From an uncultured Lachnoclostridium sp. (GTDB lineage: Bacteria > Bacillota > Clostridia > Lachnospirales > Lachnospiraceae), in NCBI GenBank assembly GCA_947178155.1, contig CAMWXG010000004.1:1-48469 (forward strand): 48,469 nucleotides of DNA. Direction: 5' to 3'. Positions within the stretch are counted from its first letter, which is position 1. Each line of letters opens with the position of its first letter. Below are positions 1-48,469 of the stretch, one piece after another. Both the position numbers and the translations under genes were made by a program. The notes under the pieces were generated by a model. That model had not been told where the DNA came from. It saw nothing but the letters and a program-made list of their open reading frames with translations, and searched no databases.

Positions 1-1203
1 CCTGTGTTGCTACTGGAAGAGGATATGTAGCTAATGGCGGATTATTGTCAACAACCGCTGGCATTGTATCAAATGATTCACTCTCAATCCTATACTTACC
101 AACCTGTGCCATTACATGTACATTTACATCACCTTCTAAGAAATTAGTATTCTTTGCTTCAAATTCAGCATATACAGAATTTGCAGTTACATCAAAATAT
201 GTAATCTTAAAATCCTGTCCACTACGCGCAACTGTTATTTTGTATATATGACCAAGATCAACATTTTTACTGCCAAGTGCTACGCCTGTAATAGCATCGC
301 CTTTTGCATCTTCTGCATACCATGCATTAACATCTGAACCTGTTGTTATAAAATATCTTTCAGATTGTAACTCAACACTAAATGCACCTGTTACACCCTT
401 AATATTCTCGTAATAACCTACATACCATTCGATTGAACCATCACCACTAATTGTCTGGTCTCCTGTACGCTGTGAACCCGTCCACCATGCAGTACCTGAA
501 TAGAGATGTTCTGCATTCTCATCTACTGGTGGTGTAGGATTCTCTCCATCTGGTGGTATTTCACCCATATCGATTTCTGATTTACTAACCTTAAAAGTAC
601 CTGCCTGTGCCATTACATGTATGTTTACTTCTGTATCCATACTTACACCTGTTGCTTTAAATGTATGATACTCCTCATTAGCAGTTAAGTCATAATATAT
701 AACATCAATCCCCTCATCTGTACGCACAACAGAAACCTTATATTGATGATTTAATACAATAGCACTTGCCTGTTCCAAAATTTTACCTTCATAAGTTGTT
801 GCGCCTTCTCCCCAGACATCATAATTTGAATTTGTTGTTATATATTTAGCCGCATCTCCTTCGCCGCTGACCAATTCAATACTAAATGCCCCTGGAACAT
901 CCTGAGTTGATTTAGCCATATAAGCAACATATAACTCCAAAGTACCATTGCCATTTAAAACATAATTCTTACCAGTTTCATTACTTCCCCACCAATTAAC
1001 CCCTGTTAATGTTTCTTCGCTTTCATCACCTATTGCTGGTCCGCTTGCAGCCTTAAGCCCAGGAAGGTTACTTATACCCCCCCCTTGCTGACTTCCGACA
1101 TTTAACTTCTGTGCTGCATCTGCGTCAACATTAGGAACTACAGGTGCCATTGTAAGCACTAAGCTTGCAGCCAAAACCTCAGCTAAAAATTTTCCTCTCA
1201 TAA
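1..1203 (-). CDS. Secreted protein with signal peptide and two repeats of a WW-containing beta-rich (possibly carbohydrate-binding-like) domain; C-terminus cut by window edge
   Basis: Not in the ORF track because the stop lies outside the window. The reverse complement reads MRGKFLAEVLAASLVLTMAPVVPNVDADAAQ... from ~1201, with GGAGG upstream, and is open to position 1. Internal repeat: GVNWWGSNETG.. and GTAWWTGSQRTG.. Confidence 0.8.
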
Positions 1204-1532
1204 TTCTTAATTCCTCCTTAATATTTCTCCATGTCTTTGACATGATTTGCTATAAAGATAAATTTTAAATATCATTTATTAATATCATATAAAGACAAAA
1301 ACATAACTCCCGCATATTAGTGCACAATAATCGTAACACTTACACCTATATATAATAAGGCAAATCACAATTACTATTTTTATGGTGCTACAAGTGTACG
1401 GCCCTGCAACCCACAACTTATTATTAATGTTAGACACATGTTGTTTAGTACCTATTTATATAGCCCCTATCTGCTGTAGTTATGTCTCTGTCATATATAC
1501 TATTTAACTTAAAATGAATTTATGTAATTAGC

Positions 1533-2570
1533 TTATTTAACTGTTACTTTCTTTGTTGCTGTCTTATAACCATCTTTAGTAGCTTTTACGGTAATCTTTG
1601 TACCTTTTTTAAGCTTGGTAGTCTTAAATGTAAACTTCTTGCCTTTTACAGTAGCATTCTTATATGCCTTGCTGCCTACCTTAACCTGAACTTTTGCTCC
1701 CGCAACTGATACTGTGCCAGTAACTTTTACAGCATCTTTCTTAGCTGTAACACTCTTTATAGACATAGACTTCTCTTCTGGCTCATTATCATCATCTGAT
1801 GGTGTGTTGTCATCATCACTTGGTGTATTATTATCATCATCCGTAGCTGGAGGTGTTGTTGTAGGTGCTGGCGTAGGATCTGCAGGTGCTGTTGTAGGTT
1901 CAGCATCTGGTGCTGTTGTACCTGATGGTGTAGCACTAACACCCTCTATACCTGTGTATGCAGCGCCCTCAATATCAGTAAGTGTACACTGTTCACCTGT
2001 TAATGAAAGTAATACAGTTGCATCTGCTGGTACAGGTATTGCAGTAACAGTTGTAACACTGCCATTTGTAAACTGAACATATACCTTATCGCCTGACTTT
2101 ATTGCCTGAACTGAACATTCAACCCCTGCCTTATTGTCAGCAACAAATGTCTCTGGTATTACAGCTCCTGTAAATTCATATCCTGCTGCTGTCCATGCTG
2201 CAAGTCCATCTCCGGTATTCTTATCACCATTCCATGCAAAAGAATCGGAACGAATAACTGCATACTCTGTATAGCCTGCATCACCTGCTGCGTGTACTGT
2301 ACCATCTTCTGATGAATATACTACCAACACAGGAGTATTCCAATTATTTGTAGCTGCATCATATGTTTTACTCTTAAATTTAATAGTAAAACCTTCTGTA
2401 TCAATCTCCACACCCTTTGTATGTGCTACCCACCAACCTGAGCAGTCAAGTTCTTTTTCCACATTTACCTCTGCGGCTGTGGATACTGCGGTTGTTCCAG
2501 CTGGTATAACAGGTGCAACTGCAAGCACCATACTAGCTGCTAACAAGTACGCTAAAAATTTTTTTCTCAT
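1533..2570 (-). CDS. Secreted protein: signal peptide, WW-containing domain, Thr/Pro/Asp-rich linker, C-terminal Lys-rich Ig-like domain
   Basis: ORF of 345 aa with RBS (ggagg) upstream. Signal peptide MRKKFLAYLLAASMVLAVAPVIPA; low-complexity linker TTAPADPTPAPTTTPPATDDDNNTPSDDD. Confidence 0.85.
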   Translation of the reverse strand: MRKKFLAYLLAASMVLAVAPVIPAGTTAVSTAAEVNVEKELDCSGWWVAHTKGVEIDTEGFTIKFKSKTYDAATNNWNTPVLVVYSSEDGTVHAAGDAGYTEYAVIRSDSFAWNGDKNTGDGLAAWTAAGYEFTGAVIPETFVADNKAGVECSVQAIKSGDKVYVQFTNGSVTTVTAIPVPADATVLLSLTGEQCTLTDIEGAAYTGIEGVSATPSGTTAPDAEPTTAPADPTPAPTTTPPATDDDNNTPSDDDNTPSDDDNEPEEKSMSIKSVTAKKDAVKVTGTVSVAGAKVQVKVGSKAYKNATVKGKKFTFKTTKLKKGTKITVKATKDGYKTATKKVTVK

Positions 2571-2790
2571 GTTTCTATCTCCTCCTTAGATATTCTTATA
2601 GATTATTCTAGCTTATATTAGATTATCAAATTTTGCTTTAAAAGTCAACATATTAGTGCAATTTTCACAAAAAAATCTCTTGCGTTCTATCTCTAAATGT
2701 GCTATATTAAAAAATACAAATCATATATCTTATGCATCTAATATATAGTCTATATAAAATCACCTTAAAATATTTTTTTATAGTATAATA

Positions 2791-4017
2791 TTACTCCTCT
2801 TTCATACTATACTCTTTTACAATATTGTAAAGTTCTTTTTGCATTTCAGGATTTTGCTTTATAACATCATCTATCTGTTCAACTAGTCCAGCCTTAATCT
2901 CCCCATTATACTCTATGCATTCCCTTAGCTTCTGTCTCTGGCTGTTTAATTCGTGACGTATCTCTACCATCTCTCTTTCATCCACAATAGCTATAGCCCT
3001 GCTAACCCATATATCCCTGTCAATAATATCGTGTTCTTTTAGCAAATTAAGCAGACATTCATTATTGAAATTAAGTTTATCAGTGCTTTCTCTAAATCTG
3101 CGCTCATATTCTTTCATCTTGCAATATTCATTCCACTTGCTTTCAAAATCCTTTGCGCTTTTTACTCCAAATTTTTCACAATTATAATCAAGAAGATTAA
3201 TATTATTAACATATTTAATTTTAACTCGATTCATTAAACTTGTTGCTTTGCTTACTTTTCTTTCATTTATAAGCATATCTTTCCTGTTTTTGTTAGACTC
3301 AACAAAAATAACTGTTGCTGATATTGCCGCAAGAAGTATTGTACCAAGATAAGGAAATGTCATATCTACTTCGATAGCATAATAAACTACAATAAACAAT
3401 ACAAATAATGAAATAATAAGAACCGCAAGCACCTTTGCCATTCTTTTAAGCGCATTTTGTCTCTCTACTATATCCTGTCGTTCATCATAAAGCATTACCT
3501 TTTCTTTTCTTAAGTTTGAAATATCGCTCTCTATCGCACTTTGATAAGTTTCAGCATTATACATCTTTTTAATCTCATCAACCAAAGTTTCTTCATATGG
3601 CTCAAATTTGCGCATTTGTGCATCTGTAATTGTAAGTTGACGATTTTTATAACGGTTGCGTTCATTTACAAGATTGACAATATTTTTGCATATATCAACA
3701 AGTTCCTTTCTGTCTTCTCCACTTATCCTGTCAATTTTTTGTATATCAGTAAGCATAGAGGTTACTTTCTCATATTCCGTTTTCGCCTCCTTAATCTGTC
3801 TGTCATTCTCCATGGCAGCTTCACAGCTTTCCCTCACAAATCTCTTTGTATCAGCCTTGTTGACAGGTATAACCTCCTCCTGTTTTAAATCCTCTTCCTC
3901 AATCCTTTTCACAACAGGACTATCAGAAATTCCTGACGTTTCGCTCAAATTCTCAGACTTAATATCTGTTTCTATTATACTTTTTTTATTTTTCTTCTTT
4001 CTATTCCAAAAAGCCAT
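2791..4017 (-). CDS. Coiled-coil membrane protein with a central pair of TM segments; function unknown
   Basis: ORF of 408 aa. Charged helices flank VLAVLIISLFVLFIVVYYAIEV and YLGTILLAAISATVIFV. Confidence 0.75.
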   Translation of the reverse strand: MAFWNRKKKNKKSIIETDIKSENLSETSGISDSPVVKRIEEEDLKQEEVIPVNKADTKRFVRESCEAAMENDRQIKEAKTEYEKVTSMLTDIQKIDRISGEDRKELVDICKNIVNLVNERNRYKNRQLTITDAQMRKFEPYEETLVDEIKKMYNAETYQSAIESDISNLRKEKVMLYDERQDIVERQNALKRMAKVLAVLIISLFVLFIVVYYAIEVDMTFPYLGTILLAAISATVIFVESNKNRKDMLINERKVSKATSLMNRVKIKYVNNINLLDYNCEKFGVKSAKDFESKWNEYCKMKEYERRFRESTDKLNFNNECLLNLLKEHDIIDRDIWVSRAIAIVDEREMVEIRHELNSQRQKLRECIEYNGEIKAGLVEQIDDVIKQNPEMQKELYNIVKEYSMKEE

Positions 4018-4038
4018 ATAAAACCCTTTCTATAAACG

Positions 4039-4067
4039 TTGACAATTACCTCACTCTTTGCTATATT
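4039..4067 (+). promoter_or_regulatory. Sigma-A-type promoter for the 4078-4307 ncRNA candidate
   Basis: TTGACA (4039-4044), 17-nt spacer, TATATT (4062-4067), ~10 nt before the start of the closing stem. Confidence 0.6.
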
Positions 4068-4077
4068 AAACATAAAA

Positions 4078-4307
4078 GGAAGTAACCGCCCACAAAGTGG
4101 TTAGTCTCCCATTCAGTTTGTAATAAACCTATCTGGTACGGGCTAATTAACAAGGTAGGTTTATTTATTTACGCTTGTTATTCCTATCTATATAAGCAAG
4201 CAATGTAATAAAATTTCCCCTGATGAGATTAGTGTCGATTGACACAACGGCAAATACCGTTTTAAGAAAGTTAGGGAGGCTGCCCACCTTGTAACATAGT
4301 TACTTCC
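4078..4307 (+). ncRNA. Candidate structured ncRNA (~230 nt), possibly raiA-like or 6S-like; identity unverified
   Basis: Closing stem GGAAGTAAC(4078-4086)/GTTACTTCC(4299-4307); further stems ACAAAGTGG/CCACCTTGT and AGTCTCCC/GGGAGGCT; internal hairpins AATAAACCTA/TAGGTTTATT (4122-4165), GTGTCGATTGACAC (4232-4245) and AACGGCAAATACCGTT (4246-4261). Promoter TTGACA-N17-TATATT just upstream on +. Confidence 0.6.
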
Positions 4308-4360
4308 GGATATAATATATCATATTTCTTTACATATTACAACTTTCTTTATTGTTATAT

Positions 4361-5404
4361 TTAACAATCCAATGATATGAGTCGTTCCCAAATCTTACTC
4401 AGCCAGTTTTGTACATTATCCACATCTCCGCTTTTACATGCATTCATTAAACTATCATCATTCCATCTGATATCTCCACTCCAAAATGCATTAATAATTG
4501 CATACAGATATGGATACCATTTTATTTGCTCCTCTGAAAAAGCACGAATTGAACAATATCCCTTCCAAAATGCAGCCAATATTTTATTTTCGCTGTTGTC
4601 TTTGGCATTTTCCGGATAATCCATTAATCTTGCATAAAATACAGCCTGCATTACTGCATCACAAAAAAGATTGTTATCGCCACACCTGTTAAAATCAAAT
4701 ACTCCAATTTCTCCTGAACATGTCTGATATAAATTACATTCGCTTATATCCCCTTGTACAGCATACCTCTGCTGCCTTTTTAATGGTGATAAGATTTCCA
4801 TATATGCATTATATTTATCAACAATTCTGACAAATAATCTTTTTACATCATGTGTAAGTCCCGTTTCTATAGATTTAAAAGATACAAAATCAAATAAATC
4901 ATTTTCTTTAAATGGATCAAACAAAACAGCATTTTGAATATGAATGTTACCTATTTCTGAAATCGTATGCATCTTTGCCAGCAGTTCACCTGTCTTTTCT
5001 GCAATTTTTGCATCAACCACTTTTATCTCACCTTCAACAAATTGCTCAACAGTTACAATTACATCATACCCATTAATATTGTACCACTTTGCAAATATAC
5101 CTCCTGTTTGATATTGGTGTGGAGTAATAATACCGCTTTTTTTCAATGTTTCAGCAAAACGGCATTGACTTTCGATAATTTCAAGGGTAACATCTTTTTC
5201 ATTCTTAAAACGTATTACAAGTGGAGAATTTGATTTACATTCAACTTTTATGATAAGCCTTACCTCTCCTATCCCTTTGGCATTCTGTTCATAGTCATAT
5301 CTCTGAATTTCTGAAACACCGGAAACTCTTGAAGAAATTCCATAATCGTTCAATATATCTTCAATATCTGCAGCATTTACATTAAACAATTCCTGCACCT
5401 CCAC
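4361..5404 (-). CDS. APH/choline-kinase-like phosphotransferase family protein
   Basis: 347 aa. Catalytic-loop-like QGDISECNLYQ and metal-binding-like GVFDFNRCGDN. GTG start directly abuts the upstream stop. Confidence 0.7.
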   Translation of the reverse strand: MEVQELFNVNAADIEDILNDYGISSRVSGVSEIQRYDYEQNAKGIGEVRLIIKVECKSNSPLVIRFKNEKDVTLEIIESQCRFAETLKKSGIITPHQYQTGGIFAKWYNINGYDVIVTVEQFVEGEIKVVDAKIAEKTGELLAKMHTISEIGNIHIQNAVLFDPFKENDLFDFVSFKSIETGLTHDVKRLFVRIVDKYNAYMEILSPLKRQQRYAVQGDISECNLYQTCSGEIGVFDFNRCGDNNLFCDAVMQAVFYARLMDYPENAKDNSENKILAAFWKGYCSIRAFSEEQIKWYPYLYAIINAFWSGDIRWNDDSLMNACKSGDVDNVQNWLSKIWERLISLDC

Positions 5405-6244
5405 TTATACACTTATCTCATTTCGATACTCATTTTTCCACTCTCTAATATAACTACCCACTTTATCATAATATTCATCTACATACCCTGCTTTTAATAT
5501 ATCTTTAAGGCGTGATATCCTGCTGACATCTTTTGACTTGCTGCTTTGCATATTTATTTCCTCAAAGTCCTTTTTTATTCCTTCAAGTATTTCCTCTGAA
5601 ATATCATAATGTGTACAAATCATCTTATATTTATCATCATCACCTGCAAGTAAAATGCAATAAATATATTCTCGAAGCGACTCCTCACTCCTGCTTTTCT
5701 CATACGCAGTTGAAAAAGCTTTTGATGCTTTTATGAAATCACCAAGTCCGGCAAGACATACTCCCATATTATGATAAATTATGCCATACTCTTCAATATT
5801 CGCCCTAAGCATATCATCACTTTTTAAAATATGTTCATATTCTTCAATAGCCCGTTCATATGATTTGCATTTAAGAAAATTGTCAGCCTTTATTTTCTGT
5901 CTTTTTCGCAATGGCAAATTGGATGTTTCGTCCATTATCCTTATCAATTCATTTATTTCAGCTTCATCATAATAGTCACAACTGCAGCATAATGTAACAA
6001 CAATATCCTTTAGATTATTGTTGTCATAAATCATATTCTCCATCTTTTCTGCTGTTTTTTCCATATCTAGCTCATCACGAAGCCATACTGCAAAGTCATG
6101 ATTAAATATTTCTTCCTGCATCATGTAGATATTATGACGAATATAATAACATACTTCTTCAATAGAATATACATTAGTATCTGTTACCCTGAAATAATAT
6201 GGGTTTTTTGCCAATTTGCTGCTGCATTGAATTAATTTCCCCAT
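5405..6244 (-). CDS. TPR-like repeat protein of unknown function
   Basis: 279 aa. Helical repeat KADNFLKCKSYERAIEEYEHILKSDDMLRANIEEYGIIYHNMGVCLAGLGDFIKASKAFSTAYEKS. Confidence 0.7.
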   Translation of the reverse strand: MGKLIQCSSKLAKNPYYFRVTDTNVYSIEEVCYYIRHNIYMMQEEIFNHDFAVWLRDELDMEKTAEKMENMIYDNNNLKDIVVTLCCSCDYYDEAEINELIRIMDETSNLPLRKRQKIKADNFLKCKSYERAIEEYEHILKSDDMLRANIEEYGIIYHNMGVCLAGLGDFIKASKAFSTAYEKSRSEESLREYIYCILLAGDDDKYKMICTHYDISEEILEGIKKDFEEINMQSSKSKDVSRISRLKDILKAGYVDEYYDKVGSYIREWKNEYRNEISV

Positions 6245-6258
6245 AATGCCGCCTCCGG

Positions 6259-7524
6259 TTATCCTATGTCAATATAACGTTCCCAAATCCTGTTACTTGA
6301 TGGACAAAATTCACCAAAACCATTGTCCTTAAGTGTTACAATACAGGTATTTTTATCAGCAAAGCGAATCCTAATCGTAAATCGTGTCATTTTATTAGAT
6401 CTGCCTAAAAACCCGCCAAGCGAAAGTATATGTGCTTTTGTCTCATGAAACAAGACATTCCTTACAATTATCTGTACCTCTTCTTCATCATCAGGTATTA
6501 CATCTATACTTACATCTGTCTCTGTCCAGCGTGAACCTGCTTTAACAAGCATAGTTTCACCAAAGCTTGCATTGTGATATGTTTTAATAAGAATATCACT
6601 TGTAATCATATCTTCATCAAGAAATATAAATTCATTAAGTTTTCCCGCTCCTGCAAATTCCCTTGCAGAATAACATGCACCTTTTGTAAAAAGATTTTGC
6701 CCCCTGAACACTCTTCTCCCACTGCAAAGCTCTTTTAATGCACCAGCTGCCCATTTGCCTTCAAATCCCCTGCCTGTTACATATATTGTAGTAACCATCT
6801 GCTTATGGAGTACAGTATTAGCAGCATTTATAAATGTATACCTAAGCTTCACATAATCTCCCTCTTCGACAAGGCTGTATGGCATAATATCTGATAAATC
6901 CTTATTTTCCACACCAACTATATAAGGAATGCTTTTTCTGTCTATAGATATCTGTGAATATATAAGCCCCTTACTGCCATACTCAAACAAACCGACATTA
7001 TTATTCCACAACTCTTTTGCCTGACTTACCGCATAATACATATAGCTTTGTTTATGATTTTGCATAATAAGCCTGTCAGGACCAATTCCAATCTCACCAC
7101 ATATATCAGCCAAGAGCCCATTCAACTTACTTTCCATATTATCTGTACTTATAACTAATTTCTTAATCATTTCATTTGGATAATATTCTTTAAGAAGGCT
7201 AAGCTCTTTTATTACAAAACGTTTTAACAGCTCACGAGCATGAAATGTATAATTTCTTATCTGAAATTCAGAGCTGCCTTCGGCACATTCCAAAACATTA
7301 TTAATTTTTATATAATCCTCACCTGAATTGACTGCATCAGAACCCCACAGCCATTCTCCCCGTTTAGAATTAACTGCCAGCGCAGCGGGAATCTCATACT
7401 CACGCTCCTGACCAATGTCTCTACCTATTGGTACAGGTTCAAATATTTTACTATCAAAACATGAAATCTGGGAAATACCATCGCTGAAATCTATCCCAAC
7501 CAAAAGCTGCCTTTCTTCACTCAT
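6259..7524 (-). CDS. Hsp70/actin-like ATPase-fold protein (DUF5716-like, from memory)
   Basis: 421 aa. VGIDFSDGISQISCFD (phosphate-1-like), VGLFEYGSKGLIYSQI (phosphate-2-like), IYVTGRGFEGKW (adenosine-motif-like). Confidence 0.6.
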   Translation of the reverse strand: MSEERQLLVGIDFSDGISQISCFDSKIFEPVPIGRDIGQEREYEIPAALAVNSKRGEWLWGSDAVNSGEDYIKINNVLECAEGSSEFQIRNYTFHARELLKRFVIKELSLLKEYYPNEMIKKLVISTDNMESKLNGLLADICGEIGIGPDRLIMQNHKQSYMYYAVSQAKELWNNNVGLFEYGSKGLIYSQISIDRKSIPYIVGVENKDLSDIMPYSLVEEGDYVKLRYTFINAANTVLHKQMVTTIYVTGRGFEGKWAAGALKELCSGRRVFRGQNLFTKGACYSAREFAGAGKLNEFIFLDEDMITSDILIKTYHNASFGETMLVKAGSRWTETDVSIDVIPDDEEEVQIIVRNVLFHETKAHILSLGGFLGRSNKMTRFTIRIRFADKNTCIVTLKDNGFGEFCPSSNRIWERYIDIG

Positions 7525-7570
7525 ACCAGTCTCCTACCTGATAATATTATTCTCACGAACGAAAAAGTTT

Positions 7571-10500
7571 TCAGTTTTTTTCGGCCATTAATTTAAATAA
7601 TCTTTTTACATTTTCACGCTCTAGCGCATATTCTTTCATCATATCAATAAGTGTTACTTCATCATGCATTTCTTTTGCTATCATCATAGTATTTAATGTA
7701 TAATAGCGATTGCTCACTCTTGAATTATCCAAAGATTCATCAAAATGTACACTTCTGCTTCTTGTCACCCTCTCTCCATCAGAATGGACTTCTGATATAT
7801 AATACTGTAACAGCTCGTCCTGAAATAGCACAAATTCCTTTACGCGTATTCCTTCAAAAACATTCCGCATTGTTTCAGTAATAAATTCACCACTCTTATA
7901 TCCTCCCTCAGATGAAATGTCCTGAGCTGATGTTATAAGATAATGTATTTTTACTTCACAGTCTGTATCTGAAATATATTCTACATAGTGCTCATCCATA
8001 ATATGCTGCGGAAGAGTAAATTTCCCATAAAAATCCTTAAAAAAAGGAAATACTATATTTTTCTCATACAAGGCATTAATATTATAATCGGCAAAATCCT
8101 TTTCCTCATCTGTCAGATTCTTCTGTCCACTCATATACTTTAGTGAAGCTATCAAACATGGCAGATTTTCCTGTGTACGCACTTCATCATAAAAATATTT
8201 AAACGTCTTCTCAGGTATAATCCATCCCCTGACAAGATATTTATAAGCCAGCATTTTTAGAAATGCCTTTATAAGCCAATTATTTATTCCCCCATCATAA
8301 TAACTGAAAAAAATTTCATACGCATCTGGTGCTATTTCCTCAGTAAAAACCATTTGCGCAATTATTCTTTCCTCAAAATCTTTACAATCCAGATTAAAAC
8401 TTTTTGCGGTATTCCAAATCTGTGTTTCTTCATATATACCGCCAATAAAATATCTGCAAAGATATTTTATTAAATTTTCATCAAACTTACCCTTATTAAA
8501 TATGTGCCATGCAAGTTTTACAAGTTTGGCATCATCATTGTCTATGTTCTCTGCAAATTTTTCAGAAGCTATCTGAAGCAGTCTTTTTGCTGATATTCTT
8601 TCATATCCGTAGAGTAAAATCCCCTCCATTGCTTTATCATAACAATGGCGTACTGCACAATATTCTATAAACCTGCCTCTGTCAGCAGCATTTATCTGTG
8701 TCCAGTCCATATTCATAAGAGCTTCATCTAAAAGCTCTCCTTCAAAATTATCAAAATAGTATTTAATCAATGTGCTGAATACTTTGCGGTGTTGATATGT
8801 ACTTAATCCTTCTATATTTATGACTGCTTTCCTTACTTCTGCCACTGATACTCCTGTTTGATACATATGGTCTGCCCTGTCGTATAAATAAAGAAGCAGT
8901 CTGCTGTCTGTCTTATTTTTCTCAAAACATTTATCTGCAAGATGATCAAGATTTAAAAGTTTATTTAACGTAAAATTCTCCGATATAACATATCTATTAT
9001 CAAGCTTGTCAGCCGCAAATACATGTGCCTGCTCAGTAAATATATGCACAATCGCCCTGCCATGCACCAACGGAACAAATACCTCATCTCTTAACTCTCT
9101 ATGTCTTACATAAACGCCAACTATTTCAGGATTACAGCATATTATTTCATATGCAAACATAACCTTTGGCAATTCCTGCGCAACACTGTCCGTTATGCTC
9201 CCCTCATTAATGCAATCCTCATATATTACAGCAAAATTTTTACTAATGCGTCCATGGTGAAGTTGTTTAAAACAAAACTGATTAATACTGTTTTTATATG
9301 CAGCATATGTATCTGCAAGCTTCATCTTGTTTTTAATTACATAAGAATAAAGTATAGCTTTTTTGGGAGCTGTAAGATGGTTGTCATATAAAAAATATAA
9401 AAGTACTGATTTATCAAGCTTTGCATCTAAACTTTCATCAAAAGAATACATATAATATTCATATAAATCAGTAAGCTTCAGATTTTTTTCTATTCCAAGC
9501 GCATACCACTTAAATGCATCTGATGATGTCATCTGACCTTTCATATACATACTGCATATGACACTAAGTATGTCATCATCTTCATTTTGGGTGTAAAGCC
9601 TGCATAAATCCTTAAGAATTATTCCTGAATAATTCTTCATATGTCCGGCAAGGTATGTATACCTTATTATAAGCTCCTCTTCCAGAAAATCATTTTTGCA
9701 TCCCCAATGAATACACTTTATAATTTCAGGTGTTAATTCACGAAGCCATTCTGGAGAGCTATTAAGAATACAGCATATTTCATAAAACATAACAGGACTG
9801 TTGCAGCCTTCCCTCAGATGTTTAAGTATCTCATCAAATTTAACCCTTTCAATGTTATAATCCTCATCAAGATACATAAGCATCCAAAATATCTGCCAAC
9901 TATGCTCTTTATTGGAATAACACTCTTTTATCCTTCTTATGCACTCCTTTTTTTCATTATTATCGCTTTCCCAAAGCCCCTTTAAATACAGATACGCACA
10001 ATAAAGCTTTATATCATTTTTTCTAAGCTCACCTGCCATGTCATCAAGATGAGAAAAACCTTTACTAACTATTTTCTCACGATTATCCATTATACCCAAA
10101 TGCACTTTATAAAGTTCTGAAACTATAGATGTATCTTTGCTTTCCAAATTTAATATTACATCTTCTATACTTGTAATATATTCATCCTTGTCAATTCTTC
10201 CTAGGCAGAAATCAATATACAATTCAACAAGATGGTATAGCTTATATTGTCTTTCGATATGGTCAAGCACCTTATCATGCTTTGTCCCTTTCTTCACTGC
10301 AGATATTTCTATCTCTATAGTCTGTCTGACCGAAGAAATAAATATTCTTCCATAATTGTTTCCCTCGCTCATTTTCTCATAATCAATCAAAAACGGTAGT
10401 ATATATTTATTTCCGGCAAAATTATCTGTCCATATTATTTTATGTTCAGGTTTTACAAATTCGGCATCTGACTCAATATGAAATTCACCAAATCCCCAAT

Positions 10501-11203
10501 TATCCTTTTTTATAATAACCTTATCCATAAAATTTTCATAGCATTCCTCATAAAAAAATGAGCTGCGGTCAACAGATAACTGAACTTGTGATTTCTTATT
10601 TATTGCAATAAGAAATTCCTCCATAGCAATTCTTTTGCTTGTACCCGCACTTATGCCCCTGTACAATGCTATATTGGCATTATCCCTATATAAAAATATC
10701 TCCTCAAAATGCTTATTTTTGAAAAGCTGCATGGCCTCATCGCTGTCTTCCTTGGCAAGATTTGCAAAATGAAACAAATCTTTTATTCTTCCTGATGACA
10801 CCATGCATGAAGGAACATTAACAGTAACACTAAATTGTATTCTTGCACTTCCACAATCTGTTATTACACATATATTTCCTTTTATAATCTCCCCAGCAGT
10901 AAGTCCCTCTGCATCAAAGCGAAAAACAATATCCGCACATTCACTTTGAAAAGACTTCTGCTCCAATTCAACATAATGACAATCGGTACTTATGATTCCT
11001 TTCATTACCCTGTTTTCACTATTGCTCACACTAAAAACGCCATCGCAGTATCCTCCTGCATCTGTTTCCAGTTCAAGCTGTGATGGAGTAAACTCTATTA
11101 TCGCTCTATCACTTCTAAATATTCCTTTGGCTAATTCATCAATCTTCTCTTTCATATACTCCTCCGAAAATTGTGTATGTGAATAGTACCCAAAAATTGC
11201 CAT
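7571..11203 (-). CDS. Giant 1210-aa protein: N-terminal beta/Ig-like region and long alpha-solenoid (DUF5717-like, from memory)
   Basis: Single long ORF on minus, 46 nt upstream of the Hsp70-like gene. N-terminal FTPSQLELETDAGGYCDGVFSVSNSEN..., then extended helical repeats. Confidence 0.7.
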   Translation of the reverse strand: MAIFGYYSHTQFSEEYMKEKIDELAKGIFRSDRAIIEFTPSQLELETDAGGYCDGVFSVSNSENRVMKGIISTDCHYVELEQKSFQSECADIVFRFDAEGLTAGEIIKGNICVITDCGSARIQFSVTVNVPSCMVSSGRIKDLFHFANLAKEDSDEAMQLFKNKHFEEIFLYRDNANIALYRGISAGTSKRIAMEEFLIAINKKSQVQLSVDRSSFFYEECYENFMDKVIIKKDNWGFGEFHIESDAEFVKPEHKIIWTDNFAGNKYILPFLIDYEKMSEGNNYGRIFISSVRQTIEIEISAVKKGTKHDKVLDHIERQYKLYHLVELYIDFCLGRIDKDEYITSIEDVILNLESKDTSIVSELYKVHLGIMDNREKIVSKGFSHLDDMAGELRKNDIKLYCAYLYLKGLWESDNNEKKECIRRIKECYSNKEHSWQIFWMLMYLDEDYNIERVKFDEILKHLREGCNSPVMFYEICCILNSSPEWLRELTPEIIKCIHWGCKNDFLEEELIIRYTYLAGHMKNYSGIILKDLCRLYTQNEDDDILSVICSMYMKGQMTSSDAFKWYALGIEKNLKLTDLYEYYMYSFDESLDAKLDKSVLLYFLYDNHLTAPKKAILYSYVIKNKMKLADTYAAYKNSINQFCFKQLHHGRISKNFAVIYEDCINEGSITDSVAQELPKVMFAYEIICCNPEIVGVYVRHRELRDEVFVPLVHGRAIVHIFTEQAHVFAADKLDNRYVISENFTLNKLLNLDHLADKCFEKNKTDSRLLLYLYDRADHMYQTGVSVAEVRKAVINIEGLSTYQHRKVFSTLIKYYFDNFEGELLDEALMNMDWTQINAADRGRFIEYCAVRHCYDKAMEGILLYGYERISAKRLLQIASEKFAENIDNDDAKLVKLAWHIFNKGKFDENLIKYLCRYFIGGIYEETQIWNTAKSFNLDCKDFEERIIAQMVFTEEIAPDAYEIFFSYYDGGINNWLIKAFLKMLAYKYLVRGWIIPEKTFKYFYDEVRTQENLPCLIASLKYMSGQKNLTDEEKDFADYNINALYEKNIVFPFFKDFYGKFTLPQHIMDEHYVEYISDTDCEVKIHYLITSAQDISSEGGYKSGEFITETMRNVFEGIRVKEFVLFQDELLQYYISEVHSDGERVTRSRSVHFDESLDNSRVSNRYYTLNTMMIAKEMHDEVTLIDMMKEYALERENVKRLFKLMAEKN

Positions 11204-11218
11204 AATGCCAGTATATTA

Positions 11219-11962
11219 CTAAATCCAAGTTGCACCATCTACAGAAAGGATTTCCCCTGAAATATAACTTGCCATATCACTTGCCAGAAATAGGAACGCA
11301 TCTGCAACCTCTTCTGGTTCTCCTGGACGGCCAATAGGTATTTGCATTGATATACGATTAACAACCTCATCTGGAAGTGAAGCAACCATATCTGTACGTG
11401 TCACGCCTGGAGCTACTGCATTTACTCTGATATGATCTTTTCCAAGCTCTCTTGCCAATGAAATAGTCATGCCATTTACAGCAAATTTACTTGTAGGATA
11501 ACCTACTCCACTTGCCTGCCCTGCTAAACTCACCATAGAACTTGTATTTATAATACTTCCGCCACCATTTTCTTTCATAATCTTTGCAGTAGGCAATATA
11601 GCATAAAATAATGCTTTTACATTTATATCTATTACCTTATCAAACTCCTCTGGTGTATAGTCATATAAAGGTGTACTTTGAGAAATACCAGCATTATTAA
11701 CTAAAATGTCAATCTTTCCATATTTCTCTTTTATCTTAAGAACTGCCTCTTCTACCTGTGCTGCGTCAGTAAGTGTTGGACACATTCCCTCCACCTCCCA
11801 TTCAGCATTTTCCTCCTTAAGACTCTTCAACGCATTATCAACTGTTTCCTGTCTTGAGCCAAACAATATAACCTTTGCCCCATTCTCCAAATACTTTTTT
11901 ACAATTGAATAGCCAATCCCCCTTGTGCCTCCAGTTACAATGGCAACTTTACCTTTTAACAT
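11219..11962 (-). CDS. SDR family oxidoreductase (FabG-like)
   Basis: 247 aa. TGGTRGIG, NNAGIS, YPTSKFA, C-terminal SGEILSVDGATWI. Confidence 0.9.
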   Translation of the reverse strand: MLKGKVAIVTGGTRGIGYSIVKKYLENGAKVILFGSRQETVDNALKSLKEENAEWEVEGMCPTLTDAAQVEEAVLKIKEKYGKIDILVNNAGISQSTPLYDYTPEEFDKVIDINVKALFYAILPTAKIMKENGGGSIINTSSMVSLAGQASGVGYPTSKFAVNGMTISLARELGKDHIRVNAVAPGVTRTDMVASLPDEVVNRISMQIPIGRPGEPEEVADAFLFLASDMASYISGEILSVDGATWI

Positions 11963-12026
11963 ATAACAATACCTCCTATTTTTTATTTTATTATAACAGA
12001 ACTAGTCTGATATGAAAACATAAATA

Positions 12027-13238
12027 TTATTTTAATATATCAATAGCAGCCTGCATCTGATTATCAACCACAAATTCTGTGTTATCCTCTGACATATTTT
12101 CTTTGTTAAGCTCAACTTCTACATCAGGTGTAAGCCCTGTACCATGTATATTTCTGCCCTTTGGAGTATAATACTTAGAAGTTGTCATTTTAAGCGCAGT
12201 ACCATCCTTAAGCCCAAATATAGTCTGTACTATTCCTTTTCCAAATGTTGTAGTCCCTACAAGTTTAGCAGCCCCTTCATCTTGAAGTGCTCCTGAAAAT
12301 ACCTCTGATGCACTTGCAGAATTTCCATTTACCAGTACAGCCATAGGCACATTGACCTGCTTATCATCCTCTGCATAATACTCCTCTGCCACTCCCTTTT
12401 TATCCTTTGTATATACCAAAAGTCCTTTTGGAAGAAGTCTGTCAAGCATACTGACAGCTGCATCAAGCCGCCCGCCTCCATTGTCACGTAAATCTATTAT
12501 AAGTCCCTTCATATTTTCCTTTTCAAGAGTATTAACAGCATTTGAAAACTGCTTGCCAGTCACCTCTTCAAATCCTGTAACCTTTATATAACCTATGTTT
12601 TGCTTAAGCATACGAAAATCCACAGTCATATCTTCTATCTTTCTTCTTTCCACATCAATATCAAGATACTCATCTTCTCCTTCTCTCACAATCGTAAGCT
12701 TAACCGTTGTATTCACTTCTCCCTTTACCTTTGACAATACAGTAGTAAGATCCTGACCTGCAACATTCTCATCATTTATAGCATAGATAATATCTCCTGC
12801 TTTTATACCTGCTTTTTCTGCCGGACCTCCCTCCATAGGCTTCACAATAACTATCTCTCCTGTATCTGCGACCATTTTTACATATGCACCTATGCCATAG
12901 TATGCTCCAGTTGATTTATCCATGATTTCACTATACTCATCCGCCGTATAATATTCTGCATACTTATCATCAAGCCCTGCTACTATTCCCTTATATACAC
13001 AGTCAGCCATTACATCACTATCTATTTCATCAAGATAGTACTCATCAATGTATGATCTAATAATGTCTGTCTTAAATCTAATCTTCTTCTCTGCTGCTAT
13101 CTCACTGCTGCTTTTATTTAGCACGATATCCACATAAGCAATCCCCTTATATGATAATATCATAAAAATTATGAGAACAGCCGATATTCCGGTTATGACA
13201 CCTGATAAATACCCCACCAAAGCTTCCTTATCTAACAT
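12027..13238 (-). CDS. S41 family (CtpA-like) peptidase with PDZ domain
   Basis: 403 aa. N-terminal TM; PDZ GGPAEKAGIKAGDIIYAIND; NGNSASASEVFSGALQD and GTTTFGKGIVQ. Confidence 0.93.
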   Translation of the reverse strand: MLDKEALVGYLSGVITGISAVLIIFMILSYKGIAYVDIVLNKSSSEIAAEKKIRFKTDIIRSYIDEYYLDEIDSDVMADCVYKGIVAGLDDKYAEYYTADEYSEIMDKSTGAYYGIGAYVKMVADTGEIVIVKPMEGGPAEKAGIKAGDIIYAINDENVAGQDLTTVLSKVKGEVNTTVKLTIVREGEDEYLDIDVERRKIEDMTVDFRMLKQNIGYIKVTGFEEVTGKQFSNAVNTLEKENMKGLIIDLRDNGGGRLDAAVSMLDRLLPKGLLVYTKDKKGVAEEYYAEDDKQVNVPMAVLVNGNSASASEVFSGALQDEGAAKLVGTTTFGKGIVQTIFGLKDGTALKMTTSKYYTPKGRNIHGTGLTPDVEVELNKENMSEDNTEFVVDNQMQAAIDILK

Positions 13239-13330
13239 TTTGCTCCCCTTTCCTTTTAATACTAATTTTCTTATTATATATATAATATATCATATTTCTA
13301 TTTATGGCAAATATTTCATTATCTAAACGA

Positions 13331-13362
13331 AAACATGGGCTGATTATTATCAACCCATGTTT
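13331..13362 (-). terminator. Intrinsic terminator downstream of the CdaR/PucR-like gene
   Basis: AAACATGGGTTGAT/ATCAGCCCATGTTT stem on the minus strand, fully paired with one GU, followed by TCGTTT. Confidence 0.55.
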
Positions 13363-13537
13363 CCATTAAATAAAAGGCATATTTATTTATAAATGCAACT
13401 CATCTGAATAACAACTGTACACATAATAACAGTTGTATAATTACTATCAACAACTGATGGTTGCTCATAGTAAACACTATTTTTTAATAGCTGCAAATCA
13501 CAGCTCCTTTATAACTATATAATTCCCAATAATCAAA

Positions 13538-14626
13538 TTAATATTCAAAAGTTTCCATATACTTCATATATTTAACGACCATAAGCGCAATCTTAAAAGT
13601 AATAGCATCATCAAATACTCTTAAATCAAGCCCCGTGCTCTTCTCAAGCTTATCCAGCCTATACACAAGAGTATTTCTATGTATATAAAGCTGTCTTGAA
13701 GTTTCAGATACATTTAAGCTGTTCTCAAAAAATTTATTTATAGTGGCTATAGTCTCCTCGTCAAAATCATCTGGTGACTTTTCACCAAAAATCTCTTTGA
13801 TAAACATTTTGCAAAGAGGCATCGGAAGCTGGTATATAAGACGACCTATACCTAAACTGCTGTATGCAATAACATGCTGGTCACTATAGAATATCTTTCC
13901 TACATCAAGAGCCATCTTAGCTTCTTTATATGAACGTGATACATCTTTAATTTCATTGACAATTGTTCCAAATGCCACATGTACCATTGTCATTGCTTCT
14001 GTATTAAGCATATCAAGAATAACCCTTGCAGTCTTTTCTAAATCTTCATATCCCTCATTCTGCTTAACTTCTTTAACTAATATAATATTTTTCTCATCTA
14101 CCTGAGTTATAAAATCTCTTGCTTTACTTGCAAAAATACCCTTTATGGTTTCTAATGCATTAATATCCTTCTCATTCTTAGTTTCTATAAGAAATACAAC
14201 TCTTTTAACACTTGTATCTATATGAAGCTTTTTTGCTCTATTATATATATCCACAAGCAATAAGTTGTCCAAAAGGAGATTTTTTATGAAATTATCTTTA
14301 TCATATCTTTCTTTGTATGCCACAAGAAGATTCTGAATCTGAAATGCAGCAAGCTTCCCAACCATATATACATCATCACTATCGCCTCTGGCAAGAATTA
14401 CATATTCCAACTGGTGCTCATCAAAAACCTTAAAAAACTGATACCCCTGCAAAACCTGACTATCTGCTGGAGAATCCACAAATGCCATTACAGCTTCTTC
14501 ATACTCCTCTACATTATTAATCGTAGTAGCAAGTGCTTTACCCTCAGTATCCATGATACATATATCTATTCTTGTAATATTCTTCAAACCATCTATAGTA
14601 GTCTGTAAAACCTGATTCGATATCAT
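13538..14626 (-). CDS. CdaR/PucR-type transcriptional regulator (C-terminal PucR HTH)
   Basis: 362 aa. C-terminal ENSLNVSETSRQLYIHRNTLVYRLDKLEKSTGLDLRVFDDAITFKIALMV. Confidence 0.88.
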   Translation of the reverse strand: MISNQVLQTTIDGLKNITRIDICIMDTEGKALATTINNVEEYEEAVMAFVDSPADSQVLQGYQFFKVFDEHQLEYVILARGDSDDVYMVGKLAAFQIQNLLVAYKERYDKDNFIKNLLLDNLLLVDIYNRAKKLHIDTSVKRVVFLIETKNEKDINALETIKGIFASKARDFITQVDEKNIILVKEVKQNEGYEDLEKTARVILDMLNTEAMTMVHVAFGTIVNEIKDVSRSYKEAKMALDVGKIFYSDQHVIAYSSLGIGRLIYQLPMPLCKMFIKEIFGEKSPDDFDEETIATINKFFENSLNVSETSRQLYIHRNTLVYRLDKLEKSTGLDLRVFDDAITFKIALMVVKYMKYMETFEY

Positions 14627-14897
14627 ATAATACCTCCAACATCTATGATAAAGCTTTCAAAAATATTCTTCTGCAATACCTATATTATCATCAAATTGCA
14701 CAAATGTAAAGAGTTATCAATCAATATATCTATAATTTTATTGTAGTAACACATTAAAATTGTGCATTTTACCTTAGAAAATACCAGCTTTTTTGCACTT
14801 ATGGTAATTTTTTACATTTTTACATATGTTTCCAAAAGTAATTATACACTTTCCTAAAACATTTCTATCAAATAACAAAAATCCCTTTATTTTATAC

Positions 14898-14929
14898 AAA
14901 AAAGGTATCGCATATGCGATACCTTTTTT
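14898..14929. terminator. Perfect palindromic (bidirectional-capable) terminator
   Basis: AAAAAAGGTATCGCAT|ATGCGATACCTTTTTT, a 32-nt perfect palindrome, downstream of the ABC ATPase. Confidence 0.8.
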
Positions 14930-15002
14930 GTCGGATTGTAACGCAGCACTCTTTAAAAAACATTTTGTGCCTAAATCTTCCCCATAACCTAATATTTCCG
15001 TA

Positions 15003-16115
15003 CTAATTTGTAATTGTTTTCTCTGTCTCTTTATCAAAGACATGAATTTTACTTGTATCAAGAGCAATCTTGATAGTATCACCAGGTCTTGCTGTTGTAC
15101 GTGGATTAACACGAACAGTGATATCAAAATCTTCAACAGTGAAATACAAGAATACTTCCGCACCTAACATTTCATATACTTTAACTGTTGCATCAAGCAC
15201 ATTATCAGTACCCTGGCTAATGTAAATCTCTTCATCTTTAATGTCTTCAGGACGTATACCCATTATAACTTCCTTGCCGATATAACCACCCTCAATGAGT
15301 TTTTCAGCTTTTCCTTCAGGAAGCTTTACTGAGTATGTACCAAACTCAAGCTTAACATCTGAACCTTCTTTTACGGCTTTACAATTTACGAAATTCATCT
15401 GAGGAGAACCAATAAATCCTGCAACAAATACATTACATGGCTTTGTGTAGAGGTCTATAGGAGAAGCTACCTGCTGCATAATGCCATCTTTCATAACTAC
15501 AATACGTGTACCAAGTGTAAGTGCCTCTGTCTGGTCATGTGTAACGTATATAATAGTAGCTTCAAGTCTCTGGTGAATTTTAGAAATCTCAATACGCATC
15601 TGTACACGAAGCTTTGCATCAAGGTTTGACAAAGGCTCATCCATAAGGAATACCTTAGGGTTACGAACTATAGCACGCCCCATAGCAACACGCTGTCTCT
15701 GACCACCTGATAAAGCCTTTGGCTTACGGTCTAAAAGATGCTCAATATCAAGAATTTTAGCTGCTTCATGTACTAACTTATCAATTTTTTCCTTTGGAGT
15801 TTTTCTTAACTTAAGACCAAACGCCATATTATCATAAACTGACATATGAGGATACAAAGCGTAGTTCTGAAATACCATCGCGATATCTCTGTCCTTTGGC
15901 TCTACATCATTTACAAGAGTATTGCCAATCCATAATTCACCCTCTGAAATCTCCTCAAGTCCCGCAATCATACGGAGTGTAGTAGATTTTCCACATCCTG
16001 AAGGGCCTACGAAAATGATAAATTCTTTATCAGCTACTTCAAGATTGAAATCCTTAACCGCAACAAATCCATTCGGATATGTTTTATAAATGTTTTTTAA
16101 TGATAAACTTGCCAT
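15003..16115 (-). CDS. ABC transporter ATP-binding protein, MsmX/UgpC-type sugar importer ATPase
   Basis: 370 aa. Walker A GPSGCGKST, signature LSGGQRQRVAMGRAIVRNP, Walker B VFLMDEPLSNLDAKLR, TOBE-like C-terminus. Confidence 0.93.
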   Translation of the reverse strand: MASLSLKNIYKTYPNGFVAVKDFNLEVADKEFIIFVGPSGCGKSTTLRMIAGLEEISEGELWIGNTLVNDVEPKDRDIAMVFQNYALYPHMSVYDNMAFGLKLRKTPKEKIDKLVHEAAKILDIEHLLDRKPKALSGGQRQRVAMGRAIVRNPKVFLMDEPLSNLDAKLRVQMRIEISKIHQRLEATIIYVTHDQTEALTLGTRIVVMKDGIMQQVASPIDLYTKPCNVFVAGFIGSPQMNFVNCKAVKEGSDVKLEFGTYSVKLPEGKAEKLIEGGYIGKEVIMGIRPEDIKDEEIYISQGTDNVLDATVKVYEMLGAEVFLYFTVEDFDITVRVNPRTTARPGDTIKIALDTSKIHVFDKETEKTITN

Positions 16116-16316
16116 TACTATTTCCTCCTATTTTGTCAATATATAATCTGTCTACGCCCATTACGCATGACTAATACCTATGATTAATGATACACCAAAG
16201 CCTCATGCTTGACCATAGACCAATTATCCAAAGAAATTTTTATCTTTTTGTGCAAAGCGCATATAATTTTATTTTTGGGTTTGAAATGTATCAATTTTCA
16301 CAAAATTTCAGACATA

Positions 16317-17180
16317 TTACTGTAGATTTTCCCCAAATCCTTCTCCAAATACTTCCCTTACCTCTGAAATAATTATAAATGCTTTTTTATCTACACTTCT
16401 TACTATGCTTCTAAGCTTTGCAATTTCTTTCTTGCCCACCACACATAACATAACAGGTCTTTCATCACCAGAATACATACCCTTTGCATCAAAAAGCGTC
16501 ACTCCCCTTTGCATGTTTTCAAATATCTTATTACTTATCTCTGTATAATTAGGAGATATAATAAATACCTGCTTGCATATTTTACCACCTGACATTGTAT
16601 AATCCATTATAAAAGATGTTACAAATACCGCTATAACCGCATAAAATGAAACATAAACACCAAATACAACAGCTCCTGAAACTATTACAAATAAATCAGC
16701 CACAAATAACACAGTGGATACAGAATAATATGGAATATATCTGCATATTATGCTGCTTAAAAGATCTGTACCTCCTGTAGAATAACCGGTTGTAAATACA
16801 ATACCAAGCCCAATGCCCGATAACATTCCTCCTATAACAGCAGCAAGAAAATAGTCTTCTCTCTGCACAGGTATAACTGGCAGAAAATACATTGCTGCCG
16901 AAAATGCAGTGTTGGCGAAAAGAGTTTTAAGTATAAATTCTTTCCCTTTTATAAAAATCCCCCATAAAAATATGGGAATATTCAGCACAAAGTTACTAAG
17001 CCAAACAGGAACAGCAAATCCTACCAAACTGTTGCTTAATTCTTTAATTGTAATCGAAAGTCCTGATATACCACCTGTAACCATGTCCAGAGGCTCATAA
17101 ATCCAGTTAACTGCCATAGCCATTAATGATGTACCAATCACAAGGCAAATTAGCTCTTTTGCTAATTTTTTATGCTTCAT
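16317..17180 (-). CDS. YitT family membrane protein
   Basis: 287 aa. Multiple TMs; STGGTDLLSSII; C-terminal DUF2179-like GVTLFDAKGMYSGDERPVMLCVVGKKEIAKLRSIVRSVDKKAFIIISEVREVFGEGF. Confidence 0.9.
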   Translation of the reverse strand: MKHKKLAKELICLVIGTSLMAMAVNWIYEPLDMVTGGISGLSITIKELSNSLVGFAVPVWLSNFVLNIPIFLWGIFIKGKEFILKTLFANTAFSAAMYFLPVIPVQREDYFLAAVIGGMLSGIGLGIVFTTGYSTGGTDLLSSIICRYIPYYSVSTVLFVADLFVIVSGAVVFGVYVSFYAVIAVFVTSFIMDYTMSGGKICKQVFIISPNYTEISNKIFENMQRGVTLFDAKGMYSGDERPVMLCVVGKKEIAKLRSIVRSVDKKAFIIISEVREVFGEGFGENLQ

Positions 17181-17223
17181 TCCGCAATCTCCTCTTTACC
17201 TGAAGCTTAATTGCTAATTTACT

Positions 17224-17964
17224 TTAATTAGCTTCTTCATTCTGATTATTATATTGTACAATTTTTTTGCGGAATATACGTGCCCTGACACCTTTTTTTA
17301 CAGTCTGCTGACGCACAATCTTTTCATAAAGCAGTGTGAGATGCAACTTCCTAACCCACATAGGAATAATCTTTTCCTGTGCCAAAATAAGACCTGCCAC
17401 ACCTCCTATTGCCACACAAAGATTTGCATTAAGAAGCGAAGCATGTTCAATTATCCATTGCTCCTGAAATCCTGTGTGCAAATCCACCAAAAGTAAATCC
17501 GGCAGACAATTATTAATATCATTTACTACTGCATCATCATCAAGCCCTTCACTATAAACACATGTACCTATAACTCTAAGCTCAGGCTGCATTCTTTTAC
17601 AATAATTTTTAAGCGTTTCAACTTCTTCGTCATTTTTTGCCATAATATATATAGTTCTGTCCTGTTTTTTAAGGTTCTCAAGTACAGTACCAAAACTTTT
17701 ACAACTTACAACCATATCTCCTGCTTCCAGTATATCTACATGATGTGCACTAAGGAGAGCTTCTTCCCCCGGCAGAAACAATTCAGCCTTATCCAAAATT
17801 TCATGATAATCTTCATCATTTGCCGCTCTGTCGAGAGACTCCGCTGACGCAAAAAATATTACATTTAAATAATCGTCCGCCAAATATTCATTCATTTTGT
17901 CGATAAAGACATCATTACTTAACATGTCAACATCTATACCCATTATATTTACTGAAGCCTGCAT
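17224..17964 (-). CDS. WecG/TagA/CpsF-like glycosyltransferase-family protein, apparently degenerate
   Basis: 246 aa. Fold-level similarity: NIMGIDVDMLSNDVFIDKMNEYL..., GGVAGLILAQEKIIPMWVRKLHLTLLYEKIVRQQ. The canonical TxN and PDG motifs are not evident. Confidence 0.6.
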   Translation of the reverse strand: MQASVNIMGIDVDMLSNDVFIDKMNEYLADDYLNVIFFASAESLDRAANDEDYHEILDKAELFLPGEEALLSAHHVDILEAGDMVVSCKSFGTVLENLKKQDRTIYIMAKNDEEVETLKNYCKRMQPELRVIGTCVYSEGLDDDAVVNDINNCLPDLLLVDLHTGFQEQWIIEHASLLNANLCVAIGGVAGLILAQEKIIPMWVRKLHLTLLYEKIVRQQTVKKGVRARIFRKKIVQYNNQNEEAN

Positions 17965-17981
17965 AAAATAACCATGCCTTT

Positions 17982-19214
17982 CTAATTGGCGTCTGCTGTG
18001 CCAAGTATAATCTCAATATCATACCCTTCTTGTACTTCACCTGTCACCAGCTCAGGCTCGTTAAAATAACCAATCAAATCTTTTCCAATACCATCCTTTT
18101 TTACAATTATTCTTGTTCTTGTTAAAGTTTCATCAGTATAATCTCCAATATCACCAACAGTAAAACCTTCTGCTTCAAGTTTAGTCCTGGTTGCAGAAGC
18201 AAGCCCATTTATACGGCTTCCGTTTAAAACAATAATATTTTTCTTCTTAGAGCTCCTGCCATTTTTATTAGATGCTGCTGATGTCGGCAAAGCCTTGATA
18301 TTCTGTGGCTTTGTATAACTTACTGTATTATTTATTATTTTATTCAAAAAAGCTTTAGCGGCCTTTGTATCAACAGTAAAAATCTTATTGTTATACGTTC
18401 CCGGAATTCCACGATAGTGGTATAAATCCACATTAAGTTTCTCATAACATTCAATATAACCAATCTTATTATATACAGTAAGATTAGAATCCACTCTCTC
18501 ATACTGTTCCTTTATATATTCCGCAAGCTTCTCCTGATCCCCCTCCAAATCTTTTATCTGGTTAATATAAGCATCGCTTAATATGGATACATATGGCCTT
18601 ATCGTAACATCCTGAGTTGTAGGAATTGTACCAGAAACATCTGGTGTTGCAGATGCCTCATCTACATCTTGTTTAAATTTTACCCTTACTCTCGTCTTTG
18701 TATAATGGTTGTCATATGTCTCCTGATTAAGCACTGTGTAATAACTAATCTTTATTCCAAGCATTCTTTCTATGATAAGCTCACCATATCCATAAGCATC
18801 TTCCTCCTGTGAAAAATAGCTTTTGAGCCTTCCCAGCCTCACTATCTGTGGTATCTCCTCACTTACTGTACAAAGCTTTTGGTACATTGTTGTAGGTATT
18901 GTATACTCTGTCCTTACTGGAATTGTCACATAATCCATATTATTAGTGATTGTATTGCATATTTCAATCATAATATTTGTAATTTTATCTTCATTGCATA
19001 CATATATCAAATTTTTAGATATCTCATCTGTCTGAGCATCTTCAATAATACTCTTAATCATGCTATCAGATGCTCCAATGCTGCCTATATCATCCGACAG
19101 CACCATATATGATACTTTATAACTTGTAAGTCCAACTGCAAGCAATATTATTATAAACAAAATTGATTTCAAAAGGCTAATAAAAAATACCTTTGCCACA
19201 CTGTTCTTTTTCAT
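17982..19214 (-). CDS. Membrane-anchored protein with C-terminal LytR_C domain
   Basis: 410 aa. N-terminal TM VFFISLLKSILFIIILLAVGL; C-terminal IIVLNGSRINGLASATRTKLEAEGFTVGDIGDYTDETLTRTRIIV. Confidence 0.75.
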   Translation of the reverse strand: MKKNSVAKVFFISLLKSILFIIILLAVGLTSYKVSYMVLSDDIGSIGASDSMIKSIIEDAQTDEISKNLIYVCNEDKITNIMIEICNTITNNMDYVTIPVRTEYTIPTTMYQKLCTVSEEIPQIVRLGRLKSYFSQEEDAYGYGELIIERMLGIKISYYTVLNQETYDNHYTKTRVRVKFKQDVDEASATPDVSGTIPTTQDVTIRPYVSILSDAYINQIKDLEGDQEKLAEYIKEQYERVDSNLTVYNKIGYIECYEKLNVDLYHYRGIPGTYNNKIFTVDTKAAKAFLNKIINNTVSYTKPQNIKALPTSAASNKNGRSSKKKNIIVLNGSRINGLASATRTKLEAEGFTVGDIGDYTDETLTRTRIIVKKDGIGKDLIGYFNEPELVTGEVQEGYDIEIILGTADAN

Positions 19215-19402
19215 ATATCGTACCTTTCTTAATATATATTCATTAAAGTATTTTCTACAAAAACACGTTTTTTATTATATCAAATAAACCATATTGTGTA
19301 AAGTCCTTGCAAAATCATATAATTATTTATATTATACATATAACTATTATTTTTTAACCCTTGATTCCAAAATCTATTATTTTATGGAGGATTAGTATTA
19401 CA

Positions 19403-20134
19403 ATGAATAAAAAAATCGCTGCTATTACAGGAGCTTCACGAGGAATTGGCCGCGCCATTGCCATAAAATACGCACAACTTGGATATAATATTGCCATAAA
19501 CTGTATAAAAAATACCAAAATGCTTAAGGGAGTACAACAGGAAATTCTAAAATATGGTGTTAAGTGCATACTCTATATTGGTGATATCAGCATATATGAA
19601 AACGCTGTTTCTTTTTTTGAACTAATAAAGAATGAGTATGGCAGACTCGATGTTCTTATTAATAATGCCGGGATCTCATATATTGGACTTTTACAAGATA
19701 TGAGCGCTGATGAATGGAACAATGTCATACACACAAATCTTAACTCTGTGTTTAATTGCAGCAAACTTGCAGTAATTATGATGCTTAAAGAAAAATCAGG
19801 TCATATTATAAATATATCATCTGTATGGGGCTGCACAGGTGCTTCTATGGAAACGGCTTACTCAGCCTCAAAGGGAGGAATAAACTCTTTTACAATGGCA
19901 TTGGCAAAAGAGCTTGCTCCAAGCAATATTCAGGTAAATGCTATAGCTTGTGGTATATTTGATACTGACATGAATAACTTTCTTGATAAGTCAGAGCTAA
20001 ACGCTATCAAAGATGAAATTCCTGCAGGACGACTTGGAAAACCTGAAGAGGCAGCCGATATTATCTGCAAACTTACAGACAATAACAGCTACCTCACTGG
20101 TCAAATTATTAAACTTGACGGCGGTTGGATATAA
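19403..20134 (+). CDS. SDR family oxidoreductase (FabG-like)
   Basis: ATG at 19403 follows GGAGG. TGASRGIGRAIA, NNAGIS, YSASKGG, GQIIKLDGGWI. Confidence 0.9.
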   Translation: MNKKIAAITGASRGIGRAIAIKYAQLGYNIAINCIKNTKMLKGVQQEILKYGVKCILYIGDISIYENAVSFFELIKNEYGRLDVLINNAGISYIGLLQDMSADEWNNVIHTNLNSVFNCSKLAVIMMLKEKSGHIINISSVWGCTGASMETAYSASKGGINSFTMALAKELAPSNIQVNAIACGIFDTDMNNFLDKSELNAIKDEIPAGRLGKPEEAADIICKLTDNNSYLTGQIIKLDGGWI

Positions 20135-20146
20135 TGTAAGAAATAT

Positions 20147-22483
20147 CTATTTCCCAATGTAAAAGTCCCTTGTTGCAACAATTTGTTCAGGGATTTTTAC
20201 TTTATTTTTATCCCATACACGGAATTTCAAATCATACTCCTTGAGCTTCTTGCCACGTTCTCTTATATAACGAGTCATAGCATCTCTAAAAAGCGGCTGC
20301 TCTGACAACTTGTCACGAAGCTCCTTTGAAAACGGACAATACGTAGCCAATATCTCACGAACAGGCTTACTTAAACATAAACCACCACTTGCTTCATGCT
20401 TAATCCAATTTTCATAATCTAAAACAAATACCTCACGAGTACTATTCCTACACTTCTGAATCTGCATCCTAAGCTTATCTTTTTTATCCTCTGACAACTC
20501 TCTGTTCTTACGATAGAATTGTATAAAATCACTGTATTCACTGGTAAGTGATTTTAACTGAATATTATTCCACGCCGCTCCCTGCATAGTCCTGCAAAGC
20601 TCCCAGCGAAAACGCCCAAACATCTTAATCATAGTCGCATCAAGATCTGTATCCATAAATATAGGCATAAGGAAACGCCCTTTTGAGTTTCTCTTTCTTC
20701 CGCTAAGCTCCTGCCACATTACACCATTGCTGCCAAATACCGGAAACAGTATAAAGTCAGCAAATACTTCTTCCATTATATATTCTTTCTTAATGTTCTC
20801 GTCCTCACTCATGTAAAGACTTTCTCTGTAAAATACAGAATAATCAATCTGCAACAGCTTATTTACAGACGCATTAATCTTATCCTCTGCAAGAAAGCAT
20901 CTGGATATTGAACCAGCACAGCCTTCTGTATATAGAAATGGCACAAATGCCGAAACCTGACCATATATAAGTCGATGGTTAGTCTTAAACAAATTCTGAA
21001 TCTCATAATCAAGCTTAGCAGCTGTGTCTCTTGACAATTGCTGTTCCTGTTCAGAAGTTATACGACCTGTCTTTCGCATATCACGAAGATTTTCTTCATA
21101 ATCCATATCAAATTCACTTTTTGATGGTTCTTTTCTGCCCTCATATATCTCCACAAGCCATTCCTTCATGTTATAAACCTTACATGGTCCAAGCCCAGAT
21201 GAATAATTGTCAAGAGAAAGCAGTTCCTCTAAAAGGTTCTCCGTAAGAAGTTCCTCACTAATAAAACCATACTTCAAAAACAAATCAATTATGAGTGGAG
21301 TATTCTCCTTTGCATCATAAGCCTTTAAAAAGACTTTTTTGTACAAATCGTAATATATTTTAGTAACTCCTCTTCTGATATTTCTAGCATCATCGTCTGT
21401 AGAAAATTTATCAGAAAGAGCCATAAATTCATCAATAAATCCTCGAAAACTATCTGCCGTTTCAACATCAAGTTCTGAATAATCAAGAATAAAATCAAGT
21501 GCACCAGTTAGTTCTGAGATACCGGCAGACGAATCATCTGTAAGTGATAAACCATCACCTTCACCACTTTGACCATCACCATTAATAAGTTTAAAATATG
21601 ACTCTTCCATAAACTTACGGTCTATCTCAACATCTATAGAAGCTTTCTCATACAAAAGACCTTCAAGATTATTTATATTGTCAATTATGCTATCAAAAAG
21701 AGAAACCACTTCCGAAGTATCGCTACCCATATGCTGCATTGCAACTGCAAGCTGAAATACCCCTTTATACAAACTTCTACTATCCTTAATAAGTGGTTTC
21801 GCAAGTTTTTTTAAATATTTTGCATCTGATGCACACTGTTTTATCAAAACATTTATAAGTGCAGCCTGCTGCGTAATATGGTATACAGGTATTACTGTAT
21901 TTACCCCCATAAAACTCTTCTGCACATCAGCAGGAATCTCACAACATGCCTTGTAATAAGCAATTTTATCTACATCAATATCATAATTATCTTTTTCATC
22001 ATAATCCTTCATATTTTCTACTGAAACAATCGGATTAACACGAACACCGGCTTTGCCTGCAAGTTCTAAATACTTCGCATCGGCATCTTTAATAAAATCA
22101 TAAACATTTACTGCCATTTCGCTTAAATTGCTGTATATCTTGGCTAATTCACGTATATATTTACTAAGCGTCGAAAACATTAATGCTGCATAATCCTTAT
22201 TAGCCTTAATGAGACCTCTTACTGCCTGATTAAAATGCATAACAGGAAATGCATAAATAACTGCATTTGTTTCTGCTTTATATGTAACTTTATATACTCC
22301 TGCCGACAAATCACATAAGCCTAGGAAATTACCAGAGCCAACTACTAAATTAACACCCGCCGCACTTATGCGAATTCTTCCTTTTACTACTAAGCCTATA
22401 GAGGTTATCTCCTCATCCTTTTCATATACAGCTGTATCTTTTATTATCTGATTAACGCTATTTATCTTAAGCTTCGTTCCCAC
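20147..22483 (-). CDS. Large protein with N-terminal cyclic-nucleotide-binding-like domain and long helical C-terminal region
   Basis: GTG start at 22483 preceded by AGGAGGAGATGCA. N-terminal cupin-like IGLVVKGRIRISAAGVNLVVGSGNFLGLCDLSAG. No HTH seen. Confidence 0.75.
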   Translation of the reverse strand: MGTKLKINSVNQIIKDTAVYEKDEEITSIGLVVKGRIRISAAGVNLVVGSGNFLGLCDLSAGVYKVTYKAETNAVIYAFPVMHFNQAVRGLIKANKDYAALMFSTLSKYIRELAKIYSNLSEMAVNVYDFIKDADAKYLELAGKAGVRVNPIVSVENMKDYDEKDNYDIDVDKIAYYKACCEIPADVQKSFMGVNTVIPVYHITQQAALINVLIKQCASDAKYLKKLAKPLIKDSRSLYKGVFQLAVAMQHMGSDTSEVVSLFDSIIDNINNLEGLLYEKASIDVEIDRKFMEESYFKLINGDGQSGEGDGLSLTDDSSAGISELTGALDFILDYSELDVETADSFRGFIDEFMALSDKFSTDDDARNIRRGVTKIYYDLYKKVFLKAYDAKENTPLIIDLFLKYGFISEELLTENLLEELLSLDNYSSGLGPCKVYNMKEWLVEIYEGRKEPSKSEFDMDYEENLRDMRKTGRITSEQEQQLSRDTAAKLDYEIQNLFKTNHRLIYGQVSAFVPFLYTEGCAGSISRCFLAEDKINASVNKLLQIDYSVFYRESLYMSEDENIKKEYIMEEVFADFILFPVFGSNGVMWQELSGRKRNSKGRFLMPIFMDTDLDATMIKMFGRFRWELCRTMQGAAWNNIQLKSLTSEYSDFIQFYRKNRELSEDKKDKLRMQIQKCRNSTREVFVLDYENWIKHEASGGLCLSKPVREILATYCPFSKELRDKLSEQPLFRDAMTRYIRERGKKLKEYDLKFRVWDKNKVKIPEQIVATRDFYIGK

Positions 22484-22551
22484 TGCATCTCCTCCTAAAA
22501 GCGCATACAAATGATAACATACTCAAAATGCTTTGCATAATATATATTAAT

Positions 22552-22816
22552 CCGCGCATCATGTGTCGAAAATGCCACTATGGCCGTTACCTTAGCAGTT
22601 AACTCAGCTCCGGCTCCCTTACGGCACACGAAAGTTCTCACTTAGTGCTGCTAGGTTCCCCTCCTGACACGGTTCATGAGTTTCCATTGCGTAAGACCAA
22701 AACGTCAACGCCACTTACTAAGGGCAGCTCCACAGATAGCAAATCCTAAACATGACATCACCTCTGCTATAGCGGATTGCAGATACAGGGCACCGCTAAC
22801 TCCCCGGCTAGCGCGG
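22552..22816 (-). ncRNA. ffs: Signal recognition particle RNA, large (Alu-containing) Firmicutes type
   Basis: Minus strand begins CCGCGCTAGCCGGGGAGTTAGCGGTGCCCTGTATCTGCAATCCGCTATAGC and contains GTGTCAGGAGGGGAACCTAGCAGCACTAAG. Ends GCGCGG pair with the 5' CCGCGC. Adjacent to tadA. Confidence 0.93.
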
Positions 22817-22898
22817 AAATTTATCATATCATAAAGCGCTAAAGATGCACAACATTTGCAAGTATATTGTATAATTATACATATAGCAGCCCGTTGTG

Positions 22899-23372
22899 TC
22901 AAGTAGCTTTCCGCAATCTTAGCTCTTTAAAAAAATCACTCATCATCTTTGAACATTCTTCCCCTAGAACTCCTGTTGTTTTATCAACCTGATGATTAAA
23001 TTCCTTTATTTGGAACATATCAAGTATACTTCCCGCACAGCCTGCCTTTGAATTCATTGCACCTATCACAACTCTTGATATTCTCGCCTGAACTATTGCA
23101 CCTGCGCACATTTGACATGGTTCAAGCGTGACATACATGGTACATCCTTCAAGTCTCCAATCCTTAAGTTTTTTGCTTGCTTTCCTTATGGCAATAATCT
23201 CTGCATGTGCCAGTGTACATCCTTGTGTATTTCTCTTATTGTACCCTCTTGCAATAATCTTCCCCTCATACACTATCACGCATCCTATTGGCACTTCATC
23301 AATATCTGCTGCCTTTTTTGCCTGTTTTATGGCTTCTCTCATAAATTTTTCATCATATGACAAACTCTGCAT
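22899..23372 (-). CDS. tadA: tRNA-specific adenosine deaminase
   Basis: 157 aa. AHAEIIAIRKA and LEPCQMCAGAIVQARI zinc-deaminase motifs; neighbour of SRP RNA. Confidence 0.93.
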   Translation of the reverse strand: MQSLSYDEKFMREAIKQAKKAADIDEVPIGCVIVYEGKIIARGYNKRNTQGCTLAHAEIIAIRKASKKLKDWRLEGCTMYVTLEPCQMCAGAIVQARISRVVIGAMNSKAGCAGSILDMFQIKEFNHQVDKTTGVLGEECSKMMSDFFKELRLRKAT

Positions 23373-23458
23373 AGTTTACTTTTAACTCCATATATATTAA
23401 TATATTATTTTATAATAGCATTGTTCTTCTATAAAAACAATAATAAATGGAGGTTATC

Positions 23459-24010
23459 ATGCTTACTACTTATACAACAAACAGACTGGAATTAAATATT
23501 TTGAACCCATCTATGGCTTCCATTGTTTTGGACTTCTACAACAGAAACCGCGAATTTTTAGAACCACTTGAACCTGCACGCACAAGCAATTTCTACACAT
23601 ATAATTACCAACATGCTAATATGTCATACGAGTATAATTCATTTATCAGAAATAAATGCCTGCGTTTCTGGTTATTTCTAAATGATACTCCACGCAAAAC
23701 CATAGGAAGCGTATGCTTTAATAACTTTCTAAAGGGAGCTTTCTGTTCATGTATGGTTGGATATAAACTTGACATGGAATACTGCGGTTATGGATATATG
23801 CATGAAGCACTATGTAAGCTTATCCCTATAGTGTGCAGCGAATATGCCATACACCGTATCAACGCAATGGTAATGCCGGAGAATTTACCTTCTATCAAAT
23901 TACTTGATAAACTGAATTTTAAACAGGAAGGTTACCTTCATTCCTATGCACAGATAAACGGTACATGGCGCGACCATCTTTTATATACATACCTCAACCA
24001 TGAAACTTAG
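23459..24010 (+). CDS. GNAT family N-acetyltransferase (RimJ/RimL-like)
   Basis: ATG at 23459 after GGAGG. CGYGYMHEALCKLIPIVCSEYAIHRINAMVMPENLPSIKLLDKLNFKQEGYL. Confidence 0.88.
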   Translation: MLTTYTTNRLELNILNPSMASIVLDFYNRNREFLEPLEPARTSNFYTYNYQHANMSYEYNSFIRNKCLRFWLFLNDTPRKTIGSVCFNNFLKGAFCSCMVGYKLDMEYCGYGYMHEALCKLIPIVCSEYAIHRINAMVMPENLPSIKLLDKLNFKQEGYLHSYAQINGTWRDHLLYTYLNHET

Positions 24011-25308
24011 ATAACATGAAGCCAATACCCAAACACACCCTGGTCTACTTTGCCCGAGCCTATAGGCTGAAAACCAGTAAAAGAATACCCTGCTGCTGAT
24101 CTTCTTTCAGACTCACTATATACTCCTGGAACACCTATGGCGTAACCTCCATCACGTAATCCAGCAAATATAAGATGTTTATAACAATAATAGCCATGTA
24201 GCAAAAATCTATTGTTCGCAAATGCCCATAATTTAATAGGCATACATCCTAAATCCTTCGGTTCTATTTTTACACTTCGGCTTATGCATCCCGATTCAAA
24301 AGGATACATTACTGGAAATTCCTTAAGTATTCTCTGTCCAAAATTTTTATTTAATTTCCCCTGACGATTAAACGGACATGAATTGCATATGGATTGTGTT
24401 TCAATTTCACTCACACTATCTTCTTTATTTTGTACAGCAGCTTCAATGTCACTTCCACTTACATCACTATCTTTTATATTTTTATTATTTGCTTCTTTTT
24501 CATTACCACCTTCATAATTATTAATATTTGTGGAAATACTCTCCAAGTCATTACTATTTCCCATATTATCTGACGAAATGCTTTCTAAATTATTACCATT
24601 ATCTGTGTTATCCGTCAAAATACTCTCTGAATTATTACCCTTATCTGTGTTCTCTGCCAAAACGTCCTCTGTATCATTATCATCTGTATTGTCCACTGAA
24701 TCATTCTCTGAACTATCGTCATCATTTGTATTATCATTATTTGCATTGTTCAAAGAAACATTTTCAGAACTATAATTAGAACTGCCACTCTCTTCTATAT
24801 TATCTTCTGTGGTATTGCTATTATCATTATTATCCAAAGTATCTTCTTGAATATCATTATTTTGATTATTATTTTCATTATAATTCTTAGCTAGATTATT
24901 CTCTATAGTATTTCCACTTGACATATTAACTATCTCGCCTATAAATAAACCATCATCTGTCCATGTGGTTGCATAATACTCTTTATTGTTTATATAAATA
25001 ATTGCTCCATCAAAATCTGTAGCAGTATGTCCACTCATAAATATATTGTCAGCTACTGTAGTGACTTTGCATTGAAGACTTCCCGAAAATACAGATAATT
25101 TCCCTATATTTATATATTCTATGCCTGTATCCCGCTGCTTATATAACCACACCTGAGGCATAAGTTCCACAGGAACAGCCTTCATCTGTACAACAATCCT
25201 GCACTGCTTTGCTTTCTGCTCTAACCGCAAATAGCCCATATTCTGACCTTTTTCGCCGTCTATGTACTGATAAATATATGAAACAATTCGCTTGTACTGG
25301 CTCATCAT
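24007..25308 (-). CDS. Protein of unknown function (possibly DUF6128-like) with Asn/Asp/Ser-rich repeat linker
   Basis: 433 aa. Globular N-terminus, ~150-aa low-complexity centre, conserved-looking C-terminus CNSCPFNRQ...PKDLGCMPIKLWAFANNRFLLHGYYCYKHLIFAG. Confidence 0.75.
   Translation of the reverse strand: MMSQYKRIVSYIYQYIDGEKGQNMGYLRLEQKAKQCRIVVQMKAVPVELMPQVWLYKQRDTGIEYINIGKLSVFSGSLQCKVTTVADNIFMSGHTATDFDGAIIYINNKEYYATTWTDDGLFIGEIVNMSSGNTIENNLAKNYNENNNQNNDIQEDTLDNNDNSNTTEDNIEESGSSNYSSENVSLNNANNDNTNDDDSSENDSVDNTDDNDTEDVLAENTDKGNNSESILTDNTDNGNNLESISSDNMGNSNDLESISTNINNYEGGNEKEANNKNIKDSDVSGSDIEAAVQNKEDSVSEIETQSICNSCPFNRQGKLNKNFGQRILKEFPVMYPFESGCISRSVKIEPKDLGCMPIKLWAFANNRFLLHGYYCYKHLIFAGLRDGGYAIGVPGVYSESERRSAAGYSFTGFQPIGSGKVDQGVFGYWLHVI
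24522..24660 (-). repeat. Short in-frame tandem repeat coding ~14-aa units
   Basis: Protein units NTDKGNNSESILTD / NTDNGNNLESISSD / NMGNSNDLESISTN. Confidence 0.7.
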
Positions 25309-25471
25309 TTACCTCCATTTCCACCTGTTATGCCTTAAGATAATCTATTCCATATCCAATCTATATTCATGCATAAAGAGTGTTAGAACAAAAATTTATA
25401 CTTGCTTTTTTACTAAAAAAAGTATAACATCATAAAATAGGTGCAAAGAACTTTAAATGGAGGTTTGATAG

Positions 25472-26353
25472 ATGATACGCAGATTTTTACGTGATGTAAA
25501 TGTAACAAATATTCTGGTGCTTACCATTGCCGGAATTATAAATGCATTTGGTATTACAATTTTTTTATACCCAGTAAAACTATATGACAGCGGCGTATCT
25601 GGAACTTCCATGCTGCTTGCCCAGATAACACCTGATTATATATCATTATCGTTTTTTCTTATATTATTAAATGTACCACTATTTATCTATGGATTAAAAA
25701 AGCAGGGAAAAATTTTTACTTTTTACGCAATATATTCTGTAGCTATATATTCAATATGCGCATGGCTTATTACAGATATTTTACCTGTTGATGTCAGCTT
25801 TGCATCACCACTTGCAGGTACAGATTTACTTTTATGTGCACTATTTGGCGGTGTAATATCAGGCATTGGCAGCGGGCTTGCAATTAAAGCAGGGGGAGCA
25901 ATGGATGGTATAGAAGTCCTTGCTGTAATATTCACAAAACAATTAGGTATATCTGTAGGTACATTTGTAATGATATACAATGTCATTTTATATATTATAT
26001 GTGGCATTGTAATTCAAAGCTGGATATTGCCACTTTATTCTATCGTAACATACTTTGCTGCATTAAAAACCATTGACTATATTGTTGAAGGTATTGATAG
26101 AGAAAAATCGGTTATTATAATTACTGGTAAGGGAGACAAAATATGTGATGCCCTCCTAAGTGAATTTAATAGAGGCATAACAAAACTTGCCGCTGAAGGA
26201 GCTTATTCCAAAGAGGAAAAAACAATGCTTTATTTTATAATAAACCGATTCCAAATCGGCAAAGTTAAAGACATTGTCCGCTCTGTTGATAAATCAGCAT
26301 ATCTTTCCATAAGTGAGGTAGCAGAGATTTTCAGCAGACACGATGAAAGATAA
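25472..26353 (+). CDS. YitT family membrane protein (second copy)
   Basis: 293 aa. KLYDSGVSGTSMLLAQI, AGGAMDGIEVLAVIF, C-terminal GITKLAAEGAYSKEEKTMLYFIINRFQIGKVKDIVRSVDKSAYLSISEVAEIF. Confidence 0.9.
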   Translation: MIRRFLRDVNVTNILVLTIAGIINAFGITIFLYPVKLYDSGVSGTSMLLAQITPDYISLSFFLILLNVPLFIYGLKKQGKIFTFYAIYSVAIYSICAWLITDILPVDVSFASPLAGTDLLLCALFGGVISGIGSGLAIKAGGAMDGIEVLAVIFTKQLGISVGTFVMIYNVILYIICGIVIQSWILPLYSIVTYFAALKTIDYIVEGIDREKSVIIITGKGDKICDALLSEFNRGITKLAAEGAYSKEEKTMLYFIINRFQIGKVKDIVRSVDKSAYLSISEVAEIFSRHDER

Positions 26354-26441
26354 TGTTGTTTTTCACACCCTACCCAATTTGAGTATCTTAATGTTTTTTA
26401 CAAAATCTTTGCATAATATTTTTATTTAGGAGGTTCATTAT

Positions 26442-27266
26442 ATGAGCGAAAGTTGTAATCATGATTGTTCAAACTGTTCTGTTGACTGCTCAAGCAGAGA
26501 GCCCGGCAGCTTTATAGAGCAGCCTCACAAAGACAGCAGTATAAAAAAAGTAATAGGAGTTATAAGTGGCAAAGGCGGTGTCGGCAAATCAATGGTTTCA
26601 TCTATGCTTGCCGTAAATTTTCAGAGAAAAAAATATAATACAGCTATACTTGATGCTGATATAACAGGCCCATCTATCCCAAAAGCATTTGGTATGGATG
26701 AACGTGCTATGGGTGATGAAGATGGAATATATCCTGTTATAAGCAAAACCGGTATACAAACCATGTCTGTAAATCTTCTGCTTGAGGATGCAACTGATCC
26801 TGTTATATGGAGAGGCCCTGTTATTGCAGGAACTGTAAAACAATTCTGGCAGGACGTAATTTGGAAAGATGTTGATTATATGTTTGTGGACATGCCTCCT
26901 GGAACAGGCGACGTAGCACTTACAGTATTTCAATCTATACCTGTAGATGGTATTGTTATAGTTACCTCTCCGCAGGAACTCGTGTCCATGATAGTTGCAA
27001 AAGCTGTGAAAATGGCACAAATGATGAATATACCTATTGTAGGTATCATTGAAAATATGAGTTATGTAAAATGCCCTTGCTGTGGTGAACAATTTGAGAT
27101 ATTCGGAAAAAGTCATCTTGAAGAGGCTGCTGCAAAATACAATCTTCCTATACTTGGCAGGATACCTATGACACCGGAATTATCTGCAGCAAGCGATGCT
27201 GGAAATATTGAAGATATCGAATGTAACTGGTTTGATAATGCTATTTCTGAAATTGAGAAAATATAG
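26442..27266 (+). CDS. Mrp/NBP35-type Fe-S carrier P-loop ATPase
   Basis: 274 aa. GVISGKGGVGKSMVSS deviant Walker A, MPPGTGDVALT, CPCC, Cys-rich N-terminus CNHDCSNCSVDC. Confidence 0.93.
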   Translation: MSESCNHDCSNCSVDCSSREPGSFIEQPHKDSSIKKVIGVISGKGGVGKSMVSSMLAVNFQRKKYNTAILDADITGPSIPKAFGMDERAMGDEDGIYPVISKTGIQTMSVNLLLEDATDPVIWRGPVIAGTVKQFWQDVIWKDVDYMFVDMPPGTGDVALTVFQSIPVDGIVIVTSPQELVSMIVAKAVKMAQMMNIPIVGIIENMSYVKCPCCGEQFEIFGKSHLEEAAAKYNLPILGRIPMTPELSAASDAGNIEDIECNWFDNAISEIEKI

Positions 27267-27369
27267 TTAAAAATATTTTAATTTTTATTAAAGGAGCCAT
27301 AAAAATAGGCATAAATACAAAAGATAAATATTTTAAATGCTTTTATTTATTAAGAAATTGATTAAAAAA

Positions 27370-28224
27370 TCATCTGTTATTTTTATCAAGTACAAGCTGT
27401 GCTGTCTTTATAGCGTCCTCTTTATCATCTGCTGCTGCCAGAAATGCATTTGGATGACAGAACCTAAGCGTTTTTATTCCTGTCATTTCTACAAGTTCCT
27501 CTGGCTGCCTGCCACACCATTCTTGAGGAAACGGACAGACTAAAGTCCTATTCTCAATACTTATTGGCACACCTTGTACACTATACCCTCCTCTTATAGA
27601 TGGATATACCACAAATTTATAGGTACTGCCTACAACTTCATTTTTCCATGGTGCAAATTCAGGTAGTATAAGTATACTTCCATCACAATCCTCCATTGCC
27701 TTGTTCACAAGTACCTTTGCACGTAAAACACCTTTTACTGCCTTAAAATGATTTTCCAGTATCTGCTTTGCAAAGTCTACTGCTCTGAAAAAGCAATCAT
27801 CATACGATTCGTCAGAATCCCAATTAGGATTAAACTCATCTATAATATCAGCCAGCGTATTATCAGAACCTGTATTATCAGATTCATCAAGCGGCTGTAC
27901 AAAGCTTAAGTCAAATCTTTTTGCCTCTTCTTCATCAAAAATCAAGCTTCCATACTCTCTCCATATAAGCCCAAAGGCAGCATAAGGACAGCCGTTTTTA
28001 CGGTATTCCTTATCTGCCTGATGATGATCAAACCTTCCTCTGCCGATATCATAGACAATGCCATCAAAATCCTCTGGCACCTCAAACCCACGCTCAATCA
28101 CTATATTAGGATTAATAATCTTAAGAAAAGCCGTAGCAAATACATCGTCTGAATGAAACTTTCCACCATGTGTAAATCCCTTTAAAGGTATATCTATTTT
28201 ATTTTCATTTAATACATTGTCCAT
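27370..28224 (-). CDS. MYG1 family protein
   Basis: 284 aa. THGGKFHSDDVFATAFL, YDIGRGRFDHHQ, YAAFGLIWREYG. Confidence 0.9.
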   Translation of the reverse strand: MDNVLNENKIDIPLKGFTHGGKFHSDDVFATAFLKIINPNIVIERGFEVPEDFDGIVYDIGRGRFDHHQADKEYRKNGCPYAAFGLIWREYGSLIFDEEEAKRFDLSFVQPLDESDNTGSDNTLADIIDEFNPNWDSDESYDDCFFRAVDFAKQILENHFKAVKGVLRAKVLVNKAMEDCDGSILILPEFAPWKNEVVGSTYKFVVYPSIRGGYSVQGVPISIENRTLVCPFPQEWCGRQPEELVEMTGIKTLRFCHPNAFLAAADDKEDAIKTAQLVLDKNNR

Positions 28225-28320
28225 AATATCACTGTCCTTCTTAAATTTGTCATGTTGCTATTTACAGCTATGCCATTCATAGTAATATAAATTGCGCTGC
28301 AAATCTCCTTTTTTATGAGA

Positions 28321-29529
28321 TTAAAGCATCTTTTCAAGATTTTCGCGAATTGCTTTAATAAAGTCCTCACTATTTAACGCAGTTACATCCTTAAGACTTG
28401 TAATATTAGCCAAATCTTTTGTCATCTTACCTGATTCAATAGTTTCAATCGTAGCCTTTTCAAGCTTGTCTGCAAATTCCTGAAGTTCCTTAAGTCCATC
28501 AAGCTCACCGCGCTTACGCAAAGCGCCTGTCCATGCAAATATTGTTGCAACAGAATTTGTAGAAGTCTCCTCACCTGCAAGATGCTTATAATAATGCCTT
28601 TGTACTGTACCATGCGCTGCTTCATATTCATATACACCATCAGGTGACACAAGAACAGAAGTCATCATAGCAAGTGAACCACATGCAGAAGACACCATGT
28701 CACTCATCACATCTCCATCATAATTCTTGCATGCCCATATAAAACCGCCTTCTGCCTTCATTACACGAGCAACTGCATCATCAATTAATGTATAAAAATA
28801 TTCTATACCTGCTGACTCAAATTTATCCTTATATTCTCTCTCAAATATATCTTCAAATATATCTTTAAAATTATGGTCATATACTTTTGAAATAGTATCC
28901 TTTGTAGCAAACCATAAATCCTGTTTAGTATCAAGTGCATAGTTAAAGCATGCTCTCGCAAAACTCTCTATTGACTTATCAGTGTTATGAATGCCCTGAA
29001 TAACACCACTTCCTGTAAATTCATGTATAGTCCTGCGAATCTCAGTACCGTCCTCACCTGTAAATACAAGCTCTGCTTTGCCTGCTCCCGGCACCTTAAT
29101 CTCTGTATTCTTATATACATCGCCATATGCATGTCTTGCAAGCGTAATAGGCTTTTCCCAATTCTTTACACATGGATCAATCCCCTTTACCTGTATAGGT
29201 GCGCGGAAAACTGTGCCATCAAGTGCTGCCCTTATTGTACCATTTGGCGATTTCCACATTTCTTTTAAATTATACTCTGATACACGTGCAGCATTAGGTG
29301 TAATAGTAGCACATTTTACTGCCACCCCATATTTTTTTGTAGCTTCCGCTGAATCAATCGTTACCTTGTCATCAGTTTCATCACGATATTTCAGTCCTAA
29401 ATCATAATATTCAGTTTTTAAATCAATAAATGGAAGTAAAAGCTCATCTTTAATCATCTCCCAAAGTATACGTGTCATCTCATCTCCATCCATCTCTACC
29501 AGCGGAGTAGTCATTTTAATCTTATCCAT
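28321..29529 (-). CDS. icd: NADP-dependent isocitrate dehydrogenase
   Basis: 402 aa. [56 protein letters not shown]. Confidence 0.95.
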
Positions 29530-29743
29530 TTTATATTTCCTCCATTTTCAATAAAATTTATAATTATAGCCATGATTGACTGTAAATATCATTGTTTCAG
29601 TATTTTCAAAATAAATGTAAACAACAACACTATATTACCACAAAACTCCAACAAAGTAAATTATTACATTGACTTATTTTATTACATATGATATTATCAT
29701 TAAAGTATAACATCTCTTCTCCAGCATTAGGAGGGAGCTATCT

Positions 29744-30532
29744 ATGAATAAAAATCATATATCATTAAAAATCTTAGCATTATTTCTTGCAGTTGTTTTA
29801 TGCATTAACCCAATGGCTTCAGAAACGGCTTTCGCCAGAATAGCCCCTATTGTCCTTCTCTCTGATTATGAAAAGGAACTTAATATAGGTGAGGAATATT
29901 ATCTCTATGCATACTCTTCTGATGGCAGAAATCCAAAATTTTCAAGTTCTAACAATAAAATTGCTTCTGTTGATTCATATGGCAAGGTAACAGCTAAAAA
30001 AGCCGGTAAATGTGAAATCACAGTAAAAGCCTTTACAACTGAAGCAACTTGCATAATTAATGTTAAAAAATCTACAATCAAATTAAACAAACTATATGCG
30101 CGTTTATACAGATGTCAAAGTGTACAGCTCACAGCGACAGTCTCATCTGGCATAAGCCCAGTCTGGAAATCAAATAAAAAAAGTGTTGCCATAGTAAATG
30201 AAGATGGTAAAGTAACAGCACTCAAACATGGAACTGCTCTTATTACTGCAACAGCAGGAGACATAAGCAAAATATGCGAAATTGTTGTTGAATCTCCGGA
30301 AATCAATCTTGATACTTATGAATTAACTCTAAATGTGGGGCAGACAGAAACAATAGGTATGACTATATCATCAGGCAATGCGCCAAAATGGACTTCAAGC
30401 AAAAAAAGTGTTGCAACTGTTGACCAGCTTGGCAATGTCTATGCTAAAAAGGCAGGTACAACAGTTATAACAGTAAGTGAAGATGGCACAAAGCAAAAAT
30501 GTCTTGTACATGTAATGGCAAATACTTTATAA
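29744..30532 (+). CDS. Secreted protein with three Big2-type bacterial Ig-like domains
   Basis: 262 aa. Signal peptide; repeated NKIASVDSYGKVTAKKAGKCEITV / KSVAIVNEDGKVTALKHGTALITA / KSVATVDQLGNVYAKKAGTTVITV. Confidence 0.92.
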   Translation: MNKNHISLKILALFLAVVLCINPMASETAFARIAPIVLLSDYEKELNIGEEYYLYAYSSDGRNPKFSSSNNKIASVDSYGKVTAKKAGKCEITVKAFTTEATCIINVKKSTIKLNKLYARLYRCQSVQLTATVSSGISPVWKSNKKSVAIVNEDGKVTALKHGTALITATAGDISKICEIVVESPEINLDTYELTLNVGQTETIGMTISSGNAPKWTSSKKSVATVDQLGNVYAKKAGTTVITVSEDGTKQKCLVHVMANTL

Positions 30533-30567
30533 CAAGAGCACTGTTAACTTGTATTACAACTTAATAT

Positions 30568-31107
30568 TCAATTCTTTGAAGAGATGTTATACCATTCTGT
30601 TGTCTTTTCTATCGGAAGCCTGCTCTTATGTAAAATACATGGTGCTCCCTTTTCATCCGGATACCCTATCGGCATAATAAGCATTGGTATTTGAGTGTCA
30701 GGTATGTCAAATTCTTCTCTTATCTTTTTTTCATCAAACATTCCAACAATAGTAGTCCCAAGCCCAAGCGTTACTGCTTCCAGCGCCATATGTGCTACTA
30801 CAATTCCAATATCAATAAGTCCAAACTTCATACCACTATTTTCGTCCATAGGAGAATCTTTTGTATCTTTATCAAGTGAAATAATAATAACAGCAGGTGC
30901 ATTAAAATGACATGTAGTACATCCTTGCATCTTTTTAATTTCGGCATCTCCTGTCACAATTTTCAGTCTGTGCCGCTGTAGATTGCATGCTGATGGTGCT
31001 ACCCTTGCTGACATAGCAATCTTTTCAAGTTTCTCCCTCTCAACATAACGTGTTGCATCCATACTTCTAAGAGAATATCTCTCACTAATTAACTTTTCAA
31101 ACTCCAT
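30568..31107 (-). CDS. Nitroreductase family protein
   Basis: 179 aa. ERYSLRSMDATRYVEREKLEKIAMSARVAPSACNLQ, HMALEAVTLGLGTTIVGMFDEKKIREEFDIP. Confidence 0.88.
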   Translation of the reverse strand: MEFEKLISERYSLRSMDATRYVEREKLEKIAMSARVAPSACNLQRHRLKIVTGDAEIKKMQGCTTCHFNAPAVIIISLDKDTKDSPMDENSGMKFGLIDIGIVVAHMALEAVTLGLGTTIVGMFDEKKIREEFDIPDTQIPMLIMPIGYPDEKGAPCILHKSRLPIEKTTEWYNISSKN

Positions 31108-31152
31108 CTTTATGTTCCTCCATCTTTATTGAAGAGTAATTCTAAACGCTCT

Positions 31153-32436
31153 CTAAAACTCTACTTCTTTTAATAATCTTCTTTTATCCTTCTTGCCACT
31201 ATCATTATGTGGCATTTTTTCAATAAACAGTATTTTACATGGCATTTCAAAATGTGCAAGCTTTTTTCTAAGCTTGTTGTAAATACTTTTTCTTAAATCA
31301 TTTGTTACTTTTACATCTTCATTGATATTATCTAAATATGCATTCTTATCCCGCGAATATAAGACGTTTTTAATTGTAACTAATGCAATAAGTTTTTCTC
31401 CATTAAGAATAACGGCTGCCTCCTCAATTTCATCAAAACTTTCAAGCTCATTTTCTATACGCACCAAAGACACTTTTCGCCCGCGTATTAAAACTATATC
31501 ATCACTTCTTCCTTCAAAATAAAGCCTTCCCTCACTATCCAAATACCCTCTGTCCGAAAGCGAATATGGACAGGTTATTCCCTCTGCATGGTATTTTGTA
31601 TCAACATAAATCTCACCCTCTTTAATAAATACTGATACATTAGGAAATGGTTTGCCAACAAGATTTCTAGCATCTGTCATGTCACTGTCTTTTATGTATG
31701 TAACATAATTAAGCTCGCTTGCTCCATAATAAAGTATAATTTCTGCTTTTGGAAAAAGTTTCTTTAATCCCTGTGCATCACTTTTTCCAAGACTTTGTGA
31801 ACCTGATAATATTAATTTTATATTTGTATTTACCCCATTTACCACCTGAGATAAAAGCATAAGTTTAGTTGGAATCATATAAATCGCATTAACATTTTCT
31901 TTCTCTATAATATATGCCCATCTTCTGGGATTAAATTTATTCTCAGCAACAATAGTTCCACCTAAATAAAATTGAGCCATATATAAATTTAAATTGCCTG
32001 TAAATGCAAGGCTTCCCTGAGCAAATAGTATACTGTCTTTATCCATGCCAAACACTTTGTTTTGGATAGGAAAAAAGTCAGCCCAACTCTCATATGTCCT
32101 GTACAATATCTTTGGAATACCTCTGCTGCCTGATGTCATTGCTGCCATACACACCTGCTTTGGTATATTCTTTATATCAAAATGACAAAGTTTAGCTGCA
32201 TCTTCTGGCACTATCACAGGTATAATTCCTATGGCATTACATGCAAGAAATTTAACAAGCTGCTTCATTATAGTGTCTTCATATATTATGTATACTGTTT
32301 GACTCGTTTTACTTTTCAATTTATCTCCCATACTGATTACAAGCTCTTTAAGCTCTCCATATGTATAAGGAATACCATCTTCTATAATTGCAATTTTATC
32401 ACAATCCGCTACCCTTATAATATCAAAATAATTCAT
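31153..32436 (-). CDS. AMP-binding (acyl-CoA synthetase-like) enzyme
   Basis: ATG at 32436 shares TAATG with the thiolase stop. TSGSRGIPK, YYGASE, SDRGYLDSEGRLYFEGRSDD, SGKKDKRRLL. Confidence 0.88.
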   Translation of the reverse strand: MNYFDIIRVADCDKIAIIEDGIPYTYGELKELVISMGDKLKSKTSQTVYIIYEDTIMKQLVKFLACNAIGIIPVIVPEDAAKLCHFDIKNIPKQVCMAAMTSGSRGIPKILYRTYESWADFFPIQNKVFGMDKDSILFAQGSLAFTGNLNLYMAQFYLGGTIVAENKFNPRRWAYIIEKENVNAIYMIPTKLMLLSQVVNGVNTNIKLILSGSQSLGKSDAQGLKKLFPKAEIILYYGASELNYVTYIKDSDMTDARNLVGKPFPNVSVFIKEGEIYVDTKYHAEGITCPYSLSDRGYLDSEGRLYFEGRSDDIVLIRGRKVSLVRIENELESFDEIEEAAVILNGEKLIALVTIKNVLYSRDKNAYLDNINEDVKVTNDLRKSIYNKLRKKLAHFEMPCKILFIEKMPHNDSGKKDKRRLLKEVEF

Positions 32437-33632
32437 TAATCCACTGTCCTTCTTATTAACACAGATGTTCCTATTCCCCCTGCTGCCGCTATACTGCATA
32501 TTGCATATTCAGGTTTATTATTTGCTGTATGTACATATTCTAAGGCCCTTAATGCATGCAGCATAATTATCCCTCCTGATGCTCCGTAAGGATGTCCATA
32601 TGCAAGTGCACCTCCAAATATATTGTATCTGTCAGAAACATCAGGATACTTTCTGGCAAAAAGTTCATCTATTACAGCAAATGCCTCATTACATTCATAT
32701 ACTGCTATGTTATGATAATCCAGCTCATTTTTTAAAAGAAGCTTCTCTATTGCCAAAATTGCTGTTCTTGGACTTTCAGAAGGCATCCCACCTACATTTG
32801 ACACATCAATAAATTCAGCAGAAGGCTTTAATCCATTTTTTCTTATATAACTTTCTGAACATAAAATCAAAAATGCCGCACCATCATTAGTAAGACATGT
32901 ATTTGCTGCTGTTAATACACTTCCATTTTCGAGCACGTAAGGAAGCCTGTCAAGCAGCCTCTTATTTAGACGTTCGCGTATACCCTCATCTTCACTGCAT
33001 CCTTCTTTCACCTCCACAGCTAAATCATCAAATACTTTACTTTTTCGTGCGAGAACTGCAAGCTCATGACTTCTAAGAACCCATTCATCAAGCTCCTTTC
33101 TTGTAATCCCTTCAGATATAGCTGTCTTTTCTGCCCCATATAACATAGCATTCTCAAAATGTCTGCCTGGCATAAATTTTGAAACTTTATACCATGAATT
33201 CTCTCCACCATATTTTTCATAATCTATATGATTTTTATTATAAGCTCTCCTTGGCGCAGTAGAACTGCTTTCAAAACCTCCCGCTACAATACATTCTGCA
33301 TAACCACTCTTTATCATTGAAGCAGCAGCAGCTATGCTTTCAAGTCCGGAACCACATTGCAAATCAATAGTATATGAAGGTATTTTGTATGACATACCAG
33401 ATTCAAGCATCATAAGTCTTGTAATATTTCCGCCCGCTCCAACAGCATTTCCCGCTATAACCATATCTATTTTCTCTTCTAAATCAGAACTGCATATATC
33501 ACAATTAAAATACCTTCTTATAGTATGTTTTAACACCTGTGCGCCAAGAAGTTCTGCCGGTACATTTTTATACATTCCATTCTCAACTCCAATGTAACTT
33601 CTCAATCCGCCTATAATATATACTTTTTCCAT
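32436..33632 (-). CDS. Thiolase family protein (acetyl-CoA acyltransferase-like)
   Basis: 398 aa. DLQCGSGLES nucleophile motif, NEAFAV, GGALAYGHPYGASGG; C-terminal Cys motif altered. Confidence 0.9.
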   Translation of the reverse strand: MEKVYIIGGLRSYIGVENGMYKNVPAELLGAQVLKHTIRRYFNCDICSSDLEEKIDMVIAGNAVGAGGNITRLMMLESGMSYKIPSYTIDLQCGSGLESIAAAASMIKSGYAECIVAGGFESSSTAPRRAYNKNHIDYEKYGGENSWYKVSKFMPGRHFENAMLYGAEKTAISEGITRKELDEWVLRSHELAVLARKSKVFDDLAVEVKEGCSEDEGIRERLNKRLLDRLPYVLENGSVLTAANTCLTNDGAAFLILCSESYIRKNGLKPSAEFIDVSNVGGMPSESPRTAILAIEKLLLKNELDYHNIAVYECNEAFAVIDELFARKYPDVSDRYNIFGGALAYGHPYGASGGIIMLHALRALEYVHTANNKPEYAICSIAAAGGIGTSVLIRRTVD

Positions 33633-33697
33633 TACATACCCTCTTTGTTTTAATCTTTCAAATGCCTTTATCCATTTTACACATTATGATTTATATA

Positions 33698-34450
33698 CTA
33701 ATTCATTCCACATACAGCTTTACTACTGCCTAAACATATCGCTTTATATATGCTGCTACAAGCTGCACCATATCTTACTGATATAAACTCAATACAACTT
33801 CTTTCCTTTAAATCTTTGTCAAAATCTTTACATAAGCCTAAATCCTCATTTGAAGCTTTGCTTAATTTTTTATCTAATCCTTTTTCTATATATGTATGTA
33901 CTCTATATATTTCTATAGTTTCACCTGCATACAATGGATTATAAAAAGTAATTTCCATATACATACCACGATTATTTAAAAACTTTCCAGTATCTTTAAC
34001 TTTATCAAACATTCTGGAAAGCAGTTGCTCAAGCATAAGAAATCCCGGCACAATTGGCATATCTGTTCTGTGAATATAATTTGTATCACCTATATCATTT
34101 GTAAAATTCTCTATATCCTCTATCGTATATGCAGACCGAAAAAACAGCTTTTCGCTAATATCATTTTTTGCAATTTGCTTATTTTGTTTAATTTTATTTA
34201 TATCACAAGGCTTAACCAAATACACAATTATATCACACATAAAAGTATAAATACCAAAAAAACATTTTTTGCACATATTTATAACAGCATAATTCCTGCT
34301 CAATTTGACAACGTGTGGCGTAATATCCTTACTAAAAAAATTATTCATGTCTAATTCCACTTTTGCAATTAGCCAGCCAGCAAAACCATCAATTTGAGAA
34401 AAATCCAGAATCAACTTTCTAAACCAATCCATTTTCATATTAATCCTCAT
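33698..34450 (-). CDS. MaoC-like/hotdog-domain protein
   Basis: 250 aa. FTNDIGDTNYIHRTDMPIVPGFLMLEQLLSRMF, FYNPLYAGETIEIYRV. Confidence 0.72.
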   Translation of the reverse strand: MRINMKMDWFRKLILDFSQIDGFAGWLIAKVELDMNNFFSKDITPHVVKLSRNYAVINMCKKCFFGIYTFMCDIIVYLVKPCDINKIKQNKQIAKNDISEKLFFRSAYTIEDIENFTNDIGDTNYIHRTDMPIVPGFLMLEQLLSRMFDKVKDTGKFLNNRGMYMEITFYNPLYAGETIEIYRVHTYIEKGLDKKLSKASNEDLGLCKDFDKDLKERSCIEFISVRYGAACSSIYKAICLGSSKAVCGMN

Positions 34451-34587
34451 TTCTATACATCAAACATAGAATTGCTATTTCACACTTCCAAACATACCAC
34501 CTATGGTGTTACAAACAATTAAATAATGACAGTATAGTACAATATCAAATATTCGTCAACCAATCGTAAACCTTTTTCAATTTAGGG

Positions 34588-34624
34588 TTGACAATTATAA
34601 CCATTGTATGTACAATTATAGTTA
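34588..34624 (+). promoter_or_regulatory. bioY promoter with candidate BirA operator
   Basis: TTGACA(34588-34593)-N17-TACAAT(34611-34616), overlapped by ATTATAACC...AGTTA half-sites resembling a Firmicutes TTGTTAACC/GGTTAACAA operator. Confidence 0.5.
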
Positions 34625-34671
34625 CTTTACTCAATTTATATAACAAATAACATTAGAAACGGAGAATAACA

Positions 34672-35217
34672 ATGGAAAAGACAGCAAGTATCTATTCAAC
34701 ACGTTCACTTGTCATAACAGCAATGTTTACAGCACTTTTATGTGTATCTGCCTACATAAGCATACCACTTCCAAATGGACTGCACATTACCTTACTTAAT
34801 TTTGTTGTAATTTTAATATCACTTTCATTTCCAATAAAACAGTCTGTACTCATTATGGTCGCCTGGCTGCTTCTTGGAATCGCAGGTATTCCTGTATTTG
34901 CAGGTGGCAATGCAGGAATAGGATACATATTGGCCCCTTATGGAGGATACAATGTATCATTTATAATCACTTCTGCACTTATACCAATATTGTGCCAAAA
35001 AAAATACAACAGAACATATTATACGATTGTCGCAGCATTTTCTGTAATATTAATAGATGCTATTGGTTCATTCTGGATAATGGCAATGTCAGGCGTTGGT
35101 ATTAAATCTGCATTTGCAGTAGGATTCATGCCATTTATAGTTTTAGACCTTTTAAAAGCATTTGTAGCAGCACAGATAGTCCCTAAAATTCGTACAATTA
35201 TAAATGTATGTGACTAA
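34672..35217 (+). CDS. bioY: BioY family biotin transporter S component
   Basis: 181 aa. FTALLCVSAYISIPLPNGLHITLLNFVVIL, LLLGIAGIPVFAGGNAGIGYILAPYGGY. Confidence 0.92.
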   Translation: MEKTASIYSTRSLVITAMFTALLCVSAYISIPLPNGLHITLLNFVVILISLSFPIKQSVLIMVAWLLLGIAGIPVFAGGNAGIGYILAPYGGYNVSFIITSALIPILCQKKYNRTYYTIVAAFSVILIDAIGSFWIMAMSGVGIKSAFAVGFMPFIVLDLLKAFVAAQIVPKIRTIINVCD

Positions 35218-35326
35218 AAATATCTCTTGTATTTATATTAAAAATATTCTAAAATATCTATATTGCGACACAGGTAAAATTAAATTTTTTCGTGTGCCAT
35301 AAAATACAAATATAGAGAGGTTAGAT

Positions 35327-36247
35327 ATGGACGATAATAAAACGATGAAGGACTTTGAGCATGATATTGAGCGTTCATTTAAAGTTCTTAAAGAAGGCGA
35401 TATAATAGAGGTAACAATAATAGGCATATCTGATACTGAAATTACTGTAGATTTAAATTACTACACAGAAGGTATTATTCCTCTTGAAGAATGCAGTAAT
35501 GATCCAACATTTTCAATTAAAAATGATGTAAATATTGGAGATGTTGTAAAAGCTATGGTAATTGATTCAGAAAATGCAAGCGGCAATGTTATTCTCTCAC
35601 TTAAAGAAGCAAATAATATACTTATATGGGATGAATTAAAAGAGGACTATAAAGCCGGAACAGTTTTTCAAGTTAAATTGCTTGAAGCCGTTCCTTCTGG
35701 CGTTGTTGGCTATGTAAAAGGAATACGTGCATTTATCCCTGCTTCGCAACTTGCACTGCAGTATATTGAAGATACACAAAGCTATGTCGGCATGACAGTT
35801 GACGCAGTTATAATAACAGTTGATGCACGTGAACACAAGCTTGTTTTATCTGCAAAAACGATTGAAAAAGAGCGTGCTCTTGCACAAAAAACGCAGCAAA
35901 TAGGCAGGCTTGCCATAAATTCTATAGTTGATGGAACTGTTGAACGAATAGAATCTTATGGTGCTTTTATTAATATAGGTGAAGGACTGACTGGACTATG
36001 CCATATATCACAGATAACCAATAAATTTATTAAATCACCTAAAGAAGTTCTAAAGCTTGGTGATAATGTAAAAGCCAAAATTATTCAAACAGAAGGCGAC
36101 AGAATATCTTTAAGTATTAAGGCACTTATGGAAGATGAACCTGATAAAGAAGCTGAAAGTTATGAAATACCTGATGAATACAGTGTAAAAGACAGTTCAA
36201 AAGATGAAAGCCCATTTGCTAAACTGTTAAAAGGTGTAAAATTGTAA
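35327..36247 (+). CDS. S1 RNA-binding domain protein with three S1 domains (ribosomal protein S1-like)
   Basis: 306 aa. IVDGTVERIESYGAFINIGEGLTGLCHISQI...LGDNVKAKIIQTEGDRISLSIKAL. Confidence 0.9.
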   Translation: MDDNKTMKDFEHDIERSFKVLKEGDIIEVTIIGISDTEITVDLNYYTEGIIPLEECSNDPTFSIKNDVNIGDVVKAMVIDSENASGNVILSLKEANNILIWDELKEDYKAGTVFQVKLLEAVPSGVVGYVKGIRAFIPASQLALQYIEDTQSYVGMTVDAVIITVDAREHKLVLSAKTIEKERALAQKTQQIGRLAINSIVDGTVERIESYGAFINIGEGLTGLCHISQITNKFIKSPKEVLKLGDNVKAKIIQTEGDRISLSIKALMEDEPDKEAESYEIPDEYSVKDSSKDESPFAKLLKGVKL

Positions 36248-36279
36248 GCACCTTTTTCAGCTACAGCATATCATAAAAT

Positions 36280-36324
36280 AAAAGCACATGCATGCTCTTT
36301 ATTGAGAGTTTTGCATGTGCTTTT
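36280..36324. terminator. Bidirectional intrinsic terminator between convergent genes
   Basis: AAAAGCACATGCA ... TGCATGTGCTTTT between the S1 protein (+) and ispF (-). Confidence 0.85.
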
Positions 36325-36353
36325 AGTATGAACAAACCATAATTCTGCCAAAA

Positions 36354-36899
36354 TCATTGATGAGTACAGCCCTGGCACCTACTGCAGCCTGAGTCTGTTT
36401 GCTTTGTTACATCTCTTGAATAATCAAACATAGAAGAAAGCAAACACACTGCTTGTGCTGATATACCCTCACCGCTTCCTGTAAATCCAAGTCCTTCTTC
36501 TGTTGTCGCTTTTACATTAATCTGACTTATATCTATTTTAAGTGTATCTGCTATATTTTTACGCATTGTATCTATATAATCTCTCATCTTAGGTTTTTGT
36601 GCTATTATTGTGGCATCAATATTTTCAACCATATAGCACTCCTCTTCAATTAAACTTCCTATATGCTCAAGAAGCTTTATGCTTGATATGTCTTTATACC
36701 TGCTATCACTATCAGGAAAATGCTTTCCAATATCTCCAAGCGCTGCCGCTCCAAGAAGTGCGTCCATAATAGCATGTAACAGTACATCTGCATCCGAGTG
36801 TCCTAACAAGCCCTTTTCATAAGGAATATCAACACCTCCAATTATAAGCCTACGCCCCTCTTCAAGCCTGTGTACATCATATCCCATTCCAATTCTCAT
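36354..36899 (-). CDS. ispF: 2-C-methyl-D-erythritol 2,4-cyclodiphosphate synthase with Cys-rich C-terminal tail
   Basis: Start at ATG 36899: [63 protein letters not shown]. Confidence 0.95.
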
Positions 36900-37027
36900 A
36901 AACTTAAGCCTCCATTTATAATCAGACAATTGATACAAAATATATTGTATCAGCAAAGTATTTTGCGTAATTCATAAAATATAAATATATAATACAAAAC
37001 CCGGCAAGAAAACTTACCGGGTGACAA

Positions 37028-37101
37028 TAGCGGGAAAGGGATTTGAACCCTTGACACCACGGGTATGAACCGTGTGCTCTAGCCAACTGAGCTATCCCGC
37101 C
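37028..37101 (-). tRNA. tRNA-Met (anticodon CAT)
   Basis: Minus: GGCGGGATAGCTCAGTTGGCTAGAGCACACGGTTCATACCCGTGGTGTCAAGGGTTCAAATCCCTTTCCCGCTA. Could be a CAT-Ile2 precursor; elongator Met favoured. Confidence 0.92.
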
Positions 37102-37140
37102 ATATTTAATTGTAAGTATATGATACAACATATACTCCAA

Positions 37141-37213
37141 TGGGACCTACAGGGCTCGAACCTGTGACCCTCTGCTTGTAAGGCAGATGCTCTCCCAGCT
37201 GAGCTAAGATCCC
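37141..37213 (-). tRNA. tRNA-Val (anticodon TAC)
   Basis: Minus: GGGATCTTAGCTCAGCTGGGAGAGCATCTGCCTTACAAGCAGAGGGTCACAGGTTCGAGCCCTGTAGGTCCCA. Confidence 0.93.
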
Positions 37214-37415
37214 AAAACCGCCGAACTCCATGCGACTTATTAAATATACCAAAAATACCTTATTATGTCAAGCGTTTTTTACTTATTTTTTTCCACATTA
37301 ACAGAAAAAAGCAAAAGATTTTTTACACATATCATAAATTTTATGTTATACTTAAATGTGTGCTGCCTGAAAATATCAGCAAAATAGATTTATCATATAA
37401 GAATGGAGATTTATC

Positions 37416-38285
37416 ATGAATAAACGCGCCGTTAATATTAGCAGTCTTGTTATTTTATTAAGCCTTTTATGCTTTATAATGGAAGTATGCATATACTATT
37501 TCATACCACAGCATTGGGTTACAGTTGTTTTTTCAATCATATGTTCACTTATATTGTCACACTTCTTTCTTGAGTCATCTCTGAACTATGATTACAACTT
37601 TATACATGCTTCTTTTATGGTTATTACATCGCTTGCATTTGCGATAATTATATATATTATACAGCCAAATATGTGGATATCATATGATTTCTCAATGGTA
37701 TTCCTTGTACTTTTAAACTGGCTTATACCATTTTTATACTGCTGTACTCGTGATTTACTTGACAGAGGTCCGCGCTTTGATGGATTTCATCTGTTCTTTA
37801 ACAGAATGTGTATCTTTTTTATTGTAATATATATACTTGTTATACTAAAGCAGTATTTTATTACACCAATTGTACCACCATATGGTTCTCTCACTTTCGG
37901 CGCACACGATTTTGTACCTTTTATGGCAACAGCAGAATATATAGAAAAAACACTAAATACCGGGGAAAGCCTGACACCTATTATATTATACATTATTGAG
38001 CTAATATTTATAGGCATACCATTTGGATACTTTGCAAGGGTTTATCTTAACAGGCTTCATTTTCTTATACAGTTATTCATATATTTATTTGTACCATTTG
38101 TCCTTGAATTTCTTCAAGCAATAACCGGTATTGGCCGAGGCGATATAGATGACTACGTAATATTTCTTCTCGGCGCAGTTATAGGAATAGTTATCTACCA
38201 AATAATGTGCCGCATGTTCATATCGGTAGCAAATAGAGAACTTACGGTTGACCGCAATAAACGCAATACAAAATTATCATTTTAA
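37416..38285 (+). CDS. VanZ-like family membrane protein
   Basis: 289 aa. Multiple TMs and FVPFVLEFLQAITGIGRGDIDDYVIFLLGAVIGIVIYQIM. Confidence 0.8.
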   Translation: MNKRAVNISSLVILLSLLCFIMEVCIYYFIPQHWVTVVFSIICSLILSHFFLESSLNYDYNFIHASFMVITSLAFAIIIYIIQPNMWISYDFSMVFLVLLNWLIPFLYCCTRDLLDRGPRFDGFHLFFNRMCIFFIVIYILVILKQYFITPIVPPYGSLTFGAHDFVPFMATAEYIEKTLNTGESLTPIILYIIELIFIGIPFGYFARVYLNRLHFLIQLFIYLFVPFVLEFLQAITGIGRGDIDDYVIFLLGAVIGIVIYQIMCRMFISVANRELTVDRNKRNTKLSF

Positions 38286-38323
38286 TTCACAGTCAAATAT
38301 ACTTTGCAGATGCAGAATTGAAT

Positions 38324-38362
38324 AAAAGAAAGTGCTATGTTTTATAACAAGCACTTTCTTTT
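38324..38362. terminator. Bidirectional intrinsic terminator
   Basis: AAAAGAAAGTGCT ... AGCACTTTCTTTT. Confidence 0.85.
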
Positions 38363-38470
38363 AATTATAGATTATTATAATCTATATACTATTTATATTA
38401 TTTACTAAATATTTTGTATTATACAAATTTCCAATGCAGACTACCAAATCTACAATAAAAACAAGTAACA

Positions 38471-39673
38471 TTATACTTTCATGGAAAATGTACTGCTTGG
38501 CATAGGTGCTGCTGCTCCTCCACTGCTAATAATATCAGCTGCCGATGATGCACCAACGACTCCGCCTGCCACTGCTGCACCAGCTCCTGTCATTGTTTCA
38601 CCGTTCTCTTCCAATACCCACTCAAGAGTTTCTTTAATACTTTCACGCCTTTCAGTATATCCTACCTGCATAGCTTCCATAGGACTCATACTTGCGCCAC
38701 TTGCATTAGCTTCTTTTGATGCATCGGACGATTTATTTTTCATATTTTCAATCTTATGTTTAATATATGCCAAATCAGCCGCCATAAGCTTCATATTTTC
38801 TTCTCTGCGATGTGCAACCTTCCTTTTCTTATTGCGGCGTTTCTCTATCTCACTCTTTAACTGCCTTTTATCTTCTAATTCTTCCTGCTTAATATGTGAA
38901 AGTTTTCTCTTTGCAATCCTTACCATCTTCCTTGCATGATTAGTAGCTATTGCCACTTCATTAGTATCATACTGTCCTGTTGCATTTTTACGCCTGATGC
39001 TTACTAATGCTGATTTTGCCTTTAATACTGCATTTCCAGCTTGTGTAAGATTCTTTGCTCTTGAAATCGTACCTGATATCCTCTGGTGCTCATAATTCAG
39101 GTTCTTCTTTACAGCATCCTTTTTATTTTTATTGTATTTCTCTCTTGCTTTCCTCATACTTTCAAGGATGCTATCCATCTGTTCAGAGTCTATACCCCAA
39201 ATACCAAACCCTTTTTTTCCAGCTTCTTTTGCTTCTTTCTCTTCTTTCTTTTTCTCTTCTTCTGCAACAATAAGTGCTGCTTCATCGTCTGCAGCTTTTT
39301 TGTCATTTTTAGCAGTCTGAGACATCTGCCTTTCTCCTGCAGTGCTATAATAATTCCTGCTGTTCTCTTTTCCAAGATACTGTTCAGACTGCTCTCCAGC
39401 AGCATTTTGCTCCTGATTCATCCAACTGCTTACGTCATCTTGGGAAACAATATATGCAAGCCTGTCAAACCTCTTTGGCAAACTATATGCCTCTTCTGAA
39501 AACTGTGCACGTGAACCGGCAGCACTAACATTAACAGTGCCATATATGCCTGCCTTTTGTGTCTTATTGCCACGTCCTGCTCCATTCGTCTTGGTATATC
39601 TTGCAGCATCTGAGGATGCTGCCCTTGCAGTGTGGCCATTGTAATTACCATCCGTGGTTAAATATCCTCTCAT
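38471..39673 (-). CDS. Unknown protein, low-complexity N-terminus and highly charged coiled-coil
   Basis: ATG at 39673 after AAGGGAG. Lys/Glu-rich helices; C-terminal Gly/Ala-rich GAGAAVAGGVVGASSAADIISSGGAAAP. Confidence 0.75.
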   Translation of the reverse strand: MRGYLTTDGNYNGHTARAASSDAARYTKTNGAGRGNKTQKAGIYGTVNVSAAGSRAQFSEEAYSLPKRFDRLAYIVSQDDVSSWMNQEQNAAGEQSEQYLGKENSRNYYSTAGERQMSQTAKNDKKAADDEAALIVAEEEKKKEEKEAKEAGKKGFGIWGIDSEQMDSILESMRKAREKYNKNKKDAVKKNLNYEHQRISGTISRAKNLTQAGNAVLKAKSALVSIRRKNATGQYDTNEVAIATNHARKMVRIAKRKLSHIKQEELEDKRQLKSEIEKRRNKKRKVAHRREENMKLMAADLAYIKHKIENMKNKSSDASKEANASGASMSPMEAMQVGYTERRESIKETLEWVLEENGETMTGAGAAVAGGVVGASSAADIISSGGAAAPMPSSTFSMKV

Positions 39674-39998
39674 AAGCAACTCCCTTTTCTTTCTTATGAT
39701 TAGGAACTGTCAACAATTAAATAATTTACTTATTTAATCAGTCTATTGACAGTCCCCTACTATAGCCAACAATTATAATATAATTTGGTTACAGCAACAT
39801 ACTTTACTAAGTTCGTCTTAAATGTAACGTATATTGCACCTAAATACATATCAATAAAAACTACACTTTATGTACTTAGATAATTATATAATATTATCGT
39901 CATAAACAGATGATTGCTTTAGCGATTTTTACCTATTAAACTAAAATATAGCGCAAAGCGGGAAGTGCAAACCGTGAGAATAAATTTTCAAACATGTA

Positions 39999-41975
39999 CT
40001 AACATATCTCTGCTCCAGCAGGCATATCTTTTTCTGGAGCTACAAGTGCAAGATTCCCATCTGCATCTTCTGCGCAAAGAAGCATCCCCTCTGACAATAC
40101 TCCAGCAAGTTTTGCAGGTTTTAAATTTACAAGTACCATTACTTTTTTGCCTACCATTTCTTCTGCAGAATAATACTGCTTTATTCCTGATACTATCTGT
40201 TTTGTTGTGCTGCCTATTTTTACCTGTGAACACAATAGCTTCTTAGACTTTTTAACTTCTTCGCAGGCTATGATTTCACCAACTTGAAACTGCAGTTTTT
40301 CAAAGTCTTCAAAAGTAATCTGCGGTTTTTCATCAATATCAATTATATTTTCTTCTTTATTGCATTCTGCAGCTTCTGCTTGTGCGGTGCTAATTTCATC
40401 TGCTTTGGCAAGTATTTCCTTAACATCAAGTCTCATAAATAAAATTTCAGGCTTATCTGTAACTTTTGTTCCTGAAACATATCCTCCAAAGCTTGTCATA
40501 TTGTCCAATGCTCTCTTTTCTGTATTAAGCTGAGCCAAAATCTTTTCTGTAGTTTCAGGCATGAACGCTTCAAGAAGACTTGCACCAATAGTTATACTTT
40601 CTATCAGATTATATAATACTGTTGATAATCTGTCCTTCTTATCCTCTTGCTTTCCAAGCACCCATGGTTCAGTTTCATCTATATATTTATTGCATCTTTT
40701 AAATATTGTAAATACTTCTGTAATTGCATCTGACACATGAAGATAAGACATCTTATCAATTACCTTTTGAGGTACACTTAATACAAGTGATTTTAATTCT
40801 TCATCAACAGGTTCAGCAATACCTTTATCTTCTGCAATTCCGTCAAGATATTTGTTTGTCATAGATATTGTTCGATTCACAAGATTACCAAGCGTATTAG
40901 CAAGCTCTGAATTCATTCTTTCAACCATAAGCTCCCATGTTATTATACCATCATTTTCAAAAGGCATTTCATGAAGTACAAAATATCTTACTGCATCAAC
41001 TCCAAACACCTCTACAAGGTCATCTGCATAAATAACATTTCCCTTTGATTTGCTCATCTTACCTTCTCCTTGAAGAAGCCACGGATGTCCGAATACCTGT
41101 TTTGGGAGTGGCAGATTAAGCGCCATAAGCATAATCGGCCAATAAATTGTGTGGAAGCGCAAAATATCTTTGCCAATTAAATGGAGATCAGCAGGCCAGA
41201 ATTTTTCAAATAAATCTGTACCACTTTCAAGTGCATTATTTCCATCTACATCAAAGCCAAGACCTGTTATATAGTTACTTAAAGCATCAATCCATACATA
41301 TACAACATGCCCTTCATCAAAGTCTACAGGGATACCCCATTTAAATGAGGTACGTGATACACACAAATCTTGAAGTCCCGGCAAAAGAAAATTGTTCATC
41401 ATTTCATTTTTACGCGATTCTGGCTGAATAAATTCGGGATGTGTATTGATGTGCTCTATAAGCCTGTCTGTATACTTGCTTAACTTAAGAAAATATGCCT
41501 CCTCTTTAGCAGGCTGACATTCACGCCCACAATCAGGACACTTTCCATCTACAAGCTGTGATGATGTGAAAAATGATTCACATGGTGTACAATACATTCC
41601 CTCATAATAACCTTTATATATGTCACCCTGCTCATACAATTTTTTGAAAATTTTCTGTACCTGCTTTTCATGGTAATCATCGGTTGTACGTATAAATTTA
41701 TCATAAGATGTATTCATTAAATCCCATATACTTTTAATTTTTCCTGACACATCATCAACAAACTGCTTTGGAGTAACCCCTGCTTCCTCTGACTTAATTT
41801 CAATCTTCTGTCCATGCTCATCAGTACCAGTCTGAAAACGTACATCATATCCCTGCTGCCTTTTAAACCTGACAATACTGTCCGCCAATACAGCTTCATA
41901 TGTGTTGCCAATATGAGGCTTTCCTGATGTATAAGCAATAGCTGTTGTTAAATAATATGTTTTCTTATCTTCCAT
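39999..41975 (-). CDS. metG: Methionyl-tRNA synthetase with C-terminal tRNA-binding domain
   Basis: 658 aa. YTSGKPHIGNTYE (HIGH-like), KMSKSKGNV, C-terminal FEKLQFQVGEIIACEEVKKSKKLLCSQVKIG. Confidence 0.96.
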   Translation of the reverse strand: MEDKKTYYLTTAIAYTSGKPHIGNTYEAVLADSIVRFKRQQGYDVRFQTGTDEHGQKIEIKSEEAGVTPKQFVDDVSGKIKSIWDLMNTSYDKFIRTTDDYHEKQVQKIFKKLYEQGDIYKGYYEGMYCTPCESFFTSSQLVDGKCPDCGRECQPAKEEAYFLKLSKYTDRLIEHINTHPEFIQPESRKNEMMNNFLLPGLQDLCVSRTSFKWGIPVDFDEGHVVYVWIDALSNYITGLGFDVDGNNALESGTDLFEKFWPADLHLIGKDILRFHTIYWPIMLMALNLPLPKQVFGHPWLLQGEGKMSKSKGNVIYADDLVEVFGVDAVRYFVLHEMPFENDGIITWELMVERMNSELANTLGNLVNRTISMTNKYLDGIAEDKGIAEPVDEELKSLVLSVPQKVIDKMSYLHVSDAITEVFTIFKRCNKYIDETEPWVLGKQEDKKDRLSTVLYNLIESITIGASLLEAFMPETTEKILAQLNTEKRALDNMTSFGGYVSGTKVTDKPEILFMRLDVKEILAKADEISTAQAEAAECNKEENIIDIDEKPQITFEDFEKLQFQVGEIIACEEVKKSKKLLCSQVKIGSTTKQIVSGIKQYYSAEEMVGKKVMVLVNLKPAKLAGVLSEGMLLCAEDADGNLALVAPEKDMPAGAEIC

Positions 41976-42003
41976 AATTATATATCCTTTCTGAATTAAA
42001 TAG

Positions 42004-42290
42004 AGAAAAAAACGCCTTTAAGAAAATATCTTAAAGGCGAAAATCCCGCGTTACCACTTTAATTTATCTGCATCTCGCGACACAGACCTCTGCAACTGCA
42101 TACACAGTCTGACGCTATAACAGGCGTACCTGTCGCAGCCTAATGATACTTATATATCATGTCGGTACGAAACTCCAAGACCATCTTCTGTAACATCATG
42201 CATACCTCTTCTCAGCATATGAGGCTCTCTGTAATGTCTGATAGTTACATACTCTTCTTTTCACAGTCTTTACCTTTATATTCTATCATA
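42004..42290 (-). promoter_or_regulatory. T-box leader of metG with terminator
   Basis: Minus: ...TTAAAGTGGTAACGCGGGATTTTCGCCTTTAAGATATTTTCTTAAAGGCGTTTTTTTC. T-box motif at 42044-42060; terminator stem 42013-42039. Confidence 0.88.
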
Positions 42291-42339
42291 TTTTAAACTT
42301 AACATGCATTTTTGTCAATAAAATTATTTCTCTAAGCTT

Positions 42340-42900
42340 TTACTGCTCCATCTGCTTACCCAAAAAGTTCGCAGCTGTTGCTGTTAGTTTTTTCTCTGTT
42401 TCACCAAAGCGGGCTTTTCCCTCTTTTGACAAAAGGACTACTGCACCTATTGCATCACCCTCACATATTATAGGGCTTATTGCTTCAAAAGTAAAATGCT
42501 CCTGTTCATTGGCAATTATTTTATAATCCTTTTCGCCGCCTGATGCAAGTACACTCTGACGCTCATCTATTACTTTCTCAAGCTCTTTGCTGACAGGCTT
42601 TTGCAAAAGTTCTTTTTTGCCCCCACCTGATGCTGCTATAACCATATCTCTGTCAGCTATAGCAACTATATGGCCTGTAGTCTGTGACAATGCTTCTGCA
42701 TAACGTCCCGCAAATTCTCCAAGGTCATTCATTATTGAATACTTCTTAAGAACTATCTGACCTTCTCTGTCTGTGTATATTTCAAGCGGGTCGCCTTCTC
42801 GTATCCTTAATGTCCTTCTTATTTCTTTAGGTATTACTACTCGACCTAAATCATCTATTCTTCTGACAATTCCCGTTGCTTTCAAGTTTCTTCCCTCCAT
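42340..42900 (-). CDS. spoVT: Stage V sporulation protein T-like AbrB/SpoVT regulator with GAF-like domain
   Basis: 186 aa. MKATGIVRRIDDLGRVVIPKEIRRTLRIREGDPLEIYTDREGQIVLKKYS-type N-terminus. Confidence 0.92.
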   Translation of the reverse strand: MEGRNLKATGIVRRIDDLGRVVIPKEIRRTLRIREGDPLEIYTDREGQIVLKKYSIMNDLGEFAGRYAEALSQTTGHIVAIADRDMVIAASGGGKKELLQKPVSKELEKVIDERQSVLASGGEKDYKIIANEQEHFTFEAISPIICEGDAIGAVVLLSKEGKARFGETEKKLTATAANFLGKQMEQ

Positions 42901-43101
42901 ATTTCTCTATTTTTTATAAATACATAACATTTTTTAATATTGCTTTTTGTGTTGTTAGTATCTGTAAATGAAGAATTATTATTCAAACTTAAAATATTGT
43001 ATTTATCAACAGAAATTGCTTATTTTGTATAAATTTGCGCTTGTACAATAAAAATAAAGAAAAATTTACCTTATTTCAAAATTTGTAAAAAAATCATCTT
43101 A

Positions 43102-44427
43102 TTAATCATCTATTTTTTTTGCCCAGAACTCAATTCCACTTTCCGTCATTCCAGAAAAAGCTATTGTCGGCTTATTTCTCTCTGAATCCCATACAACATA
43201 AAAATGACCTGTTTCATTATGTGTACCATACTTTATAGTAATCGTATTATTGGCATAATCCCATGAACCTTGTATTGAGCAATTTTCATAATACCCATCT
43301 GCCCGAAGCTTCATAGGTGTAGAACAAGTGATTCCCTGTGGAAGCATTGGTACAAGATTAATCCTCTCATAAAACCCCGCAAGCATTTCCTTTGGTATCA
43401 TCTGCTCCTGCTCTCCTGCATATGGCTCTGCCGAAAGCACAGGCCAGCCATTTTCCATCCAGTACATCTTGCGTATCTGCAGTTTAGATGGCTCTGGCAT
43501 TTTTGTAAAATTATGTTCCCTGATATGATATACCATATACCATGAACCATCTGCAGCATGTAGCACAGAGTTATGCCCTGGTCCCATATATGCCTTTCCA
43601 TCATTCCAACGATATCCGCAGTTCAAAAGCAATCCAACTGAATTATCTGAATCTGATATATCTGTTAAATCTTTTCCATTAAAATCAACAAAAGGTCCTT
43701 TTATATTCTTGCTTCTTCCAACACGTATATTATAATCAGACTTTAATGAGCCATATGATACAAATAGATAGTAATATTCTGTATCAGGATTATAAATCAT
43801 ATATGGACCTTCTATAGCAGCACTCATCCATTTTGGACGGTGTGCCACTCTTGTTCCTATTCCTCCTTCTGCAGCAAGCCCCGTTGATTTATCAAGCAGA
43901 AGCATGTAGCATCCTCCCCAGAATGAGCCGTAAAGCATATACATATCACCAGTCTTTACATCTGTAATGATATTAGCATCTATAGCATTTACAGGCATTT
44001 CCTCTGTAGTCTTAAGCACACATCCCCTTGGTATAAAAGGACCTTCTGCATTGTCAGCAACAGCAACAAAAATGCATGACTGCCGTACTCCCCACTTTGA
44101 ATTAGAACAGTAAAGTCTATACTCATCACCAACTTTTACTATATCAGGAGCCCATATGTCAGTGCTGCCAGTCCATTCACTGGCCTCTTTGGGAGGAGCT
44201 GCTACAACTTTTCCAACCTGTTTCCAATTGACCAAATCTTTAGAGCTGTAACACCCTGCCCTTGTACAATATATGTAATAGCAGCCTGTTTCTGCATCAT
44301 AATATGCAGCAGGATCATGTATAAACCAAAGTCCCGTGTCCATATCAGGCTGCTCAATCCCTTTTTTCAGCTTTGACTTTAATACCTCTTCCGGCGGTTT
44401 ATCCGGATATACCAGTTTTGTAACCAT
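43102..44427 (-). CDS. Glycoside hydrolase family 43-like (arabinan endo-1,5-alpha-L-arabinosidase-like)
   Basis: Start ATG 44427 after GAGG. FIHDPAAYYDAETGCYYIYCT, WAPDIVKVGDEYRLYCS, IEGPYMIYNPDTEYYYLFVSYG, GHNSVLHAADGSWYMVYH. Confidence 0.88.
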   Translation of the reverse strand: MVTKLVYPDKPPEEVLKSKLKKGIEQPDMDTGLWFIHDPAAYYDAETGCYYIYCTRAGCYSSKDLVNWKQVGKVVAAPPKEASEWTGSTDIWAPDIVKVGDEYRLYCSNSKWGVRQSCIFVAVADNAEGPFIPRGCVLKTTEEMPVNAIDANIITDVKTGDMYMLYGSFWGGCYMLLLDKSTGLAAEGGIGTRVAHRPKWMSAAIEGPYMIYNPDTEYYYLFVSYGSLKSDYNIRVGRSKNIKGPFVDFNGKDLTDISDSDNSVGLLLNCGYRWNDGKAYMGPGHNSVLHAADGSWYMVYHIREHNFTKMPEPSKLQIRKMYWMENGWPVLSAEPYAGEQEQMIPKEMLAGFYERINLVPMLPQGITCSTPMKLRADGYYENCSIQGSWDYANNTITIKYGTHNETGHFYVVWDSERNKPTIAFSGMTESGIEFWAKKIDD

Positions 44428-44526
44428 AATATACCTCATTCTTTGTTTTCTTTTAAATTTGTATTTAAATTTTTGATATATAATAACACTATATGGCTGC
44501 AATGTCAAAACTTTTATAAATTACTG

Positions 44527-46554
44527 CTATTTACTGCCTACTACTTTATAGTAAGTCCTTGATGTTAATATAAATACTATTACATATATTGCTATAAATA
44601 TAAGTATTGATGCTACTGTGCATTTAATATACAAATTTGTATTAGTCATATTAAGCATTAACAACATTCTTCTAATCATTGGAAATGCTACTGCAACATG
44701 TATTGAAGCTGCTATTATTGGTAATAAAAATACTGTTCTTATCTGTGAACGTATACTAACTTTAATTTCCTGCTTGCTCATACCCACCTTTTCCATTATC
44801 TCAAATCTATGCTTATCTTCATATCCTTCTGATATCTGTTTATAAAAAATTATAAGAACTGTTATCATAAGAAACATTGAACCTAAAAACACTCCCAGAA
44901 AAAATAAACCTCCATATATTCCATAAAAATCCTGTCTTTCATTTTCCCTATAAAAACCTATAATTCTTTTATAACCAGAACCCTCTTGCTTACTATAGTT
45001 TTTTACAGCGTTATCAACTACTTGCCCACAGGCTTTTTTCTGCTCGCGTGTTCCATCTATATCAATACTCAAATCATAGCAAATCTGCGCACCATTACCA
45101 CCTGCAAGTCTGTTCTGCTCTTCATATATACTTTTAAATTCGGTCATGCTGTCTACAATAATGTAATACCAACCTTTTAACATATTTACCATCATACTAT
45201 CATAATCATCCGGAAATGGCATCTTATCCTTTACAATATATTCTTTACCACAAAGTGTAAATTTCTCATATTCATAATCAGGCTCTCCACAAATCACAAT
45301 TTCGCCTTCTGAAATTCCCGGAATATCCATATTAAGTGACTTTTTAGCATAATCCCTTGTTATGATATCCACAGAATAAATATCCATATAATTAATTATT
45401 GCATTAGGATTTACACCTTTAATTTCATCACCTGTTGAAAATACATCCCCCTCAAGTATGCCTTGTAAGGAAAGCTTTAATTTACTGTTTTTATCCGTAA
45501 TTTCTCTTTTGCTGTCTTTTATTGCATTTTCTACAGTCTCATCCAACATACTGCTATCTGTAATTTCGGTTGAATAAGCAGATATATTTATTTCAGATTC
45601 AAATCTTGTTTTTAATATATCATCTTCACCTATAAACATACTAACTGTAGTTGATACCATTACAAGTACCATAGTTGAAAGTATACATATATTTGAAAGT
45701 CCCACTGAATTCTGTTTCATACGATACAGCATTCCTGATACTGCCACAAAATGATTTTTCTTATAATAATAATTTTTATTGTTTCTAAGAAGTTTTAAAA
45801 ATGCTATGCTTCCTGCCATAAATAGAAAGTATGTTCCTAAAATTACAAGCACTACTGCAACAAAGAAAAGGCTAAGAGCACTAATAGGATTTTCAGTTGT
45901 AATTGCTATAAAATACCCAACTGCAATACATATTAAACCAAGTATAGTCATAATAATCTTAGTCTTTGGTTCTTTCTCTCCTGTATTGCTTCCTGATAAA
46001 AGTTCAACAGGCTTTGACAAACGGACTTGCATTATATTATAAATCATAGTTACAGAATATATTATAGCAAATATTACTACTGTCTTATATACTGCATGAC
46101 CTGATATCATAAATTTTATACTTGAATCAAATGCTAATATTTTATATAAAAGCATCATAAAAAACTTATTAAACACTATTCCTGCACTAAGTCCGCCTGC
46201 AATCGCAAGAACTGCAATTACTACCGTTTCAACAAAAAGCTCACCTGCAATATGTTTCTTTTCCATACCAAGAATATTGTATATTCCTATATCTCTCTTC
46301 CTGCGTTTCATTATAAAACTATTTGTATAAAATATGAAAATAAAACTAAATATAATAATAACATTATTGCCAAATCCAAAAATCATTTTTACATCATTTC
46401 CACCAGACATATGCGACAAACCATCATTGTAAAATATAGCCATCATATTGTAAAAAAGCATAACTGTTATTGCACCTGAAAGAATAAATGGTACATAAAA
46501 CTGCTTTCCATTCTTTATATTTGTAGACATAAGTTTAATATATAATTTATTCAT
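44527..46554 (-). CDS. ABC transporter permease, BceB-like (FtsX-type)
   Basis: About 675 aa. Multiple TMs, large extracytoplasmic domain, KRRKRDIGIYNILGMEKKHI. Overlaps the ATPase gene by a few nt. Confidence 0.88.
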   Translation of the reverse strand: MNKLYIKLMSTNIKNGKQFYVPFILSGAITVMLFYNMMAIFYNDGLSHMSGGNDVKMIFGFGNNVIIIFSFIFIFYTNSFIMKRRKRDIGIYNILGMEKKHIAGELFVETVVIAVLAIAGGLSAGIVFNKFFMMLLYKILAFDSSIKFMISGHAVYKTVVIFAIIYSVTMIYNIMQVRLSKPVELLSGSNTGEKEPKTKIIMTILGLICIAVGYFIAITTENPISALSLFFVAVVLVILGTYFLFMAGSIAFLKLLRNNKNYYYKKNHFVAVSGMLYRMKQNSVGLSNICILSTMVLVMVSTTVSMFIGEDDILKTRFESEINISAYSTEITDSSMLDETVENAIKDSKREITDKNSKLKLSLQGILEGDVFSTGDEIKGVNPNAIINYMDIYSVDIITRDYAKKSLNMDIPGISEGEIVICGEPDYEYEKFTLCGKEYIVKDKMPFPDDYDSMMVNMLKGWYYIIVDSMTEFKSIYEEQNRLAGGNGAQICYDLSIDIDGTREQKKACGQVVDNAVKNYSKQEGSGYKRIIGFYRENERQDFYGIYGGLFFLGVFLGSMFLMITVLIIFYKQISEGYEDKHRFEIMEKVGMSKQEIKVSIRSQIRTVFLLPIIAASIHVAVAFPMIRRMLLMLNMTNTNLYIKCTVASILIFIAIYVIVFILTSRTYYKVVGSK

Positions 46555-47314
46555 TATTTTCACCACCTGCCTGTAACATCGCTAATGTATCTGATATTTT
46601 TGTATACATTTCATCTTTACCTGCATCTCCACTGTAAATCTGATGAAATACCTCACCGTCCTTTATAAAAAGAACCCTTTTAGCATTGCTTGCCGCCTTA
46701 ATACTGTGCGTTACCATAAGAATTGTCTGACCGTCATCATTAATGCTTCCAAAAAGTCTAAGCAGACTGTCAGCCGCTTTAGAATCAAGTGCGCCTGTTG
46801 GTTCATCAGCAAGTATCAGCTTCGGTCCTGTTATAAGTGCCCTTGCCACCGCCGCACGCTGCTTCTGCCCTCCTGAGACCTCATATGGATATTTATTTAA
46901 AATCTCCGAAATCCCAAGCTTTGCAACTATCGGCTTAAGTCTTTGTTCCATTTTATTATGTGGCAGATTTTGAAGTACAAGTGGTAGAAAAATATTATCC
47001 TTAAGTGAAAAATTATCAAGGAGATTAAAATCCTGAAATACAAAACCTAAGTTTTCTCTTCTAAACACCGATATTTCTTTATCATTTATACCTACTATAT
47101 CCTTTCCCTGTAAAAGTACAGAGCCACTTGTAGGCTTATCAAGTGCTGCAAGAATATTAAGAAGTGTAGTCTTGCCAGAACCAGACTCACCCATTATAGC
47201 CACATACTCACCTTCTTCAACATTGAAATTAATATTTACGAGAGCCTGCACCTGATTGCTTCCAAACCTTGTTGTATATATCTTTTTAAGATTATTAACT
47301 TGTAAAATAGACAT
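46547..47314 (-). CDS. ABC transporter ATP-binding protein, BceA-like
   Basis: Start ATG 47314. GESGSGKTTLLNILAALDKPTSGSV, VSGGQKQRAAVARALITGPKLILADEPTGALDSKA. Confidence 0.92.
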   Translation of the reverse strand: MSILQVNNLKKIYTTRFGSNQVQALVNINFNVEEGEYVAIMGESGSGKTTLLNILAALDKPTSGSVLLQGKDIVGINDKEISVFRRENLGFVFQDFNLLDNFSLKDNIFLPLVLQNLPHNKMEQRLKPIVAKLGISEILNKYPYEVSGGQKQRAAVARALITGPKLILADEPTGALDSKAADSLLRLFGSINDDGQTILMVTHSIKAASNAKRVLFIKDGEVFHQIYSGDAGKDEMYTKISDTLAMLQAGGENNE

Positions 47315-47403
47315 TTTAAATTTACCTCCATCTTTAAGTTGTGTCTTTATTATCTGCAAAATAAATTTCACAGTAATATATTGACCATTTAAAGAATAAC
47401 AAA

Positions 47404-47447
47404 ATAACGAAATATAAGCCATAGATTTAGCTTACATTTCGTTATTT
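47404..47447 (-). terminator. Stem-loop (terminator/attenuator) between kinase and ABC genes
   Basis: AATAACGAAATGTAAGC/GCTTATATTTCGTTATT on the minus strand (17 bp with one GU), followed by TTGTTATTC. Confidence 0.6.
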
Positions 47448-47519
47448 AATCTTACAGTTTTGTAAGTTTGGGAATTAAATATGGTTCATAACTTTATTTT
47501 AATCCTAAAACATTATATA

Positions 47520-48469
47520 TTAATCTACTTTTTGAACAAATATTATCTTCACCTTTGTCCCTTTACCCTGCTCAGATTCAATTTTCAAATTATGTGACAA
47601 TTTCTTTAATATTCTACTGCTAAGATAAAGCCCAATACCTGTTGAAAGTTTATCATCATGTCCATTATATCCTGTATATCCTTTTTCGCAAATACGCGGA
47701 AGATCTGCGCTATTTATTCCTATACCTGTATCCTCTATTACCAGAACCTGCTTATTCAGTTCACCATTATCAATAGATGACAAATCACTATCTGCATAAT
47801 TTTCAGAATATATTGAAATTCCTCCTGTTCGTGTATATTTTATAGCATTGGACAAAATCTGCTCAATCGCAAATTGAAGCCATTTTTCATCCGAAATTAC
47901 AATCATGCTGAATTTATCAAAATTAAGTTTAAGCTTCTTTCCTATAAATAGACGCGCATATTTATGTACAACATCTTTAACAATTTTATGTACATCAACT
48001 TTCTTTATTACAAAATCAGTATCTTCTGAATTAAATCTCATATATGAAAGTGCCATTTCAACATACTGTTCTATGCTAAATAATTGCGCATATTCATCTG
48101 ACATATCAATATCACCACTCTTTTCTTGAAGCAAAAGCTTCATTGCAGCAATCGGAGTTTTAATCTGATGTACCCAAGTTGCATAGTATTCTTCCATATC
48201 TTTGTATTTATTATATTTCTCATCTTTAACACTATTATAAATCGATAAAAGTCTCCTAATCATTAATTGATACTCTTCCTCAACACTGTCAAGAGGATAT
48301 GGCATATCTTCCGCTGATATATTAATATTATTATATACATATTTTAAATTCTTACACTTTACATAATATTTGTAATAATCATAAATTACTGCAGATATAA
48401 TTATAAAAAGTTCTACATAAATTCCATACAAAATCTCAAAAGTCGGAACATTATTTAATTTTAAAATAG
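47520..48469 (-). CDS. Sensor histidine kinase, BceS-like, N-terminus cut by window edge
   Basis: ATWVHQIKTPIAAMKLLLQ H-box, NAIKYTRTGG N-box, EDTGIGI, GIGLYLSSRI. The frame stays open from the track's alternative TTG start to the window edge. Confidence 0.9.
   Translation of the reverse strand, partial: ILKLNNVPTFEILYGIYVELFIIISAVIYDYYKYYVKCKNLKYVYNNINISAEDMPYPLDSVEEEYQLMIRRLLSIYNSVKDEKYNKYKDMEEYYATWVHQIKTPIAAMKLLLQEKSGDIDMSDEYAQLFSIEQYVEMALSYMRFNSEDTDFVIKKVDVHKIVKDVVHKYARLFIGKKLKLNFDKFSMIVISDEKWLQFAIEQILSNAIKYTRTGGISIYSENYADSDLSSIDNGELNKQVLVIEDTGIGINSADLPRICEKGYTGYNGHDDKLSTGIGLYLSSRILKKLSHNLKIESEQGKGTKVKIIFVQKVD

Follow-up and report, generated by a model that had tools for sequence, protein, structure and literature searches.

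What binds a run of closely spaced minus-strand genes in an uncultured Lachnoclostridium sp. into one system, which of the genes belong to it, and what might it do? The window, that is, the whole 48,469-nucleotide stretch of DNA that was analysed, had been read in an earlier note as carrying a candidate undescribed four-gene system composed of a giant solenoid protein, an Hsp70/actin-like protein, a TPR protein and an APH-like kinase. An open reading frame check confirmed the coordinates and strand of all four genes (1210, 421, 279 and 347 aa) as well as the intergenic gaps of 46, 14 and 0 nt (Table 1). The names DUF5716 and DUF5717, given in that note, proved correct. In Pfam hmmscan searches the 1210-aa protein matches DUF5717_N (PF18984, E 7e-282, 937.7 bits, cut-off 25) and DUF5717 (PF18983, E 4.5e-86, 289.2 bits, cut-off 25), the 421-aa protein matches DUF5716_C (PF18980, E 6e-97, 324.6 bits, cut-off 34.7), and both are full-length members above the gathering cut-off. 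The Pfam descriptions shown for PF18980 and PF18984/PF18983 mention neither Hsp70 ancestry, nor an operon, nor a pseudo-enzyme state, nor any function, and a literature search found no functional paper on DUF5716 or DUF5717. In the window, an SDR gene (11219-11962) stops only 15 nt short of the 1210-aa gene on its upstream side; this neighbour is not conserved elsewhere.

Table 1. Genes and other features of the locus, with positions in the window
Feature	Coordinates	Strand	Remarks
DUF5717 protein	7571..11203	−	1210 aa; PF18984, PF18983
DUF5716 protein, predicted pseudo-Hsp70	6259..7524	−	421 aa; PF18980
TPR protein, conserved third gene	5405..6244	−	279 aa; TPR_2
APH-fold kinase-like gene, outside the conserved system	4361..5404	−	GTG start, 347 aa
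Remnant of a decayed Hol_Tox type I toxin-antitoxin system, located between the APH-like and coiled-coil genes	4018..4360	−	
Coiled-coil protein with two central TM segments, conserved last gene	2791..4017	−	408 aa

The conserved unit and an insertion within it

Gene neighbourhoods were compared across 56 Lachnospiraceae-type loci and about 25 sister-family loci. The co-occurrence of the DUF5717, DUF5716 and TPR genes is conserved: the DUF5717 and DUF5716 genes are neighbours separated by 15 nt (median of 54 measured loci), the TPR gene follows at a median distance of 13.5 nt (52 loci), and in two genomes, L069 and L084, it is fused in frame to DUF5716. The conserved adjacency of these three genes is far beyond chance. 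Of 53 testable loci, 40 have a coiled-coil gene directly behind the TPR gene, at a median distance of 18 nt, and 13 have none adjoining the operon; membrane tethering by its product would therefore not be universal, unless the gene resides elsewhere. Judged by gene order, the conserved Lachnospiraceae unit is DUF5717-DUF5716-TPR-two-TM coiled-coil, and the true fourth gene is thus not the kinase-like gene that had been drawn into the set.

The scores of that gene stay under the cut-offs for both PF01636 (E 0.082, 13.1 bits against 23.2) and an NCBIfam PRK11768-like kinase model (E 9e-4, 18.7 bits against 194); a PDB search gave one weak match (E 0.036). By eye, its translation shows QGDISECNL ... 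GVFDFN as candidates for the catalytic D/N and metal-binding DFx motifs, the His of HGD being Gln. No homologue was detected in 60 relatives, 27 of them of the same genus, or in the plasmids and viral contigs searched, and the gene occurs in the operon in none of the 55 other Lachnospiraceae-type loci. These absences rule out the kinase as a member of the conserved system, and the suggestion that it modifies the system's product finds no support. In the window it parts the TPR gene from the coiled-coil gene; it is a lineage-specific, recent insertion next to a type I toxin gene that has decayed. The adjacent Hol_Tox unit belongs to this insertion and not to the conserved system. It has multi-copy relatives in the genus whose copies contain a toxin open reading frame, an intact copy matches Hol_Tox (PF16935, E 4e-10), and the unit itself carries a plus-strand promoter at 4039-4067 (11/12). 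A known structured RNA was considered for the same stretch and rejected: it has no Rfam match above threshold and represents the decayed Hol_Tox unit.

DUF5716 is present in 246 of 250 family genomes (245 of 249 genera), nearly always as a single copy. One of the four genomes without it has DUF5717 at a contig end; the three that lack both genes are all 89-98% complete drafts, and real loss in a few may therefore be possible. DUF5717 was found in every Lachnospiraceae genome among those listed in the order sample. Outside the family it was not detected among 349 phylum genomes, and outside the order the class sample gave no match above the cut-off and one below it. The order also includes DUF5717-negative families. 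A mobile origin of the operon was considered and rejected, as it was absent from the viral contigs and plasmids searched.

DUF5716 as an Hsp70 paralogue that has lost its catalytic residues

The earlier description of the 421-aa protein as Hsp70/actin-like is borne out by profile alignments, by its operonic relatives and by its predicted fold. An AlphaFold2 model (pLDDT 82, pTM 0.75) has a DnaK-like architecture, an actin-like nucleotide-binding domain (NBD) followed by SBD-beta, without the SBD-alpha lid; the best Foldseek matches are DnaK (E 3.8e-17, over NBD and SBD-beta) and Ssz1 (E ~1e-15). Because searches with DUF5717 and DUF5716 profiles against PDB sequences returned nothing at E<1, the homology rests on these folds and on a bridge through the sister families. 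Lachnospiraceae DUF5716 aligns with sister-family DUF5716 at E 1.9e-42 and the latter with the operonic Hsp70B at E 3.8e-65 (hhalign), and one sister-operon protein matches both DUF5716_C (E 1.5e-26) and HSP70 (PF00012, E 1.4e-17).

The residues of a working Hsp70 ATPase (K70, E171, phosphate loops T11/T12, T199, D201) are not retained as a set. Among 54 Lachnospiraceae DUF5716 proteins, K70 and E171 occur in none and T199 and D201 in one each, while all four are intact in the sister-family operonic Hsp70s; this loss predicts that ATP is not hydrolysed. The adenosine-site glycines (GxGF...KGA) are kept, and some ATP binding may therefore persist. In addition to the lid, NBD subdomain IIB, which serves nucleotide-exchange factor (NEF) docking in a working chaperone and is the main region on which GrpE docks, is missing: residues corresponding to 207-276 of the organism's own DnaK (E. 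coli ~231-300) are gone in 54/54 Lachnospiraceae proteins and retained in sister-family DUF5716. GrpE contacts Hsp70 at IIB residues 255-272 and 276-302 (PMC10825016). Where IIB is gone, in Lachnospiraceae, the GrpE-like gene is gone as well, and the genome of the window encodes a separate, ordinary DnaK. Alignments and predicted folds together show that DUF5716 is an Hsp70 paralogue that has lost its catalytic residues, has no lid and, in Lachnospiraceae, lacks IIB as well.

The same features bear on whether DUF5716 could instead be an actin-like structural or filament protein, forming with DUF5717 and the two-TM coiled-coil protein a membrane-associated cytoskeletal or envelope scaffold that folds no clients. 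The actin-fold relatives MreB and FtsA polymerise, the catalytic residues of the NBD are lost, the operon encodes a membrane protein, and the N-terminus of DUF5717 is similar to Ig-like domains of ciliary scaffold proteins. However, the best structural matches are full Hsp70s including SBD-beta rather than actins, the SBD-beta-like domain is under strong conservation, tree and operon place DUF5716 among Hsp70s, and loss of IIB would take away a subdomain that serves actin-like polymer contacts. We therefore regard a filament as unlikely.

Reduction of a larger Hsp70 operon

In the sister families the operon runs DUF5717-Hsp70A-GrpE-domain protein-DUF5716/Hsp70-Hsp70B-Hsp70-VWA-TPR-coiled-coil, with Pfam matches to HSP70 (E 5e-76, 7e-63 and 4.5e-96), GrpE (3e-13) and VWA (2e-10). 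None of the three catalytic Hsp70s and no GrpE-like gene is left in the Lachnospiraceae operon. A DnaJ or J-domain protein was matched neither in the window operon nor among the scanned sister-operon proteins. In the tree, Hsp70B is the sister group of the clade of sister-family DUF5716 proteins, within which Lachnospiraceae DUF5716 (support 100) branches; the DUF5717 tree, not rootable by itself, parts full from reduced operons. Phylogeny, sequence comparison and modelled folds show that the Lachnospiraceae operon is the reduced descendant of a larger Hsp70 operon, a dedicated chaperone set that the sister families still carry.

The remaining proteins are shared between both forms. The TPR assignment of the 279-aa protein is weak yet real (TPR_2, E 3e-5), and hhalign pairs it with the sister-family TPR protein at 99.6%. 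The coiled-coil protein, with two hydrophobic TM segments at about residues 189-222 and 219-242 by hydropathy, aligns with its sister-family homologue at 99.7% (E 3.6e-25); its only other matches were coiled-coil noise (syntaxin, keratin). The 1210-aa protein, correctly described as a solenoid, is predicted to consist of two N-terminal Ig-like (ASH/SPD-2-like) beta domains, a long alpha-solenoid and a C-terminal beta domain (DUF5717_C). Its model over residues 1-1200 has a pLDDT of 84 and a pTM of 0.57, at which the overall shape is uncertain; in Foldseek the N-terminal part matches HYDIN-type/CEP192 SPD-2 domains and the whole chain Ski3/Ctr9/IFT-A solenoids.

A putative chaperone scaffold and its alternatives

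The earlier note's broad suggestion of a complex with chaperone or scaffold character is supported. We infer that the unit is most likely a membrane-tethered, ATP-hydrolysis-free chaperone scaffold with a Ssz1-like DUF5716 on an Ig-like/solenoid platform. The DUF5717 solenoid would constitute the platform, the coiled-coil/two-TM protein would anchor it to the membrane, and DUF5716 would be held there together with the TPR protein. SBD-beta would offer a passive, low-affinity site for a client or partner without an ATP cycle, as in Ssz1 of the yeast ribosome-associated complex, and DUF5716 may hand clients on to the general DnaK of the cell or lend stability to an assembly in the membrane. Because the ancestral set came with ATPases and a nucleotide-exchange factor of its own, the complex left in Lachnospiraceae has probably either turned into a purely structural adaptor or come to borrow the general DnaK/GrpE. 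Taken as a whole, reduction from a multi-Hsp70 set and a pseudo-Hsp70 acting on the DUF5717 platform as passive chaperone or adaptor seem reasonably probable to us.

Ssz1 binds ATP without hydrolysing it and has no lid (PMC7083937). DUF5716 resembles it in combining a predicted Hsp70 NBD with SBD-beta without a lid, in having lost catalytic residues and probably in working with non-Hsp70 partner subunits. In contrast to Ssz1, DUF5716 additionally lacks IIB and shows no sign of ribosome binding, and its operon has no Zuo1-like J-domain partner; the likeness is one of functional analogy, not of established orthology, and Ssz1 is likely a convergent analogue. The sister-family operon resembles DnaK/GrpE in combining paralogous Hsp70s with a GrpE-domain protein, whereas the window operon has no catalytic Hsp70, GrpE or J protein.

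It is similarly unlikely that the genes encode a cotranscribed housekeeping scaffold of one core machine, for example in secretion or envelope assembly, with a real Hsp70 ancestry and a present role as structural subunit. Near-universal, nearly single-copy retention, the loss of the ATPases and the membrane protein speak for such a role, but no conserved neighbour beyond the operon points to a machine, the sole frequent one being a HisC/CobD-like aminotransferase gene (33 loci, mostly divergent).

A biological-conflict (anti-phage) function akin to the GTPase-centred GAP1-N2 systems appears very improbable, even though the composition of the sister operon (several Hsp70s including a second non-standard one, GrpE, VWA, Ig-like plus TPR protein, TM protein) resembles GAP1-N2 theme 2 with its HSP70, GrpE and FNIII-TPR components (PMC7159879). 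The theme 2 Hsp70 loses its peptide-binding domain, whereas DUF5716 keeps SBD-beta and loses IIB. The operon has neither GTPase/GAP1 nor effector gene, the scanned proteins falling into other classes or into no class at all, and PADLOC and PHROG searches of the window proteins gave no match. Occurrence in nearly all genera, nearly always in one copy and fixed order, and on no plasmid or viral contig, is the behaviour of a core gene rather than of patchy, mobile defence. Finally, a single modification or chaperone pathway comprising all four genes first noted, for which the 0-nt, same-strand junction of the APH-like and TPR genes speaks, is refuted as a general system and deserves hardly any credence, the APH-like gene being confined to this locus among those compared, where it splits the otherwise closely spaced TPR/coiled-coil pair.

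Returning to the chaperone scaffold, a more far-reaching version can be put forward tentatively: Lachnospiraceae may have kept, as a near-universal core, an Hsp70 complex minus its ATP-driven parts that derives stepwise from a previously undescribed, dedicated three-Hsp70+GrpE+VWA operon of the order; it would be a membrane-anchored, energy-free pseudo-chaperone with an important job, in which an IIB-less Hsp70 sits on an Ig/solenoid platform. The present analysis provides two uncharacterised Pfam families, carried by almost all members of the dominant gut family Lachnospiraceae, with an origin and with a role that can be tested. In some bacteria of the order a single operon encodes a pseudo-Hsp70 and a GrpE-domain protein besides three catalytic Hsp70s, and the order constitutes a comparative series from this full set to a pseudo-Hsp70 with scaffolds only. 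In this series the NEF-docking subdomain is lost along with the GrpE-like gene, and it represents a natural experiment on the use of Hsp70 after the ATP cycle is gone.

Gene content and distribution of the operon

The four minus-strand ORFs that an earlier note had proposed as one system (giant solenoid, Hsp70/actin-like, TPR, and APH-like kinase) have exactly the coordinates and strand claimed, and the note's tentative assignment of the two largest products to DUF5717 and DUF5716 was borne out over their full length (see table). TPR matches of the 279-aa protein are weak, and the 347-aa protein yields an APH-like match under the cut-off only. A full-text literature search returned no paper on DUF5717, and DUF5716 was named in a single paper, unrelated by title. 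Among ~100 collected loci, in which ORFs were called and then labelled by profiles, the order DUF5717, DUF5716, TPR is found in 56 Lachnospiraceae-type loci, followed in 40 of the 53 testable ones by the gene of a coiled-coil protein bearing two central hydrophobic segments (window 2791-4017). Median spacings between successive genes are 15 nt (DUF5717 to DUF5716), 13.5 nt (DUF5716 to TPR), and 18 nt (TPR to coiled-coil). Two genomes (L069, L084) encode DUF5716 and the TPR protein as one in-frame fusion, which suggests joint function.

Both gene set and distribution are direct observations. DUF5716 occurs in 246/250 family genomes (245/249 genera; 213/216 good assemblies) and is almost invariably single-copy; among the four genomes lacking it, a single one has DUF5717, located at a contig end, and the other three have neither. 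Each of the 71 family genomes that the order draw lists carries DUF5717; many other families of the order have it too, in a more divergent and often split form. Among 246 genomes drawn from the class and 349 from the phylum, none outside the order had a DUF5717 match above cut-off; no plasmid copies were found and no viral-contig copies confirmed. A HisC/CobD-like aminotransferase gene recurs upstream of DUF5717 across families, mostly divergently (33 loci, including L005-L007 and L093); it does not adjoin the operon in the window. The spoIIAA-, spoIIAB-, and sigF-like genes beyond the operon in two sister-family genomes are probably plain synteny.

The proposed membership of the APH-like kinase did not hold. 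A 1387-nt gap ahead of the coiled-coil gene, seen in the window only among the loci, holds the APH-like gene plus 343 nt. At E<=1e-5, none of 60 relatives (27 of the same genus) has a homologue of this gene, and plasmids and viral contigs likewise yielded none. The other 343 nt represent one decayed copy of an element that occurs many times across the genus (up to 11 matches within one genome), namely a type I toxin-antitoxin unit of the Hol_Tox kind, for which Rfam gave no match. Intact copies encode Hol_Tox peptides of ~30 aa (PF16935, E 4e-10). The decayed copy has lost the toxin ribosome-binding site and usual start, while its antisense-side promoter is near consensus. Gene and remnant are thus a recent insertion outside the conserved system.

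Coordinates and profile matches of the features
Feature	Location	Strand	Profile match	Remark
DUF5717	window 7571-11203	-	PF18984 E 7e-282; PF18983 E 4.5e-86	1210 aa
DUF5716	window 6259-7524	-	PF18980 E 6e-97	421 aa
TPR protein	window 5405-6244	-
APH-like	window 4361-5404	-
Decayed Hol_Tox unit	window 4018-4360	-
Near-consensus promoter	window 4039-4067	+		in decayed unit, antisense side
Coiled-coil protein	window 2791-4017	-
Further Hol_Tox units	G000:C189 (window's genome) ~3519-3780 and 4011-4272
T-box leader	window 42030-42273	-		ordinary
Large bacterial SRP RNA	window 22552-22816	-		ordinary
DUF5717	sister operon			one or two ORFs
Hsp70A	sister operon		PF00012 E 5e-76
GrpE-domain protein	sister operon		PF01025 E 3e-13	largely helical, GrpE at C-terminal end
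DUF5716 orthologue	sister operon		DUF5716_C E 1.5e-26; HSP70 E 1.4e-17
Hsp70B	sister operon		HSP70 E 7e-63
Hsp70 with C-terminal VWA	sister operon		HSP70 E 4.5e-96; VWA E 2e-10
TPR protein	end of sister operon			then coiled-coil protein in several loci
Hsp70-VWA, von Willebrand A domain replacing lid	L093:494-2572	-		orthologues conserved in sister-family operon
644-aa protein, long N-terminal region and C-terminal GrpE domain	L093:5869-7803	-		adjoins three operonic Hsp70s
Operon, ValRS-like gene, then TPR protein and spoIIAA-, spoIIAB-, sigF-like genes	L121:12059-16000; L116:2336-5419			two sister-family genomes

Hsp70 ancestry of DUF5716

DUF5716 is of Hsp70 ancestry and has lost catalytic residues and, in Lachnospiraceae, a subdomain. 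With the genome's own DnaK (G000:C52) as residue reference, K70, E171, and T11 are kept in none of 54 Lachnospiraceae DUF5716 proteins, and T199 and D201 in one each. In the sister families, DUF5716 has already degenerated at such sites (K70, T199, and D201 each 0/20); 62 operonic Hsp70s, one fragment excepted, retain these residues. DnaK residues 207-276 (~231-300 in E. coli numbering), which form NBD subdomain IIB, are missing in 54/54 Lachnospiraceae proteins and retained in the sister orthologues. For the AlphaFold2 model (pLDDT 82, pTM 0.75), Foldseek ranks DnaK first (E 3.8e-17), with a match that spans NBD and SBD-beta; Ssz1, which is ATP-non-hydrolysing and lid-less, is also among the top matches. 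The TM-scores of 0.45-0.58 are modest, as domain movement and the absence of a subdomain would lead one to expect.

Longer operon of the sister families

Sister families within Lachnospirales carry a longer operon, whose genes the table lists in order; all five central ones are present in 17 loci, the others being cut by contig ends or interrupted. We know of no characterised protein in which VWA takes the place of the Hsp70 lid. No J protein was seen in the L093 operon containing the GrpE-domain protein.

When profiles are compared, DUF5716 of Lachnospiraceae matches its sister-family counterpart (E 1.9e-42), which in turn matches Hsp70B (E 3.8e-65); TPR and coiled-coil proteins score 99.6% and 99.7% against their sister counterparts. 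A maximum-likelihood tree covering 75 proteins, built with a simple model and containing long branches, nests Lachnospiraceae DUF5716 (support 100 together with L089, its sister) within the sister DUF5716 clade and makes the whole DUF5716 clade sister to Hsp70B. On this topology, the DUF5716/Hsp70B duplication predates the split of Lachnospiraceae from the sister families, and Hsp70B must have been lost in Lachnospiraceae. That Hsp70A, Hsp70-VWA, and the GrpE-like gene were lost as well is the parsimonious reading. Full-operon loci form one group (support 100) in a DUF5717 tree that cannot be rooted. Within IIB, GrpE touches residues 255-272 and 276-302 (PMC10825016), so the loss of the GrpE-like gene coincides with that of its docking site.

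Comparison systems and proposed mechanism

The operon is filed among Hsp70-based systems. The closest published theme is that of the GAP1-N2 GTPase-centred conflict systems, among whose components are HSP70, GrpE, and FNIII-TPR proteins (PMC7159879). Those systems need a GTPase and occur patchily; the DUF5717 operon, by contrast, lacks one and forms a core locus. The working model that comes closest is Ssz1 of the yeast ribosome-associated complex (PMC7083937), which binds ATP without hydrolysing it, has no lid, and passes clients on to a catalytic Hsp70.

In the DUF5717 model (residues 1-1200; pLDDT 84, pTM 0.57), two beta-sandwich domains are followed by a long alpha-solenoid, which carries a beta insert, and by a beta domain at the C-terminus. 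In Foldseek searches, its N-terminal part resembles the SPD-2 domain of CEP192 and Ig-like domains found in proteins of the ciliary central apparatus; the Ski3, Ctr9, and IFT-A solenoids are loose matches to the whole chain. DUF5717 may be a platform, with the coiled-coil/2TM protein as putative membrane anchor. The DUF5716-TPR pair would be a client- or partner-binding module working without ATP hydrolysis, and the general DnaK encoded in the window's genome would serve as its catalytic partner.
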